A DNA stretch of 64,000 bases from positions 1,426,001-1,490,000 of the forward strand of contig NZ_CP063141.1 in assembly GCF_014961315.1 (NCBI RefSeq), written 5' to 3'. Below are positions 1 through 64,000 of this stretch, piece after piece. Origin of the DNA: Thermoflavifilum sp. Its GTDB lineage: Bacteria > Bacteroidota > Bacteroidia > Chitinophagales > Chitinophagaceae. Position 1 is the stretch's first letter, and the number at the start of each line of letters is the position of its first letter. The notes under the pieces are model-generated. The model did no database searches. It was not told the origin of the DNA and worked only from the letters and a program-made list of their open reading frames with translations. Both the position numbers and the translations under genes were made by a program.

Positions 1-401
1 AAGGGGGAAGTCATCAGAAAATCGGCTGTGGCCCGATCACAGGCGATTGGGATGTTCCATACTACGGCCAGGCGCAGCAGGGCTTTAATATCGGGATCAT
101 GAGGCTGTGCTTCCATAGGATCCCAGAAAAAAATCATCACATCCACCTTGCCTTCGGCTATGCGGGCACCAATTTGCTGGTCACCGCCCAGCGGGCCACT
201 GAGCATTTTTTTGATGGGCACATCCAGTGCGTCTTCCAGCAATTTGCCGGTGGTGCCGGTGGCCAGCAGTTCATGACGGGCCAGCGCTGCCTTGTTGTAC
301 ACCGCCCATTCGATGAGCTCAGCTTTTTTATGGTCATGAGCAATCAGGGCAATACGTTTCCGCGCCTGAAGCACCCGAAAGGAAGGATGAGGTCCGTTCA
401 T
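1..401 (-). CDS. mgsA: Methylglyoxal synthase (3' end cut by window edge)
   Basis: Converts dihydroxyacetone phosphate to methylglyoxal and phosphate, a cytoplasmic bypass of lower glycolysis. About 133 residues are visible from the ATG at 401-399; the C-terminus lies beyond base 1. The translation shows the family hallmarks: [14 protein letters not shown] near the N-terminus, ATGTTGKLL for phosphate binding, [10 protein letters not shown] carrying the catalytic Asp, and [18 protein letters not shown], which is close to diagnostic. A TAnnTTTG box (TACCTTTG) lies 35-42 bases upstream of the start on the minus strand, and the gene is divergent from nfu. The family usually has about 120-150 residues, so little is missing. 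Confidence 0.93.
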
Positions 402-435
402 ATACCAGATGTTTAAAAACCATTGCAGGATATGC

Positions 436-443
436 CAAAGGTA
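436..443 (-). promoter_or_regulatory. Putative -7 box TACCTTTG of mgsA
   Basis: Matches the Bacteroidota sigma-factor -7 consensus TAnnTTTG on the minus strand, 35 bases before the mgsA start. No clear -33 TTTG is visible. Confidence 0.4.
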
Positions 444-508
444 GTGGAGGGTAAGCGAAACTGACGGAAAAAGGAGACTAAAATTCCCCTTAAGCCGGCC
501 AAATTAAT

Positions 509-516
509 TAATTTTG
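509..516 (+). promoter_or_regulatory. Putative -7 box TAATTTTG of nfu
   Basis: TAnnTTTG match ending 21 bases before the ATG at 538. It overlaps the alternative TTG start at 514, which argues that 538 is the true start. Confidence 0.4.
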
Positions 517-537
517 TTTCAAATAATACCCCTGGAA

Positions 538-1125
538 ATGATTAAAACCGGCAATCCCACCATCAGTATATACACGGAAATGACGCCCAATCCGGAGACC
601 ATGAAATTTGTGGTCAATCGGTTGCTGTATCCGGGCAAAAGCATTGAATTTACAGATGAGGCATCTGCACGTCCTTCGCCGCTTGCCACCGAATTGTTCA
701 GCTTCCCTTTCATCAAGGGCGTGTTTATCATGAGCAACTTTGTAACCCTTACCAAAGTGCCCGACGTGCAATGGGACGATGTAATCCCCACCCTGAAAGC
801 TTTTCTAAAATCTTATCTGGAAGAAGGCAGGCCGGTAATCCTTGAAGAAGAATTGCAACAACAAACCGATTCTTCCATTTCCGAGGATGACCCCGAAGTG
901 GTGAAAAAAATCAAGGAATTGCTGGAAAATTATGTGAAGCCCGCCGTGGAGATGGATGGTGGAGCCATTCAGTTTAAACATTATGAAAAAGGTAAACTCA
1001 CCCTGATTTTGCAGGGTGCCTGCTCGGGTTGTCCCTCGTCGATGATTACCCTGAAAGCCGGCATTGAAGGCATGATGAAGCGATTGGTACCCGAAGTAAA
1101 AGAAGTTGTTGCCGAGCCGAGATAA
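538..1125 (+). CDS. nfuA: NifU/Nfu-family Fe-S cluster scaffold protein
   Basis: 195-residue scaffold or carrier that delivers Fe-S clusters to client enzymes in the cytoplasm. The N-terminal Nfu_N domain (about residues 8-95) shows IYTEMTPNPETMKFV and a SPLA motif. The C-terminal NifU-like domain (about 120-190) carries the CSGC cluster-binding motif at about residues 162-165, inside LQGACSGCPSS. The ATG at 538 is chosen over the in-frame TTG at 514 because a promoter-like box overlaps the TTG and a GGAA lies just before the ATG. Clients may include the complex I and Rieske proteins in this window, but that is inference. A hairpin terminator follows at 1149. Confidence 0.9.
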   Translation: MIKTGNPTISIYTEMTPNPETMKFVVNRLLYPGKSIEFTDEASARPSPLATELFSFPFIKGVFIMSNFVTLTKVPDVQWDDVIPTLKAFLKSYLEEGRPVILEEELQQQTDSSISEDDPEVVKKIKELLENYVKPAVEMDGGAIQFKHYEKGKLTLILQGACSGCPSSMITLKAGIEGMMKRLVPEVKEVVAEPR

Positions 1126-1148
1126 AAACAAACCGATTCACCTATAGC

Positions 1149-1187
1149 ATGGCGGATATCGTAAAGGTTATCCGCTATTTTTGTTTG
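1149..1187 (+). terminator. Rho-independent terminator after nfu
   Basis: Ten-base stem (1149-1158 with 1169-1178, one G-U pair), ten-base loop, then a T-rich tail to about 1187. It sits between nfu and pnuC. Confidence 0.6.
1176..1183 (+). promoter_or_regulatory. Possible -7 box TATTTTTG of pnuC
   Basis: TAnnTTTG match 11 bases before the pnuC ATG, but it overlaps the T-tail of the nfu terminator, so it could be coincidental. Confidence 0.25.
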
Positions 1188-1194
1188 TGTATAT

Positions 1195-1863
1195 ATGAAC
1201 CTGCAGGTCATGCATATTGAAACGTTTTTCATACATATCTGGCAACAGTTGTCGTGGCAGGAATGGATTGCAGTGATTTTTGCGATCATCAGCGTGCTAT
1301 GTGCAAGGGCCAACAGCATCTGGGTATATCCCACCGGCATTGTAGGTATCTTGTTCAGTATTTCTCTTTTTGTGGAAGAACGGAATAAACTTTATCCGGA
1401 TGCAGCATTAAACCTGTATTATCTGGTGATGAGCATCTACGGCTGGTATATGTGGTCGAGAAAGGATGCCGATCAAAAGCCGCAGGAGCCCATCAGCTGG
1501 GCATCACGTAAGGAATATGTATTTGCCATTGCCCTCTTCGTCGTGTTATGGGCCGGGCTGTATTTCTGGTTGAAACATTATCGAATCAATAATGTTCCCG
1601 GATTGGATTCGTTTTCTTCTGCCATGGCTGCTACGGGAATGTGGTTGCTGGCCAGAAGAAAAATTGAAAACTGGCTTGCCCTGCTGGTAGCCGATGCAGT
1701 GGATATTCCCATGTTTTATATTAAGAAATTGTATTTGTTCTGCGGATTGAATATTTTTTATGTGATTATCGCCTGGCTTGGTTTTCTTGCCTGGAAAAAG
1801 ATCTACCACAAGCAAATGATTGTAGCAACTTCAGATTTTCTTCAACATGCTGAGCAAATTTAG
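1195..1863 (+). CDS. pnuC: PnuC-type nicotinamide riboside transporter
   Basis: 222-residue inner-membrane protein for facilitated uptake of nicotinamide riboside, an NAD precursor. About seven hydrophobic segments run from residue 20 to 205. Family motifs include WVYPTGIVGILFS, the segment around NKLYPDAALNLYYLVMSIYG, and a C-terminal WLALLVADAVDIPMFY. An alternative in-frame ATG lies at 1210; neither start has a good ribosome-binding site. The substrate is inferred from the family. A regulator pair follows 23 bases downstream, without evident functional linkage. Confidence 0.88.
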   Translation: MNLQVMHIETFFIHIWQQLSWQEWIAVIFAIISVLCARANSIWVYPTGIVGILFSISLFVEERNKLYPDAALNLYYLVMSIYGWYMWSRKDADQKPQEPISWASRKEYVFAIALFVVLWAGLYFWLKHYRINNVPGLDSFSSAMAATGMWLLARRKIENWLALLVADAVDIPMFYIKKLYLFCGLNIFYVIIAWLGFLAWKKIYHKQMIVATSDFLQHAEQI

Positions 1864-1886
1864 CCATAGGCCTTAATACCAGAGCC

Positions 1887-2561
1887 ATGAAAATATTGAT
1901 TGTCGAAGATGAAAAAGCGCTACAGCAAAGTATGATGCAATACTTGACTGCTGCGGGTTTTCAGTGTGAATCGGCATGTAATTTTCGCCAGGCGCTCCAT
2001 TTGCTTGATGAAATCGATTATGATGCGATTGTGCTCGATATTATGTTGCCAGACGGAGATGGGTTATCGTTGCTGAAAATTTTGAAAGAAGACAAAAAAC
2101 AGGAAGGTGTGATTGTGGTATCCGCGCGAGGTGATGTGGATGACAGGGTACAGGGCTTAAAACTGGGTGCTGATGATTATCTGGCAAAACCCTTTCACAT
2201 GGCCGAACTGGCTGCGCGCCTGCATGCCATCATTCGAAGAAAGCAATTTCAGGGAATGAATAATCTGGAAGCGGGGGAAATTGTTGTGCATCTGGAACGT
2301 AGAGAAGTTTATGTACACGGGCAACCTGTAAACCTCACCCGAAAAGAATATGATTTGTTATTATTTTTTCTGGCCAACAAAAATCGGGTAATTACCCGGC
2401 AAGCACTGGCCGAACATCTATGTCAGGATCATCAGGATTGGTTTGATGATTACGATCTTGTATATGCACATATTAAAAACCTGAAGAAAAAACTTGCTGA
2501 CCGAGGTTGTAGAGATTGCATCAAATCCGTATATGGCATAGGTTATCGATTTATTGGTTGA
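1887..2561 (+). CDS. OmpR/PhoB-family response regulator
   Basis: 224-residue two-domain transcription regulator. The receiver domain (1-118) has the acidic pair in VEDE (residues 7-9), the phosphoacceptor Asp51 in IVLDIMLPDGDG, Ser79 in VVSARG and Lys101 in AKPF. The C-terminal winged-helix DNA-binding domain (about 126-224) has the typical LTRKEYDLLLFFLANKNRVITR and a closing SVYGIGYRF. The histidine kinase gene starts 15 bases downstream, so the two form a cognate operon. The signal and targets cannot be read from the sequence. Confidence 0.92.
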   Translation: MKILIVEDEKALQQSMMQYLTAAGFQCESACNFRQALHLLDEIDYDAIVLDIMLPDGDGLSLLKILKEDKKQEGVIVVSARGDVDDRVQGLKLGADDYLAKPFHMAELAARLHAIIRRKQFQGMNNLEAGEIVVHLERREVYVHGQPVNLTRKEYDLLLFFLANKNRVITRQALAEHLCQDHQDWFDDYDLVYAHIKNLKKKLADRGCRDCIKSVYGIGYRFIG

Positions 2562-2576
2562 TTTTGCTTTTCTGTT

Positions 2577-3905
2577 ATGCACCTGCTTACCCGTTCCACC
2601 AGAACTTATGTGATTTATGCCAGCATCATGATGTTGATTGCTATTCCGCTGTGTTATGTATTGATTCATTACCTGTTTATCCAGGATGCCGATGAATGGC
2701 TTTTACATGATAAAATGTTGCTGGTACAGCAAATGCAACAGCAACAGGTTGATATTTCAACCACACATCTTCCTAGCTGGCAAACCAATGTAGTCATTAA
2801 ACCCATTCCAAAGCCTTTAACCATCCCATCCGATGAATTCTTTACCGCCTACGCGCAGAATCCATTAAACCACGAACAGGTTCCTTACCGCATATTATCA
2901 AGCATAATTGAGTCAAACGGTAACTATTATCAGGTATCGATTCGAATGTCATTAATTGACAGCGAAGATTTGATGCAAAGCCTTGTGTTAACGATAGGCA
3001 TCTTGTGGGCTTTGTTGCTGATCGGATGGATTATCCTCAGCCGCATACAATCCAGAAAGCTATGGAAACCGTTTTATCTTGCACTGGAACAGTTAAAACA
3101 ATTTCAACTTCATCATTCTCATGCGCTTCGACTTCCGGAACATTTGTCCATTCAGGAATTTCGAGAGCTAAACCAGACGCTGAATCGTCTCACCGATCAT
3201 ATTGTGGCCAGCTATCAACATCAAAAAGAATTTACAGAAAATATGGCGCATGAGATGCAAACACCTTTATCGATCATTCAATCGCAGATTGATTGTTTGT
3301 TGCAGGATAAATATTTAAATGCTTCACACGCCGAACAGTTACAACATATGCATGAAGCTATTCTCAGACTGTCGCGCATCAGCAGGAGTTTGCTTTTGCT
3401 TACCCGCATCGAACACGGGCAGTTTGAAAAAGTTGAAAAGATTAATTTTCATAAGTTGATACAAAAGAATATTCAACTTATTGAACCGTTAATAGAAGCA
3501 CGCTCACTGCAATTGCATTATCAGAATCGTGGTATTCCGATTATCCAGATACATCCTTTCCTGGCCGATGTATTGATCAGCAATTTGTTGTCAAATGCCG
3601 TACGGCATAATATTGAAAATGGTACGATTGAGATTGAATTAACATCTAACTTATTGTGTATCAAAAATACGGGGATTACTCAACCACTCGAAGAAAATAT
3701 ATTCGACCGTTATCGTACCCGCAGCCATCCAGAACAGGGCAGCGGGCTGGGTCTGTCTATTGTACGTGAAATATGTCGTACGTCAAACATGCAGATTCAT
3801 TATCATTATGCAGCAGGCTGGCATGTATTTACGTTGCATTTTCAACCAATAGATGTTGAGCTTATGAGCGCAACTCAGGTGGTGGATCAACAAACAGATC
3901 GCTAA
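2577..3905 (+). CDS. Membrane sensor histidine kinase
   Basis: 442-residue partner of the preceding response regulator. Two membrane helices (about residues 10-34 and 133-156) flank a periplasmic sensor region of about 100 residues without a recognisable motif. The H-box reads ENMAHEMQTPLSII with His225 as the phosphorylated residue. The ATPase part has an N-box (LISNLLSNAVRHN), an F-like IFDRY and the G2 box GSGLGLSIVREI. The second Asn-rich and DxGxG motif is degenerate (CIKNTGI), as in many Bacteroidota kinases. The stop lies 13 bases from the convergent scpB stop. Confidence 0.91.
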   Translation: MHLLTRSTRTYVIYASIMMLIAIPLCYVLIHYLFIQDADEWLLHDKMLLVQQMQQQQVDISTTHLPSWQTNVVIKPIPKPLTIPSDEFFTAYAQNPLNHEQVPYRILSSIIESNGNYYQVSIRMSLIDSEDLMQSLVLTIGILWALLLIGWIILSRIQSRKLWKPFYLALEQLKQFQLHHSHALRLPEHLSIQEFRELNQTLNRLTDHIVASYQHQKEFTENMAHEMQTPLSIIQSQIDCLLQDKYLNASHAEQLQHMHEAILRLSRISRSLLLLTRIEHGQFEKVEKINFHKLIQKNIQLIEPLIEARSLQLHYQNRGIPIIQIHPFLADVLISNLLSNAVRHNIENGTIEIELTSNLLCIKNTGITQPLEENIFDRYRTRSHPEQGSGLGLSIVREICRTSNMQIHYHYAAGWHVFTLHFQPIDVELMSATQVVDQQTDR

Positions 3906-3918
3906 GCGGGATATCTGC

Positions 3919-4623
3919 TTACATGGTTTCATCATCGGAAGTGTTGCTTGCCTGTTCCGCATCATCGTGTGGAGGAACGGGTTGCAACATGCCATCCTCA
4001 CCCACTACAAAGTTTGCATCCGATTCAGGCTGGGAAGGTGCTTGATTCGATAGGGGGGATCCATTCATGAAACTATCATTGCTAAATTCCTGCAATGGGG
4101 GCAGATCTTCGGGTCCGTTTAATCCGAAATAATCCATGAATAGTCGGGAAGTAGCGTACAGCAGTGGCTTTCCGGGTTGATCCTCACTACGTCCAGAGAT
4201 CACGATGAGCTCTTTCTCCAGTAGCTTTTGAATCGCATAATCGGCATTTACGCCGCGGATATATTCAATTTCAGCCTTGGAAACGGGCTGGCGATAGGCG
4301 ATGATGGCCAGTGTTTCCAGCGCTGCAGCAGAAAGACGTTTCAGAAATTTATCTCCGTTCAGCTGGGCAACGGTTTTGAAATAATGCTTTTTGGTAAGGA
4401 ATTGATAACCACCTCCCCGGTATGTTACTTCAAATGGAAACGTTTCATCGGCATATTTTTCCACGATGGCCTGTATGGCGGCTTCCACCTGATCTTCGGG
4501 AATCAAAAGATCCATAAAGCCGAAAGCTTTATTCACGAGTGAGGTGATTTCGGATACGGAAAGGGGATGATCGGCAGCGAAAATGAGTGCTTCGACGTGC
4601 GGGATCAATTCGGTTAATTCCAT
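3919..4623 (-). CDS. scpB: Segregation and condensation protein B
   Basis: 234-residue subunit of the SMC-ScpA-ScpB condensin that compacts and segregates the chromosome. Two winged-helix domains fill about residues 1-170. Conserved stretches include EALIFAADHPLS, the segment around LETLAIIAYRQPVSKAEIEYIRGV, and TSRLFMDYFGLNGPEDLPPL. After about residue 180 the protein continues as an acidic, Pro-rich tail absent from shorter homologues. No scpA or smc gene lies nearby. A possible promoter box is at 4702-4709. Confidence 0.93.
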   Translation of the reverse strand: MELTELIPHVEALIFAADHPLSVSEITSLVNKAFGFMDLLIPEDQVEAAIQAIVEKYADETFPFEVTYRGGGYQFLTKKHYFKTVAQLNGDKFLKRLSAAALETLAIIAYRQPVSKAEIEYIRGVNADYAIQKLLEKELIVISGRSEDQPGKPLLYATSRLFMDYFGLNGPEDLPPLQEFSNDSFMNGSPLSNQAPSQPESDANFVVGEDGMLQPVPPHDDAEQASNTSDDETM

Positions 4624-4701
4624 CTGCAGAGCAAATTTCTGTTAAATCATGTTTTCACCATTGCGCAGGCATCTCCGTGCCGGACGATATGGAACAGGCT
4701 T

Positions 4702-4709
4702 CAAATCTA
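4702..4709 (-). promoter_or_regulatory. Possible -7 box TAGATTTG of scpB
   Basis: TAnnTTTG match on the minus strand in the 137-base gap between atpG and scpB, 79 bases before the scpB start. No terminator hairpin was seen in the gap. Confidence 0.3.
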
Positions 4710-4760
4710 CAGGCTTTTTGGAAAATCGGCGGCAGAAGATATGCACCGGAGGTAAACAAG

Positions 4761-5642
4761 CTATCCTTTCAGGGCCGATGCGCCGCTGACGATTTCGGTT
4801 AATTCGGTTGTAATTGCGGCCTGGCGTGCGCGGTTGTAGCTGATGCGAAGGGTTTTGAGTATTTCGCTGGCATTTTCCGAAGCCTTATCCATGGCCGTCA
4901 TGCGCGCACCATGTTCTGAAGCCTGCGCATCGAGCACGGCTTTGAAAAACTGTGTATTTAGAATTCGCGGAATCAGCTCCTCGATGAGTTGATCTTCGTT
5001 GGGTTCAAACAGAAAGTTGATATGGGTTTTCGATGATGCAGCATGGGCGGGCTCCACAGGCAAGAATCGTTCTGCGACAAAACGCTGGGAAGCCGCATTT
5101 TTAAATTCGCTGTAAACCAGTTCAACCACATCCCATCGTTGATCGAGAAATCCCTGAATGGCCGTCTGGGCGGCCTGACGTACCGTTTCAAAATTCAGTT
5201 GATAGAAAATACGCCAGTGGTCGGGGATGACCTGGAACTTGTATTTCACGAAGTGATCATAGCCTTTTTTACCGATGGGCATGATATATACCTGTCCGCG
5301 TGCCTGCTGCGCTGCATAGCGTTCCTGAATCAGCTGTTTAGCCAGGCGAATGAGGTTGGCATTGTAAGCCCCACAGAGGCCTCGATCGGAGGTGATCACC
5401 ACAATGAGTACCTTTTCAACCGGGCGTTTGGTAATGTATTGCCTGCCCGCATCGCCCTGATAATTCTGGACGATATGCTGGAGCAATTCCTGCAGCTTGC
5501 GGGCGTATGGGCGCATTTGAATAATGGCATCCTGAGCACGGCGCAATTTGGCTGCACTCACCATCTTCATGGCTTTGGTGATCTGCTGGGTAGATTGCAC
5601 CGATTTAATCCTGTTGCGAACCTCTTTTAGCTTGCCTGGCAT
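4761..5642 (-). CDS. atpG: F-type ATP synthase gamma subunit
   Basis: 293-residue rotor-shaft subunit of the F1 part of ATP synthase. The N-terminal helix has KEVRNRIKSVQSTQQITKAM and the C-terminal helix has RISYNRARQAAITTELTEIV, the two halves of the coiled-coil shaft. The central fold includes ITSDRGLCGAYNANL. Length is normal. No other atp gene is next to it: the upstream neighbour is a TonB receptor, separated by a terminator and a promoter-like box. The gene therefore seems to be expressed separately from the rest of the synthase. Confidence 0.95.
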   Translation of the reverse strand: MPGKLKEVRNRIKSVQSTQQITKAMKMVSAAKLRRAQDAIIQMRPYARKLQELLQHIVQNYQGDAGRQYITKRPVEKVLIVVITSDRGLCGAYNANLIRLAKQLIQERYAAQQARGQVYIMPIGKKGYDHFVKYKFQVIPDHWRIFYQLNFETVRQAAQTAIQGFLDQRWDVVELVYSEFKNAASQRFVAERFLPVEPAHAASSKTHINFLFEPNEDQLIEELIPRILNTQFFKAVLDAQASEHGARMTAMDKASENASEILKTLRISYNRARQAAITTELTEIVSGASALKG

Positions 5643-5665
5643 AATTCCATGAGCTTATTGGCCTG

Positions 5666-5673
5666 CAAAGGTA
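5666..5673 (-). promoter_or_regulatory. Putative -7 box TACCTTTG of atpG
   Basis: TAnnTTTG match on the minus strand, 23 bases before the atpG start and just downstream of the preceding terminator. It gives atpG a transcription start of its own. Confidence 0.45.
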
Positions 5674-5693
5674 CAGATATTTTCGTTGAGCAC

Positions 5694-5730
5694 TAAAAAC
5701 GGGCTGGCCGGGTTTCGTGCGCCAGCCCGT
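5694..5730 (-). terminator. Rho-independent terminator of the TonB-receptor operon
   Basis: Ten-base perfect GC-rich stem (5721-5730 with 5699-5708), 12-base loop, followed on the minus strand by TTTTT. It lies 16 bases past the receptor stop codon. Confidence 0.8.
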
Positions 5731-5745
5731 CGGCGAATGGCATTT

Positions 5746-8226
5746 TTACAGGGTGAAAGGTATGATGGCTCGAATCCCGATATTTCTGCCCATGCCGTAT
5801 ATCCCGTGGTAAGGTCGGGGATCATCCGGATAGGGTTCCATGTATTTCAGTCGACTCAGGTGATTCTGGTATAATCGATTGAAAAGATTGTCGGCAAAAA
5901 GAGTTAACTCCAGATAAGGATGCCCCTGGCGGTTGACCAGTTCGGTGCCGGCATGCAGGTTAAACAGGGTATATCCGGGCGTGGGTGTTTCGGTGTTGTA
6001 GGCCAGCATCACATGATTCTGGGTGGCATAATATTCAGCCTGCACGGCCAGATAGGTATTGTTCAGCGGCCATTTTTTCCAGCGAATATTTGCCCGTATT
6101 TCTGTAAGCCCGTGTAGCGGGGGAATGAATGGCAGGTACTTAGCACTATCACCACCCGACTTTTGTTGAGCGGCATCTAAATTCAGACCATAAACGGTAG
6201 ATAAATCTGTTTCCAGGTGCAGCCAGTCGAGCGGATGGGGGTGAACATCCAGATGCATTTCACCGCCGTAAAGCCGGGCATGGCCCTGTCGATATTTAAA
6301 GGTTTGATTACCCGGGACGATAACCGAGTCCTGGCCGTTAACGGTAAGCACCCGTGCGTTGTAAATGTAATGTTGAATATCGTTGTTGAAAACGTTCAGG
6401 TAAAACGATACATGTGCTGAAGTGTAAGATAAGCCCAGGTCTTCCTCGAGGCTGAATTCGGGTTTGAAATCAGGGTTACCGATCTGGTAGATATTGGTTC
6501 CCGGGTGTACGCCATTGGCGGAGATTTCTACGATATTCGGAGCTCGATACCCTCGTGCCAGGTTGGCTTTCAGGGTAAGCCGTGGAGTAATCTGGTAAGA
6601 GGCGCCCAGGCTTCCAGATAAGCCGGAATACACATGGTTGGCTTCGTAAAATTCGGGCGTCTGCCCTGGCGAAGGGGGTTGTGAGGTGGCCTGGTCAAAG
6701 CCTGTGGTTGGATTGGGGGAGGTGTACAGGGCGTCCTGGTGAAAATTGCGGTGGTCCAGGCGAATGCCAGCCATCAGGTGCCAGTTGTTCCATGATTTCT
6801 GGGTCATAACAAAAATTCCCCCATCTAACTCTCCGTATGAAGGAATGATAAATTCCGTGCCTTTGGTTACATTGTCGTGTTGGTACATGCCGTTCAGGCC
6901 CAGTGTGGTTTGCCAGCCACTCGTGGCAGAAAAATTGTACTTCACGCCGTAAGTGAAAGTATTCAGGATGAGGTATAAACCGGGGATAGCCGGATATTCC
7001 GGATGGCTGTATTCCCGACGGATGTTTTGTTCGAAACCAAGGTTCAATTGAAGTTCCGACTGGCCGATATTCAGGCTATTGGCCCAGTAGATGCGGGCGT
7101 GCTGGATATGTTGATGGAGGGTGGGCAGTCGATAACTGTTGAGTTCCGATTCCGGAACAATAGGTCGGAAAGTATCGGCCTCGGTGATTTGCTTGGTGAA
7201 ACGGCGCGTTGCGGAATCTCGACTGCCATCGGGGATGCCCTGCAGGTCGTCGAAATATGTGAGATCAAGTCGCGTTGAGCCCCAGGGAAGGGTTTTATTG
7301 AGTGAACCGCTGAAATCGGTCTCCTGGAAATTCGTAGCATATACACGGCCGTCGACCTTGTTTCGATAATCCTTGGCCATCTTGTGTGAGCCACGCACCA
7401 CCCATCCCAGCCCCTTGTGATTACCGGAAAACATCAACGAGTTGCCGATGAGGTTGTTGTTGGTCTGGTATTCGTTCAGCAGGCTGCCGATGGTATGCCC
7501 TTCAGGTGCCGGCTGTGTAGGTATCAGGTTAATCACTCCAGCCATGGCATCCGAGCCATAGGTGAGGCTGGCAGGCCCTTTAACTACCTCTACCCGCTCG
7601 ATGTTATATTCATCCACAGCCACACCATGTTCATCGCCCCATTGCTGATCTTCCTGGCGCTGACCATCGTAAAGGGTGAGGATACGGTTGTAACCCAGGC
7701 CACGGATAAAGGGCTTGGCTACATTGGGACCGGTAGATACGGCACTGACTCCCGGAATCCGGGCGAGGCTACTGATGATGTTGGTTCCCAGATTTTCCTG
7801 AAGATATTGCCGGTTGATGGCAATCACGGGAATGGGTGTATTCCTGAGCGCCGTGGCACGTGATTGGCCGGTAATGACCACCTCACTTTGCTCAATCAGT
7901 GAAGGTGAAAGGCTGAAGTTGAGTATGGTTGTTTTTCCCTGAATATATACTTCTTTGCTTGAGGTTGTATATCCAATAAACCGTACTTCAACCAGAAATC
8001 GGCCTTCGGGGAGGTGGTTCACCACATAGTGTCCGGTTGAATCGGATATGGTGCCGGTATGCAAATCGGGTATGAAAATGGTAGCGCCGGCCAGTGGTTG
8101 ATGTGTAGCCGAGTCAATGACCTGGCCGGTAAGTATATGGTCTTGATTAATCCGATCAGCTGCATGTGTGGAGCATACGCCCATCCAGCTCAATAAGAAA
8201 AATACCCATCCAATCTTGTGTTTCAT
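5746..8226 (-). CDS. TonB-dependent outer-membrane receptor
   Basis: 826-residue receptor that imports a ligand through the outer membrane using TonB energy. From the ATG at 8226 there is a signal peptide (about 1-22, ending THAAD). A carboxypeptidase-regulatory-like domain follows (about 30-105: LTGQVIDSATHQPLAGATI, GHYVVNHLPEG, VRFIGY). Then comes the plug (about 118-235, with PFIRGLGYNRILTLYDGQRQ and VEVVKGPASLTYGSDAMAGV) and a 22-strand-type barrel. An upstream in-frame ATG would add 18 residues before the signal peptide and is less likely. A His-rich small protein is encoded 90 bases upstream on the same strand. A metal ligand is plausible from that context and from the plug segment QQWGDEHG, but is not proven. 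Confidence 0.93.
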   Translation of the reverse strand: MKHKIGWVFFLLSWMGVCSTHAADRINQDHILTGQVIDSATHQPLAGATIFIPDLHTGTISDSTGHYVVNHLPEGRFLVEVRFIGYTTSSKEVYIQGKTTILNFSLSPSLIEQSEVVITGQSRATALRNTPIPVIAINRQYLQENLGTNIISSLARIPGVSAVSTGPNVAKPFIRGLGYNRILTLYDGQRQEDQQWGDEHGVAVDEYNIERVEVVKGPASLTYGSDAMAGVINLIPTQPAPEGHTIGSLLNEYQTNNNLIGNSLMFSGNHKGLGWVVRGSHKMAKDYRNKVDGRVYATNFQETDFSGSLNKTLPWGSTRLDLTYFDDLQGIPDGSRDSATRRFTKQITEADTFRPIVPESELNSYRLPTLHQHIQHARIYWANSLNIGQSELQLNLGFEQNIRREYSHPEYPAIPGLYLILNTFTYGVKYNFSATSGWQTTLGLNGMYQHDNVTKGTEFIIPSYGELDGGIFVMTQKSWNNWHLMAGIRLDHRNFHQDALYTSPNPTTGFDQATSQPPSPGQTPEFYEANHVYSGLSGSLGASYQITPRLTLKANLARGYRAPNIVEISANGVHPGTNIYQIGNPDFKPEFSLEEDLGLSYTSAHVSFYLNVFNNDIQHYIYNARVLTVNGQDSVIVPGNQTFKYRQGHARLYGGEMHLDVHPHPLDWLHLETDLSTVYGLNLDAAQQKSGGDSAKYLPFIPPLHGLTEIRANIRWKKWPLNNTYLAVQAEYYATQNHVMLAYNTETPTPGYTLFNLHAGTELVNRQGHPYLELTLFADNLFNRLYQNHLSRLKYMEPYPDDPRPYHGIYGMGRNIGIRAIIPFTL

Positions 8227-8316
8227 AAAAAATCCATGTTTTGGTATTCGAAATGTGATGTAAGAAGATGTCTTCCGCATCGGGAAGCAGCATGCTGTTG
8301 TTTGTCTTTGCCTGAT

Positions 8317-8667
8317 TCAGGCAGTCGTTAAAACGGGAGGAGCTCTGAGCCGTTGAATGCTTAAGGATTGTGCATAAATGAGGCTATATCCTGAAGGCTG
8401 AAAGGAAAATTGTATCCAGGTATTGATGAATGTAATCTGTAACGTGGATGGCGTGTATGGAGCCAGATGCATGTGCATGAATAGGCAATGCACGTGCCGG
8501 GGACCAATTTCATGCTGGTTGTGCAGGGGTTTATCAATTGTGTCTTTATGGTTGGCAAAGGCTTCATGAAGCAATGAGCGAGGCGTGGAACTGTACAGGA
8601 AGATGCTCAGCATGATAAGGCTGAGCATGCGTTTGAGTTCCGATATCGTATGGGTAGCCCCCTTCAT
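8317..8667 (-). CDS. Small His-rich protein preceding the TonB receptor
   Basis: About 116 residues. A hydrophobic N-terminus (about 15-30, MLSLIMLSIFLYSS) suggests a signal peptide or membrane anchor. The middle is rich in His (HKD, HNQHE, RHVHC, MHMH) and the tail ends LRAPPVL. Small secreted His-rich proteins ending in a Pro-Pro motif are common in front of Bacteroidota TonB receptors, and the layout here matches that pattern. The start is uncertain: a TAnnTTTG box at 8685-8692 excludes the longer GTG start, leaving ATG at 8667 or a later Met. The function is unknown; metal binding is inferred from the His clusters. Confidence 0.6.
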   Translation of the reverse strand: MKGATHTISELKRMLSLIMLSIFLYSSTPRSLLHEAFANHKDTIDKPLHNQHEIGPRHVHCLFMHMHLAPYTPSTLQITFINTWIQFSFQPSGYSLIYAQSLSIQRLRAPPVLTTA

Positions 8668-8684
8668 TTCCAGAAATGGAATCA

Positions 8685-8692
8685 CAAAGGTA
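8685..8692 (-). promoter_or_regulatory. Putative -7 box TACCTTTG of the His-rich protein and TonB receptor
   Basis: TAnnTTTG match on the minus strand, 17 bases before the ATG at 8667. It lies just beyond the thiolase stop codon. Confidence 0.4.
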
Positions 8693-8711
8693 AGAAGCGA
8701 ACAGGCAAATT

Positions 8712-9890
8712 TTAGATTCGTTCGAAAATTCCTGCGATACCCTGTCCGCCGCCCACACAGGCCGTAACCATACCGTATTTTTTATTCAGTCGTTGCAGGT
8801 CGTTCAGCAGTTGAACAGTAAGTTTACATCCGGTACAGCCCAGTGGATGCCCCAGGGCAATGGCTCCGCCGTTGATGTTTACTTTTTCCGGGTCCATCTG
8901 CAGCTGGCGGATGATGGCTACCGATTGTGCGGCAAAAGCTTCGTTGAGTTCGATGAGGTCGATGTCGTGGAGCTGCTTGCCGGCCATTTTCAGGGCTTTG
9001 GGCACAGCCTCTACCGGTCCGATGCCCATGAGCCGGGGTGGCACACCGGCTACCGCACACGAAACCAGTCGCGCTATGGGTTGCAATCCCAGCTGGTGAC
9101 AGAGTCTTTCGCTCATCACCACAACGAAAGCGGCTCCATCGGAGGTTTGAGACGAATTTCCCGCCGTAACGGTGCCGCCGGAGGCAAACACGGGGGGAAG
9201 CTTGGCTAAGGCTTCCAGGGAGGTATCGGGGCGTGGGCCTTCATCCTGATCGACCACATAACGCACGGTTTCTTTTTTGCCCTGTTCATTCACCCTCACC
9301 TGTTCAATGGTGATCGGATAAATGCCCGACCGAAAATAGCCCTGTTGCTGAGCGAAGAGGGCGCGTTGATGGGAGCGGAGGGCAAATAGATCCTGGTCTT
9401 CCCGGCTGATATGATATTCCCTGGCTACGGCCTCGGCGGTGAGCCCCATGCTCAGGTAATAATCGGGATGAACGGAAGCTACTTCGTAGCTCGGCGCTGT
9501 TTTCCATCCCCCCATGGGTACCCAGCTCATGCTTTCCGTTCCGCCGGCGATGATGCATTCGGCCATACCCGAGCGAATCTTGGCCGTGGCGATGGCAATG
9601 GTTTCCAGTCCAGAAGCGCAATAGCGGTTCACCGTCATGCCCGGAGCCTGTTCTCCCACCACCCGCACGGAAATCATCCGTCCAATCTGCAGACCCTGCT
9701 CAGCCTCAGGAACGGCATTGCCTACGATCACATCGTCTATACGTTTGCGATCTAACTGGGGCATACCTTGTAATAAACCCTCTATCAACTGCACGGCCAG
9801 GTCGTCGGGCCTTACAAAGCGAAACTTTCCACGTTTGGCACGAGTTACGGCAGTTCGGTAGCCCGCCACAATATAGGCTTCCTGAGTCAT
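8712..9890 (-). CDS. Acetyl-CoA C-acyltransferase (thiolase)
   Basis: 392-residue thiolase that cleaves 3-ketoacyl-CoA with CoA in fatty-acid beta-oxidation, or condenses acetyl-CoA in reverse. The nucleophilic Cys91 is in NRYCASGLETIA. The catalytic His is in GGAIALGHPLGCTG (about 348) and the second Cys is in TACVGGGQG near the end. The sequence resembles FadA/FadI-type degradative thiolases more than short acetoacetyl-CoA thiolases. No 3-hydroxyacyl-CoA dehydrogenase gene adjoins it; an acyl-CoA dehydrogenase lies far away at 32.4 kb. It is divergent from pyrD. Confidence 0.93.
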   Translation of the reverse strand: MTQEAYIVAGYRTAVTRAKRGKFRFVRPDDLAVQLIEGLLQGMPQLDRKRIDDVIVGNAVPEAEQGLQIGRMISVRVVGEQAPGMTVNRYCASGLETIAIATAKIRSGMAECIIAGGTESMSWVPMGGWKTAPSYEVASVHPDYYLSMGLTAEAVAREYHISREDQDLFALRSHQRALFAQQQGYFRSGIYPITIEQVRVNEQGKKETVRYVVDQDEGPRPDTSLEALAKLPPVFASGGTVTAGNSSQTSDGAAFVVVMSERLCHQLGLQPIARLVSCAVAGVPPRLMGIGPVEAVPKALKMAGKQLHDIDLIELNEAFAAQSVAIIRQLQMDPEKVNINGGAIALGHPLGCTGCKLTVQLLNDLQRLNKKYGMVTACVGGGQGIAGIFERI

Positions 9891-9904
9891 ATCGTTTATT
9901 TATC

Positions 9905-9912
9905 CAAACTTA
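9905..9912 (-). promoter_or_regulatory. Possible -7 box TAAGTTTG of the thiolase gene
   Basis: TAnnTTTG match on the minus strand, 14 bases before the thiolase ATG in the 109-base divergent gap with pyrD. Confidence 0.35.
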
Positions 9913-9999
9913 CAACAAAAACCAGAATAGCCGGTATTTCGCGAATGTGCTTATTTTTACATTTCGATCAGCAATACCAATAACTCGCTTTCTCTCCCT

Positions 10000-11052
10000 A
10001 TGTATGCATCATTGCGTAAGTTACTCTTTCTCTTCCCACCCGAGCGGGCCCATAAGCTGGCGATGCGGGGCCTTAAGCAGATTCATCAATTTAGAATAGG
10101 AAAACAATGGCTGCAACGGCATTTTTGCGTGGTACATCCTGTATTGCAGCGCCAGGTCATGGGTTTGTCGTTTCCCAATCCGGTTGGACTCGCAGCTGGT
10201 TTCGACAAGAATGCTCAATATGTGGAACTCCTGGCTGCATTGGGCTTTGGGTTTATTGAGATTGGTACCGTAACCCATCGGCCTCAGGCGGGTAACCGTC
10301 GTCCTCGCCTGTTTCGCCTTCCGGCGGATGAGGCCCTCATCAACCGGATGGGTTTTAACAATGATGGCGTTTTTGCGATAGCTGCACGTTTGCGGGCCAT
10401 CCGCAGCCGGGATAAGCAACTGATTATCGGGGGAAATATCGGCAAAAACAAAGAAACGCCTAATGAACAGGCTTTAATAGATTATGGAATTTGCTTTGAA
10501 GCGCTGTACGATACGGTGGATTATTTTGTCATCAACGTAAGTTCGCCAAATACGCCGGGTCTGCGGGATTTGCAACAACGAGATGCACTTCGAGAAATTG
10601 TCCAGCACCTCCAAACGCTTAATCAAGCCAAACCTCTAGCCCGGCCATTGTTGGTGAAAATAGCTCCAGATTTAGATTTGCCCGAAGTCGATCAAATTTT
10701 AGAAGTAGCGCAACAGTTTCGGTTAGCCGGCATTATTGCTTCCAATACCTCCGTCCGACGAGATGGACTGCACACACCAGCCAGGGTTCTCCAGCGCATT
10801 GGTGATGGAGGGTTAAGTGGTCGTCCTTTGTTTCCCCGCACCCTTCACATGATTAGCTACATATCCCGGCAAACTTCGGGAAGCCTTCCCATCATTGCAT
10901 CAGGCGGTATTTTTACGGCCGATGATGCGCGAGCCGTTATGGATGCAGGTGCCAGTCTGGTGCAGATTTACACGGGCATGATTTATCAGGGGCCGACGCT
11001 CATCCGGCAAATTTGCGAAGCGCTGCTGCCCGCACATCCTTCCGGCGCATAA
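10000..11052 (+). CDS. pyrD: Dihydroorotate dehydrogenase (quinone), class 2
   Basis: 350-residue FMN enzyme that oxidises dihydroorotate to orotate in pyrimidine synthesis and passes electrons to membrane quinone. Class 2 is supported by the amphipathic N-terminal extension (about 1-45, LFLFPPERAHKLAMRGL) used for membrane contact. Catalysis uses a Ser in NVSSPNTPGLRD (about 180-190). Other motifs are NPVGLAAGFDKNA, INRMGFNNDG and, for FMN phosphate binding, IASGGIFTADDA. A later ATG is not needed because the N-terminal helix starts immediately. Confidence 0.95.
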   Translation: MYASLRKLLFLFPPERAHKLAMRGLKQIHQFRIGKQWLQRHFCVVHPVLQRQVMGLSFPNPVGLAAGFDKNAQYVELLAALGFGFIEIGTVTHRPQAGNRRPRLFRLPADEALINRMGFNNDGVFAIAARLRAIRSRDKQLIIGGNIGKNKETPNEQALIDYGICFEALYDTVDYFVINVSSPNTPGLRDLQQRDALREIVQHLQTLNQAKPLARPLLVKIAPDLDLPEVDQILEVAQQFRLAGIIASNTSVRRDGLHTPARVLQRIGDGGLSGRPLFPRTLHMISYISRQTSGSLPIIASGGIFTADDARAVMDAGASLVQIYTGMIYQGPTLIRQICEALLPAHPSGA

Positions 11053-11149
11053 ATTTTCCGTTTTGCGTAAATGATTTTTCCCGATTCATCGGACGGATTC
11101 TCTTTTTCTGATTTTGTTTTGCCCCCTGTTACAGCAAAACTCAACCAGG

Positions 11150-12403
11150 ATGAATCGAATGATGTTACGTATGGCCGGCATAGCCGGATATGCCATCTGG
11201 ATGTGCTTTTTAACCATTTCTGTATGGGCTCAAAAGCAAACCGTGCTCACTGGGGAAGATTCCCTGCATCAGGGTTTAAATATGGGCACGTCCACACTCA
11301 TTGGCGGATATGGTGAAGCCGCTTTTCAGCGTGATTTCAATGAAGGGGTATCGCACATGAACCTGGTGCGTACGGTTTTATTCGTGGGTCATCAGTTCAA
11401 TGACCAAATTGCTTTTTTCTCTGAGCTGGAACTGGAAGACGCTAAAGTGGAAGGAGGGGATGCAGGTGGAGAAATTGCGATGGAACAGGCCTACCTGAAA
11501 TTTTCCAGTAAACGCCATCCGCAGAACTATCTGGTAGCCGGATTGTTCATTCCGCGTATTGGATTATTGAATGAAGATCATTTGCCAGTGAACTACAATG
11601 GTGTGGAAAGGCCCCTGGTGGAACAACTGGTCATTCCCGCCACCTGGCGTGAGCTCGGGGTTGGCTATTACGCCACATCGTCACGCTGGCCCTTGCAGTA
11701 TACGGTAGCGGTTGTAAACGGACTGGATGCTGCTGATTTCAGCCATGGTAGCGGCATACGAGAAGGTCGCTTTGAAGGCCGCGATGCAACAGCCAATAAT
11801 CTTGCCGTCACGGCATCGCTGCGGGCCAATCCCGGGGAATGGCAATTGCAGGTTTCTGGCTATGTTGGGGGCACGAATGGATTAAACAAGCGTGCATCAG
11901 ATAGCCTGGGCCTTGCGCATGGATGGTTTGCCCTGCCGCTTTATCTGGGTGAGGCTGATGTGCAGTACCGCCACGAGGGATTTCATGCTAAAGCGCTGGG
12001 AGCCTATATCCGTTTCCCGGACGCCAGTGCCGTAAATAAAGCCTATGCCAATAATGTAGCTTCTGGGATGTACGGCGCTTATGTGGAACTGGCTTATAAC
12101 CTGTTTGCCCGAGCACAGGGGCGGTTTCAGCATCAGCAATTGAACATGTTTGCGCGGTTTGAATGGATAGATTTAAACCAGCAGATTCCGGCCAATGCCA
12201 TATATGATGGTACACTCCGGCAATCTCATCTCATCGTGGGGCTGGGTTATCTGCCCATTCCAAATGTGGTTATCAAAGCCGATGTGAGGTTGCAACACAC
12301 CGGTCCTCAGAATCCTGATCTGATTGTGAATCCTAATCCTGCAGCTCCACCCTATCAGCAGAACAATACTTTTTTGAATCTCGGTTTAGGTTATTCCTTT
12401 TAA
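11150..12403 (+). CDS. Outer-membrane porin-like beta-barrel
   Basis: 417 residues from the ATG at 11150, which directly precedes a signal peptide ending SVWAQ. The mature part looks like a 16-strand-type porin: alternating aromatic strands, GGYGEAAFQRDF near the N-terminus, FFSELELEDAK, NYLVAGLFIPRIGLLNEDH, and a terminal strand LGLGYSF ending in Phe as outer-membrane barrels do. It resembles the phosphate-selective (OprO/OprP-like) or DcaP-like class in general form, but the substrate is unknown. It is first in a tight same-strand run with the Rieske, imelysin and di-heme oxidoreductase genes (gaps of 10-20 bases), so it probably supplies the outer-membrane step of that system. Confidence 0.8.
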   Translation: MNRMMLRMAGIAGYAIWMCFLTISVWAQKQTVLTGEDSLHQGLNMGTSTLIGGYGEAAFQRDFNEGVSHMNLVRTVLFVGHQFNDQIAFFSELELEDAKVEGGDAGGEIAMEQAYLKFSSKRHPQNYLVAGLFIPRIGLLNEDHLPVNYNGVERPLVEQLVIPATWRELGVGYYATSSRWPLQYTVAVVNGLDAADFSHGSGIREGRFEGRDATANNLAVTASLRANPGEWQLQVSGYVGGTNGLNKRASDSLGLAHGWFALPLYLGEADVQYRHEGFHAKALGAYIRFPDASAVNKAYANNVASGMYGAYVELAYNLFARAQGRFQHQQLNMFARFEWIDLNQQIPANAIYDGTLRQSHLIVGLGYLPIPNVVIKADVRLQHTGPQNPDLIVNPNPAAPPYQQNNTFLNLGLGYSF

Positions 12404-12413
12404 AGGTGAAAAC

Positions 12414-12860
12414 ATGGATAGACGATATTTCCTTCAGCAATCCTGTGGGTTCTGCCTCACCATGCTCATGAGTGGCTGGCTCGTAGAGGAATTGAGTGCT
12501 TGTAGCGCAAGCAAGGTATTGCAGGGGCGGCTGGTGGATCGAGAAATTGAAGTAGACGGGACATTGTTGAACGATGAGCATTTTCGGGTATTAGCGGCTT
12601 CGGGCCTACGATATCGCATTGCTTTGCGTCGACTGGCAGATGGGCAATACCTGGCCCTATTGCTCATGTGTACCCACGCCCGCAATCCCGTGACGCTAAC
12701 CGGTGATAGCTTCTATTGCCCGCTTCATGGCAGTCGATTCGATGCACAGGGTCAAGTTGTCCAGGGACCCGCCCAGCAGCCGCTGGTGCATTTGCCGGTA
12801 AACCGCGATGCCCATGGCAACTTGCACATTGTACTGCAAAACTGGATGCTGGAATCATAA
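12414..12860 (+). CDS. Rieske-type [2Fe-2S] lipoprotein
   Basis: 148 residues. The N-terminus reads DRRYFLQQ, a twin-arginine-type signal, followed by a hydrophobic stretch and a lipobox LSAC at Cys30, so the protein is probably exported folded and lipid-anchored. The cluster ligands are Cys86/His88 in CTHARNPV and Cys102/His105 in CPLHGSRFD. The two extra Cys that form the disulfide in bc1-type Rieske proteins (CTHxGC, CPCHGS) are both absent, as in low-potential Rieske-type ferredoxins. It is an electron-transfer component without an obvious oxygenase partner. The neighbours suggest it works with the di-heme oxidoreductase. Confidence 0.85.
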   Translation: MDRRYFLQQSCGFCLTMLMSGWLVEELSACSASKVLQGRLVDREIEVDGTLLNDEHFRVLAASGLRYRIALRRLADGQYLALLLMCTHARNPVTLTGDSFYCPLHGSRFDAQGQVVQGPAQQPLVHLPVNRDAHGNLHIVLQNWMLES

Positions 12861-12880
12861 ACTGATTGTTTCAAACGCAA

Positions 12881-13981
12881 ATGATATCAATCATGGAATC
12901 ATTATCTATTCGCTTAGTGTCTTTGATGATTGGCTTTGCCGTTTGTGCTTGCACCCTATCCGGATGTAAAAAAGATGAAGAAAATCATATTATCAACCAG
13001 CCGGCATTAGAGCAGCAGGTGCTGGACGATTTTGTGCACGTCGTAGCTATTCCGCAATATGCTGCTTTGCATGCTCATGCCGACTCGCTTCAGCAAACGG
13101 TAAATGCTTTTATGCAATCACCGTCCGACCTGTTGTTGCAGGAGGCCCGCAATCGGTGGCGTTTGTTAAGGCAAACATGGGAGCAATGCGAGGGCTTTTT
13201 GCTGGGTCCGGTTGAAGATGATGAATACGATCCACGCATGGATACCTGGCCGGTGGATTATGTGCAGATGGATTCCCTGCTGGCAAGCAACGTGCCGTTG
13301 ACCCTACAAACCGTTCAGCAACTGGATCTGGCTCTGCGGGGCTTTCATCCGGTGGAATACCTCCTCTGGGGCAAGGATGGCAATAAGACTGCTGCTGACT
13401 TCACCGATCGGCAGAAACAATACCTTGCCGCGCTGGTTGCCGATCTGGAGCAGAATACCGCTCAGCTATATCAGAGCTGGATATCCGAAGGAGGCAACTT
13501 CGCCGCTACAGTGATACAGGCCGGCCAGGGGAGTACGCGTTATCTGTCGCGCCTGGAGGCATTTCAGGCCATCACAGGTGCAGTGGCCGGTATTTGTGAT
13601 GAAGTAGGCAATGGTAAAATCGCCGAGCCTTTTACACGGCGTGATTCGCTCATTACGGAATCGCCCTTCTCACATAACTCCATGCAGGATTTCAAGAATA
13701 ATATCATCGGTGCCCAGCAGGTTTATCTGGGGGATTATGCAGGAACAGACGGTAAGGGGTTAACAGACCTTGTGACCTTGCATAATGTAGCCCTCGACAA
13801 TCAAATCCGGCAACAATTCACACGCGCCATTCAATCCTTGCAGCAGGTAACCCTGCCATTTGAGCAGGCCATTTACCTGCAGCGTACGCAACTCTCCCGG
13901 GCCATGGAAGCCCTGGCCGACCTGGAAAATACGCTTAGCGATGATTTGCAGACTTACCTGCAGCAATATGTGAAAGATTAA
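12881..13981 (+). CDS. Imelysin-family lipoprotein (iron-regulated IrpA-like)
   Basis: About 366 residues. The signal peptide ends in a lipobox TLSGC (Cys29), so it is a lipoprotein. The imelysin domain (about 45-360) is all-helical. It carries the GxHxxE motif in RGFHPVEYLLWG (about 153-163) and the second repeat half with FKNNIIGAQQVYLG. Family members such as IrpA and EfeO/EfeM relatives are linked to iron acquisition; peptidase activity is doubtful for this group. The start may be ATG 12881 or 12893, neither with a strong ribosome-binding site. Its position just before a DUF1111 oxidoreductase repeats the cyanobacterial irpA-irpB pairing. Confidence 0.88.
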   Translation: MISIMESLSIRLVSLMIGFAVCACTLSGCKKDEENHIINQPALEQQVLDDFVHVVAIPQYAALHAHADSLQQTVNAFMQSPSDLLLQEARNRWRLLRQTWEQCEGFLLGPVEDDEYDPRMDTWPVDYVQMDSLLASNVPLTLQTVQQLDLALRGFHPVEYLLWGKDGNKTAADFTDRQKQYLAALVADLEQNTAQLYQSWISEGGNFAATVIQAGQGSTRYLSRLEAFQAITGAVAGICDEVGNGKIAEPFTRRDSLITESPFSHNSMQDFKNNIIGAQQVYLGDYAGTDGKGLTDLVTLHNVALDNQIRQQFTRAIQSLQQVTLPFEQAIYLQRTQLSRAMEALADLENTLSDDLQTYLQQYVKD

Positions 13982-13993
13982 TCATGAAGGCAA

Positions 13994-15370
13994 ATGAAGA
14001 TTGGTAAAACCTATTGGGCAACGGTAGTGGTGGCTTTGATAGCCAGTGTTGGTGTGCTGTGCACCAAACCGGCATCGTTCCCGGAAGCTGATTACGATCC
14101 TCGTCTGGCAGGCGGGATGGCTACCGTGTTCGATTTGAGCTCACAATCGTTCAGTCATCCCATCCCCGGCCTTTCAGCCTGGGATAGCCATGTGCATGAA
14201 AAAGGAGACCAGATCTTCGAACAGAGTTTTGTCGCAGCCCCTGCTCCATTGTTTTCCGGACTGGGGCCTCTTTTTAATAATGTTTCCTGCATTTCCTGTC
14301 ATCACAACGATGGCAAGGGTACGCCCAGCTTCGGAGAAATCAATTCTTCCATGTTGATGCGGGTGAGTATACCGGGAAAGGATGCACATGGAGGTCCGGT
14401 GCCGGTACCCGGCTTGGGGTTACAGATTCAGGATCGCAGCATTCTGGGCTTTCGGCCTGAGGCCAGCATTTCGGTGAATTATCAGGATAGCCTGGTGCGG
14501 TATCCCGATGGGAGCACGGTGCTTTTGCATGTACCCCGATATGCCATTACCCAGCCTTATGTTGCCTTACCGGCCGATTTGCTGTGCTCGCCACGGATGG
14601 CACCCCCTGTATTCGGTATGGGACTGCTGGAACGGGTGCCTGCCGAAGAAATTCTTGCACATGCGGATCCCGACGATGTCGATCATGATGGCATCAAGGG
14701 GCATCCCAATTATGTGTATGACCCGGTTAGTGGTGCGCAGGTCATTGGACGTTTCGGGTTGAAAGCCAATGTAGGCCATTTGCTGACTCAGGTAGCCAGC
14801 GCTTTTCAGCAGGACATGGGTATTACGAATTCCGTTTTCCCTCAGGAAAATTCAACCTTGCAGGGAGATGGCCTGCATGACGATCCCGAGCTGCGCGACA
14901 GCCTGTTGAATGCTGTGAAGTTTTATGTCGAAACCCTGGCTGTTCCAGCCCGTCGCAATGTCACCGACGCGCAGGTAAAGGCAGGGGAGCAGTATTTTCA
15001 ACAAATTGGCTGTGCAAAATGCCATTTGCCTACCCTCTACACCGCTGTTGATGTGCGTTTCCCGGCACTCAGCAACCAGCGTATTCATCCCTATACCGAT
15101 TTGCTATTACACGATATGGGCCCCGCACTGGCCGACGGCCGGCCCGACTATCAGGCCAGTGGACAGGAATGGCGTACGGCTCCACTCTGGGGTATTGGCC
15201 TGTTTCCTAAGACCAATGGCACGCCTTATTATCTTCACGACGGCCGGGCACGTTCCCTCGAAGAAGCCATTTTATGGCATGGAGGCGAGGCAGCGACCTC
15301 AAAAAATCGTTTCTTGCAACTTTCCAGCGCGCAACGTCAGGCAGTGATTAGCTTCCTGCAATCGCTGTGA
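13994..15370 (+). CDS. Di-heme oxidoreductase (DUF1111/DHOR family)
   Basis: 458 residues with a signal peptide and two c-type haem sites: CISCH at about 99-103 and CAKCH at about 339-343. The stretch [18 protein letters not shown] and the C-terminal [19 protein letters not shown] with [21 protein letters not shown] are typical of the family once called thiol oxidoreductases. It is the last gene of the run with porin, Rieske and imelysin. It should act in the periplasm. The substrate is unknown; a redox step on a metal before or during uptake is a reasonable inference from the imelysin partner. Confidence 0.88.
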
Positions 15371-15425
15371 AGTTATCTTTTCCTCCCGGACAGCTTTTTC
15401 AAACAGGGTATCGCCCTTGCTTTCC

Positions 15426-15433
15426 TATATTTG
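15426..15433 (+). promoter_or_regulatory. Putative -7 box TATATTTG of aspS
   Basis: TAnnTTTG match ending 25 bases before the aspS ATG at 15459, in the gap after the di-heme oxidoreductase gene. Confidence 0.45.
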
Positions 15434-15458
15434 TGCCCTTATTTCAAATGTTTCATCC

Positions 15459-17282
15459 ATGTATCGCACACATACCTGTGGGGAGCTCCGCCTTTCAGAT
15501 GCCGGCAAAGAAGTGACGCTGGCAGGCTGGGTACAACGCATCCGCAAGTTTGGAAAAATGACTTTTGTGGATTTGCGCGATAGATACGGCATTACGCAGC
15601 TGGTTTTTCAGGAAAAACTCAATGCACAACTCGATGCCCAACCCTTAAACCGGGAATATGTGATTCAGGCTTCTGGTAAGGTGGTGGAACGAAGCAACAA
15701 AAATCCCCAGCTTCCCACGGGCGATATTGAATTGCTGGTTCAATATTATGAAATTTTGAATCCGGCCCGGACTCCGCCATTTACCATTGAGGAAGAAACG
15801 GATGGAGGAGAAGATTTGCGGATGAAATATCGTTTCCTGGATTTGCGACGTCAGCCCCTGCAACGCAACCTGCTGCTTCGCTACCAGGCCAGCCGGGCCG
15901 TACGTGAATACCTTGACCAGCAAGGATTTGTGGAAATTGAAACCCCTTTTTTGATTAAATCCACCCCGGAAGGTGCACGTGATTTTGTCGTGCCCTCGCG
16001 GATGAATCCCCATCAGTTTTACGCCCTGCCGCAGTCGCCCCAGACTTTCAAGCAATTGCTCATGGTAAGCGGGTTTGATCGGTATTATCAGATTGTTCGC
16101 TGCTTTCGTGATGAAGACCTGCGGGCCGATCGTCAGCCCGAGTTTACCCAGATTGATTGTGAAATGAGTTTTGTGACACAGGAAGATGTGTTGCAAGTGT
16201 TTGAAGGGATGATGCGGCATGTATTTAGCAAGGTGGCTCATGTAGCATTACCCGATCCTTTTCCCCGGCTAAGCTGGGATGAAGCCATGTGGAAATACGG
16301 CAACGATAAGCCTGACCTGCGTTTCGATATGTTTTTACACAACCTGAAGGTGAGAAATCGGGTGTATTGTGAGGTTTTGCATCAAACGGGTTTCCAGGTA
16401 CTGGATCAGGCTGAAACGGTACTGGCTATTGTGGTACCGGGAGCGGCTGATTATACACGTAAGCAACTCGATGAGCTCACCGAGTGGGTCAAACGGCCAC
16501 AGATCGGTATGCAGGGATTGCTTTATATTCGTTATCTGCCAGATGGAACGTTGAAGAGTTCGGCCGACAAATATCTCGCGCAGGATGTGCTGAGCAAGAT
16601 CCAGCAATTTTGCGAAGCACAGCCTGGCGACCTGCTGCTGATGCTGGCCGGACGAGAAGATAAGACCCGTAAAGCTGCAGCGGAACTTCGATTGGAGATG
16701 GGGAACCGCCTGGGTTTACGAAAAAAAGATGTATTCAGGCCACTCTGGGTGGTTGATTTCCCCCTGTTTGAATACAGTGAAGAAGAGGCGTTGCCCGGCA
16801 GTGTAGGCCGATGGGTGGCTCGCCATCACCCGTTTACTGCTCCACGACCCGAGCATATCCCGCTGATGATTGAAAATAGTCCGCTGATTCCGCCGGGTAG
16901 TGATTATCAGGATCATCCCTTTGCCCGGATCAAAGCTAATGCCTATGATATGGTGATCAACGGCCAGGAAGTAGGAGGCGGCTCCATTCGCATTTTCCAG
17001 CGAGATCTCCAGGAAAAAATGTTTGCCGCACTGGGACTTTCGCCCGAGGAAGCCCGACAGAAATTTGGTTTTTTGCTTGGTGCCTTTGAATATGGTGCGC
17101 CGCCGCATGGTGGTATTGCTTTCGGATTCGATAGGTTATGTGCCATCCTGGGCGGTAGCGATAGTATTCGGGATTTCATCGCCTTTCCGAAAAACAATGC
17201 GGGTCGCGACATGATGCTCGATGCGCCCGCCCCGCTCGAGGAAGCCCAGCTAAAAGAACTACATATTTGCCTGCGTAAATAA
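15459..17282 (+). CDS. aspS: Aspartyl-tRNA synthetase, bacterial type
   Basis: 607-residue class II synthetase that charges tRNA-Asp. The N-terminal OB-fold anticodon-binding domain starts at [11 protein letters not shown] (about 1-110). Class II motif 2 is visible as [21 protein letters not shown], and motif 3 as [16 protein letters not shown] near the C-terminus. The bacterial GAD insertion fills about 300-420. The ATG at 15459 is chosen because the family begins MYRT; a longer reading frame starts at 15417 but would span the promoter box. Whether it is discriminating or not cannot be told here. Confidence 0.96.
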
Positions 17283-17325
17283 TCACTACTGAAAATAGCA
17301 TCTTAATTTGCAGGAAAGCCGGTTT

Positions 17326-18609
17326 ATGGACCATTTTTCCATCCCGCTGGCCGAGCGTATGCGTCCACGCGGATTTAATGAATTAGTCGGTCAACCACAC
17401 CTTACCGCGCCCGACTCGGCTCTGCAACAGGCCTTGCGACAACGTAACCTGCCTTCCCTGATTTTCTGGGGGCCACCGGGAGTAGGCAAAACCACCATTG
17501 CGCGGCTTATCGCTACCGAACTGGATAAGCCTTTTTATGCCCTCAGTGCCATCTCTTCCGGCGTAAAGGAGGTGAGGGAAATTATCGAGAAAGCTGAAAA
17601 GCAAGGAGGGGCGGTGCTTTTCATCGATGAGATTCATCGGTTTAACAAAGCCCAACAGGATGCCCTGCTGGGGGCTGTGGAGAAAGGTACCATCACCCTG
17701 ATCGGAGCAACCACTGAAAATCCTTCCTTTGAAGTAAATGCTGCTTTGCTTTCCAGGTGCATGGTATATGTGCTTCATCCCCTTACGGATGCCGATCTGC
17801 TGGAGATTGCCCGAAGGGCTCTGGAGAAGGATACCTGGCTCAGCCAGCTTCCGGTGCAACTTGCAGAAACTGAGGCTTTGTTGAGGCTTTCCGGAGGTGA
17901 TGCCCGTCGGTTGCTGAACCTGCTGGAATTAGCTGTGGATAGCCTGCTGGCTGTTATCCCGCAGGGGCACCCCTTGCTGATCACCGATGAGCTGATGATG
18001 AAAATTGCTCAGCGGCCGGTAGCCCTGTATGATAAACAAGGTGAACAACATTATGACATCATATCGGCTTTTATCAAATCCATCCGGGGAAGCGATCCCA
18101 ATGCAGCGGTGTACTGGCTGGCCCGTATGATTGCAGGTGGCGAAGATGTGCAGTTTATCGCCCGACGTATGGTGATTCTGGCTTCGGAAGACATCGGCAA
18201 TGCCAACCCCAATGCCCTGTTACTGGCTACCAGCACCTTTCAGGCGGTGAGTGTCATTGGCTATCCCGAGGCCAGTCTGATTCTTTCGCAATGTGCCATC
18301 TACCTGGCTTGCTCGCCCAAGAGCAACGCGGCTTATCAAGCCATCCAGCAGGCTATGGAAGCTGTGGATCAATATGGCCCACTCCCTGTGCCCCTGCATC
18401 TCCGTAATGTACCCACAGCCCTCATGCGCAAACTGCATTATGGAAAAGATTATCAATATGCCCATGATTTTACCGGCCATTTTGTAGATCAGGAATATCT
18501 GCCAGAAAAAATCAAGGGCATGCGCTTTTACACGCCCGGCGAGAACCCCCGTGAACAGGAATTGCGCAAGCAATTGAAAAACTGGTGGAAGGAAAAATAC
18601 GGATATTAA
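17326..18609 (+). CDS. rarA: Replication-associated recombination protein RarA (MgsA/WRNIP1 family)
   Basis: 427-residue AAA+ ATPase acting at stalled replication forks. Walker A is GPPGVGKTT, Walker B is LFIDEIHRF followed by NKAQQDALL, and sensor 1 is [19 protein letters not shown]. The C-terminal tetramerisation region includes [18 protein letters not shown] and [10 protein letters not shown]. The ATG at 17326 follows an AGGAAA ribosome-binding site. The gene is 43 bases downstream of aspS and may be cotranscribed. Confidence 0.95.
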
Positions 18610-18682
18610 CAACAGATTAGCCCTTACGAGCATGGAAAAGCAGGGAATTGCCTAATTTTAATATTTGTAAAATCTATTCGCC

Positions 18683-19210
18683 ATGCAACGTAAACCCATT
18701 CTCGTGCTGATGGTATTGATGGCATGGGTGCTCGGTATGAGCCGTTGTTCTCATCCACAGCAAAAGCAACTGCAGGCCCTCCAGCAGCAAATTCAAGATT
18801 TACAGGATACGCTGGCATTTATTCGTGCGCATTACAAGCCCGGCCTGGGAGAGCTGATGACCACCATTCAATACAACCATGGCAAGCTCTGGTTTGCCGG
18901 TATCAAACACAACTGGCCGCTGGCTGCATTTGAAATCGGGGAAATCCGCGAAACGGCCCAAACCGCACAGGAGATTGAAACCGACAGGCCCGAAGTGAAA
19001 GATATTCCCATGTTATACCCGGCGCTTGATAGTGTGCAAGCTGCCGTGGATGCAAAGGATGAAGCCCGTTTCACAAAAGCCTTCAGCTTTCTTACCTCCA
19101 CCTGCAATAATTGCCATAAGGCCAATCATTTTGCGTTTAATGTGATCACCATCCCCACGGCGCCTCCGGCTACTAACCAGCAATATGGGCCGTCATCATC
19201 CGGGCAATGA
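18683..19210 (+). CDS. Exported CXXCH protein of unknown function
   Basis: 175 residues. A hydrophobic leader (about 5-20) ends near Cys22; the residue before that Cys is Arg, which is unusual for a lipobox, so lipidation is uncertain. A short coiled-coil-like Gln-rich segment follows (about 27-50, KQLQALQQQIQDLQ). A single CNNCH haem-binding motif sits at about 140-144. The part between resembles small monohaem cytochromes found in Bacteroidota, but no family was recognised with certainty. It is followed by a truncated haemoglobin gene, so a haem or oxygen-related theme is possible. Confidence 0.7.
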   Translation: MQRKPILVLMVLMAWVLGMSRCSHPQQKQLQALQQQIQDLQDTLAFIRAHYKPGLGELMTTIQYNHGKLWFAGIKHNWPLAAFEIGEIRETAQTAQEIETDRPEVKDIPMLYPALDSVQAAVDAKDEARFTKAFSFLTSTCNNCHKANHFAFNVITIPTAPPATNQQYGPSSSGQ

Positions 19211-19214
19211 TGCG

Positions 19215-19222
19215 TACTTTTG
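19215..19222 (+). promoter_or_regulatory. Possible -7 box TACTTTTG of the truncated haemoglobin gene
   Basis: TAnnTTTG match 24 bases before the GTG start at 19247. Confidence 0.35.
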
Positions 19223-19246
19223 TAAACAAACCAAAACCTGAACGCC

Positions 19247-19648
19247 GTGAAAAAAGCCATAACCTCGCGTGCCGATGTGGAGGAGCTGGTCAATCGTTTT
19301 TATGATCGGGTAAAGGCCGATGACTTGCTGGGGCCGATTTTCCATGATGTGGCCAGAGTCAACTGGGATAAACATTTGCCCATCATGTATGATTTCTGGT
19401 GCAGTATTTTGCTGGATGAAGATGTGTATCATCGCAATGCCATGATTCCCCATCTGCAGCTGCATAAGCGCTATCCCTTACAGGAAGCGCATTTTCAACG
19501 GTGGCTGCAGTTGTTTCATGAAACCGTGAATACCTATTTTGAAGGAGAAAAAGCTGCGCTGGCAAAATTACGGGCTACATCCATCGCCGGGGTGATGCGC
19601 ACGAAACTGGGTTTGCTTCAACAAATTCAAACTTCACATCAAAAATGA
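19247..19648 (+). CDS. Group III truncated haemoglobin
   Basis: 133-residue cytoplasmic haem protein of the two-over-two globin fold. Features are the N-terminal ITSRADVEELVNRFYDRV, FHDVARVNWDKHLPIMYDFW, and the proximal-His region HKRYPLQEAHFQRWLQLF. Group III members typically carry the W in the last motif. Likely roles are oxygen or NO handling, known for relatives but not shown here. The start is a GTG. The stop overlaps the ATG of the M28 peptidase by four bases, so the two are translationally coupled. Confidence 0.88.
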   Translation: MKKAITSRADVEELVNRFYDRVKADDLLGPIFHDVARVNWDKHLPIMYDFWCSILLDEDVYHRNAMIPHLQLHKRYPLQEAHFQRWLQLFHETVNTYFEGEKAALAKLRATSIAGVMRTKLGLLQQIQTSHQK

Positions 19649-21009
19649 AGAACAGGTTTTGGATGCTGGTGGTGTTTGGTGCCTTACCCGGCTTATTTGC
19701 ACAACCGGCTGCCGGTCAGTCTTTCCCGATGCAGAATCCACTCATCCAAAAATTGGTCGAGCAGGTTTCTGCGGACAGTCTTCAGGCTTATGTCCATGCG
19801 CTGGTGGGTTTTGGCACCCGTCATACCCTGAGCTCAGAAACGGATGCCCATCGAGGTATCGGCGCAGCGCGCCGCTGGCTGGTCGAACGTTTGCGTACTT
19901 ATAGCAGCAGTGGCGGAAACAGGCTGATCGTGGAAGAAGACCGATGGATGTTACAACCGGATGGAGAGCGTGTGCCTTTTGCCCATCCCATCGCCAATGT
20001 GATAGCCACGCTACCCGGTACGGATACAGCGGATCACCGCATTTTCATGGCCGGCGCACATCTGGACAGCCGGCGCAGTAATGTGCTGGATTCAATTGGC
20101 GATGCACCGGGTGCAAATGACGATGGAAGCGGGGTGGCTGCACTCCTCGAAATTGCCCGTATCATCGCCGATCAACATTTTCCGGCTACCATCAAACTGG
20201 TTTTTTTCAGCGGGGAAGAACAGGGCCTCTATGGTTCTCGTCACCTGGCCGACCGGGCAGCCCGTGAAGGATGGCAGATAGCCGCCCTGCTGAATAATGA
20301 TATCATTGGTCAGTCAACCGCCAGCGAAACCTTACAGCAGGATAATACGCACATACGCGTGTTCAGCGAAACCATCCCGGCGGCAGAAACACCCCAACAG
20401 GCCCGCATGCGTCGCATGACCGGCGGCGATAACGATAGCCCTTCGCGTGAGCTGGCTCGTTATTTATTTGAAATCGCTCAAAAATATGTGCCCAATCTGG
20501 ATGTGGTGCTGATATATCGGCCCGATCGCTTCCTCCGTGGCGGCGATCATCTGCCCTTTCAGCAAAAAGGATACACGGCCGTCCGCCTCACGGAATACTA
20601 TGAAAACTTCACCCATCAACACCAGGATATTCGCCAGGGAAACGGTATCCTGTACGGCGATCTTCCGCAGTTCATGGATTTTGCTTATTTGCGAAAAAAC
20701 ACGGCACTCAACTTAGCCGCACTGGTGAGTCTGGCTTCCGCACCGGCAGGCCCGCCACATGTGTGGCTCAGCGCCGGTGAACTGGGCAATCGCACCACCC
20801 TGCGATGGGAACGGCCTTTGCACGGACAGTGTGTGGGCTATCGCGTGCTGATGCGCGATACCGACCAGCCTCTCTGGCAAAGGGATTTTTTTACGACCGA
20901 TACCACCATCACCCTCCCTTATTCGAAAGACAATGTATTATTTGCCGTGCAGTCGATTGGTGCGAATGGCGATATGAGCCTTCCGGTGTTTCCGGAAATC
21001 AGCAGATAA
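19645..21009 (+). CDS. Secreted M28-family zinc aminopeptidase
   Basis: 454 residues with a signal peptide ending PAAGQ. The M28 domain (about 90-340) shows all five zinc ligands: His in MAGAHLDSR, Asp in GANDDGSG, the Glu pair in FSGEEQGLYGSRH, Asp in LLNNDIIGQS, and a late His in GGDHLPF. A fibronectin-like C-terminal part (about 365-454, including VWLSAGELGNRTTLRWERP) may aid binding or folding. It probably degrades peptides in the periplasm or outside the cell. It overlaps the haemoglobin gene by four bases and is followed five bases later by the broken chitinase gene. Confidence 0.92.
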   Translation: MKNRFWMLVVFGALPGLFAQPAAGQSFPMQNPLIQKLVEQVSADSLQAYVHALVGFGTRHTLSSETDAHRGIGAARRWLVERLRTYSSSGGNRLIVEEDRWMLQPDGERVPFAHPIANVIATLPGTDTADHRIFMAGAHLDSRRSNVLDSIGDAPGANDDGSGVAALLEIARIIADQHFPATIKLVFFSGEEQGLYGSRHLADRAAREGWQIAALLNNDIIGQSTASETLQQDNTHIRVFSETIPAAETPQQARMRRMTGGDNDSPSRELARYLFEIAQKYVPNLDVVLIYRPDRFLRGGDHLPFQQKGYTAVRLTEYYENFTHQHQDIRQGNGILYGDLPQFMDFAYLRKNTALNLAALVSLASAPAGPPHVWLSAGELGNRTTLRWERPLHGQCVGYRVLMRDTDQPLWQRDFFTTDTTITLPYSKDNVLFAVQSIGANGDMSLPVFPEISR

Positions 21010-21013
21010 AGCT

Positions 21014-21906
21014 ATGGGTCGACATGCTTTCCTCTGGATTTGCATAGGGACAATCATCGGATTACCGGCCCTTCTTCGGGCCCAGACGCAACCCCTTGAC
21101 GAAAAGCGCGACAGCGCCACGTTTCTGACCCATATCCTGAGCGCCCGTAAGTGGGATCAACTCTTTCCCAATCGATATGGGAAAGCCCATCTGGGGCCCA
21201 ATGCAGCCGATTCGGGTAAGCCCGATTTCTATACTTTTCAGGCCTTTGTGGCTGCGGCCCGAAAGTTTCCAGCCTTTCTGGGCGAGGGATCGCCTGCCGT
21301 GCGCCGCAGGGAGCTGGCGGCTTTTCTGGCTCATGTGGCGCAGGAAACCTCGGGGGATGGGATCAGGCACCGGGAGGATACGTGAAATGGGGCTTATATT
21401 TCAAACAGGAACAGGGATGCATAGCGGGCTGTCCACAATACAGTATCTGGAGCAATACCCAGTATCCGCCCGTAGCCGGCGTTTCCTATCATGGCCGCGG
21501 CCCCCTGCAGCTCAGCTATAGTTATCTGTATGGCATGTTCAGCCAGGCCTGGTTTGGCGATCCGCAGGTGTTGCTTCAACATCCGGAAAAAATTCTCGAA
21601 GACTCGGTGCTGGCCTTTGCTTCGGCTATCTGGTTCTGGATGACGCCCATTGCCAACAAGCCTTCCTGCCATGCGGTAATAACCGGGCAATGGCATCCCT
21701 CGGCAGTCGACAGCGCTGCCAACCGCCTGCCCGGCTTCGGCCTCACCCTCAATATCATCAACGGTGGCGTGGAATGCGGACATCCCCCCTCCATCGAAAC
21801 CCTCCATCGGGAAGCTTTCTATCAATATTTTTGCAGGCAGCTGCATGTGGATCCGGGTGTACATGTTTCTTGTGCCGATCAACAACCTTTTTCCACGCAC
21901 AACTAA
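21014..21906 (+). pseudogene. GH19 chitinase-like gene with a one-base frameshift
   Basis: Two adjoining frames give one family 19 glycoside hydrolase. The first (from ATG 21014) has a signal peptide and the N-terminal half ending [13 protein letters not shown], with the catalytic Glu. The second resumes at about 21360 with [25 protein letters not shown] and the C-terminal INGGVECGH. The frames join if one G is added to the run of five G at 21352-21356: the junction then reads [18 protein letters not shown], a perfect family sequence. As written the first frame stops at the TGA at 21383-21385. It is either a recent mutation, a phase-variation-like slip, or a homopolymer sequencing error. Substrate would be chitin or peptidoglycan-like beta-1,4 glycans. 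Confidence 0.85.
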
Positions 21907-21917
21907 AGCCTGATGCC

Positions 21918-22397
21918 ATGCCTTCTTCATCGGATACCGTTCAGTTTACCTGCAGGTTTTTCACAGCGCTCAGTCTGCAAGAATTATATCTCATCTGGAA
22001 ATTGCGGAATCAAGTATTTATTGTGGAACAACATTGTCCTTATCTGGACGCAGACGATAAAGACCTGGCTGCTTACCATTTGATGGGCTTTACAGCCTCT
22101 GGAACGGAGCTGGTGGCTTACACCCGATTGCTGGCACCGGGCATCAGCTATTCGGAAATGTCGATCGGACGTGTAGTGGTCCATCCCGCCTATCGAAAGC
22201 TGGGGATCGGTAAAAAGCTCATGCAAAAAAGCATAGCCACCATACAGACAATCTATGGTTGTGGGCCCATTCGCATCGGCGCCCAGCTTTATTTGAAGTC
22301 GTTTTATGAATCCCTGGGCTTCGAAGTATGTAGCGATATGTATCTGGAAGATGATATCCCACATGTGCAGATGCTGTGGCATCCTCGAGCATCCTGA
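21918..22397 (+). CDS. GNAT-family N-acyltransferase (ElaA-like)
   Basis: 159 residues from the ATG at 21918. The acetyl-CoA pyrophosphate-binding motif is IGRVVVHPAYRKLGIGKKLM (about 93-112). The N-terminal WKLRNQVFIVEQHCPYLDAD is the ElaA signature, and the C-terminal QLYLKSFYESLGFEV fits GNAT motif B. The acyl acceptor is unknown. It follows the chitinase remnant by 11 bases. Confidence 0.88.
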   Translation: MPSSSDTVQFTCRFFTALSLQELYLIWKLRNQVFIVEQHCPYLDADDKDLAAYHLMGFTASGTELVAYTRLLAPGISYSEMSIGRVVVHPAYRKLGIGKKLMQKSIATIQTIYGCGPIRIGAQLYLKSFYESLGFEVCSDMYLEDDIPHVQMLWHPRAS

Positions 22398-22472
22398 GTG
22401 CATCAGGTTTTAAAAATTATGAAAATTGAATGGCATCCTGTATCTTGTGCGAGAAGCTTAAAATCTATCACC

Positions 22473-22922
22473 ATGGAAACACAGGTAACACCCCATCCCG
22501 AGCAATCTGGTTTTATCCTGGAAGAAGCAGCCCTTATGCAACTCAAGCACGCCGCACGCTGGGCAAAATTTCTGGCTATCATCGGATTTATTGGCTTAGT
22601 GTTGATGTTCATCTTATCCATTTTTCTTTCTTACACGATAAGAGGCCTGCTCCCGATTGAACAATCATCAGGTTTCTCCAGTGTTGCTTATGCATTCACC
22701 TATTTAATCCTGGCCTTGATTTATTTTATTCCCCTGTTGTATCTCTATCAATTTGCCGTAAATACACAACGCGCCATCCATAAGCAACAACCACATGAGC
22801 TCACGCATGCCTTTAGCCGTTTAAAATCGTTTTATCAATATCTGGGCATCTTGACGATTATTTGTATTGCATTTTATGTTGTTGTGGTTATAGGCGTTTA
22901 TATTGGATTAAAGATGAGTTGA
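22473..22922 (+). CDS. DUF5362-type membrane protein
   Basis: 149 residues. Three membrane helices are visible (about 32-55, 70-95 and 120-143), the first two separated by a short polar segment. LEEAALMQLKHAARWAKFLAI and the segment FSRLKSFYQYLGIL are typical of DUF5362 in Bacteroidota. The ATG at 22473 is chosen; an upstream in-frame TTG/ATG region would add a poorly conserved leader. Function is unknown. It is convergent with the DUF6048 gene across a 251-base AT-rich gap that holds only an imperfect hairpin. Confidence 0.72.
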   Translation: METQVTPHPEQSGFILEEAALMQLKHAARWAKFLAIIGFIGLVLMFILSIFLSYTIRGLLPIEQSSGFSSVAYAFTYLILALIYFIPLLYLYQFAVNTQRAIHKQQPHELTHAFSRLKSFYQYLGILTIICIAFYVVVVIGVYIGLKMS

Positions 22923-23173
22923 ATTGTTGGGGATAATTGCATCACATTAGGTTATTTTTTTGCTTCTCCATTTTTCTGTCGGGTCGTTTAATCCAGCTAA
23001 CGTTGCAATAAAGTTTGCTAAGTTTTTTGAATATACATGCACCAGTGAGCTTCAATAATTGTAGTAAAATCTTTTGCACGATTTTATTTGCATGTACATT
23101 ATTAAGTGAACTTCAGATTATTTATCAAACGCGTTAATGATTGATTTGCCATCAAGCGTATGGTGCAAGCGGG

Positions 23174-23950
23174 TTATGGATTTCCTGTATGGTGTTGTGA
23201 TGTATTATGGTGTAAGGTATAATGTGAATTGAAAATCGGGATACGGAAAAACAGCGAATAGTTGAAGTCGAAAGCCTGTCGACTACTTCCTTTTCCGAAT
23301 CCGGGGATCACATAAGGAGGCACATTTGTTTTTTGTTCGGGATGATTCAACAGGGTTCTACCACGTACAGACCAGCCCAGGTCCACATATGTTGCAATCT
23401 GTATTTTTAATCCGGCTACAAATTCAAGCCATAGACCCTGTATGGTCTGGCGGGGTATGCTGCCATCTACATTTCCCCATACGGTATCCGTAATATGATA
23501 ACTGCTCACGGTTTGTTGCAATACGGCATGTCCCAGGCGAAAACCAAAGTATGCGATATCGTGCCGGTGATTGTTTTGTCCGGGCGGTAAAATATTTTTA
23601 TCTACACCAATCCTGTAAAAATATCCATGGCTTTGATATTGAAACAGGTCTGGTTTGTTGATTTCCATCTGATGATACCCTAATTCCACCACACCATACC
23701 AGTTGGGTATGATCTGCATATCTGCCGATACTTCGGCATCTCTTCTACCTGGTTGCAGGAAGGGCATGGCTATTCTACTCAGGTCTATTCCCAGTCGAAG
23801 ATCGTGTGCTACCACAATTACACTATCGTGCTGTGCAGGCTGTGCGGCCATACTGGTATCTTTCGCAACAATCGCACTATCCGTTTTTTGTTGCGCGCGA
23901 CCGGATTGAATGATCAACAGGCTAATAAAACAAACGAATATGTTCTTCAT
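23174..23950 (-). CDS. DUF6048-type exported protein
   Basis: 258 residues with a signal peptide ending SGRAQ. The rest is aromatic and strand-like (GIDLSRIAMPFL, ADMQIIPNWYGVVELGYHQ, FNYSLFFRIPIF), suggesting a small outer-membrane barrel. The family DUF6048 is confined to Bacteroidota and has no assigned role. It overlaps the end of the DUF6452 gene by 29 bases, and the two families usually occur as a pair. Confidence 0.72.
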   Translation of the reverse strand: MKNIFVCFISLLIIQSGRAQQKTDSAIVAKDTSMAAQPAQHDSVIVVAHDLRLGIDLSRIAMPFLQPGRRDAEVSADMQIIPNWYGVVELGYHQMEINKPDLFQYQSHGYFYRIGVDKNILPPGQNNHRHDIAYFGFRLGHAVLQQTVSSYHITDTVWGNVDGSIPRQTIQGLWLEFVAGLKIQIATYVDLGWSVRGRTLLNHPEQKTNVPPYVIPGFGKGSSRQAFDFNYSLFFRIPIFNSHYTLHHNTSQHHTGNP

Positions 23951-24392
23951 GAATGTTAATCACTGATTTGTTGACGATGGAAGCTGAATCAATGTGATGT
24001 GTGGTATAACGCAGGGTATCAATCATGAAGAAAGTTACAAAACCACATCCTGGAGAAAGCAATTTTTGCTGACGTGTATAATAAATTAAAATCGTATCCG
24101 CATCAGCTACCGAATCAGGTTGAATAATAAAACCGCTGGAATCGGCCAGTTGATTCAGCGGTAAAGATATGCTGTGTTCAACGCTACTATCTATTAACCA
24201 TACAGGGGGTTGATGCAAAGTTTGTACATAAGCGATGGATAAGGATGTATCCCGGTATTGTATGCTATCGATTTGATGATAAAAACCTATGGTAAGTTTT
24301 ACATCGGTTGGTTCTTCGCAAATATGGATATCCTGATTGCAGGCTGATATGATCCAGAGCAAATACATGATTATACACAGCCTGAAGCGCAT
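23922..24392 (-). CDS. DUF6452-type lipoprotein
   Basis: 156 residues from the ATG at 24392. The signal peptide ends in a lipobox (SAC, about residue 18), so it is a lipoprotein. Conserved Cys appear in CNQDIHICEEP and in the motif SPGCGFVTFF. Its gene overlaps the DUF6048 gene by 29 bases, so the two products are probably made together and may form an outer-membrane barrel and lipoprotein pair. Function is unknown. Confidence 0.72.
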   Translation of the reverse strand: MRFRLCIIMYLLWIISACNQDIHICEEPTDVKLTIGFYHQIDSIQYRDTSLSIAYVQTLHQPPVWLIDSSVEHSISLPLNQLADSSGFIIQPDSVADADTILIYYTRQQKLLSPGCGFVTFFMIDTLRYTTHHIDSASIVNKSVINIHEEHIRLFY

Positions 24393-24476
24393 GTATGAAA
24401 TTGTTTTTGCGAAGATAGGGGAAATGAGCGTATTGCATGATTGCAATACAATCAGCCACAGGCCGATGACCCCTAT

Positions 24477-27368
24477 TTATGAAAGTTCATGTTTCAGATA
24501 AGCACCTGTATAGCTTTGCGGATGACGGGCAATTGCTTCGGGAGTACCTGTGCAAACGATGTATCCGCCGCCTTCTCCGCCTTCGGGTCCTAAATCAATA
24601 ATATAATCTGCAACCTTAATCACATCCATATTGTGTTCAATAACCAGCACGGTATTGCCACGATCCACAAGTTTTTGCAACACATCCAGTAGATGTTGAA
24701 TATCCTGAAAATGCAGGCCTGTGGTGGGTTCATCAAGAATGTAAAACGTGCGTCCTGTATCTTTTTTGCTGAGTTCGGTAGCAAGTTTTACACGCTGAGC
24801 TTCACCGCCGGAGAGCGTTACGGCCGATTGCCCCAGTGTAATATAACCCAGTCCTACTTCCTGCAGTACTTTTATTTTGCGATAGAGATAAGGAATAGAC
24901 TCAAAGAACGATACCGCTTCGTCAACGGTCATCTCCAGTACATCGGCAATAGATTTGCCTTTGTATCTGATTTCGAGTGTTTCGCGGTTATATCTTCGTC
25001 CGTGGCATTGTTCACAGGGCACATACACATCGGGCAAGAAATTCATTTCAATGGTTCGCCATCCGGCGCCCTCGCAGGTTGGGCAGCGGCCTGCTTTCAC
25101 GTTGAAGGAAAAACGACCGGCATTGTAGCCACGAATTCTGGATTCCGGAAGTTGTGCAAAAAGCTGGCGAATATCTGTAAAGAATCCGCAATAGGTGGCA
25201 GGATTGCTGCGCGGGGTACGGCCGATAGGCGATTGATCAATTTCGATGACTTTGTCGATGTGTTCCAGCCCTTCGATTTTCTGATAAGGCAAGGGCTGGA
25301 GGCGCGATCCATAGCAGTAAGCGTGCAGGATAGGGAAAAGCGTTTCATTGATGAGTGTTGATTTTCCGCTGCCGCTCACGCCTGTGATACAGATAAATGT
25401 GCCCAGCGGGAAGTTTACATTTATTTTTTTCAGGTTATTGCCGCTGGCCCCATAGAGTTTGAGATAGCGTCCATTTCCTTCCCGGCGCTGAGTAGGCACG
25501 GCAATTTTTTGTTCACCACGTAGATAAGCTGCTGTTAAGGTGGGCAATTGTTTAAACGCATCGGGGGTACCCTGTCCTACGATTTCTCCGCCGTGTATGC
25601 CCGCCCCTGGTCCGATGTCAATGATGTAATCAGATTCGAGCATGATATCCCGATCATGTTCTACCACAATAACGGTGTTTCCCATCTGGCAGAGCGATTG
25701 CAGCGAACGAATCAGGCGATGATTATCGCGCTGGTGTAAGCCAATACTGGGTTCATCCAGGATATAGGTGATGCCCATGAGTTGTGAGCCGATTTGTGTG
25801 GCCAGCCTGATGCGCTGCGATTCGCCACCACTCAGGGTTTTACTGGGACGGTCGAGGGTCAGGTAATCCAGTCCCACTTCCAGTAAGAAGTGCAAACGAT
25901 CGTGTATTTCTTTCAGGACATCGTGCGCAATTTTCAGCTGTCGTTCGTTCAGGTGCCGTGGAAGCTCATCAAACCAGGCTTGTAGCTTGCGTAGGTCCAT
26001 GGCACTGAGTTCAGCAATATTTTTGTGATGAATCTTAAACCAGAGGCTCTCTTTTTTCAAACGGGTGCCGCCGCATTCCGGACAGGTTGCCAGCTTCATA
26101 AATCCTTCAGCCCAGCTGCGTACCATGTCGGACGGACTTTCATAAAAATAGCGCATCACCTGGTTGGCCACTCCCTCAAATCCTGTTTCGTAGGGTTGAT
26201 AAAAATCCTCTTCAAAACCTAAGTCCACCGTTACCTTTTCTTCTTCACTGCCGTACAACAATAAGTTCAGGATTTTTTTAGGCAGATTTTTAATGGGCGT
26301 ACGCAAAGAAAAGCCATGTTTACGGGCCAGCTGTTGAATTTGTTTGAAGATGAAATTATCCTTCATTTCGCCCAGTGGTGCCAGGCCTCCTTCTTCAATC
26401 GATTTTTCTGGGTCGGGGATAATGGCTTCCATGTCGATTTGATAAATAGCACCCAGACCCTTGCATCGCGGGCAGGCGCCATAAGGCGAATTGAAGGAAA
26501 AGGTATTGGGAGATGGTTCTTCGTACGAGATACCCGTATCGGCGCACATCAAGTGTTTGCTGAATACGTGCAAATGTTGATTTTGTTGTTCCAGCACATA
26601 AATCAGACCTTTACCCGCTTCCAGCGCTTTTTGCACACTCTGGGTGATACGTGTCTGTTGATCCTTTTCTACCTGGATGCGATCCACCACCAATTCAATA
26701 TCGTGAATCTTGTACCGGTCCACCTGCATTTTCGGTACCAGCTCCCGGATTTCTCCATCCACCCGTACTTTCAGATAGCCCTGTTTGCGGAGTTGCTCAA
26801 ACAATTCACGGTAGTGCCCCTTTCGTCCTCTTACCAGCGGAGCCAGTAAGGTTAACCGCTGATGGAGGAATTTTTTAAACAGATGCCTGATGATTTCTTC
26901 TTCCGAGAAGCGAATCATCTTTTTGCCCGTATGGTAAGAATAGGCTTCCCCGATACGGGCAAACAGGAGGCGCATGAAATCATATACTTCTGTTACGGTA
27001 CCAACCGTAGAACGGGGGCTGCGTCCTGTGGTTTTCTGTTCAATGGAAATCACGGGTGATAAACCTGTGATTTGATCCACATCCGGGCGTTCCAGCTCAC
27101 CGATGAACTGGCGGGCATAAGCGCCAAAGCTCTCCAGGTAACGCCGCTGCCCTTCGGCATAGAGTGTATCAAATGCCAGCGATGATTTTCCGCTGCCACT
27201 CACGCCCGTAATCACCACCAGTTTGTTTTTGGGGATGGTTACGGAGATGTTTTTCAGGTTATGCACCCTTGCGCCCACGATGGCAATACCTTCTTCGGGG
27301 GTAGGTGACGATGTCCTTGCAACAGACGACTGTGTCTGTGATGCTGGTTCACTTGTTTTCCGATTCAT
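24477..27368 (-). CDS. uvrA: UvrABC system protein A
   Basis: 963-residue DNA-damage sensor of nucleotide excision repair, with two ABC ATPase modules. Walker A motifs are [12 protein letters not shown] and [12 protein letters not shown]. Signature motifs are [12 protein letters not shown] and [12 protein letters not shown]. The C-terminal zinc finger has CPTCEGAG and CEQCHGRRY. The first zinc module looks incomplete: [12 protein letters not shown] has one Cys where others have CxxC, although CPRCKGLG follows. A Ser/Thr-rich N-terminal stretch of about 26 residues precedes the first module. A TAnnTTTG box is 28 bases upstream of the start. Confidence 0.97.
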
Positions 27369-27395
27369 GCCCTGAGGTTCAACACTTGCTATTTA

Positions 27396-27403
27396 CAAAA
27401 CTA
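27396..27403 (-). promoter_or_regulatory. Putative -7 box TAGTTTTG of uvrA
   Basis: TAnnTTTG match on the minus strand, 27 bases before the uvrA start and downstream of the tRNA-Ser terminator. Confidence 0.4.
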
Positions 27404-27451
27404 CGTAGAGAAAGGTTGTATGAAAGGAATCCGGCCTGCTTTGACAGGAAA

Positions 27452-27481
27452 AAGAAAAAAGGATGGCAAGCTCCCATCCTT
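27452..27481 (-). terminator. Rho-independent terminator after tRNA-Ser
   Basis: Eight-base stem AAGGATGG (27481-27474 with 27466-27459), seven-base loop, then TTTTTT on the minus strand. It ends tRNA-Ser transcription before uvrA. Confidence 0.75.
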
Positions 27482-27488
27482 TCAGATG

Positions 27489-27578
27489 CGGTGAGGGCGG
27501 GATTCGAACCCGCGGTGGCGCTTTGGGCACCACGACGGTTTAGCAAACCGCTCCTTTCGGCCTCTCAGGCACCTCACC
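27489..27578 (-). tRNA. tRNA-Ser (anticodon GCT)
   Basis: 90 nucleotides on the minus strand. The acceptor stem GGTGAGG pairs perfectly with CCTCACC, with discriminator G. The anticodon loop is TTGCTAA on a five-base stem (GCGGT with ACCGT, one G-U pair), giving anticodon GCT for AGC/AGT codons. A long variable arm and the T-arm GGTTCGAATCC complete a class II tRNA. CCA is not encoded. A -7 box precedes it and a hairpin terminator follows. Confidence 0.95.
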
Positions 27579-27589
27579 AGCAAGTTTTG

Positions 27590-27597
27590 CAAATATA
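27590..27597 (-). promoter_or_regulatory. Putative -7 box TATATTTG of tRNA-Ser
   Basis: TAnnTTTG match on the minus strand, 11 bases before the tRNA 5' end and immediately downstream of the dnaA stop codon. The spacing suits a start close to the mature end. Confidence 0.5.
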
Positions 27598-27614
27598 TAA
27601 TTTTCCTTCAGCTT

Positions 27615-29051
27615 TTAGAGGGCCGACAGTTGCACTTTTTGTTGCAATTCCATCAACATTTCCCGGAAAGCCGCATCGGTTTCCATCAGGTCTTTCACCG
27701 TCTGGCAGGAATGAATGACGGTGGTATGGTCCCGACCTCCAAAATGCTCTCCAATGGTTTTTAGCGAATTCTTGGTAAACGACTTGGCCAGATACATGGT
27801 AATCTGTCGGGCCTGTACGATTTCGCGTTTGCGTGTTTTCTCCAGTAACTTTTCATAGGGTACACCCAGATGCTCGCATACCATACGTTGTATAGCCTCG
27901 ATGGTAATTTCTTTCGAAGAAGTTTTGATGAATGATTTCAGGACTTTTTTAGCAAGGTCAAGGTCAATTTCTTTCCGGTTCAACGACGACTGTGCCAGCA
28001 GTGAGATGAGTGCCCCTTCCAGTTCACGCACATTGGTCTGAATGTTATAGGCAATATATTTGACCACCTCTTTAGGCATTTCCAGTCCATCATTACGCAT
28101 TTTGTTTTCTAAGATTTCCATACGGGTTTCGAAATCAGGCACCTGCAGATCGGCGCTCAGTCCCCAGCGGAAGCGGCTCAGCAGGCGCTCCTGTACTTTT
28201 TCCAGGTCTTTGGGTGGTTTATCGGAAGTGAGTACCAGCTGTTTGCCCGACTGATGCAGGTGGTTAAAAATAGCAAAGAAAGCATCCTGCGACTTTTCGG
28301 CATTGGCGAAAAACTGAATATCATCCAGGATCAGCACATCAATCAGCTGGTAAAAATGGATAAAATCGTTGATAGCGTTGTGTTTGGAATGGTCGATGAA
28401 CTGGTTGATAAATTTTTCGGTGCTCACATACAATACGGTTTTGTGGGGATGCATTTTTTTTACGGCATTGCCCACAGCCTGTGCCAGATGGGTTTTGCCC
28501 AGCCCTACGCCTCCGTAGATAACCAGCGGATTGAACGATGTAGCACCCGGTTTTTCGGCCACAGCTTTTCCGGCTCGCCGTGCCACCCGATTACAGTCGC
28601 CCTCAATAAATGTTTCAAAGGTGTAATGCGGATTCAGCTGAGCATCAATCTGCACCCGCTTCAATCCTGGAATGACAAAGGGATTTTTAACGGGTGTATT
28701 TTGTTGAAATAAAGGAAAATCCACTTCATTCTGAGTCTGCGGTTTGTCGTAGTGGGTGGGCATATCCACCGTAGCCGGATGACGCTGTGCGGAGCCTTTT
28801 TCCACCACAATACGGTATTCCAGCCGCGCATCTTTTCCCAGTTCGCGCCGCAAAATTTTGGCCAGCAGTTCCACATAATGTTCTTCCAGGTATTCGTAAA
28901 AAAACTGGCTGGGCACCTGAATGGTCAACACATTATTTTCCAGCTTCACAGGCTTAATCGGCTCAAACCATGTTTTGTAGGGTTGCCATTCCACAATATC
29001 CCGGATAATACTCAAACATCTTTCCCATACGGCTTCGCAATTTTTTTCCAT
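27615..29051 (-). CDS. dnaA: Chromosomal replication initiator protein DnaA
   Basis: 478-residue AAA+ initiator that binds oriC. Domain I spans about 1-85 and a linker reaches about 140. Domain III has Walker A YGGVGLGKTHLA (about 179-190) and Walker B VLILDDIQFF. Domain IV ends with the DNA-binding helix-turn-helix, QARQITMYLAKSF and the signature FGGRDHTTVIHSC. The gene is flanked by tRNA-Ser downstream and by a 411-base AT-rich gap upstream. dnaN and recF are not adjacent, and rpmH-rnpA-yidD lie about 20 kb away, so the classical dnaA cluster is broken up here. Confidence 0.97.
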   Translation of the reverse strand: MEKNCEAVWERCLSIIRDIVEWQPYKTWFEPIKPVKLENNVLTIQVPSQFFYEYLEEHYVELLAKILRRELGKDARLEYRIVVEKGSAQRHPATVDMPTHYDKPQTQNEVDFPLFQQNTPVKNPFVIPGLKRVQIDAQLNPHYTFETFIEGDCNRVARRAGKAVAEKPGATSFNPLVIYGGVGLGKTHLAQAVGNAVKKMHPHKTVLYVSTEKFINQFIDHSKHNAINDFIHFYQLIDVLILDDIQFFANAEKSQDAFFAIFNHLHQSGKQLVLTSDKPPKDLEKVQERLLSRFRWGLSADLQVPDFETRMEILENKMRNDGLEMPKEVVKYIAYNIQTNVRELEGALISLLAQSSLNRKEIDLDLAKKVLKSFIKTSSKEITIEAIQRMVCEHLGVPYEKLLEKTRKREIVQARQITMYLAKSFTKNSLKTIGEHFGGRDHTTVIHSCQTVKDLMETDAAFREMLMELQQKVQLSAL

Positions 29052-29462
29052 GTATCAGGTTTATTTTGTATTCGGCACGTTTTAGAAAAAAATCGGGAAA
29101 TCTTCAGCCCGTACGACCTGAAAATTTCCTGGAGGGGCAGCGAATTTCATGAGAAATTTCTGAAAAAAAAAATGCTTCACCTCTTGTTTGTTTGCAAAAT
29201 CCTTTTTAAATGAAGGATATATTATGCAACAAAATCTTTTCTCACGCATCATGAGAATTCGCTGTCAGAAAGGGTTTGAAAAGATGCTGACAAAAATTCA
29301 TTTTTGTAAAAGCTTTATTCAGCTGTTACATTATGCAACCCGTCATTACCCGAAAAGCAATGGCAGTAGAAATATAGCAAAATTTTATTGATTGCTCCAA
29401 ACGGAAATTGTATATTTGCTGATAGAAATATATTCCTTTAAAACATCATAAAATCTTTGATC
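29052..29462. other. AT-rich divergent intergenic region between dnaA and the DUF3127 gene
   Basis: 411 bases without a supported gene. It contains a ten-base direct repeat ATTATGCAAC (29221-29230 and 29330-29339), a short inverted repeat CAAAAAT/ATTTTTG (29291-29306), and the promoter box at 29411 for the DUF3127 gene. No TAnnTTTG box for dnaA was found. No perfect DnaA box was seen here, so an origin is not supported by this stretch alone. Confidence 0.4.
29387..29418 (+). promoter_or_regulatory. Promoter of the DUF3127 gene (ATTG-N20-TATATTTG)
   Basis: The -7 box TATATTTG at 29411-29418 has an ATTG at 29387-29390, exactly 20 bases upstream. This is the best two-part Bacteroidota promoter match in the window. 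The ATG follows at 29463, leaving a leader of roughly 40 bases. Confidence 0.55.
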
Positions 29463-29876
29463 ATGAGCTTCGAAATCACAGGCAAAATTGTTGCCAAATA
29501 TGATGTGGTGCAGCGCACACAAAACTTTCGCACACGTGAATTTGTCATAGAAAAAGTTGAAGATTACGGTGGAAAATTTATCAGTCAATTTATTAAATTT
29601 CAACTGGTTCAGGATCGAACGAGTTTAATCGATCGTTTCCAGGAAGGCGATGAGGTGAAGGTGAGTTTTAATTTAAAAGGCAGTAAATGGGAAAAAGATG
29701 GCCGGGTAAATTACATTACCAATCTGGATGCCTGGAGAATAGAACTGGTAGAGCCTGTACAACATGTATCGCCGTCAACTGTGATGTCTGATACAGGCAG
29801 TGGATATGAATCCGCGCTGGAAACTCATATCAATAATGACGCAGAAGGTGCAGAAGGTGATGATTTACCCTTCTGA
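29463..29876 (+). CDS. DUF3127 protein with SSB-like acidic C-terminal tip
   Basis: 137 residues from the ATG at 29463. The N-terminal DUF3127 domain (about 1-95) has MSFEITGKIVAKYDVVQRTQ, FREFVIEK-like, and VSFNLKGSKWEKDGRVNYIT; this part is compatible with an OB-type fold. A low-complexity linker leads to the last residues DAEGAEGDDLPF. That ending copies the DDDIPF tip by which single-stranded DNA-binding protein recruits partners. It is adjacent to dnaA, divergently. Role is unknown; single-stranded DNA or replication work is inference from tail and location. Confidence 0.8.
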   Translation: MSFEITGKIVAKYDVVQRTQNFRTREFVIEKVEDYGGKFISQFIKFQLVQDRTSLIDRFQEGDEVKVSFNLKGSKWEKDGRVNYITNLDAWRIELVEPVQHVSPSTVMSDTGSGYESALETHINNDAEGAEGDDLPF

Positions 29877-30177
29877 TGCCTTTTATTCTATTTTATTTTT
29901 CTTTGTATAGCAAAAACGGATATGGATTCATATCCGTTTTTGTTTTTTAATTGTTTGTTCTTTGCCTGCATGATCCACAATTATACACCATTGCGAATGA
30001 ACAGTCATATTGTAAACAGGGTTTATGATATCGGTTGAATAAAAATCGTTGAAACATTCATTTCAGACTATTTCAACAAATGTTGTTCATACGGTTGTTT
30101 CTTAACACAAAAATTAAATGTCGGTGTATCGTTTTACGCCGGTTTTTTTATTATTTTGGTCAAATAAATGATTTTCA
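29877..30177. other. AT-rich gap with near-DnaA boxes before the ABC exporter
   Basis: 301 bases without a gene. After the terminator at 29912 it contains TGATCCACA (29971-29979) and TTATACACC (29981-29989), each one mismatch from the DnaA-box forms TTATCCACA and TTATNCACA, in tandem one base apart. The rest is AT-rich with a short ACAAATGTTG palindrome-like motif. A replication origin is possible but weakly supported. Confidence 0.3.
29912..29948. terminator. Strong hairpin terminator after the DUF3127 gene
   Basis: Perfect 13-base inverted repeat (29912-29924 with 29929-29941), four-base loop GATT, A-run on one side and T-run to 29948 on the other. It works on the plus strand and could act both ways. 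Confidence 0.85.
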
Positions 30178-31113
30178 ATGGCCTTTCTTTCCTTGCGTCA
30201 TCTCAAAAAATATTATGATCAGCATCGGGCTGTAGACGATTTCAGTCTGGATATGGAAAAAGGCAATATCTGGGGATTGCTGGGCCCGAATGGTGCCGGT
30301 AAGACTACGTTGTTGCGTATGGTTACCGGAATTATTTTTCCCGATGCCGGCGAAATCTTTTTCAGAGATAAACCTTTTTATCCAGAACGCGATCAAGCAT
30401 ACATGGGTTATATGCCCGAAGAAAGAGGTTTGTATAAAAAAATGGCTGTTGGTGAGCAATTAATTTATCTGGGTCAGCTGAAAGGATTATCTGCCAGGGA
30501 AGCCAAGAACAGAGCATGGCAATGGGTGCAGAAGATGGAATTAACGGCCTGGTGGTCAAAGCATGTGGGGGATTTAAGCAAGGGTATGAGTCAGAAAGTA
30601 CAGTTTATTGCGACGGTCTTGCATGAACCGGAATTGATTATACTCGATGAACCTTTTTCAGGACTGGATCCTATTAATGCTAATCTCATTCGTGATGAAA
30701 TTTTCTCATTCAGCAAAAAAGGCTGTTTAATTATCTTTTCAACACATCGCATGGAACAGGTTGAAGAAATTTGTGATCACATTGTATTGATCAACCGTGG
30801 TGTAAAATTATTGGAAGGTGAAACCTTTAAGATTCGTCAGCAATTCAAGCAGCAACAATTCAGTATAAAAACATATCCTTTATTGCAACCGGATGATTTT
30901 TCTGGAAACGAATTCACGATTATCTCTTCATCGGCTGATCGTTATGTGATTCAATTACAGGAAAATATTTCTCCAAATACCATATTGCAGAAATTCATTC
31001 AGCAGGGATATCAGATTCTGGAGTTTACTGAGGTGCTTCCATCCCTGAGTGAAATTTTTATCAAAACCGTACAACAACAGCAGGCTATTTTTTCTTCGGT
31101 TGAAACCGCCTAA
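30178..31113 (+). CDS. ABC exporter ATP-binding subunit (NatA-like)
   Basis: 311 residues. Walker A is GLLGPNGAGKTT (about 34-45) and Walker B is LIILDEPFSGLDP. The signature is DLSKGMSQKVQF, a common variant of LSGGQ in this exporter group. The switch His lies in FSTHRMEQ. The C-terminal extension (about 225-311) is typical of drug or lipid exporters, where it contacts the membrane partner. The permease gene follows 14 bases downstream. The substrate is not known. Confidence 0.92.
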   Translation: MAFLSLRHLKKYYDQHRAVDDFSLDMEKGNIWGLLGPNGAGKTTLLRMVTGIIFPDAGEIFFRDKPFYPERDQAYMGYMPEERGLYKKMAVGEQLIYLGQLKGLSAREAKNRAWQWVQKMELTAWWSKHVGDLSKGMSQKVQFIATVLHEPELIILDEPFSGLDPINANLIRDEIFSFSKKGCLIIFSTHRMEQVEEICDHIVLINRGVKLLEGETFKIRQQFKQQQFSIKTYPLLQPDDFSGNEFTIISSSADRYVIQLQENISPNTILQKFIQQGYQILEFTEVLPSLSEIFIKTVQQQQAIFSSVETA

Positions 31114-31127
31114 ATTTTTCCTGATAT

Positions 31128-32432
31128 ATGCACAACACATGGCTTATCCTCAAAAGAGAATACTGGACCCGTGTAAGGAAAAAATCATTTATCATCGTTA
31201 CGTTGCTGGTACCTTTTTTATTCATGGGTTTCATTGCCCTGGAAATTTACATGGCTGTAGGAGGAGCCCCAAAGCGCTTGCAGATTGCTGTACTGGATAA
31301 GAGTCATTTGTTTGACACGTTATGGAAAGATGATGCACAATTTTATTTTCAGGTATTGCAGCATTCTCTTCCTGATGATTCTCTTGCAGGTTATGCGGTA
31401 AATCATCATTTGGATGGATTATTATTCATTCCTGATACGTTGAACATTCTACATCCTTCAGGCGTGCGTTATTACAGTCAGAAGAAATTACCTCTGGAAA
31501 GTTATATCAGCTTAAAAGGCAAGTTACAGGATGCACTTCAGCATATACGGCTCACCCAGCTGCATGTAAACATGGCTATGGTAGATAGTGTAAAAAATGC
31601 CATTCAATTAAATATTGAACAGCCTTTAACACGAGCATCGGAATTGCAAGCAAGTGTTTCGGTGGCTATTGCCATGATTTGTGGATTCTTGATTTATTTT
31701 ATTTTGATTTTTTTCGGTGTATCGGTGATGCGTGGTGCAATGGAGGAAAAAGTAAATCGCATAGCCGAAGTGATTGTATCGTCTGTAAAGCCCTTTCAGC
31801 TCATGCTGGGAAAGATTATGGGCATTGCCGCAGTTGGTTTAACGCAGTTCATCATCTGGATTGTGCTGGTATTGGTGCTGTGGGGAGCATTGCATCCTTT
31901 GCTTCCTGAGATGCATGCTCAGGTACAGAACATGCAGTCGGCACAAACAGCATCGAGCGAACAGGTACAGATGTTGCAGCATGTATCCACTGAATTGTTG
32001 CGGTTGCCCTTACTGGAAATTGTCATTTGTTTTATCCTTTATTTTTTAGGAGGTTATTTCTTGTATGCGAGTTTGTTTGCGGCCATTGGTTCGGTAGTCG
32101 ATCAGGATGCATCTGATGCGCAACAGCTTACTTTTCCCATCACGCTGCCCATTCTTATTTCATTTCTTATAGCCATACGTGTAGCTCGTGATCCGGATAG
32201 TCCGCTTGCTATTTTTACAAGCATATTTCCATTTTCATCTCCGCTGGTGATGGTGGCTCGGCTGCCTTATGGGGTACCGTGGTGGCAACTGGCTGTTTCA
32301 TTGATTTTACTGGCAGCCGCTTTTTTATTTACCACCTGGCTGGCAGCAAAGATTTATCGCACGGGTATTTTAATGTATGGCAAGAAGGTTACCCTGAAAG
32401 AAATTACCCGATGGGCATTTCGAAGAAAATAA
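31128..32432 (+). CDS. ABC-2-type exporter permease (NatB-like)
   Basis: 434 residues. One membrane helix near the N-terminus (about 20-45) is followed by a large extracytoplasmic domain to about 175. A block of five or six helices fills 180-420, including VAIAMICGFLIYFILIFFGV. The motif MRGAMEEKVNRIAEVIVSSV just after is characteristic of ABC2_membrane_3 exporters of the NatB type. It pairs with the ATPase upstream. The stop lies 13 bases from the convergent acyl-CoA dehydrogenase stop. Confidence 0.9.
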   Translation: MHNTWLILKREYWTRVRKKSFIIVTLLVPFLFMGFIALEIYMAVGGAPKRLQIAVLDKSHLFDTLWKDDAQFYFQVLQHSLPDDSLAGYAVNHHLDGLLFIPDTLNILHPSGVRYYSQKKLPLESYISLKGKLQDALQHIRLTQLHVNMAMVDSVKNAIQLNIEQPLTRASELQASVSVAIAMICGFLIYFILIFFGVSVMRGAMEEKVNRIAEVIVSSVKPFQLMLGKIMGIAAVGLTQFIIWIVLVLVLWGALHPLLPEMHAQVQNMQSAQTASSEQVQMLQHVSTELLRLPLLEIVICFILYFLGGYFLYASLFAAIGSVVDQDASDAQQLTFPITLPILISFLIAIRVARDPDSPLAIFTSIFPFSSPLVMVARLPYGVPWWQLAVSLILLAAAFLFTTWLAAKIYRTGILMYGKKVTLKEITRWAFRRK

Positions 32433-32445
32433 AAAATGATGTTTC

Positions 32446-34239
32446 TCAGAAGCAATAGTTATTGGCTTCGCGGAGTGTGGCTGCAATGCGACGGCGGGCC
32501 TGTTTGGTATTGATTGGTATGGGCCTGGCAAAACGTCGGATAGCCGATTGCAGGATGCGAAGTTCATCACCTTCTGCGAATGCCGTTAATGCTTCGTGAG
32601 CCTGTTGCTGGATGCGATAAGCGGCATCGGCCACGAATACCTGTGCCAGTAAAGGATAGAGCGAGTCGGCCTGTTGTCGGGCAATTTTTTCTGCGCGCAA
32701 CACACTGCTTTCGGCCAGATAAATATCCATAATCATATCCGACAGGCACATCAGGATTTCCTGTTCATCTTCCAGTTGTTGCATAAACTTCTGTACGGCA
32801 GCTCCGGCAATGAGCAGGGTAAGCTTTTTCCAGCGGGCAATATGTTCCTGTAGGGTGTTGAGATCGATTTGATCTGAGGTGGGGTTGAGTGATGGTGCCG
32901 AGAGCAATTCATCCTGAGCGGCCTTTGCGGCCTGCAACAGCGGCAGTCGCCCCTGCATGGCCCGTTTCATCAGCATGTCTAAAATCAGCAATCGGTTGAT
33001 TTCATTGGTGCCTTCAAAAATGCGGTTGATCCGCGAATCTCGATACGCCCGTGAAACGGGATATTCTTCGCTGAATCCGTTTCCGCCATGAATTTGTACG
33101 GCTTCATCTACCACGTAATCGAGCATTTCCGAGCCGGTCACCTTCAGGATAGCGCATTCCACCGCATATTCTTCGGCCGCCTGTAGCAGAGCCTTTTCAT
33201 AGGCCGTTCCATGTGCGAGCGATTCTTTTTCCCGTGCATCGATGAGCTGGGTAGTACGATAAAGTGCCGATTCGCAGGCGAAGAGTCTCACGGCCTGTTC
33301 GGCAAGTTTATACTGAATAGCGCCGAAACTCGCAATAGGTCTGCGAAATTGTTCCCGGTTGTTGGCATATTGTACACTCAGTTCAATGGCTTTTTTGGCC
33401 GCACCCACGGCTGCAGCACACAATTTTTGTCGACCGATATTCAGGATATTGAAAGCAATCACATGGCCTTTTCCGATCTCGCCTAATAGTTGCGTGGCGG
33501 GTATGGCACAGTCCTGGAAAAACAGCTGGCGGGTGGAAGATCCTTTGATGCCCATTTTATGTTCTTCTTCACCAAAGCTCAATCCCGGGGTCTGGCGTTC
33601 CACGATGAAAGCTGAAAAGCCCTGATGCTTATCGGTTGCACCTTCCACTTTTGCAAATACGGTGAAGATATCCGCAAAACCCGAATTGGTGATCCATATT
33701 TTCTGGCCGTTCAGGATAAATTGCGTGCCGTCGGCACTACGACGGGCATTAGTTTTTCCGCTTAAAGCATCGGAACCTGCGCCGGGTTCGGTAAGGGCAT
33801 AAGCCCCTTTGATGGCTCCAGTAGCCAGTCCGGGCAGGTATTTCTGTTTTTGTTCGGGCGTCCCGAAATACAGGATAGGCAATGTGCCGATGCCTGTATG
33901 GGCGGCCATAGCCACGGCAAAGGAATGTCCGGCCCCGACGGCTTCATTAATGAGCGTGGCGGTAATAAAATCTTTTCCCATTCCGCCGTAAGCCTCGGGC
34001 AGCGCAGCACCCAGCAAACCCAGCTCTCCGGCTTTGTCCAGTAAAGATTGCATCAATCCCGGTTCCTGTTGATCAATCCGATCCAGCAGGGGCCAGATTT
34101 CTTTCTCAATGAATTGATGCGCCATATCGTAAATCATGCGCTGTTCATCGTCAAAATCTTCCGGAGTAAAGATGGTGGGATCGGAGGAACGGATGAGAAA
34201 CTCTCCTCCTTGGAGGGTTGTGGGTGCAATGGTTTCCAT
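32446..34239 (-). CDS. Acyl-CoA dehydrogenase with C-terminal extension
   Basis: 597 residues from the ATG at 34239. The FAD domain includes YALTEPGAGSDA and KIWITNSGFADIFTVFAK. The catalytic-base region reads RINRIFEGTNEINR, with the Glu of EGTNEI, as in medium-chain enzymes. Beyond about residue 400 an extra helical domain of nearly 200 residues follows, as in the long, two-domain ACADs of Bacteroidota. It catalyses the first step of beta-oxidation, passing electrons to electron-transfer flavoprotein; the chain-length preference is unknown. A longer frame adds 26 residues lacking conservation, so the METIAPTT start is preferred. Confidence 0.93.
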   Translation of the reverse strand: METIAPTTLQGGEFLIRSSDPTIFTPEDFDDEQRMIYDMAHQFIEKEIWPLLDRIDQQEPGLMQSLLDKAGELGLLGAALPEAYGGMGKDFITATLINEAVGAGHSFAVAMAAHTGIGTLPILYFGTPEQKQKYLPGLATGAIKGAYALTEPGAGSDALSGKTNARRSADGTQFILNGQKIWITNSGFADIFTVFAKVEGATDKHQGFSAFIVERQTPGLSFGEEEHKMGIKGSSTRQLFFQDCAIPATQLLGEIGKGHVIAFNILNIGRQKLCAAAVGAAKKAIELSVQYANNREQFRRPIASFGAIQYKLAEQAVRLFACESALYRTTQLIDAREKESLAHGTAYEKALLQAAEEYAVECAILKVTGSEMLDYVVDEAVQIHGGNGFSEEYPVSRAYRDSRINRIFEGTNEINRLLILDMLMKRAMQGRLPLLQAAKAAQDELLSAPSLNPTSDQIDLNTLQEHIARWKKLTLLIAGAAVQKFMQQLEDEQEILMCLSDMIMDIYLAESSVLRAEKIARQQADSLYPLLAQVFVADAAYRIQQQAHEALTAFAEGDELRILQSAIRRFARPIPINTKQARRRIAATLREANNYCF

Positions 34240-34311
34240 ATCCAGAATTTTGATTGAAGTTAAGGAATAATTCAAATATGCTGGTTGAATACTGTCAGCC
34301 GATTTTCTTTT

Positions 34312-35178
34312 ATGCATGAACCGTTTGCAGGAAAGAAAATAAATTTTGAGTTTTGTTGGGTGCAGGATTTATGGTGGTATATCGATGGATGGCAATGGCA
34401 TGGGCTGCAATGGGGCACAGGCAGCAGGCTCTTAATCTGTTTTCATGGTTTTGGAGAAGATGCTGCACGATTTCAGGTGCTGGAAGCGGCCCTGGGCAGT
34501 GATTTTACAATTGTTGCCCTTGATCTTCCCTTTCACGGAGGTACCCGACTGGATGCTTCTGTTGATGCGGCTTCCCTGCCGGTGAACTGGCGGTTATTGA
34601 TTCAACAAATCATGCAACGGTTCCATCAGCAGCGTTGTGCGCTGTTAGGATACAGCCTGGGTGGAAGGATATGTTTACAGTTGATTCAGGAAATGCCCCA
34701 GCTGTTCCATCTTTTGATATTGCTTGCACCAGACGGACTCCATCATAACTTCTGGTTTTATTTTTTAACCCGAACCTATATCGGGAAAAAATTGTTTCGC
34801 TGGCATGTAGATCATCCGCATCTGTTTTTTGGCATTACGCAAAGTCTGGAAAGAATAGGATTCTTATCACCGAGTTTTAAGAAATTCCTCGATGGACAGA
34901 TGAACACCCGATCCAAACGCATGCAGGTGTGGCGAACATGGAACAGCTTGCGCACTTTTGTACCCGATCTGGCACAGGTGAAAAAAAACATCCAGCGATT
35001 TGAGATTGCCTGTTATCTGCTATTTGGCAAATATGATCGGGTCATTAAGCCTGATTATGGAACAACTTTTTGTAAGTCATTAGCACAGGCAAGGATGTTT
35101 ATCTTAGATTGTGGACATCAGTTGCTAACAACAGAGACAGCAATGTTTATCAAACAACAATTAGACCTGCATTCATGA
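34312..35178 (+). CDS. Alpha/beta hydrolase
   Basis: 288 residues. The nucleophile elbow is LLGYSLGGRICL (Ser in GYSLGG), the acid is in LFGKYDRVIKP, and the catalytic His is in DCGHQLL. The oxyanion segment is LICFHGFGEDAARF. No signal peptide is visible. Its stop overlaps the ATG of the glycosyltransferase by four bases, so the two are coupled. The substrate is unknown; an envelope-lipid or glycan ester is only a guess from the neighbours. Confidence 0.85.
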   Translation: MHEPFAGKKINFEFCWVQDLWWYIDGWQWHGLQWGTGSRLLICFHGFGEDAARFQVLEAALGSDFTIVALDLPFHGGTRLDASVDAASLPVNWRLLIQQIMQRFHQQRCALLGYSLGGRICLQLIQEMPQLFHLLILLAPDGLHHNFWFYFLTRTYIGKKLFRWHVDHPHLFFGITQSLERIGFLSPSFKKFLDGQMNTRSKRMQVWRTWNSLRTFVPDLAQVKKNIQRFEIACYLLFGKYDRVIKPDYGTTFCKSLAQARMFILDCGHQLLTTETAMFIKQQLDLHS

Positions 35179-36317
35179 TAGTTATCTACATTCTGGTTTT
35201 TCTGGCCGTTGCATATGGTGTGTTGATGGGCGTGTATCGGTATGGATGGAATCATTTACCGGAGTTTGGTGTTAACCCACATCAGGTGGATGAAGATGTG
35301 GTTGTATCGATTATCATTGCGGCGCGGAATGAAGCTTCTCATATCCAGTCTTGTTTGTTAGCGCTTTGCAGACAAGATTATCCCGTGGATAAGATGGAGA
35401 TACTGGTTATAGATGATGATTCTACTGATGATACCGCATATCGGGTACAGCAGATCCGGGATAATCGCATCAAATTATTACGTGTTCGCGATTATATGCA
35501 TGCACTTACGCATCATCAGGCGCCCAAGAAAAGAGCGATCGAATTAGGCATCGCACACGCCCGGGGAGAATTGATCATCACCACCGATGCAGATTGTGTG
35601 GCCGGTCCATACTGGATTCGAACGCTGGTTTCATTTTACCGTCAATATCATGCCGTTTGCATGGCTGCACCTGTGATATATACGGACGAAAAAAGTTTCT
35701 TTGATAGATTTCAATCACTCGATTTCATGACGATGCAGGGTATTACGGGTGCCACGGATTACCTGAAAATAGGTACCATGTGCAACGGAGCTAATTTTGC
35801 CTATACGCGGAAGGCATTTTATGAAGTGGATGGATTTGTGGGCATCGATGGAATCGCATCGGGCGATGATATGTTGTTGATGTATAAGTTATACTGTGCT
35901 TATCCGGATCGGGTGTTTTATGTAAAATCACGAGATGCAATTGTACACACGCGGCCTGTGCAAACCTGGAAGGCGTTCTGGCATCAACGCATACGCTGGG
36001 CGTCCAAGGCAAGTAAGTTTGACGATCGGCGCCTGATCTGGGTGCTTGCCGGTGTGTATATCTGGAATCTTTCCTTCTTTGCATTGTTTATTGCCGGCTT
36101 TTTTCACCTGCAATGGTGGGTGTGGGGCATAGGTTTGTTGATATATAAAACGGCTGTGGAACTTTATTTTTTGTGGCCGGTGGCCGTGTTTTTTCAAAAA
36201 AAACATCAACTGTGGTATTTTTTCCCCGGACAATTTTTGCATATTCCCTACATGGTGAGTACCGGGTTGTGGAGCCTCTGGAGCGGGTATCAGTGGAAAG
36301 ATCGAAAATTGAAATGA
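35175..36317 (+). CDS. Family 2 glycosyltransferase with membrane helices
   Basis: 380 residues. An N-terminal membrane helix (about 3-22) precedes a GT-A domain with VSIIIAARNEASHI and VIDDDSTDDTA. The metal-binding region is TTDADCVAGPYW. The acceptor motif is GDDMLLMYKL, and a QRIRWASKA (QxxRW-type) motif is typical of processive family 2 enzymes. Two or three C-terminal helices (about 295-370) anchor it. It probably transfers sugars to a lipid or polysaccharide at the inner membrane. The ATG at 35175 overlaps the upstream stop. Confidence 0.9.
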   Translation: MIVIYILVFLAVAYGVLMGVYRYGWNHLPEFGVNPHQVDEDVVVSIIIAARNEASHIQSCLLALCRQDYPVDKMEILVIDDDSTDDTAYRVQQIRDNRIKLLRVRDYMHALTHHQAPKKRAIELGIAHARGELIITTDADCVAGPYWIRTLVSFYRQYHAVCMAAPVIYTDEKSFFDRFQSLDFMTMQGITGATDYLKIGTMCNGANFAYTRKAFYEVDGFVGIDGIASGDDMLLMYKLYCAYPDRVFYVKSRDAIVHTRPVQTWKAFWHQRIRWASKASKFDDRRLIWVLAGVYIWNLSFFALFIAGFFHLQWWVWGIGLLIYKTAVELYFLWPVAVFFQKKHQLWYFFPGQFLHIPYMVSTGLWSLWSGYQWKDRKLK

Positions 36318-36324
36318 AACGGGT

Positions 36325-37416
36325 ATGCGCGTAGGTATCGAATTTTTTCCATCTGCGCTTCACCGTCCCTGGGAAGCGGATACATACTGGTGGCAGGTGA
36401 TTCAGGATTTGATTTCCTTATTTCCTCCGACAGACATGATTTGTTTAACAAATCAACACGTGCATGCTTTATCGCCTGTTCTGATACATCGGCAAATTTC
36501 ATCTTTCATGCAGCGATATGGGGCTTTGTGGATGCGTGTGTGGTGGGAGAAACAACAACCCGATTGTATTTTTTCCATTCATAAACCTGCCCATGCTGGA
36601 AAGCATATCCCCAGTTGCGTGTTGATGAGTCCCGATGATGGATATCGAGATCAACAAAATGATTTCAACCCGCAACAGTTGCAGCGGTTATGGGATAGGC
36701 TTCACACGCGCAAGCATCTGATCATTTTTCCATTTTCACTGGGAAGCAAATGGACTTCTGCTTTACACGCGGTTTACGTATATCCTGTTCCTGAAGTGGC
36801 ATTTTGTCCCTGTAGCTGGGAAGATGAACAACGGCATCGCATGCAATTTGCAGATGGTCATCCTTATTTTTTGACGGCGGCCATTCCGGTGCATGATACG
36901 AAAAATGTGGTTGTCTGGTTAAAAGCTTTTTCCGTGCTGAAAAAACGCCTGCAATCGTCTGTCAGATGGCTATGGCTGCTGAAACCAGAACAATTTGCGC
37001 CGGCAGAGCGGATATTGCAGGGCTATGCATTTCGCAGCGATATTATACTGCGTGATACGCTGGATATATCTACGCTTGCGGCCGCGTTATCATCAGCATA
37101 CGCTTATCTGGCGGTGGGCCCGGTCCGTACGCAATGGCGCATGGCGCTGGCATCTGTTTACAGCGGGGTGCCTGTGATGGGAATCAGGCATCCGGTTTAT
37201 GAAGCCTTAGTTGCCTCGGCTGGTATGTGGATTGCGCAGGAAGATGTAGAAATCATTGCCGCCCACTGGCTCAGGCTTTATCAGGATGAATATTTACGCA
37301 AAAAAATGATTGAAACCTGCTATCAGCAAAGAAAATACACATACGACGATTTTTTGCACACGCTTCAATCGTATGTGCAATCCCTTCAGGCGGATGCTCA
37401 CACGGTGAATTCGTAG
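36325..37416 (+). CDS. GT-B-like glycosyltransferase, divergent
   Basis: 363 residues. The ending resembles family 4 glycosyltransferases (VYSGVPVMGIRHPVYEAL followed by GMWIAQEDVEIIA), with the usual late Gly-rich and E-rich turn replaced. The N-terminal part has MRVGIEFFPSALHRPWEADTYW and no clear sugar-nucleotide motif. It lies eight bases after the family 2 enzyme, in the same operon, so a joint role in a surface glycan is likely. It is not identified to a subfamily. Confidence 0.68.
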   Translation: MRVGIEFFPSALHRPWEADTYWWQVIQDLISLFPPTDMICLTNQHVHALSPVLIHRQISSFMQRYGALWMRVWWEKQQPDCIFSIHKPAHAGKHIPSCVLMSPDDGYRDQQNDFNPQQLQRLWDRLHTRKHLIIFPFSLGSKWTSALHAVYVYPVPEVAFCPCSWEDEQRHRMQFADGHPYFLTAAIPVHDTKNVVVWLKAFSVLKKRLQSSVRWLWLLKPEQFAPAERILQGYAFRSDIILRDTLDISTLAAALSSAYAYLAVGPVRTQWRMALASVYSGVPVMGIRHPVYEALVASAGMWIAQEDVEIIAAHWLRLYQDEYLRKKMIETCYQQRKYTYDDFLHTLQSYVQSLQADAHTVNS

Positions 37417-37424
37417 TACATTTG
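37417..37424 (+). promoter_or_regulatory. Possible -7 box TACATTTG of gldC
   Basis: TAnnTTTG match 19 bases before the gldC ATG at 37444. It starts at the last base of the preceding coding region's stop area. Confidence 0.35.
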
Positions 37425-37443
37425 TTGAAATTCTATACCTATC

Positions 37444-37806
37444 ATGCAACAATCGCGGATTGAGATTCAAGTTTCGCTTGATGCAGCACGTATTCCGGAA
37501 GCCATTTCCTGGCGGGCCAGTGATACAGCGGCTGCAGAACCTCGTGCGGCTAAAGCCATGCTGCTTTCGCTCTGGGATATGCAAACCCGTACTTCGTTAC
37601 AGATGGACCTGTGGACGAAAGAGATGCGGATGGATGAAATGGCGGATTTTATGTATCAAACCATGATGGGTATGGCCGATAGTTTTGAACGCGCCACCCA
37701 TCAAGGCCAGCTTGCTCAACGCCTGAAAGATTTCGCTCATGAATTTATTGCTGAATTTGTGAGGATACAACAGCAGTTGCAGTCTGCTGATGCATCAACC
37801 CGATAA
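37444..37806 (+). CDS. gldC: Gliding motility protein GldC
   Basis: 120 residues, cytoplasmic. The family pattern is clear: IEIQVSLDAARIPEAISW, then KAMLLSLWDMQTRTSLQMDL, then WTKEMRMDEMADFMYQTM and MADSFERAT. GldC is an accessory protein of Bacteroidota gliding and type IX secretion, though it is dispensable in some species. No other gld gene is in the window, so motility cannot be inferred. It starts a short run with yqeY and cvpA. Confidence 0.9.
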   Translation: MQQSRIEIQVSLDAARIPEAISWRASDTAAAEPRAAKAMLLSLWDMQTRTSLQMDLWTKEMRMDEMADFMYQTMMGMADSFERATHQGQLAQRLKDFAHEFIAEFVRIQQQLQSADASTR

Positions 37807-37817
37807 ATCGATATACA

Positions 37818-38273
37818 ATGGCACTGGAACAACAGATCAACGAAGGTATTAAAGCTGCCATGAAGGCGAAAGACGAAGCACGGCTTCGGGCATTGCGCGC
37901 CATTAAATCGGCCATTTTGCTTGAAAAGACGGCGGAGGGCAGAGCAGGCGAACTCACCGAGGCCGATGAATGGCGCATGCTTCAGAAAATGGCCAAGCAA
38001 AGAAGAGAGTCCATGGAAATTTATCAGCAGCAACATCGTGAAGACCTGGCGCGGAAAGAAGCCGAGGAGCTGGCGGTGATAGAAGAATTTTTACCCAGGC
38101 CCATGGACGAGCATGAATTAAAAGCGGCTTTGCAGGCCATTATTCAGCAGGTGGGCGCTCGTGGCCCTGCAGATATGGGAAAGGTCATGGGCGTTGCCAC
38201 CCGGCAACTGGCTGGCAAAGCGGATAACAAAGTGATGGCCAGTCTGGTGAAGGAGCTGTTGCAGCAGGGTTAG
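37818..38273 (+). CDS. yqeY: GatB/YqeY domain protein
   Basis: 151 residues. MALEQQINEGIKAAMKAKDE, LRALRAIKSAILLEKT and VIEEFLPRPMDEHELKAAL are typical of the family, which resembles the C-terminal tail of the amidotransferase subunit GatB. Members bind tRNA weakly and may help amidotransferases; the exact role is unclear. It lies 11 bases after gldC. Confidence 0.92.
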   Translation: MALEQQINEGIKAAMKAKDEARLRALRAIKSAILLEKTAEGRAGELTEADEWRMLQKMAKQRRESMEIYQQQHREDLARKEAEELAVIEEFLPRPMDEHELKAALQAIIQQVGARGPADMGKVMGVATRQLAGKADNKVMASLVKELLQQG

Positions 38274-38295
38274 GCCTTCAGGATTTGCTCAGCCC

Positions 38296-38841
38296 ATGTG
38301 GATCGATATCGTATTTGCTATTCTGGTGTGGATGGCCCTGTACAGGGGGCTTACCCGCGGTTTTGTAATGGCCATCACCGCTTTTGTGGGCTGGATCATG
38401 GGGCTGGCTGCGGCATTGAAGCTCACGACGGTACTCACCCATTATCTGCAAAACAGTCTGCAATGGGCTCATGCCGCCTGGCTGCCCGTCGTGGTATGCT
38501 TGCTGTTGTTTTTTGGTGTGGCTGTGCTGGTGCATTTGCTTGGAAAACTGGTGGAACGAGCGGTTCAGCTTGTTGCACTGGGCTGGCTCAACCGGCTGAT
38601 GGGCTTTTTGTTGTATTTGCTTTTGTATCTCATCATCTTCAGCGTGATATTGTGGCTGGCCAATCAACTTTATCTGATCTCACCCACGACCAAGGCACAT
38701 GCCCGGGTGTATCACTGGATAGCCCCTATAGGCCCATTTGTCATCGATGAACTCGGAAAATGGATTCCCCTATTCAGTCACATGTTTCAAGACCTTGAGC
38801 ATTTTTTTGAACAGGTAAGTCGGCACATGCCGCACACATAG
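38296..38841 (+). CDS. CvpA-family membrane protein
   Basis: 181 residues with four hydrophobic helices (about 3-25, 30-50, 62-85 and 105-130). The N-terminus MWIDIVFAILVWMALYRGLTRG is typical of the family, named for colicin V production in E. coli but broadly present. A C-terminal cytoplasmic tail follows. The role in Bacteroidota is unknown. It follows yqeY by 22 bases. Confidence 0.83.
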   Translation: MWIDIVFAILVWMALYRGLTRGFVMAITAFVGWIMGLAAALKLTTVLTHYLQNSLQWAHAAWLPVVVCLLLFFGVAVLVHLLGKLVERAVQLVALGWLNRLMGFLLYLLLYLIIFSVILWLANQLYLISPTTKAHARVYHWIAPIGPFVIDELGKWIPLFSHMFQDLEHFFEQVSRHMPHT

Positions 38842-38925
38842 CGGTTTCCAGACTGGCTTCATGATGATTTCATGCAGCCGAAGGATAAAAAAGTTTATTT
38901 TAGCGCTGTAAATCAGGATCGGGGA

Positions 38926-39696
38926 ATGGACTATGAAATTAAAACACATGGCAAGTTCAGATTTGTAGAAGAGGGTGAGGGTGAGCCATTGATTTTGCTT
39001 CATGGCTTGTTTGGAGCCTTGAGTAATTTCAAGGATTTACTTGAATATTTCAAGCATCATTGTAAAGTAGTCATTCCCATCCTTCCGCTTTACGAATTAA
39101 ACATTTTAGATACTTCGGTGGGAGGCCTGGCCAAATATGTACATAGATTTATTGAAGCAAGAAATTACGGTCAGGTGCATTTGCTGGGGAATTCTCTGGG
39201 AGGGCATGTGGCTTTGATATATGCTTTGCACCACCCCGAAAATCTAAAAACACTCATTCTCACCGGTAGTTCGGGCTTATTTGAGAATGGCATGGGTGAA
39301 ACCTATCCCAAACGGGGTGATTATGAATACATTCGCAAGAAGACGGAGCTTACCTTTTATGATCCACGGGTGGCCACCAAAGAGCTGGTAGATGAAGTAT
39401 TTGAAATTGTCAACAATCGATTCAAAGCATTGAAGATCATTACCCTTGCAAAATCGGCCATCCGCAATAATCTCGGCGAGGAACTGCGGCAGATTCAGGT
39501 ACCTGTTTTACTTATCTGGGGAAAGAATGATACCATTACACCGCCGCTTGTAGCCGAGGAATTCCATCGTTTACTCCCTCATTCTGAGTTGCATTATATT
39601 GACAAATGCGGGCATGCACCCATGATGGAAGTGCCTGATGCCTTCAACGCCATTTTACATGAATTCCTGAAAAAGCACGCTGATGGAATAAAATAA
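38926..39696 (+). CDS. Alpha/beta hydrolase
   Basis: 256 residues from the ATG at 38926, preceded by GGGGA. The oxyanion segment is LILLHGLFGALSNF, the nucleophile elbow is LLGNSLGGHVAL, the acid is in IWGKNDTITP, and the His is in KCGHAPMMEVP. This subgroup is widespread in Bacteroidota next to CvpA and CBS genes; the substrate is unknown. No export signal is present. Confidence 0.86.
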   Translation: MDYEIKTHGKFRFVEEGEGEPLILLHGLFGALSNFKDLLEYFKHHCKVVIPILPLYELNILDTSVGGLAKYVHRFIEARNYGQVHLLGNSLGGHVALIYALHHPENLKTLILTGSSGLFENGMGETYPKRGDYEYIRKKTELTFYDPRVATKELVDEVFEIVNNRFKALKIITLAKSAIRNNLGEELRQIQVPVLLIWGKNDTITPPLVAEEFHRLLPHSELHYIDKCGHAPMMEVPDAFNAILHEFLKKHADGIK

Positions 39697-39760
39697 ATCT
39701 TTCACCGGGCGGGCAACAAGAGTTCCAGAAAATCCGTTAATCTTGTATAAATTGCAGGGC

Positions 39761-40426
39761 ATGGTGGTGAACCAGATCATATCTCCCGGACTCGAGCCCT
39801 TGTATCCGCACCAGCAGGTAGCTGAGGCATTGCAAAGCATGCACAGGCAGCATGTACATGAGCTCCCGGTTGTAGCCGAAGATCATTTCACTTATCTGGG
39901 CATTGCTGCTGAAGCACAGCTGGTCGATTTATCACCGACCACACTTATCGGCGAAGTTGCTCTGCAACAGCACAAGCCTGCTGTATCCAGCCACGCAAAT
40001 CTATTCGATGTGCTCAAAATGTATCAGGAAAATCTATTATCGATTATCCCCGTACTGGATGAAACCGATCATTATGTGGGGATGATCACGAGAGATGGGT
40101 TGCTTGAAGGTGTTGCAAAAATGATGAATGTGCAGGAACCCGGAGCTATCATACACCTGCAAATGGCTACGCACGATTATATGCTTTCGGATATCGCTCG
40201 CCTGGCCGAGTTAAATGATGTACGCATATTGAATGTTTATACGCTTTACGATACCACCCACGATATGATCAACGTTTTCCTCAAAACAAATCGGATAGAT
40301 GTGCAGGCACTGGTATCCACCTATTCCAGATATCATTATCAGGTCATACAGATTTTTGCTCAGGAATCATCTATGGATAGCCTGCGGGATAATTACGATA
40401 TGCTGATGAATTATATCAATATGTAA
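39761..40426 (+). CDS. CBS-domain protein
   Basis: 221 residues. Two CBS motifs fill about 1-125 (PLYPHQQVAEALQSM, then IIPVLDETDHYVGMITRDGLL), likely binding an adenine nucleotide. The C-terminal part (about 130-221) resembles an ACT-like fold. The ATG at 39761 is preferred to the upstream TTG. It precedes the BamA-like gene; a nucleotide-sensing role is a guess. Confidence 0.82.
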   Translation: MVVNQIISPGLEPLYPHQQVAEALQSMHRQHVHELPVVAEDHFTYLGIAAEAQLVDLSPTTLIGEVALQQHKPAVSSHANLFDVLKMYQENLLSIIPVLDETDHYVGMITRDGLLEGVAKMMNVQEPGAIIHLQMATHDYMLSDIARLAELNDVRILNVYTLYDTTHDMINVFLKTNRIDVQALVSTYSRYHYQVIQIFAQESSMDSLRDNYDMLMNYINM

Positions 40427-40451
40427 ACAAATAGCGCACGATTTGATAACG

Positions 40452-41924
40452 GTGAATGAAGCCATTTGTTTTCATATTTCAAGTTCTCGCAGGCGATTTA
40501 TTCACTTCTGTGTATGTGCTTTCCTCCTGCTTCCTGTGTGGATATATGCACAACAGGCGCAATTGCCCGTATTAGGGGCAGTGCAGATTGCTGATACCAC
40601 ATGGCATGATGATGCGTTGATTGTCAGGCATATTGAAATCAATGGAAACAAGAAAACCAATGATGCCATCATTCTGCGTGAGCTGGGTATTCATCCCGGT
40701 GATACGATTGCATGGAAACAGGCGCCAACCTTACTGGAAGAAGCCCGTCAGCGTGTGATCAATACATCGCTTTTTCTCAGTGTAAATGTGTATTTTAAAA
40801 ATATACAGGCACCTGATGTGGACATCGAAGTGGATGTGGTGGAACGTTGGTATATATTTCCCGTGCCCATCTTCAGCCTGGCCGACCGGAATTTTAATGT
40901 ATGGTGGGTTGAACATCATCATCAGCTCAACCGCGTGAATTATGGTATCAATTGTTTTGATAACAACCTTACGGGAAATAATGATCAGTTGATCTTTACC
41001 GTTCAGGGAGGATATACGTACAAATATGCACTTGCATATAATCTGCCGTATTTCGATAAGGTTATGCATGCCGGAATAGGGCTGGTAGCGGGTTATAGCC
41101 GAAACCGGGAAGTGAATTACATCACACAAAATAATAAGCAGGTATATTTAAAAACAGAACAGTTTATATACAAAAACTGGTATGGTGGATTAAGTTTCTC
41201 TTATCGTAAAAACATACGCACCAGGCATTTGCTTTCGCTCACCTATCATGATCTTACTGTAGGAGACACCGTGGTGGCATTGAATCCGGATTATTTACCC
41301 GATGGAAGCACACATCAGCGATACCTGGGATTGGAATATCGTTTTAGTTACACGGGGGCCGATCACTGGGCTTATCCCTTGCGTGGTTTTAACCTGATTG
41401 TTGACCTTTCTCAACAGGGCTTTGGCTGGCCTGACCGGGTGCACATGACCCAGTTGCAGTTGATGATGGCGCGTTATGTGCCTTTATTTCCCCGTGTGTA
41501 TCTGGCGATGGGCTTTCGTACACAAATACAGTTGCCCGTGCATCAACCTTATTTTTTGCGGCAGGATATGGGTTATTATGAGAATTATTTACGTGGACTT
41601 GAATACAATGTGGTAGACGCCAGTGCCTTTGGCATTCTTAAAACGAATCTGAAATATCAAATCGGAAAATGGAATATCCATTTGCCTTTGATTCCTGAGA
41701 AATTTGCGCATGTGCCGCTGGCAATATATGCGAAATGTTTTGGTGATGTGGGGTATGGTTATGATCCTTATCATGAAATCAGTCGCTTGAGTAATCGCTG
41801 GCTTTTTACCGGAGGCGTGGGTATTGACTTTGTGACGTTTTATGATATTCGATTGCGTGTGGAATATAGTTTCAATCAGTTCGGCCAAAATGGGTTATTT
41901 TTACACACCAAATCCGAATTATAA
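40452..41924 (+). CDS. Outer-membrane protein with one POTRA domain (BamA/TamA superfamily)
   Basis: About 490 residues. A signal peptide (about 15-34, ending PVWIYAQ) precedes one POTRA domain with VRHIEINGNKKTNDAIILRE (about 57-76). A 16-strand-type barrel region ends FGQNGLFLHTKSEL. Full BamA has five POTRA domains, so this is a separate, minimal Omp85-type protein. No in-frame ATG precedes the signal peptide: GTG at 40452 or TTG at 40443 are the only choices. It is in the same strand run as nadK and bamA, pointing to outer-membrane assembly or secretion. Confidence 0.82.
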   Translation: MNEAICFHISSSRRRFIHFCVCAFLLLPVWIYAQQAQLPVLGAVQIADTTWHDDALIVRHIEINGNKKTNDAIILRELGIHPGDTIAWKQAPTLLEEARQRVINTSLFLSVNVYFKNIQAPDVDIEVDVVERWYIFPVPIFSLADRNFNVWWVEHHHQLNRVNYGINCFDNNLTGNNDQLIFTVQGGYTYKYALAYNLPYFDKVMHAGIGLVAGYSRNREVNYITQNNKQVYLKTEQFIYKNWYGGLSFSYRKNIRTRHLLSLTYHDLTVGDTVVALNPDYLPDGSTHQRYLGLEYRFSYTGADHWAYPLRGFNLIVDLSQQGFGWPDRVHMTQLQLMMARYVPLFPRVYLAMGFRTQIQLPVHQPYFLRQDMGYYENYLRGLEYNVVDASAFGILKTNLKYQIGKWNIHLPLIPEKFAHVPLAIYAKCFGDVGYGYDPYHEISRLSNRWLFTGGVGIDFVTFYDIRLRVEYSFNQFGQNGLFLHTKSEL

Positions 41925-41947
41925 TCTGCTTTTAGCACAATCATTTC

Positions 41948-42826
41948 ATGCAGATAGCTATTTACAGTAGAAATTTTTCTCCGCAAGATCAGTCCGATGT
42001 GCAATTGTTGATCCATACCCTGCATCAGCATGGTATGCGATTGTGGATTTATGGTCCCTGGTATGAGCAGATGCAGGCCAGCATCAAATGGCCGCAGAAA
42101 CCTGTGTTATTTTATGTTGCACAGGATCTGGATGAGGAAATAGCCTGTATGATCAGTGTGGGAGGCGATGGTACTTTGCTGGATACCTTATGTTTTGTGC
42201 GCAACAAATCTATTCCGGTGATTGGTGTAAACATGGGCCGACTGGGCTTTCTGGCCAACATCGGTCGAGAGATGATAGGCCGTATGGCCGATGCTTTGCT
42301 GGCACATGATTATGTGATTGAGAAACGGATTCTTTTGCATCTGGATGCCAGTATTCCACTTTTTGGTGAAGTCCCGTATGCCCTGAATGATTTTACCCTG
42401 CATAAAAAAGATGCCTCGTCAATGATTCGCATTCATGCATTTTTGAATGGCGAGTTCCTGAACACCTACTGGGCAGATGGCCTTATTGTGGCCACTCCCA
42501 CCGGATCGACGGCCTATTCCTTAAGTTGCGGCGGCCCTATTTTGTTGCCCGAAGCGGGAGGCTTTGTCGTAACACCCGTTGCTCCGCACAACCTGAACGT
42601 GCGGCCACTGGTCGTTCCCGACGATGCTGTGATTTCCTTTGAAATCGAAGGCAGAAGTGAGCAATTTTTATGCACCCTGGATGCCCGTATGGAAACCATT
42701 ACCAGTGATGTGAAAATGGCCATTCGCAAGGAAGATTTTATGTTAAACCTCATTCGTCTTCAGGAAACAAATTTTCTACAAACCCTTCGCAGCAAGCTCT
42801 TCTGGGGAATTGACAAACGAAATTAA
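41948..42826 (+). CDS. nadK: NAD kinase
   Basis: 292-residue cytoplasmic enzyme that phosphorylates NAD to NADP using ATP or polyphosphate. The GGDGT motif is in SVGGDGTLLDTLCF (about 75-87). The NE/D motif is ALNDFTLHK, and the GSTAYS motif is ATPTGSTAYSLSCGGP. The start at 41948 directly gives MQIAIYSRNF, as expected. It lies 23 bases after the single-POTRA gene and is probably cotranscribed. Confidence 0.95.
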   Translation: MQIAIYSRNFSPQDQSDVQLLIHTLHQHGMRLWIYGPWYEQMQASIKWPQKPVLFYVAQDLDEEIACMISVGGDGTLLDTLCFVRNKSIPVIGVNMGRLGFLANIGREMIGRMADALLAHDYVIEKRILLHLDASIPLFGEVPYALNDFTLHKKDASSMIRIHAFLNGEFLNTYWADGLIVATPTGSTAYSLSCGGPILLPEAGGFVVTPVAPHNLNVRPLVVPDDAVISFEIEGRSEQFLCTLDARMETITSDVKMAIRKEDFMLNLIRLQETNFLQTLRSKLFWGIDKRN

Positions 42827-42881
42827 CTTCTTGCATACCAAAATTTTACGCAAAGCGTTATTTTATCAATGATATCAGACG

Positions 42882-43763
42882 ATGATGAAACCTTATGCCT
42901 GGCTGATTTGCATTGTATGTACCCTGGGGCTCTGGATTAATCCGGGAAAAATAGCGGCACAAATCACGCTTCGATCTTATCAGGCGCTGGCTTATACGGC
43001 GGAGATAGGGGTGGCAGCCGGTGGAGCGGAATATTTTGGTGATCTGAATACCCATTACGGATGGCATGCGGTGAAAGCCTCGGGAGGCATTTTTTATCGA
43101 AAGTTATTCAGCCCTTATGTGGCGGCTCGACTGGAAGCTGAGCTGGCACAGTTAGGTTATTCGGACGTATATAACAAAAATGAATTTCAGCATCGACGCA
43201 ATTTAAGTTTTAACACGCTGATCTGGGAAATTACGTTGATGGGTGAATTTAACTTTTTCCGTTTCGAACCCGGTAGCGCATATCACAGGTTTACGCCTTA
43301 TCTGGCTTTTGGGGTGGGGTTTTTTCATTTCAATCCTTATGCTTATTACCAGGGCCAGAAATATTATCTGCAGCCCCTGGGCACAGAAGGGCAGGGCTCG
43401 TTTTTGTATCCTGATCGAAAACCTTATGCCCTGCAGGCCTTGTGTTTCCCGGTAGGAGCCGGCATAAAATACAATCTGGGCAGGAATCTGGATATTGGGT
43501 TGGAGGCGATTCACCGTTTTACGACTACAGATTATCTGGACGACGTAAGCAAAACCTATGTAGGCATTACAGCCTTTCCACCCAAGCCCAATGGTCAGCC
43601 ATCTATCGCTGCCATTTTGCAGGACCGGTCTAATTGGAACGGGCAACCGGCCATTGGTACACCCGGTCGACAGCGGGGCAACAGTATAACCAGAGATCAG
43701 TATATTTTTGTGCAGCTCACGCTTTCTGTTTTACTCAGCAATTACCGCTGTCCGGCGCTCTGA
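42882..43763 (+). CDS. DUF6089-type outer-membrane protein
   Basis: 293 residues with a signal peptide ending KIAAQ. The mature protein is barrel-like: YTAEIGVAAGGAEYFGDLN near the N-terminus, FTPYLAFGVGFFHFNPYAYY in the middle and a late VQLTLSVLLSNYRCPAL. DUF6089 proteins are found between nadK and uppS/bamA in many Bacteroidota, so the context supports the call. Function is unknown. ATG at 42882 or 42885 are equivalent. Confidence 0.8.
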   Translation: MMKPYAWLICIVCTLGLWINPGKIAAQITLRSYQALAYTAEIGVAAGGAEYFGDLNTHYGWHAVKASGGIFYRKLFSPYVAARLEAELAQLGYSDVYNKNEFQHRRNLSFNTLIWEITLMGEFNFFRFEPGSAYHRFTPYLAFGVGFFHFNPYAYYQGQKYYLQPLGTEGQGSFLYPDRKPYALQALCFPVGAGIKYNLGRNLDIGLEAIHRFTTTDYLDDVSKTYVGITAFPPKPNGQPSIAAILQDRSNWNGQPAIGTPGRQRGNSITRDQYIFVQLTLSVLLSNYRCPAL

Positions 43764-43821
43764 TGGCGGTTAAACTTGTGTTAAAAACCCATCCCAGCAA
43801 GCCTTTCAGCCGATATTAGGA

Positions 43822-43829
43822 TATATTTG
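43822..43829 (+). promoter_or_regulatory. Putative -7 box TATATTTG of uppS-bamA
   Basis: TAnnTTTG match 37 bases before the uppS ATG at 43867, in the 103-base gap after the DUF6089 gene. Confidence 0.42.
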
Positions 43830-43866
43830 TAACTTTCTCGACTTTTGCGGAACAAGCAAGGTCCAC

Positions 43867-44640
43867 ATGTCCAGAACCGCTACATTAAAAGATCGTATTG
43901 ATCCTCGAAAATTGCCCCGGCATATTGCCATTATCATGGATGGCAATGGCAGGTGGGCTAAAGAACGCGGACATGACCGGATTTATGGACATCACGAAGG
44001 CGTGCAGAGTGTGAAAAGCGTGGTGGAGGCCTGCGGTGAACTGGGAATACCTTATCTTACCATATATGCATTTTCTACGGAAAACTGGGAACGCCCTTCC
44101 GATGAGGTAAACGGCATCATGGAGCTGCTGGTAAGCACGTTGCACAAGGAAATAGACTCACTTCGGGAGCACAATATCCGTTTGCATGTGATTGGAGATC
44201 TGGATATGTTGCCCCCGGTATGCCGGCAAGAAGTACAGGAAGCCGTACAGCTCACGGCCAGCCATGATGGCTTGCATTTGATTGTAGCACTCAGCTACAG
44301 TTCTCGATGGGAAATTGTGCAGGCCGTGAAGCAACTGGCTGCTGATGTACGTGCCGGTAAGGTGAAGCCAGAGGATATCGATCAGCAGATCTTTGCGCAA
44401 TACCTCTGTACCGCGGCCTTTCCCGACCCGGAGCTGGTAATCCGCACCAGCGGTGAATACCGTATCAGTAACTTTCTGCTTTACCAGATTGCCTACGCAG
44501 AACTGTATTTCACACCTACCTTGTGGCCTGATTTCAGGAAAGAAAACCTGTATGAAGCCATCTTAGATTTCCAATCCAGAGAAAGAAGATTTGGGAAAAC
44601 GAGCGAACAAATACAGCAGAATGAAGAGATGTTTTCGTAG
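43867..44640 (+). CDS. uppS: Undecaprenyl diphosphate synthase (cis-prenyltransferase)
   Basis: 257 residues. Makes the C55 lipid carrier for peptidoglycan and other envelope polymers. Region 1 is IAIIMDGNGRWAKERG (about 19-34) with the catalytic Asp. Later motifs are YLTIYAFSTENWERP and LVIRTSGEYRISNFLLYQ, with AELYFTP near the end. Its last 20 bases overlap the start of bamA in another frame, so the two are translationally coupled. Confidence 0.96.
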   Translation: MSRTATLKDRIDPRKLPRHIAIIMDGNGRWAKERGHDRIYGHHEGVQSVKSVVEACGELGIPYLTIYAFSTENWERPSDEVNGIMELLVSTLHKEIDSLREHNIRLHVIGDLDMLPPVCRQEVQEAVQLTASHDGLHLIVALSYSSRWEIVQAVKQLAADVRAGKVKPEDIDQQIFAQYLCTAAFPDPELVIRTSGEYRISNFLLYQIAYAELYFTPTLWPDFRKENLYEAILDFQSRERRFGKTSEQIQQNEEMFS

Positions 44641-47359
44641 ACATGTGGTATTGATCTTATGCGTGTTCTGGGGGCATCATCTGCTGGCACAGCAGCTATC
44701 GGCCCCTTCTCCTGCATCGACGGATACGACAGAGATTCCTGTGTTGCCTTCCAATCCTAAATCTTATCGAATAGCAGGTATCACCGTTTCGGGCGCCCGT
44801 TACCTGGACCCGCAGCTGTTGGTTTCTGTATCAGGCATTTCCGTGGGCGACCGCATCATTCTGCCGGGCGATGGACTGGCCAAAGTCATCCAGAATCTCT
44901 GGAAACAACACCTGTTTTCCAATATCCAGATTTATGTAACAAAAATTGATGGCGATAATATTTACCTCGATATTCATGTTACCGAAAGACCGAGGCTGGC
45001 GAATTTTTATTTCCGGGGCGTGAGCAAAACCGAAGCCGATGAATTGAAAACCAAAACTGACCTGCACCAGGGCTCGGTGGTTACCGAAAGTATGAAAATC
45101 AACGCGGAGGTGGCTATCCGCAAATATTTTCAGGACAAAGGATATCGTAATGTGAGTATGCAGATCAGTGAACGTCCCGATACTTCCGTGATGCTCAACG
45201 CCGTGGATTTAATTTTCAATATTCATAAAGGTAAGAAAGTAAAAATCAGTGAGATCTTCTTTGCAGGTAATGATCATGTGCCAGATGCACGGCTGAAAGC
45301 CGAAATGAAGAATACCAAAGAAGGCATGCGCCTTACCCTGCATCCGGCGAGAGATGTAAATGTATATGGAGGCGAGTCATATTCACTGGCCGATTACCTG
45401 CATCAATGGGGATTTTTATATCCTTCAAAAACCCTTCGTTTACTGGAACCTTATTTTCGGTTTAAACTCTTCAACTCGGCTAAATTTAATCAGAGCAAGT
45501 ATGATGAAGATAAAGCCAAAATCATTGAATACTATAATTCACTCGGTTATCGCGATGCAACCATTGTAGACGATACCATTTATCAGGCGCCCAATGGCAA
45601 TATTGATATCGCCATTAAAATAAACGAAGGCAGGAAATATTATTTTGGTAATATCACCTGGAGCGGCAACACCAAGTATCCCGATACTTTGCTAAATGCT
45701 ATTCTTCGCATTCATAAAGGAGATCCGTATAATTTAGATTTGTTTAATAAACGACTCGGCATCACGCCCACACAGCAAGGAGATGACATCAGCAGTTTGT
45801 ATTTAAATGATGGTTATTTGTTTTTCCGCGTTACGCCGGTTGAAACACGTGTGTATCATGATACCATCGACTATGATATTCGTATCACCGAAGGGCCGCA
45901 GGCAACGATCAATAAAGTAACCATTTCCGGTAACGATCGCACCAATGAACATGTGATTAGAAGAGAATTGCGCACGATTCCAGGAGAAAAATTCAGTCGG
46001 GCCGATCTCATTCGTTCCCAGCGCGATGTAGCCCAGCTGGGCATGTTCGACCCTCAAAAAGTGTCGGTAAACCCGCAGCCCAATCCCGACAATGGAACCG
46101 TAGATATTGGCTGGTCGGTAGTAGAAAAACCTTCTGACCAGCTCGAGCTCTCCGCCGGATGGGGTGGATATATCGGCCTGACCGGTACGCTGGGATTATC
46201 GTTTAATAATTTTTCCTTGCGCAACATCACCAATCCCAGGGCGTGGACTCCACTGCCGAGTGGCGATGGGCAAAAACTTTCACTTCGTTATCAATCCAAC
46301 GGTAAATTTTATCATTCATATAGTTTCTCCTTCACCGAACCCTGGCTGGGCGGGAAGAAACCGAACAATTTCACGGTGAGTTTATACAATTCATTTATCG
46401 CCAGCGGAGTATATAATCCTTACACGGGATTCTTTGGTGGATCGGCCGATAGCAGCTTTTTGCGGTCAACTGGATTTACGGTGGCACTGGGTAAACGTCT
46501 GACCTGGCCGGATGATTATTTCACCCTCACCGGGGCCGTGAATTTTGTACGTTATACCTTAAAAAACTATCAATTCTTTTACGGGAATCCACTAAACAAT
46601 GGCGACATCAATGAGCTGAGCTTGAAACTCACGCTGGCTCGCTCTTCTGTAGATGCTCCCATTTATCCGCGCAGCGGTTCCAACATTGTGCTTTCCGGTG
46701 AATTTACGCCACCCTATTCGCTGTTCGAGTCGCAAAGCGTATATGAAGGCAAAACGCTGGCCCAAAAATTTAAATACATCGAATACCAGAAATATCGCTT
46801 CGATGCAGAGTGGTATGTACCTCTGGGAAGGCCCCATGGTACGGATCAAAAACAATTTGTATTGAAACTGGCCGCCAAATATGGATTTCTGGGTAAATAT
46901 TCTTCCCATGCCCTTCTGTCGCCTTTCGAGCGTTTTGAACTGGGCGGCGACGGGTTGAGCAATTATGCGATTTATGGAAAGGAAATTATTTCTCAGCGAG
47001 GATATGAGGTATATTATAGTTCCGATCCTAAGGACAATGCACAAACACAGCCCCTGAATTATCAGGGATTCACCATTTTCAATAAATACACGGTGGAATT
47101 GCGTTATCCCATAACCTTGAATCCCAGTTCAACCATTTTTGCATTATTGTTTTTCGATGCAGCCAATGGATACGAAAATTTCCAGAAGTATAACCCCTTC
47201 CTGTTAAGGCGTGATGCTGGAATTGGTATGCGTTTTTATCTGCCCATGTTTGGTTTGCTGGGATTTGATTACGGAATCGGATTCGATAGAATGCAGCCCG
47301 GGCAGGGTCTTCGCAATGCCACGAAGTTCAGCTTCATGTTAGGTTATGAACCGGAATAA
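44621..47359 (+). CDS. bamA: Outer-membrane protein assembly factor BamA
   Basis: 912 residues from the ATG at 44621. The signal peptide ends at HHLLAQQ. Five POTRA domains follow (about 50-480), for example YRIAGITVSGARYLDP and GPQATINKVTISGNDRTNEH. The barrel (about 500-912) ends with the RGYEV-type conserved loop region (SQRGYEVYYSS) and a terminal strand closing FSFMLGYEPE. BamA inserts outer-membrane barrels. The start inside uppS is chosen because the signal peptide begins at MKRCFRRHV. It is followed by two Skp-like chaperone genes. Confidence 0.96.
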   Translation: MKRCFRRHVVLILCVFWGHHLLAQQLSAPSPASTDTTEIPVLPSNPKSYRIAGITVSGARYLDPQLLVSVSGISVGDRIILPGDGLAKVIQNLWKQHLFSNIQIYVTKIDGDNIYLDIHVTERPRLANFYFRGVSKTEADELKTKTDLHQGSVVTESMKINAEVAIRKYFQDKGYRNVSMQISERPDTSVMLNAVDLIFNIHKGKKVKISEIFFAGNDHVPDARLKAEMKNTKEGMRLTLHPARDVNVYGGESYSLADYLHQWGFLYPSKTLRLLEPYFRFKLFNSAKFNQSKYDEDKAKIIEYYNSLGYRDATIVDDTIYQAPNGNIDIAIKINEGRKYYFGNITWSGNTKYPDTLLNAILRIHKGDPYNLDLFNKRLGITPTQQGDDISSLYLNDGYLFFRVTPVETRVYHDTIDYDIRITEGPQATINKVTISGNDRTNEHVIRRELRTIPGEKFSRADLIRSQRDVAQLGMFDPQKVSVNPQPNPDNGTVDIGWSVVEKPSDQLELSAGWGGYIGLTGTLGLSFNNFSLRNITNPRAWTPLPSGDGQKLSLRYQSNGKFYHSYSFSFTEPWLGGKKPNNFTVSLYNSFIASGVYNPYTGFFGGSADSSFLRSTGFTVALGKRLTWPDDYFTLTGAVNFVRYTLKNYQFFYGNPLNNGDINELSLKLTLARSSVDAPIYPRSGSNIVLSGEFTPPYSLFESQSVYEGKTLAQKFKYIEYQKYRFDAEWYVPLGRPHGTDQKQFVLKLAAKYGFLGKYSSHALLSPFERFELGGDGLSNYAIYGKEIISQRGYEVYYSSDPKDNAQTQPLNYQGFTIFNKYTVELRYPITLNPSSTIFALLFFDAANGYENFQKYNPFLLRRDAGIGMRFYLPMFGLLGFDYGIGFDRMQPGQGLRNATKFSFMLGYEPE

Positions 47360-47464
47360 TAGCATATTTAACAGTTTGTTTCAGATGTTTTTTGCAATTT
47401 AACGAGCTGATCAACACAAAAATTGAAAAACACCATTAAAGTTTCAAGTCTAAATGCATGGATC

Positions 47465-47983
47465 ATGTATAAAAAAACGATAATCATTCTGGTAGGATTT
47501 GTGCTGGCTGGTGTGAACGCCTTTGCGCAGCGTTATTGTGTGATTGATAGCAAATACATTCTTGAACATATACCGGCTTATCAGCAAGCCCAGCAACAGC
47601 TTGACAGTGTATCTAAAGCGTGGCAGCAGGAAATTGATGCGCAGTATCAACAACTGGATGAAATGTATCGTTCCTATCAGGCCGAAAAAGTGATATTGAA
47701 TGAAGATCTGAGAAAGAAACGTGAAGATGAAATTGTAGCGAAAGAAAAAGCCGTGAGAGACCTGCAGAATCAACGTTTCGGCTATCAGGGTGATTTGTTT
47801 AAACTCCGGCAAAAATTGGTACAGCCCATTCAAGACGAAGTATATCAGGCCGTTCAAAAATTAGCTGCACAACGTTCCTATGATTTTGTACTGGATAAAG
47901 CCGGCGGTATCACGGTTTTTTACGCGGATCCACGGCTTGATAAAAGTGATGATGTTTTAAATTTATTGGGAATTCAAAAATGA
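47465..47983 (+). CDS. OmpH/Skp-family periplasmic chaperone, first copy
   Basis: 172 residues from the ATG at 47465. The signal peptide ends NAFAQ. The mature part starts RYCVIDSKYILEHIPAY, then a long coiled coil (about 40-120, Gln/Lys/Glu-rich), and ends with AQRSYDFVLDKAGGITVFY, the family closing strand. Skp holds unfolded outer-membrane proteins for BamA. It lies 105 bases after bamA and is paired with a second copy. Confidence 0.9.
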   Translation: MYKKTIIILVGFVLAGVNAFAQRYCVIDSKYILEHIPAYQQAQQQLDSVSKAWQQEIDAQYQQLDEMYRSYQAEKVILNEDLRKKREDEIVAKEKAVRDLQNQRFGYQGDLFKLRQKLVQPIQDEVYQAVQKLAAQRSYDFVLDKAGGITVFYADPRLDKSDDVLNLLGIQK

Positions 47984-48043
47984 ATTATTTTCGCTGCTTC
48001 GTAAAAATGTCAACAGGAATTATTCAATAAAAAACAATCAGTC

Positions 48044-48553
48044 ATGAAGAAAGCTTTAATGTTCTGTTTCTTGCTGGGTGCCATGGTGTGCACACGCCGT
48101 GTGGAGGCACAGGTTAAAATTGGCTACATTGACATGCAGGAACTGATTCAGTCCATGCCCGAGACCAAAAATGCAGATTCGGCGCTACAAAAATTCGCCA
48201 ATCAGCTGCAACAACAGATTCAATCTGCGCAGCAGGAATATCAGAACAAATTGATAGCCTATCAACAGCAGGCCGATACGCTTTCCGATGCCATCAAAGA
48301 AATCAGAACCCGTGAGCTGAGCAACATGCAGAAAAACTTGCAAGATCTTTCGCAGGCTGCACAGGATAGCTATCAACAAAAGAATCAGCAACTGCTGCAA
48401 CCCATCATTGAAAAAGCCCAGAAGGCGGTGCAGGAAGTAGCCAGAGAAAAAGGATACACGTATGTATTCAACAAGCAACAGGACATCCTGATTGTGGCTC
48501 CTGCTGCGGATGATTTATTGCCTGCCGTGAAAGCCAAACTGGGTATCAAGTAA
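48044..48553 (+). CDS. OmpH/Skp-family periplasmic chaperone, second copy
   Basis: 169 residues with a signal peptide ending VEAQ. The mature part starts KIGYIDMQELIQSMPE, then a Gln-rich coiled coil (about 45-125), ending EKGYTYVFNKQQDILIVAP. It follows the first copy by 60 bases; the two are about as similar as ordinary paralogues. A rho-independent terminator ends the block at 48581. Confidence 0.92.
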   Translation: MKKALMFCFLLGAMVCTRRVEAQVKIGYIDMQELIQSMPETKNADSALQKFANQLQQQIQSAQQEYQNKLIAYQQQADTLSDAIKEIRTRELSNMQKNLQDLSQAAQDSYQQKNQQLLQPIIEKAQKAVQEVAREKGYTYVFNKQQDILIVAPAADDLLPAVKAKLGIK

Positions 48554-48580
48554 TAGCGAAAATATCCTCAATAGGCAACA

Positions 48581-48617
48581 GCTAAGAATCAAGCAGGTTC
48601 TTAGCTTTTTTATTTTT
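48581..48617 (+). terminator. Rho-independent terminator after the second Skp gene
   Basis: Eight-base stem GCTAAGAA (48581-48588) with TTCTTAGC (48598-48605), nine-base loop, then a T-rich tail to 48617. Confidence 0.72.
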
Positions 48618-48618
48618 G
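48611..48618 (+). promoter_or_regulatory. Possible -7 box TATTTTTG of murI
   Basis: TAnnTTTG match ten bases before the murI ATG, but within the T-tail of the preceding terminator, so it may be coincidence. Confidence 0.25.
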
Positions 48619-48628
48619 ATATGCGTCA

Positions 48629-49462
48629 ATGGATCATCTGCAACCCATAGGGATTTTTGATTCCGGTTATGGTGGACTGACGGTAATGCGAGAAATCGTG
48701 CAGCTATTGCCTGAATATGATTACCTGTATCTGGGTGATAATGCCCGTACGCCTTATGGCAATCGTTCTTTTGAAACGGTATTTCATTACACCTGGCAGT
48801 GCGTGCAATATCTGTTTTCCTGCAATTGTCATCTGGTGATTTTAGCCTGTAATACGGCATCGGCTAAGGCCCTGCGTACCATTCAGCAGCGCTATTTACC
48901 CGTGTCATTCCCTGAAAGGCGGGTGCTTGGTGTCATTCGTCCTACCACGGAAAAGGCGCGCGAATTTACGCTTACAGGCGCATTGGGAATTCTGGCCACG
49001 CAGGGCACGGTGCAATCGGGCTCGTATGTGATGGAAATCAAGAAATTCTTTCCCGATGTGCGTGTCTATCAACAGGCCTGTCCGATGTGGGTGCCCTTGG
49101 TTGAAAACAACGAACATCTCGGTCCCGGTGCCGATTATTTTGTGGAGAAATATATCCAGCAATTGTTTCAGCAGGCGGCCGATATTGATGCCCTGTTGCT
49201 GGCCTGCACGCATTATCCGTTGTTGCTGCCTAAAATCAGCAAATATGTTCCGCCTCATGTGCGGCTTATATCCCAGGGGCCGCTGGTAGCCACGAGTTTG
49301 AAAGATTACCTCCGTCGTCATCCGGAGATTGATCAATGCTGTTCAAAAACAGGCAGGAGAGATTTTCTCACCACGGATTCGGCCGAATGGTTTGCCCGGC
49401 AGGCTACGGTGTTTTATGGCGAAAAGGTAGAGGCGCAGCAAATCAGGCTGGATGCAGTGTGA
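48629..49462 (+). CDS. murI: Glutamate racemase
   Basis: 277-residue enzyme supplying D-glutamate for peptidoglycan. The substrate-binding start is IGIFDSGYGGLTVMREI. The two catalytic Cys lie in LACNTASAKAL (about 75) and LLACTHYPLLLP (about 192). The ATG at 48629 gives MDHLQPIGIFDSG, as expected. It ends the envelope block, before the rpmH group. Confidence 0.95.
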   Translation: MDHLQPIGIFDSGYGGLTVMREIVQLLPEYDYLYLGDNARTPYGNRSFETVFHYTWQCVQYLFSCNCHLVILACNTASAKALRTIQQRYLPVSFPERRVLGVIRPTTEKAREFTLTGALGILATQGTVQSGSYVMEIKKFFPDVRVYQQACPMWVPLVENNEHLGPGADYFVEKYIQQLFQQAADIDALLLACTHYPLLLPKISKYVPPHVRLISQGPLVATSLKDYLRRHPEIDQCCSKTGRRDFLTTDSAEWFARQATVFYGEKVEAQQIRLDAV

Positions 49463-49541
49463 AACTCAACCTGGATGGACCTACATGCCCCATTCTTCTA
49501 ACGCAAACAGCAGATGAATTTTTTAAAAAAACTTTTTTGCC

Positions 49542-49549
49542 TACCTTTG
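49542..49549 (+). promoter_or_regulatory. Putative -7 box TACCTTTG of rpmH-rnpA-yidD
   Basis: TAnnTTTG match 22 bases before the rpmH ATG, downstream of an A/T-rich tract (49516-49538). Confidence 0.5.
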
Positions 49550-49571
49550 CCATCCATTTGAATGGATTTGT

Positions 49572-49733
49572 ATGAAACGGACTTATCAACCGCATCGCCG
49601 CAGAAGAAAAAGCACACACGGATTTCGCCGCCGCATGCGTACGGCCAATGGTCGAAAGGTGCTGGCCCGTCGTCGTGCAAAGGGTCGCCACAAGCTCACC
49701 GTTTCTGATGAAAGGAACGATCGGCTCAAATAA
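49572..49733 (+). CDS. rpmH: 50S ribosomal protein L34
   Basis: 53 residues, of the usual length or slightly longer. The start is [20 protein letters not shown], then [21 protein letters not shown], a very basic protein of the large ribosomal subunit. It is short, but the family sequence is unmistakable. It leads the rpmH-rnpA-yidD cluster. Confidence 0.97.
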
Positions 49734-49747
49734 GTATTGAATGCCGT

Positions 49748-50146
49748 TTGCCTATCCGATATACATTCAAAAAAGCAGAGCGACTCAAAAAGCGTAAATG
49801 TATCGAACAATTATTTGCGCAGGGGCGGAGTGTATTCATCCCGCCGTTTAAAATTTTTTACACATTTTTCTCTTTATCCGATCAGCAACCCCGGTATCCC
49901 GCATGGGTAGCTTTCAGTGTGCCAGCACGATATTTTCGCAAAGCCACGCAACGCAATCGCATCAAGAGGCTTATGCGCGAAGCTTACAGGCTGGAAAAGT
50001 ATCGACTTTATGATTATTTACTTCGTCAGCATAAATGTCTGCACTGGATGATGATATATCAGGGCAGAGAAATGCCTAAATTTGAAGATGTGCAACAGAA
50101 AATGCGTCTCATCATCGAACGCATGATCGAAATGGATGAAGGCTGA
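49748..50146 (+). CDS. rnpA: Ribonuclease P protein component
   Basis: 132-residue basic protein that helps the RNase P RNA process tRNA 5' ends. Family signs are [19 protein letters not shown] near the N-terminus and the RNR motif [18 protein letters not shown] (about 63-80). The start appears to be TTG at 49748; the ATG at 49741 is out of frame. It lies 14 bases after rpmH. Confidence 0.92.
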
Positions 50147-50150
50147 ATTC

Positions 50151-50390
50151 ATGCGTCTGCTGAATCATATCAATCGTTTGCTGGCCTGGCCGTTACTGGT
50201 ACTCATTCGCATCTATCAGCTGTTGCTTTCTCCCTGGCTGGGCAACCGGTGTCGTTTCACGCCCACCTGCTCGGTATATGCCCGTGAAGCTCTGCAGAAA
50301 TATGGTTTTTTCAAAGGCGTTTATCTGGCAGTCAGAAGGCTTTTGCGTTGCCATCCCTTCGGCGGCAGCGGCTACGATCCGGTACCCTGA
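50151..50390 (+). CDS. yidD: Membrane protein insertion efficiency factor YidD
   Basis: 79 residues from ATG 50151; the in-frame ATG at 50136 would add five residues and overlap rnpA. The family pattern is complete: [18 protein letters not shown] with three Cys ([26 protein letters not shown]). It aids YidC-dependent membrane insertion. A GAAGG ribosome-binding site lies eight bases before 50151. yidC is not in the window. Confidence 0.94.
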
Positions 50391-50392
50391 GG

Positions 50393-50956
50393 TTATTTTG
50401 ATTTTAAATCGGTATTCAGGATTTTCTGCCTGTATCTGCGGGTGGAGTTTTGCTGGCCAAAGCGATAATTCAGTCCGATTTTCCAGGAGGTAAACCGGAA
50501 ATCGGAAACGGTGTGTTCTTGAAAATCTGCTCCCTGCAGGGTGGTTGTATATCTTCCGGTAAATCTGTTGCCCAGATTTTCTACCAGGGTAAATACCCGC
50601 AATTTTCCATGAAAGCATGCCCTGGATAGTTGCAGGCTGTTGTAACGAAATGGCTGGCCGTAGCCTTGCAGCAACAGGGGCTTGAAGTGGATATTCAGGT
50701 CTCCGTTAAAGCATTTCATTTTTAATGTTGTTTTCTTTTCATCAGATAAATAAAGCAATAGCTGTAGTTTGGGAAATGATTCCATAATTAAAAGTCACTG
50801 CATGGATGGCACTAAACTGATATGGGGTAGTGTGAACATATCGTCTTTGGATATTGGGTATGATTCTGCAAAATTTTTATTGAACAAAAGTAAACGGAAC
50901 GTGTAAACTGTAAAAAGTACCTCTGTAGATTTATTGAGTGTAAGGAAAATCCATGC
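50393..50956 (-). pseudogene. Decayed outer-membrane beta-barrel (TonB-receptor-like) remnant
   Basis: A 130-residue reading frame (50785 down to 50393) looks like the last strands of a Bacteroidota outer-membrane barrel: QGYGQPFRYNSLQLSRACF, KLRVFTLVENLGNRFTGRYT and the closing SWKIGLNYRFGQ. It has no signal peptide or plug. The same frame continues upstream past an in-frame TGA (50795-50797) for about 50 more codons with SYPISKDDMFTLPHISLVP, also barrel-like, until another stop at 50957. It is therefore a broken fragment of a larger gene, with the rest deleted. The short frame alone could still be expressed, but this is unlikely. Confidence 0.5.
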
Positions 50957-51040
50957 TTAAAATGAAAATCAAACTTAATAAATCATACCTGTTTCCATCG
51001 ATTGTAAGGTTGGATTAGGTCATCCTGATGTCAGCAACCT

Positions 51041-51052
51041 ATTTTGCAAAAT
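51041..51052. promoter_or_regulatory. Palindrome ATTTTGCAAAAT upstream of nuo
   Basis: Perfect 12-base palindrome centred about 40 bases before the nuo -7 box, where an activator or repressor could bind. No regulator is known for it. The rest of 50957-51158 shows no gene. Confidence 0.25.
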
Positions 51053-51085
51053 GTTGTTTTCATTTTTTCGTCTGCTGATTTTGTG

Positions 51086-51093
51086 TAGTTTTG
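51086..51093 (+). promoter_or_regulatory. Putative -7 box TAGTTTTG of the nuo operon
   Basis: TAnnTTTG match 65 bases before the nuoA ATG at 51159. It is the only good box in the gap. Confidence 0.42.
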
Positions 51094-51158
51094 TCCCGTC
51101 TTTTCAAGATCAGAGGCTGCAAGTTCTAACCGGAACTTACCTCTTAATCTTTAATCGT

Positions 51159-51593
51159 ATGACCAGTCAATTACCTCACGATGCGCACCTCTGGCCTTTG
51201 CTCCTGTATGCAGCACTTGTGGTGCTGATGGCCTCGGGCATGTTGTTGATCTCGCATTTTCTGGGTCAACGTCATGAAGAACCTGCTACGGATGAGATCT
51301 ATGAGTCGGGAATCCCGGTTACCGGATCGGCCCGTTTACTTTTCCCCATTCATTTTTACATCGTGGCCATGTTTTTTGTGATTTTCGATCTGGAGGCGGT
51401 GTTTGTAGTGTCGTGGGCTATATCGTTGCGACAGGTGGGATGGGCAGGCTACGTGGGCGTATTGATTTTTATCCTGATACTGGTTGCTGTATTGATTTAT
51501 GAATGGCGGATCGGAGCCCTGGATTTCGGTCCCAACAGCAAAAAGATTTTAAAAGCCTATTACCGACGTTTACAGAAAAAAGCAAGAGCATGA
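51159..51593 (+). CDS. nuoA: NADH-quinone oxidoreductase subunit A
   Basis: 144 residues from ATG 51159. Three membrane helices (about 13-35, 65-90 and 95-118). Motifs are [20 protein letters not shown] and [14 protein letters not shown], with the conserved acidic residue. It is a membrane-arm subunit next to the quinone site. A longer frame from 51051 would include the promoter region. Its stop overlaps the nuoB start by four bases. Confidence 0.95.
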
Positions 51594-52219
51594 ACTGGTG
51601 GACCGCAAAAGTGAACAACCCTTCGTCGGGCAGTTCCCTCTTAGATGAGGCAGTGAAGCGTACGGTGGTGTTGACGCGCCTGGATGATTTGATCAACTGG
51701 GGTCGGAAAAACTCCATCTGGCCGTTCAATTTCGGGCTTTCATGCTGCTATGTGGAGATGGCGACCAGCATCACCAGTCGGTACGACGTGGCGCGTTTCG
51801 GTGCAGAGGTAATCCGTGGTACGCCCCGCGAGGCCGATTTGATTATCATTGCCGGCACGGTGTTCATGAAGATGGCGCCCATCATTCAGCGGCTCTATGA
51901 GCAAATGATGGAACCGCGCTGGGTGATTTCCATGGGCTCCTGTGCCAACTCGGGCGGCATGTACGATATCTATAGCGTGGTACAGGGCGTGGATAAGTTT
52001 TTGCCGGTGGATGTGTATGTGCCGGGTTGTCCACCCCGACCGGATGCTTTCCTGGAAGGCATAACCTTACTGCGCGAACGTGTGGGAAAAGAAAAGCGGC
52101 CACTGAGCTGGGTGATTGGTCCGCAGGGCGTCATCAAGCCCGACAAGCCTTCGATGCGCGATCAGAAAATGGAGATGCGTCGTCAGATGACCGAGATTCG
52201 GCCGCCCGATGAAGTGTGA
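51590..52219 (+). CDS. nuoB: NADH-quinone oxidoreductase subunit B
   Basis: 209 residues. Holds the last Fe-S cluster (N2) before quinone, with the tandem Cys in LSCCYVEM, Cys in [13 protein letters not shown] and in [14 protein letters not shown]. The ATG overlaps the nuoA stop. The tail after about residue 165 is polar and slightly extended ([12 protein letters not shown]). Confidence 0.97.
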
Positions 52220-52274
52220 ATCATCATTGCATACAAAACATTTGAATCATTGATTTGTATTATACCCAGAGAAT

Positions 52275-54014
52275 ATGTCCGATATTCCGTCCATACTGGA
52301 GCAGCGGTTTGCTGATGCCATACTGGCGCAACAAGCCACCCGGGATGAGATTCCAACGTTATGGATCAAGCCTGCTTCTATTCGGGAAGTCTTGCAATAC
52401 CTGAAATACCAGATCGAGCAGCCTTATCGGATGCTGTATGATCTCACGGCGATAGATGAGCAAGCACGTACCCATCGGGAAGGGCAACCCGAAAGCCGTT
52501 TTACGGTGGTGTATGTGTTGTTTTCCTTTGAACGTAATGCTTTCCTGCGTCTGAAAATTCCCCTGACCGATGACCAACCCGTAGCCCCTTCGATTACGGG
52601 CATCTGGCCTTCGGCCAACTGGTATGAGCGGGAGGTGTACGATATGTTTGGCGTGCGGTTTGACGGTCATCCCGACCTGCGGCGCATCCTGATGCCCCGC
52701 ACCTGGCAGGGTCACCCGCTGCAGAAATGCCATCCGGCACGTGCCACCGAGATGGGACCCTTTCAACTTCCGCTGGAAAGGCAGCGTCGCGAAGAAGAAG
52801 CGCTGCAGTTTCGTCCGGAAGAATGGGGACTGGCCGAAGATGTGAACACGGAAAACTTCATGTTTCTCAACCTGGGCCCGCAGCATCCGGGTACCCACGG
52901 CGTCTTGCGCCTGGTGCTGGAACTGGACGGGGAAGAAATCGTGCGCATCATCCCCGACATCGGCTTTCACCATCGCGGAGCCGAAAAAATGGCTGAACGC
53001 CAGTCCTGGCATACCTATATTCCCTATACCGACCGGGTGGAATACCTGGGCGGGGTGATGAACAACTTCCCTTATGTGATGGCCGTGGAAAAGCTGGCCG
53101 GCATTGAGGTGCCCGACCGGGTAAAGGTCATCCGCATCATGATGAGCGAGTTGTTCCGGATATCCAGCCATCTGGTCTGGTATGGCACGTTTGCACAGGA
53201 CCTGGGTATGATGACGCCCGTCTTTCTCATGTTCAACGACCGTGAACGCATCTTCGATATTGTGGCGGCTATCTGCGGCGACCGCATGCATCCCAACTGG
53301 TTCCGCATCGGTGGCGTTGCCCAGGATCTGCCCAGAGGATGGGATAAGCTCATCAAAGATTTTCTGGATTATATGCCGCGCCGGCTGAAGGAATACGATA
53401 AAATGGTGATGCGCAACAGCCTGTTCAAACGCCGGACCATCGGCATTGGCATCTATGATACCGAGGAAGCTATTGAATGGGGGGTGACCGGCCCGGGATT
53501 GCGGGCAACCGGCTTCGAGTGGGATTTTCGTAAAAAACAACCTTATTCGGGTTACGACCAGTTGGAGTTTGATGTGCCGATCGGTAAAAACGGCGACTGC
53601 TACGATCGGGCCGTGGTGCGGGTGGAAGAAATCTGGCAGAGCCTGCGCATCATCAGGCAGTGCGTGGATAACATGCCCGCCGGACCATATAAATCCGATC
53701 ATCCGCTCACCACACCACCGCTCAAGGAATATACCATGCAGGATATCGAAACCCTGATCAACCATTTCCTCGGGGTGACCTGGGGGCCGGTCATACCACC
53801 CGGCGAAGCGATGGTGGGCGTGGAAGCCACCAAAGGACATAACAGCTATTATCTCATCAGCGATGGCAATACCACATCTTATCGGACGCGTATCCGCACG
53901 CCGTCGTTCGCCCATATTCAGTTTGTGCCTGTCATCAGCCGGGGATATACCATTCCCGACCTGCTGGCTATCCTGGGTAGTGTGGATTACGTGCTTTCGG
54001 ATGTGGACCGGTAA
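52275..54014 (+). CDS. nuoCD: NADH-quinone oxidoreductase subunit C/D fusion
   Basis: 579 residues. The NuoC part (about 1-165) has [20 protein letters not shown] and DLRRILMP. The NuoD part (about 190-579) has [32 protein letters not shown], and [18 protein letters not shown], and forms the quinone pocket with NuoB. The two are joined by a short linker; in other bacteria they are often separate genes. It follows nuoB by 55 bases. Confidence 0.97.
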
Positions 54015-54031
54015 ACAAAAGACTTGCGTAC

Positions 54032-54517
54032 ATGGAAACTTCAACAACACGCGTTTTGACCGATGATATGATCGCAGCGATCCAGGAAATGTACAAGCAT
54101 TTCCCGGTGAAGCGAGCCGCCTGTATCGAAGCGCTGAAATTCATTCAGAAACATTATCGCTGGGTGTCCGACCAGGCCGTACAGGAGCTGGCCGAAGTGC
54201 TTGAGATGTCGCCCGATGAGATCGACAGCGTAGCCACGTTTTACAACCTGATCTTCCGCAAGCCTGTGGGGCGCCACGTCATCCTCATCTGCGACAGCGT
54301 GAGCTGCTGGATCATGGGGTATGAAAAAATCGCCGATTACCTGAAGCAGAAATTGGGGATTCAATTCGGGGAAACCACGCCCGACGGGCGTTTTACCCTG
54401 ATCCCAATCTGCTGTCTGGGCACCTGCGACCGGGCCCCGGCCATGTTTATTGATGAAGACCTGCATCGGGACCTGAAAGTGGAGCAAATCGATGCTATCC
54501 TGGAACGATATCCATAA
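54032..54517 (+). CDS. nuoE: NADH-quinone oxidoreductase subunit E
   Basis: 161-residue thioredoxin-fold subunit with one [2Fe-2S] cluster. The four Cys lie in ILICDSVSCWIMG and in CCLGTCDRAPAMFID. The N-terminal helical part has RAACIEALKFIQKHYRWVS. It is part of the NADH-input module with NuoF and NuoG. Confidence 0.96.
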   Translation: METSTTRVLTDDMIAAIQEMYKHFPVKRAACIEALKFIQKHYRWVSDQAVQELAEVLEMSPDEIDSVATFYNLIFRKPVGRHVILICDSVSCWIMGYEKIADYLKQKLGIQFGETTPDGRFTLIPICCLGTCDRAPAMFIDEDLHRDLKVEQIDAILERYP

Positions 54518-54537
54518 ACGCTGGAACGGAAAAACTT

Positions 54538-55809
54538 ATGGAACAACCATTAACAGCACATATTCCTAAAGACGGCAGCTGGTTGAGGCTGAAAGATTAT
54601 GAGCGGGTGGGCGGTTATCAGGGCCTTCGACAGGCACTGAAAATGACGCCCAAAGAAGTGATCGACATGGTGAAGGATGCCGGCCTGCGCGGACGTGGGG
54701 GCGCCGGTTTTGCCACCGGCCTCAAGTGGAGTCTGGTGCCGACCCCGGAACAAATACCCGGTCCCCGTTACCTGATCGCCAATGGCGATGAAATGGAGCC
54801 GGGCACGTTTAAAGACCGCCTCCTGCTGGAAGGCAATCCGCATCAACTCATCGAAGGCATGATCATCGGTGCCTATGCCATTCAGGCCGAATTTAGCTAT
54901 GTGTTCCTGCGCTGGGGATATCAATTCGCCGAAAAAGCACTCGAGGAGGCCATCCACGAAGCTTACGAAGCGGGTTATCTCGGCAAAAATATCCTGGGCA
55001 GTGGTTTTTCACATGAGCTATCCGTGCATATCAGCGCGGGTCGATATATCTGCGGGGAAGAAACCGCATTAATCAACGCCCTGGAGGGCAAGCGGGCCAA
55101 CCCGCGGGCTAAGCCCCCTTTCCCGGTGGTAAGCGGTTTCTTCGGAAAACCCACCGTGGTGAATAATATCGAAACCTTATCCAATGTGCCGCATATCCTC
55201 AGCAAGGGAGTGAACTGGTACAAAAGCCTCAGCAAATGTGAAGACGGCGGCACCAAGCTCTACGGCGTAAGCGGCAGGGTGAAACGCCCCGGCCTCTGGG
55301 AGTTGCCGCTGGGGACCTCTTTCCGGGAAATTCTTGAAGAACATGCCGGGGGGATGCTCGACGGGTATCGGTTCAAAGGAGCACTGCCCGGTGGAGGGTC
55401 TACCGACTTCATCACCGCCGAACATATGGATGTGGCCATGGACTATAACAGCGTGGCTAAGGTGGGGAGCCGGATGGGCACCGGCACCGTGATTGTGCTC
55501 GACGACCGTACCTGTGTGGTGGGTATGGTGCTCAACTTAGAGCATTTCTTTGCTCAGGAATCCTGTGGCTGGTGTACTCCCTGCCGGGAGGGACTACCCT
55601 GGACGGAAAAGCTGCTTCTGGCCATCGAAAACGGGCAGGGTAAAATGGAAGACCTGAAGATCTTCGACGACCTCACCCGGTATATGGGCCCCGGCCATAC
55701 CTTCTGTGCCCTCGCACCCGGCGCCATGGAGCCCTTGCAGAGCGCATTAAAACATTTTAGAGAAGATTTTGAACGTCATATCCACGAACACCGTTGTCCG
55801 TGGAAATAA
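54538..55809 (+). CDS. nuoF: NADH-quinone oxidoreductase subunit F
   Basis: 423 residues. Binds NADH and FMN: GLRGRGGAGFATGLKWSLVP (about 50-69) and YLIANGDEMEPGTFKDR. The [4Fe-4S] site is ESCGWCTPCREG (about 340-351), with the fourth Cys in HTFCALAPGA. The presence of this subunit means that the complex oxidises NADH directly. Confidence 0.97.
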   Translation: MEQPLTAHIPKDGSWLRLKDYERVGGYQGLRQALKMTPKEVIDMVKDAGLRGRGGAGFATGLKWSLVPTPEQIPGPRYLIANGDEMEPGTFKDRLLLEGNPHQLIEGMIIGAYAIQAEFSYVFLRWGYQFAEKALEEAIHEAYEAGYLGKNILGSGFSHELSVHISAGRYICGEETALINALEGKRANPRAKPPFPVVSGFFGKPTVVNNIETLSNVPHILSKGVNWYKSLSKCEDGGTKLYGVSGRVKRPGLWELPLGTSFREILEEHAGGMLDGYRFKGALPGGGSTDFITAEHMDVAMDYNSVAKVGSRMGTGTVIVLDDRTCVVGMVLNLEHFFAQESCGWCTPCREGLPWTEKLLLAIENGQGKMEDLKIFDDLTRYMGPGHTFCALAPGAMEPLQSALKHFREDFERHIHEHRCPWK

Positions 55810-55818
55810 GCGAAGATT

Positions 55819-58518
55819 ATGGCAACGATTTATATTGACAACGTTCCTTATCAGGTAAAAGATGGTGACAACCTGCTTTCGGCTTGTTTGTCACTGGGGT
55901 TCAACCTCACTTATTTCTGCTGGCATCCGGCCCTGCACTCGGTGGGTGCCTGCCGGCAATGTGCCATCGTACGTTATCGTGATGAAAACGATACCCGCGG
56001 CCGCATCGTCATGGCCTGTATGGAGCCGGTGGCCGATCAGGCGCGGATTTCCCTTGAAGCGCCTGAAGCAAAGCGATTTCGTGCGCAGAATATCGAAAGC
56101 CTGATGATTAACCATCCGCATGATTGCCCCGTGTGTGATGAAGGTGGCGAATGCCACCTGCAGGATATGACCGTGATGAGCGGACACAATTACAGGCGCT
56201 ATCGGTTTAAGAAACGTACCCACCTGAACCAGTATCTGGGCCCCTTCCTGCATCATGAAATGAACCGCTGTATTCAGTGTTATCGTTGTGTGCGTTTTTA
56301 CAACGATTATGCAGAAGGGAAAGACTTTGGGGTTTTTGCCGTGCATGACGATGTATATTTCGGTCGGTTTGAACCCGGTGTGCTGGAAAATGAATTCAGC
56401 GGCAATCTGGTGGAAGTATGTCCGACGGGTGTTTTCACCGATAAAACCCTCCGCAAGCATTATACCCGTAAATGGGATCTCACCAATGCACCCTCTATCT
56501 GTCAGCAGTGCGGATTGGGCTGCAATATCATTGCCAGCGAACGTTATGGCTCGCTGCGTCGTATCCTGAACCGCTATAATGGCGATGTGAATGGGTATTT
56601 CATCTGCGACCGCGGCCGTTTCGGTTATGAATACGTAAATAGTGAACGGCGTATTCAACACGCCCTCAGGCAGCAGCCTGCCGGCCAGTGGCAGGGATTG
56701 AAGAAAGAGACAGCCGTAGCGGAAATCCGCGAAAAAATTCGGGCTGCCCGCAACATCATCGGCATTGGTTCGCCCCGGGCTTCGCTGGAGTCGAACTTCC
56801 TGCTGCAGCAGGTGGTGGGTGCCGAACATTTCTACGCCGGCATCCCCCGGCGGGAGGGTCGGCTGGTGCAGGAAATCCTCCATATCATGCGGGAAAGCGG
56901 TGTGCGTACGCCCTCCCTCAAAGAAACCGAGACTTATGATGCCATCCTGGTGCTGGGTGAAGATGTAACCCAGACGGCTCCCATGCTGGCCCTATCGCTC
57001 AGGCAGGCGGCCAAGAATCAGCCGAAAGAAAAAGCCAAGGCCCTGAAGATAGCCGATTGGAATGATGCTGCGATTCGGGAGGTGATCCAGGGGCAGAAAG
57101 GACCGTTGTTCATCGCAGCCCCCCATGCCACCCGCCTCGACGAGGCAGCCTTATCCTGTTATCGGGCACATCCTCATCAGCTCGGCCGACTGGGCTTTGC
57201 GATCGCCCATCGCATCCATACCGGAGCTCCCGCGGTTGAGCTCGACGAAGCCGCCGGCCATTTCGCCGACCAGGTAGCCCGTGCCCTGCAGGATGCCCGT
57301 AAGCCCCTGATCGTAGCCGGAACCAGCCTGCACCAGGAATCACTCATTCATGCCGCCGCCAATATAGCGCTATCGCTTAAGCAGGTCGGCAAGCAACCCG
57401 GCTTATTCTATACCGTACCGGAAGTGAACACGATGGGACTGGCTATGATGAGTGAACGCTACCTGGAAGATGCCCTGGAGCAGGTAGAACGTGGGGATGT
57501 GGATGTGGCCATCATCGTGGAAAACGATCTCTATCGGCGTCTGCCGGCCGAAACAGTCGATCTTCTTTATCAACATGTGCCTACCGTGATCGTGCTCGAT
57601 TCGCTGGCTCATCGTACGGGAGAAAAGGCACAATATGTGTTGCCGGCCGGTACATTCGCCGAGTCGTCGGGCACGGTGGTGAATAATGAAGGACGTGCCC
57701 AGCGTTTTTATCAGGTGTTTCAACCTCGCAACGATATCCAGAGTAGCTGGAAATGGCTGCAGGCCTTCGTGACCGATCAGGCATTAGCCGAAGCCCATTT
57801 AGATGAGGTTATCGCCCGCCTGACCGCAGCCTTCCCCGGGCTGGCAGGCATTCAGGAGGCCGCTCCTGGAGCCGGCTTCCGTGTGGGCACGCAGAAGATT
57901 CCGCGTGAGCCACACCGCTATAGCGGCCGCACGGCCATGCTGGCGCATATCAACGTAAGCGAACCCAAGCCGCCGGAAGATCCCGATAGTCCGCTTTCCT
58001 TCACCATGGAAGGATATGTGGGCGTGCCTCCGGCACCATTCACGCCTTTCTTCTGGTCGCCAGGCTGGAACTCCGTGCAGTCGGTCAATCGCTACCAGCA
58101 GGAAGTGGGGGGTATGCTTCGCGGGGGCAATCCCGGCAAACGGCTCATCGAAACCGATGAACAGCATAGCATGGCCTATTTCACGGATATCCCCGGAGCT
58201 TTCTCCCCTGCCGATGGGCAGCTCAGTATATGGCCCGCCTATCATATCTTCGGCAGCGATGAACTCTCGGCATACAGCGAGCCGATTCAGGAACGGATAC
58301 CCGCGGCTTATATCGCCCTTTCCCGTGCCGATGCAGCCCGGTTGCAGGTGCAACATGGCATGCGGGTACACGTACAGGGTACCCAACAGTCCATCACCCT
58401 GCCGGCCCAGGTCAGGGATGATGTGCCGGAAGGCATGGCCTTGATACCCGCCGGCTGGGAAGTATCGCAAGGACTTCAGTTTCCTTTTTCTTCCACCCTT
58501 AATCCTGTTGCCTCATGA
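55819..58518 (+). CDS. nuoG: NADH-quinone oxidoreductase subunit G
   Basis: 899 residues. The N-terminal [2Fe-2S] domain has [16 protein letters not shown]. The next parts have [16 protein letters not shown] and [14 protein letters not shown], carrying [4Fe-4S] clusters. A molybdopterin-oxidoreductase-like domain (about 220-700) and a terminal dinucleotide-binding-like domain follow; the molybdenum cofactor is not used in this family. It is longer than some homologues because of this C-terminal part. Its stop overlaps the nuoH start by four bases. Confidence 0.96.
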
Positions 58519-59474
58519 GTGAGACCTTCATCCATATCATCATGGTGGTATTGATCCTGCTGGTTTTGTTGACCATTGCAGCAGGATTGATTTATGTGGA
58601 ACGCCGCATGCTGGCTGTCTGGCAGGATCGCTACGGGCCTAACCGCACGGGACCCTTCGGGCTGTTGCAGGTGTTGGCCGATATGATCAAGATTTTCTTC
58701 AAGGAAGACTGGATCCCGCCGTTTGTCGATAAAAAAGTGTTCATCATTGCGCCTACCATTGTGATGATGGCCGTGTTGATGAGTTTTGCCATCATTCCTT
58801 TTACGCCGCAAATCGGTGTGGTGCATTTGAATATCGGCGTGTTGTTTTTCCTGGCCATGTCGTCGATGGGCGCTTATAGTGTGGTGCTCGCCGGGTGGGC
58901 GTCGAATAATAAATACTCCCTGCTGGGCGGCATCCGGGGATCGGCCCAGATGATATCTTATGAAGTGTTTATGGGATTATCGCTCATGGGTGTGGTGATC
59001 CTGGCCGGTTCGCTGGACCTGCGCGATATCGTGGAGGCCCAGCGTAAAATCTGGTTTTTCATTCCGCAGATTGTGGGTTTTGTGATTTTCTTTTTAGCTG
59101 GGCTGGCCGAAACGCATCGTTTGCCCTTCGATATCCCCGAAGCGGAAAGTGAGCTAATTGCGGGCTATCATTCCGAATATTCAGGGATGAAATTCGGGAT
59201 GTTTTTCGTGGGAGAATATCTGGGTATTACCCTTATTTCGGCGCTGGTGACCACGCTTTATTTCGGCGGCTGGTTGGGCCCACATTTTCTACCGCCTATC
59301 GTGTGGTTTTTAATCAAGATGTTTGCCTTTATCCTGTTGTTCATCCTGATTCGAGCCACACTACCGCGGCCGCGCTACGATCAGCTGATGTCGCTCGGCT
59401 GGAAGGTGCTGTTGCCTCTGGCGCTGCTCAATTTGCTGGTGACGGGGGCTGTGGTGTTGTACTGGCATTTGTAA
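58515..59474 (+). CDS. nuoH: NADH-quinone oxidoreductase subunit H
   Basis: 319 residues with eight membrane helices. Signs are [19 protein letters not shown] and [18 protein letters not shown], then [20 protein letters not shown] with the conserved acidic loop, and [12 protein letters not shown]. It joins the membrane arm to the quinone cavity. The ATG overlaps the nuoG stop. Confidence 0.97.
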
Positions 59475-59495
59475 AAAACGATCAAACCTGGAATC

Positions 59496-60011
59496 ATGAT
59501 CAGTCATCTTCGTTCGTTGTGGTTGGTATTCAAACACATGTTTCATAAGCGGGAAACTGTGCAGTATCCCGAGGAAAAGCCGTATCTACCGCCGCGCTGG
59601 CGGGGCCGCATCGTGCTCACCCGCGATCCCGACGGCATGGAACGCTGTGTGGCCTGCTATCTCTGTGCCGCCGCCTGCCCGGTGGACTGTATTTCGTTGC
59701 AGGCTACCGAAGATGAAAACGGCAGGCGATATCCCGAGTTTTTCCGGATCAATTTTTCACGCTGTATTTTCTGTGGATATTGTGAAGATGCCTGCCCGAC
59801 CTATGCTATTCAGCTGATTCCCGATTTTGAGATGGCGGAATATGACCGGCAAAACCTGGTGTATGAAAAAGAACATCTGCTCATCAGCGGGCAGGGCAAA
59901 TACCATGGATATAACTTTTACCGTGTGGCCGGTGTTGATGCTGGCGTGAAACCCAAAGGAGGAGGGGAAACGGAAAATCCACCGGTGGATATACGCAAAT
60001 TATTGCCCTGA
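59496..60011 (+). CDS. nuoI: NADH-quinone oxidoreductase subunit I
   Basis: 171 residues. Two [4Fe-4S] ferredoxin motifs: [16 protein letters not shown] and [16 protein letters not shown]. The C-terminal tail is polar. It carries electrons to NuoB. The gap to nuoJ is 86 bases, the longest inside the operon, without a clear signal. Confidence 0.96.
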
Positions 60012-60097
60012 CTGTGGATGCGAAAAGGAAGAGCGAAAGTGATTTTCTTTGCATCACCAGAACAGCTTTGAAGCTTGTTGATCATAAGATTTGAACA

Positions 60098-60676
60098 ATG
60101 AACATCATTTTTTACATATCGGCTATCATAGCCATTTACAGCACGCTGAGGGCGGTGCTGCACAAACATGCCGTGCATGCGTTGTTGTACCTCATCGTCT
60201 CGCTGCTTTCTGTAGCCGTGATTTTCTTTATACTCGGAGCTCCATTTCTGGCCGCGCTGGAGGTAATCATTTATGCCGGTGCGATTATGGTGTTGTTTGT
60301 ATTTGTAGTGATGATGCTAAACCGCGGTGAAACCGCCATCAAACAGGAAAAAGAATGGCTGCAATGGCGTGCCTGGGTATGGCCGGCCGTATTTGTGGGT
60401 TTGTTGTTGATAGAATGGCTTTACATCCTCTTCGGCCAGCCGGCTACCGGTGGTGCATCAGCCGGTCAACCCATATTACCCGGGCAGGTAGGGGAGGCTT
60501 TATTCACCCGTTATCTGTTAGGGGTGGAAATGGCTGCGATGATGCTGATGGCTGGTGTTGTAGGGGCCTATCATATTGGAAAACAAAAGCAAAGAACGTA
60601 TCATCGTTATTTAGAAAATGAAGCGGATGCCCGTAGGGCCGCTGTTTCAGAATCTCAAACTCAGGAGGCTGTATGA
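60098..60676 (+). CDS. nuoJ: NADH-quinone oxidoreductase subunit J
   Basis: 192 residues with about five membrane helices. The motif ALEVIIYAGAIMVLFVFVVM (about 48-67) is diagnostic. The stretch ALLYLIVSLLSVAVIFFILG precedes it. The C-terminal tail is charged. Its stop overlaps the nuoK start by four bases. Confidence 0.94.
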   Translation: MNIIFYISAIIAIYSTLRAVLHKHAVHALLYLIVSLLSVAVIFFILGAPFLAALEVIIYAGAIMVLFVFVVMMLNRGETAIKQEKEWLQWRAWVWPAVFVGLLLIEWLYILFGQPATGGASAGQPILPGQVGEALFTRYLLGVEMAAMMLMAGVVGAYHIGKQKQRTYHRYLENEADARRAAVSESQTQEAV

Positions 60677-60984
60677 TGACCGTACCTCTATCCGTTCAAC
60701 TTTTGCTGGCTGTCATCCTGTTTCTCATCGGATTGTTAGGCGTATTGATTCGAAGGAATGTGATTTTTATGTTGATGTCGGTCGAGATCATGCTGAATGC
60801 AGCTGCACTGGTCTTCATTATTGGCGGCTCACGCTGGCATCAGGTCGATGGTCAGGCGATGGTGATATTCATTCTGGCTATGGCGGCGGCCGAGGTGGCA
60901 GTGGGGCTGGCGCTGATTCTGCAGGTGTTTCACCTGCACAAAACCGTGGATGTGGATCGCTTGAGGGAATTAAAAGATGAATGA
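60673..60984 (+). CDS. nuoK: NADH-quinone oxidoreductase subunit K
   Basis: 103 residues with three membrane helices. The motif GVLIRRNVIFMLMSVEIMLN has the conserved Glu of the proton channel, and a second Glu lies in MAAAEVAVGLALIL. The start at 60673 overlaps the nuoJ stop. Confidence 0.95.
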   Translation: MMTVPLSVQLLLAVILFLIGLLGVLIRRNVIFMLMSVEIMLNAAALVFIIGGSRWHQVDGQAMVIFILAMAAAEVAVGLALILQVFHLHKTVDVDRLRELKDE

Positions 60985-61021
60985 AAATTGATTCGAACCA
61001 TACGTTAAACTGCTTGAATAC

Positions 61022-62926
61022 ATGGATGTGTTTCATCTTTTATGGCTGGTACCCGCTTTTCCGTTAGCCGGTTTTTTGATCCTGGCGTTGTTCGGGATGA
61101 AGATGCCTTCAAGGGCGATAGCCTGGACGGGGACTTTATCCATCGGGCTGGCGGCCTTGCTTACGTTGTGGATGGGCTTGCATTTTCTCACCCAGCCTCC
61201 CGATGGTCATCACTATCGGCAGGTACTCTGGACCTGGTTTGATGTCAATGGTTTTGCTCCCACCATCGCATTGTATCTGGATCCGCTTTCGCTGGTGTAT
61301 ATTTTCGTGATTACGTTTGTTGGATTCCTCATTCATCTGTATTCCACGGCTTTCATGCGCGGCGATGAAGGATATGCCCGGTTTTTCGCCTTCATGAATT
61401 TGTTTGTGTTTTCCATGCTGGTGCTGGTGCTGGCCGATAACTTATTGTTGCTGTACCTGGGCTGGGAAGGCGTGGGGTTGTGCAGCTTTTTGTTGATCGG
61501 ATTCTGGTATCGCGATCCGGCAAATGGTTATGCCGCCAGGAAGGCGTTTATCGTAACACGCATAGGCGATACGGCGTTTATCATCGGGTTGTTTTTGCTG
61601 GTCAAGCAATTTCATACGCTCAATATTCAGGATATACTCATGCAGGCGCCGGGTGTATGGGCTGTAGGGGCTACGGGGGCCTTCTGGGCGGCGTTGTTGT
61701 TGCTGGGCGGTGCCGTGGGCAAGTCGGCCCAGCTGCCGTTGCAAACCTGGTTGCCCGATGCAATGGCTGGTCCTACGCCGGTGAGCGCCCTGATTCATGC
61801 GGCAACGATGGTTACCGCCGGGGTATATCTCATTGCCCGCACGCATGTACTGTATAGCCTGTCGCCAGCCGTACAATCGCTTGTGGCAATCATCGGCGTG
61901 CTTACCCTGTTGATTGCGGGTTTCAGTGCGCTTGCCCAGCATGACCTGAAGCGTATTCTGGCTTATTCCACCATCAGCCAGATTGGCTATATGTTTCTGG
62001 CGCTGGGTGTGGGAGCCTGGACGGCGGCCGTGTTTCATTTCATGATTCATGCATTCTTCAAGGCCCTGTTGTTTTTAGGCGCTGGTGCCGTGATCATGGC
62101 TATGGAGGAAGAGCATGATATTTTCAAGATGGGCGGGCTGAGAAAAAAAATGCCGATTACCTACTGGACTTTCCTTGCTGCTTCCGGAGCACTTGCCGCC
62201 ATCCCGCTGATTACGGCCGGGTTTTACAGTAAAGACCTGATTCTGTTTGATGCGCTCGCTTCCACGCAGGGCAGTGTTTATTTGTGGCTGGGTGGTTTTG
62301 TGGGGGCATTCATCACCGTGTTGTACACCTTTCGCATGGTGTTCGTCACTTTTTACGGGGAGCAGAAAAAACCCATTGCTCATCATCCCGAACAGGAGCG
62401 GGCCATGATGATTCCGTTGGTGGTATTGGGCGTGCTTTCAATTGTGGGTGGATGGGTGGAATTGCCCCATGCCTGGGCAGATTTTACGCCGTTCTCGCAT
62501 TTGCTGGAAGCCACCCTGCCGGCCACCACCCTGAAGCCGGGCATGGAAAGCAACGAATGGTGGTTGCAGTTGCTTACAGCGGTCATCGTATTCATCGGCA
62601 TTTACGTTACCTGGGTCGCTTATGTGAAAAAGCCGGCCATGGTAACGGCCTGGAGAGAAACCGCATTCGGAAGGGCCTGCCATCAGTTCTTTTACAAAGG
62701 ATGGATGTTCGATCAGCTGTATGATGTATTGTTTGTGAAACCAGTTGTATGGCTTTCCCGTATCGACGAGCATGATTTCATCGATTACCTATACGAAGGT
62801 TTTGGACGGTTGAATGCCTGGATACATTCCGGTTTCAGCCGCACCCAGAGCGGATCTCTACGCTGGTATTTGCTCTGCATTGCTTTCGGGCTATTGTTCA
62901 TCTTTAGCTTAATCTTATTCGTATGA
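61022..62926 (+). CDS. nuoL: NADH-quinone oxidoreductase subunit L
   Basis: 634 residues, an antiporter-like proton-pumping subunit. Signs are DNLLLLYLGWEGVGLCSFLL, QLPLQTWLPDAMAGPTPVSA, LIHAATMVTAGVYLIAR and a late GWMFDQLYDVLFVK. The C-terminal part includes the lateral helix. The stop overlaps the nuoM start by four bases. Confidence 0.96.
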   Translation: MDVFHLLWLVPAFPLAGFLILALFGMKMPSRAIAWTGTLSIGLAALLTLWMGLHFLTQPPDGHHYRQVLWTWFDVNGFAPTIALYLDPLSLVYIFVITFVGFLIHLYSTAFMRGDEGYARFFAFMNLFVFSMLVLVLADNLLLLYLGWEGVGLCSFLLIGFWYRDPANGYAARKAFIVTRIGDTAFIIGLFLLVKQFHTLNIQDILMQAPGVWAVGATGAFWAALLLLGGAVGKSAQLPLQTWLPDAMAGPTPVSALIHAATMVTAGVYLIARTHVLYSLSPAVQSLVAIIGVLTLLIAGFSALAQHDLKRILAYSTISQIGYMFLALGVGAWTAAVFHFMIHAFFKALLFLGAGAVIMAMEEEHDIFKMGGLRKKMPITYWTFLAASGALAAIPLITAGFYSKDLILFDALASTQGSVYLWLGGFVGAFITVLYTFRMVFVTFYGEQKKPIAHHPEQERAMMIPLVVLGVLSIVGGWVELPHAWADFTPFSHLLEATLPATTLKPGMESNEWWLQLLTAVIVFIGIYVTWVAYVKKPAMVTAWRETAFGRACHQFFYKGWMFDQLYDVLFVKPVVWLSRIDEHDFIDYLYEGFGRLNAWIHSGFSRTQSGSLRWYLLCIAFGLLFIFSLILFV

Positions 62927-64000
62927 CGCTTACCTGGATACTGTTAATTCTGTTGATTGGAGGCGTGCTTGCCTGGATATTTTCAGGCTGGAGCCGGTGG
63001 ATTGCTACGCTGGCTGTTTTGATCGACCTGATACTGGCTTTGCAGTTGTGGTTGACGCATCCCATAATGCCCATACCACAGCATACGGGCATGGTTCCAA
63101 ACTGGATAGCGGAAACGCAATACCACTGGATTCCCTTGCTGGGTGCGAGTTTTCACTTGGCTGTGGATGGATTCAGTCTGCTGATGCTTGTGCTTACCCT
63201 GTTTATTGGGTTGCTTTGTGTATGGATTTCGTGGCATGATCCGGTTACCCGGCAAAATACGGGATTCTTTCATTTTCACCTGTTATGGCTGATAGCCGGT
63301 ATTGCTGGCGTGTTCATGGCAATGGACTTATTGTTGTTTTATTTTTTCTGGGAGTTGATGCTTATTCCCATGTTTTTCCTGATCAGTGTCTGGGGCGGAC
63401 TACAACGCAAGAAGGCAAGCCTGAAGTTCTTTTTATTCACCCAGTTCAGCGGATTGTTCATGCTCATAGCCATTCTGGCATTATATCTTTTACATGGTCA
63501 GCAAACCGGACAATATAGCTTTGATTATGCCGATTTGCTGGGTAATACTGTATCGCGTTCTGTGGCTGGATGGTTGCTTGCGGGTTTTTTGCTGGCTTTC
63601 CTGGTGAAATTGCCCGCCTTTCCTTTTCACAGCTGGCTTCCCGATGCTTATACTCAGTCGCCCACCGGCGGTGTGGCTTTGTTGGCCGGACTCATGTCCA
63701 AAACCGCGGCTTATGGTATGCTGCGTTTTGCGTTGCCCCTTTTCCCGGAAGCTGCCCGGCAGTTTGCACCTGTGATGGTTGTACTTGGCGTAGCCGGCAT
63801 TTTATACGGTGCTAAACTGGCTTATGCACAAACCGATTTGAAACGCTTGATTGCCTTCTCCAGCTTCAGCCACATGGGCTTTATCCTGTTGGGTATTTTT
63901 TCCATGCAGGAGCTGGCCTATCAAGGTGTTGTCGTAGAAATGGTGGCACATGCAATCAGCATCACGGGATTGTTTTTCATTGCCGGTATGCTTCAGGCGC
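62923..64000 (+). CDS. nuoM: NADH-quinone oxidoreductase subunit M (3' end cut by window edge)
   Basis: 359 residues are visible of about 480-500 expected. Antiporter-like subunit with DLLLFYFFWELMLIPMFFL, VKLPAFPFHSWLPDAYTQSP, LLAGLMSKTAAYGMLRF and the conserved Lys in YAQTDLKRLIAFSSFSHMGF. The start overlaps nuoL. nuoN probably follows beyond the window. Confidence 0.95.
   Translation, partial: MTLTWILLILLIGGVLAWIFSGWSRWIATLAVLIDLILALQLWLTHPIMPIPQHTGMVPNWIAETQYHWIPLLGASFHLAVDGFSLLMLVLTLFIGLLCVWISWHDPVTRQNTGFFHFHLLWLIAGIAGVFMAMDLLLFYFFWELMLIPMFFLISVWGGLQRKKASLKFFLFTQFSGLFMLIAILALYLLHGQQTGQYSFDYADLLGNTVSRSVAGWLLAGFLLAFLVKLPAFPFHSWLPDAYTQSPTGGVALLAGLMSKTAAYGMLRFALPLFPEAARQFAPVMVVLGVAGILYGAKLAYAQTDLKRLIAFSSFSHMGFILLGIFSMQELAYQGVVVEMVAHAISITGLFFIAGMLQA

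Follow-up and report, generated by a model that had tools for sequence, protein, structure and literature searches.

A DUF3127 protein of Bacteroidota as a probable second single-stranded DNA-binding protein with an SSB-type C-terminal tip

A small protein of the DUF3127 family, encoded in a window of 64,000 nucleotides (the whole stretch of a Thermoflavifilum sp. chromosome that was analysed), is probably a second single-stranded DNA-binding protein (SSB), which would coat single-stranded DNA (ssDNA), recruit repair and replication partners and act as the main or only carrier of the SSB tip in some lineages. This reading draws on the predicted fold of the protein, its sequence relationship to SSB, its invariant tip and its distribution relative to SSB tails; from the mechanism of SSB we infer that DUF3127 would bind ssDNA and partner proteins and may have taken over the recruiting role in certain lineages.

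The DUF3127 gene and its neighbourhood

The features of the locus, in window coordinates, are as follows.

29463–29876, + strand: DUF3127 gene, encoding an SSB-like protein of 137 amino acids (PF11325, E 1.2e-19; PHROG 4932, E 1.3e-23)
29463–29747, + strand: OB-fold domain, residues 1–95 (AlphaFold2 prediction; best solved matches SSB, PriB and mitochondrial SSB)
29688–29690, + strand: codon of Trp76, aligned with the Klebsiella SSB Trp equivalent to E. coli Trp88
29748–29843, + strand: variable linker, residues 96–127, predicted to be disordered (low pLDDT; length and sequence differ between relatives)
29859–29873, + strand: C-terminal tip DDLPF of the SSB-Ct type (PF invariant in 215 of 215 host relatives)
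29052–29462, no strand: intergenic region of 411 bp between dnaA and the DUF3127 gene, without an origin signature
27615–29051, − strand: dnaA, the divergent neighbour (context, outside the DUF3127 protein; DnaA flanks nearly all Chitinophagaceae loci)

The open reading frame begins with an ATG at 29463 and stops at 29874–29876, and an alternative in-frame TTG start at 29457 would lengthen the protein by two residues. Its assignment to DUF3127 in the initial annotation was confirmed by a PF11325 score of 70.7 bits, above the curated cut-off of 27, and residues 4–137 matched PHROG 4932, 'single strand DNA binding protein'. The classical SSB profile PF00436 gave no match at E values up to 1, and we therefore do not class the protein among the classical SSBs. 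The host genome is complete (2.83 Mb, one contig), and the closest named relatives are both Thermoflavifilum, with 74% and 72% identity in DUF3127 and 99% and 95% in the adjacent DnaA.

The gene is divergent from dnaA, as originally described, and nearly all 80 Chitinophagaceae DUF3127 loci have DnaA in their flanks on the opposite strand (79 loci in all, 4 of them from a separate genome sample). This adjacency was not seen in families other than Chitinophagaceae; the dnaA neighbourhood reflects a gene order conserved within a single family and is no evidence of function. A replication origin between the two genes was considered and rejected, the 411-bp gap containing neither a GC-skew turn nor a cluster of DnaA boxes. 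A tRNA-Ser (GCT) lies at 27488–27578, between dnaA and a uvrA-like gene. A typical Chitinophagaceae dnaA-DUF3127 locus was also found on a contig labelled Beijerinckiaceae (Alphaproteobacteria; L007), a record that is probably misbinned or misnamed.

Predicted fold and sequence relationship to SSB

An AlphaFold2 model built on 58 aligned relatives reached block-mean pLDDT values of 94–97 over residues 1–90 and 86 over residues 91–100; values were about 50–55 in the linker and about 53–65 over residues 101–137. The domain is predicted to comprise strands at residues 2–12, 23–35 and 38–49, a helix at 50–58 and strands at 64–78 and 81–95; this strand-strand-strand-helix-strand-strand topology, with the long hairpin last, is that of an OB barrel. 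Foldseek returned 210 matches in the PDB under an E value of 0.001, of which the top 50 were all SSB or PriB. The VIA-align rows were likewise nearly all SSB, PriB or mitochondrial SSB, the best match being Salinibacter SSB (5odn; Z 12.4, rmsd 2.3 Å over 92 aligned residues), tied with PriB and with yeast and human mitochondrial SSB. Among viral predicted structures, the top matches to the model were DUF3127 and phage SSB proteins. The N-terminal OB fold that had been offered as a possibility is thus predicted with high confidence and is of the SSB/PriB kind, these being the nearest solved structures.

The relationship to SSB is also detectable in sequence, at the level of profiles: a search of solved structures with the single DUF3127 sequence gave no match, and the DUF3127 profile compared with all PDB sequences gave 21 matches up to E 10, of which 18 were SSBs, the best being Deinococcus radiodurans SSB (5.8e-5) and those beyond it weak. 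Alignment with Bacteroidota SSBs by hhalign extended over 122 columns at 12% identity (E 2.5e-7, probability 93) and includes the tip, which may supply part of the score. Position 76 aligns with Trp in the R-K-W motif of Klebsiella SSB, and of the four base-stacking aromatics of E. coli SSB (Trp40, Trp54, Phe60 and Trp88; PMC3991886), only the Trp88 position is assigned with confidence by the alignment. Positions 76, 84 and 91, which are Trp, Tyr and Trp in the window protein, are W, Y or F in 100% of 77 non-redundant DUF3127 proteins, and position 22 in 99%.

An invariant tip after a variable linker

The window protein ends GAEGDDLPF, its tip peptide being NDAEGAEGDDLPF with Phe as the last residue. 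A PF terminus was found in all 215 chromosomal DUF3127 proteins collected, nearly all of them showing the acidic-LPF form; after removal of near-copies, the 77 remaining host proteins ended in DDLPF (63), DVLPF (3), NDLPF (2), GDLPF (2) or one of seven singletons, the rarer variants including HDVPF and GEAPF. The last ~10 residues of host proteins contain on average 4.1 D/E and 0.06 K/R, and the linker, from about residue 96 to the tip, varies freely between relatives in both sequence and length. With the tip invariant and the linker variable, we conclude that selection acts on the tip and not on the linker, just as in SSB. The tail comparison proposed at the outset therefore shows a tip that is constant across Bacteroidota and, with the predicted OB fold and the profile relationship, supports the SSB-like reading; the description of the linker as acidic and of low complexity needs amending, as the low complexity stands but the acidity is found mainly in the last ~10 residues.

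A pattern search of the Thermoflavifilum genome found DD[L/I/V/M/F]PF termini in just two proteins, DUF3127 and XseB, against a chance expectation from composition of 0.001–0.02 proteins per 2,500; the DDLPF tail of DUF3127 is not due to chance. XseB, the small subunit of exonuclease VII, has SSB-like termini in two Thermoflavifilum genomes (NADDLPF and NEDLPF; L113 1261–1518, which is C1:1857170–1857427 of the present genome, and L158 1501–1758), and its tip may mimic the SSB tip or compete for the same pockets.

Classical SSBs without a tip in Thermoflavifilum, and distribution in the phylum

When E. coli SSB lacks its tip, or the last Phe alone, it no longer binds its partners, and the loss is lethal (PMC10164576); a 2014 study describes the last four residues as shared by every known bacterial SSB (PMC3991886). 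The genome studied here encodes exactly one PF00436 protein, next to a gene called mutY-like on the basis of its sequence, and this sole classical SSB ends SIESELNPEDHT, that is NPEDHT, without a tip. The sole classical SSB of a Thermoflavifilum congener ends SMESELNPEDNE, that is NPEDNE, and is also tipless, so that a sequencing error is not the explanation (the two genes lie at L081 1492–1935 and L137 1492–1926). Within the genome, DUF3127 alone among SSB-like proteins carries a tip, the remaining tip being that of XseB. An SSB with this tip is regarded as a universal feature of bacteria, a rule that a sole SSB which is tailless or missing contradicts; it would be rescued if another protein bears the tip, and DUF3127 is a candidate.

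Across the phylum, DUF3127 was found in 222 of the 395 Bacteroidota genomes sampled (209 of the 371 good genomes), almost always as a single copy, and PF00436 in 392 of 395; its absence from the other 173 makes DUF3127 dispensable in the phylum. In 80 genomes, the locations of SSB genes were checked against the positions and sequences that encode tips, weakened forms (ENLPF, DQLPF, GEVPF and DDEPF) being counted as tipped. A tipped SSB is kept in all 24 sampled genomes without DUF3127, whereas 4 of the 54 genomes with DUF3127 outside the flavobacterial family f4 have an SSB but no tipped one (G000, G007, G099 and G059), a difference that is not significant (p 0.31). In G024, also outside f4 and with DUF3127, an SSB was not found, probably owing to an assembly gap. 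Pooling gave a p of 6e-4, a value driven mainly by a single family and taking no account of relatedness. Beyond f4, a tipped SSB accompanies DUF3127 in most genomes, so any take-over would be lineage-specific.

A hand-off of the tip in all Chitinophagaceae was rejected: the mutY-type SSB keeps weakened tips in several members (NPDLPF, SQDLPF and GESLPF), and second SSBs with DDLPF occur in other relatives. Short tailless SSBs of 104–114 amino acids occur widely in Bacteroidota, and many f4 genomes have no other SSB (L124, L128, L253, L254, L293–L297 and L321).

A flavobacterial family with tailless or missing SSBs

Family f4 (handle G012), which we take from its short SSB sequence to be probably Weeksellaceae, carries DUF3127 in all 74 good genomes and PF00436 in 69. 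A tipped PF00436 protein is lacking from 36 of the 74, and in all 36 the DUF3127 tip was read and is intact. The tipless state was read in 22 of these, inferred from open frames of 111–115 amino acids in 9 and assigned to 5 as having no SSB; two fragmented genomes, G397 and G405, were undecided and are left out of the 36. The SSBs read were bare domains (LLGGK and others), proteins with eroded tails (HSEF and others) and one ending ENTPF; across many f4 genomes SSB consists of a bare OB domain of 104–111 amino acids while DUF3127 bears the tip.

The absence of PF00436 from five genomes (G396, G407, G408, G410 and G424) was upheld by the family's own SSB profile, which gave no match or E 0.2 in these and E 1e-46 or better in positive controls, and SSB is missing more often in f4 than in the phylum (5 of 74 versus 3 of 371; Fisher p 0.004). 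On a HisS tree, in which three rows were badly extracted, the five genomes are scattered. A single ancestral loss is accordingly not supported, which leaves several losses or assembly gaps in some; part of the five could be such gaps, and the G396 assembly is in 3 contigs at 99% completeness. A deletion junction was not demonstrated at the hisS-ssb locus, where synteny is lost. Loci L389–L394 represent flavobacterial genomes that have DUF3127 and lack a detectable classical SSB gene, namely the five above and G399. Furthermore, many f4 genomes contain an accessory, lower-scoring SSB ending EDDLPF, possibly on mobile elements, so that the take-over would not be uniform even within f4.

These genomes raise the possibility, which we put forward tentatively, that DUF3127 displaced the classical SSB and became the essential hub for ssDNA binding in f4 and possibly in Thermoflavifilum, some members having dropped PF00436. 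It is rather doubtful that DUF3127 is instead a partner subunit, working in mixed oligomers with a tailless SSB or beside it, with SSB coating the DNA and DUF3127 giving the tips. The bare SSB domains of f4 with the tip on DUF3127, and the common fold of the two proteins, would suit such an arrangement; however, DUF3127 is equally conserved where SSB carries its own tip, is kept in genomes without a detected SSB and is carried by phages without SSB nearby, and the two domains are only distantly alike.

Phage and plasmid members

DUF3127 matched 91 phage records and 2 plasmid records. The window protein as query found no viral relative, phage members being located with relatives from other families, and one flavobacterial query led to 265 viral-contig stretches. 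Phage tips are more variable than those of hosts, 63 of 90 ending in LPF, the others in LPY, EPF or SPF, with a few tailless. Some viral proteins are tailless and stop just past the OB domain at 88–93 amino acids, with termini such as SNF and ANY (L405–L407, L454, L460, L463, L479, L480, L482 and L487). In the flanks of 90 viral members no PF00436-like protein was found. The DUF3127 gene lies near a RecT-like annealing protein and a DnaA-like protein in Cellulophaga phi13:2, near a primase/helicase and NinG in Flavobacterium morran9-1 and near NinG in Gundel_1, and in P12024L it directly adjoins a YqaJ exonuclease, with Erf and a primase nearby.

PHROGs and RefSeq already name the phage proteins 'single strand DNA binding protein', and the domain name DUF3127 appears a single time in the literature searched, for a phage SSB (PMC8004638). 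The chromosomal protein is annotated just as DUF3127. The family extends beyond chromosomes and is common among phages of Bacteroidota.

With phage copies among RecT/Erf, exonuclease and NinG genes, DUF3127 might be a phage-derived SSB specialised for recombination or repair, comparable to SsbB or the SSBs of phages, and not a protein of the replication fork. We consider this unlikely: the near-universal single copy, the stable synteny in Chitinophagaceae and the presence in every good f4 genome look like housekeeping, and in some genomes DUF3127 is the one tipped SSB left.

Relation to PriB and to other OB-fold proteins

A PriB-like factor of replication restart would account for the tie of PriB with SSB among the best fold matches (Z 11–12) and for the dnaA neighbour in one family. 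PriB is nevertheless absent from the 21 PDB profile matches (E up to 10), most of which are SSBs, and, according to PMC8509808, PriB has the SSB-like OB fold without the C-terminal tip domain, whereas the tip of DUF3127 is invariant; this role is very unlikely. A merely superficial likeness, in which an OB protein for RNA or another ligand (many are bound by OB folds) has a fortuitous acidic tail, is highly improbable given the PF terminus of 215 proteins, the conserved SSB stacking aromatic, the SSB-specific profile matches and the recombination context in phages.

Proposed role and comparison with known systems

As a second SSB, DUF3127 would bind ssDNA through its OB barrel, which the disordered linker is predicted to follow, and the last five residues, DDLPF, would dock into the SSB pockets of RecG, RecO, PriA and other partners. 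In most Bacteroidota that have it, DUF3127 presumably acts alongside the classical SSB; in the lineages with tailless SSB (Thermoflavifilum and about half of f4), it may be the main or only recruiter of partners to ssDNA. Such a role would give a name and a function to DUF3127 in more than half of the sampled Bacteroidota and in many phages that infect them. As far as we found, in a literature search covering few subscription journals, the complementarity of DUF3127 with tailless or missing SSB has no earlier description.

DUF3127 is like the bacterial SSBs of PF00436 (E. coli SSB, B. subtilis SsbA) in its OB fold, its disordered linker, its acidic-[L/I]PF tip and the aromatic residue at the Trp88 position, and it coexists with them in most genomes; in contrast to them it is unmatched by PF00436, the similarity being at profile level only. 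The phage proteins of PHROG 4932 belong to the same family, DDLPF tip included, but their genes lie in recombination and replication modules, whereas the host gene is chromosomal and single-copy. A precedent for a different protein replacing the classical SSB is ThermoDBP of the archaeal Thermoproteales (PMC8998557). ThermoDBP is not an OB protein, whereas DUF3127, the possible replacement here, is itself SSB-like; if DUF3127 has indeed displaced SSB, it would be the bacterial counterpart of the archaeal ThermoDBP replacement.
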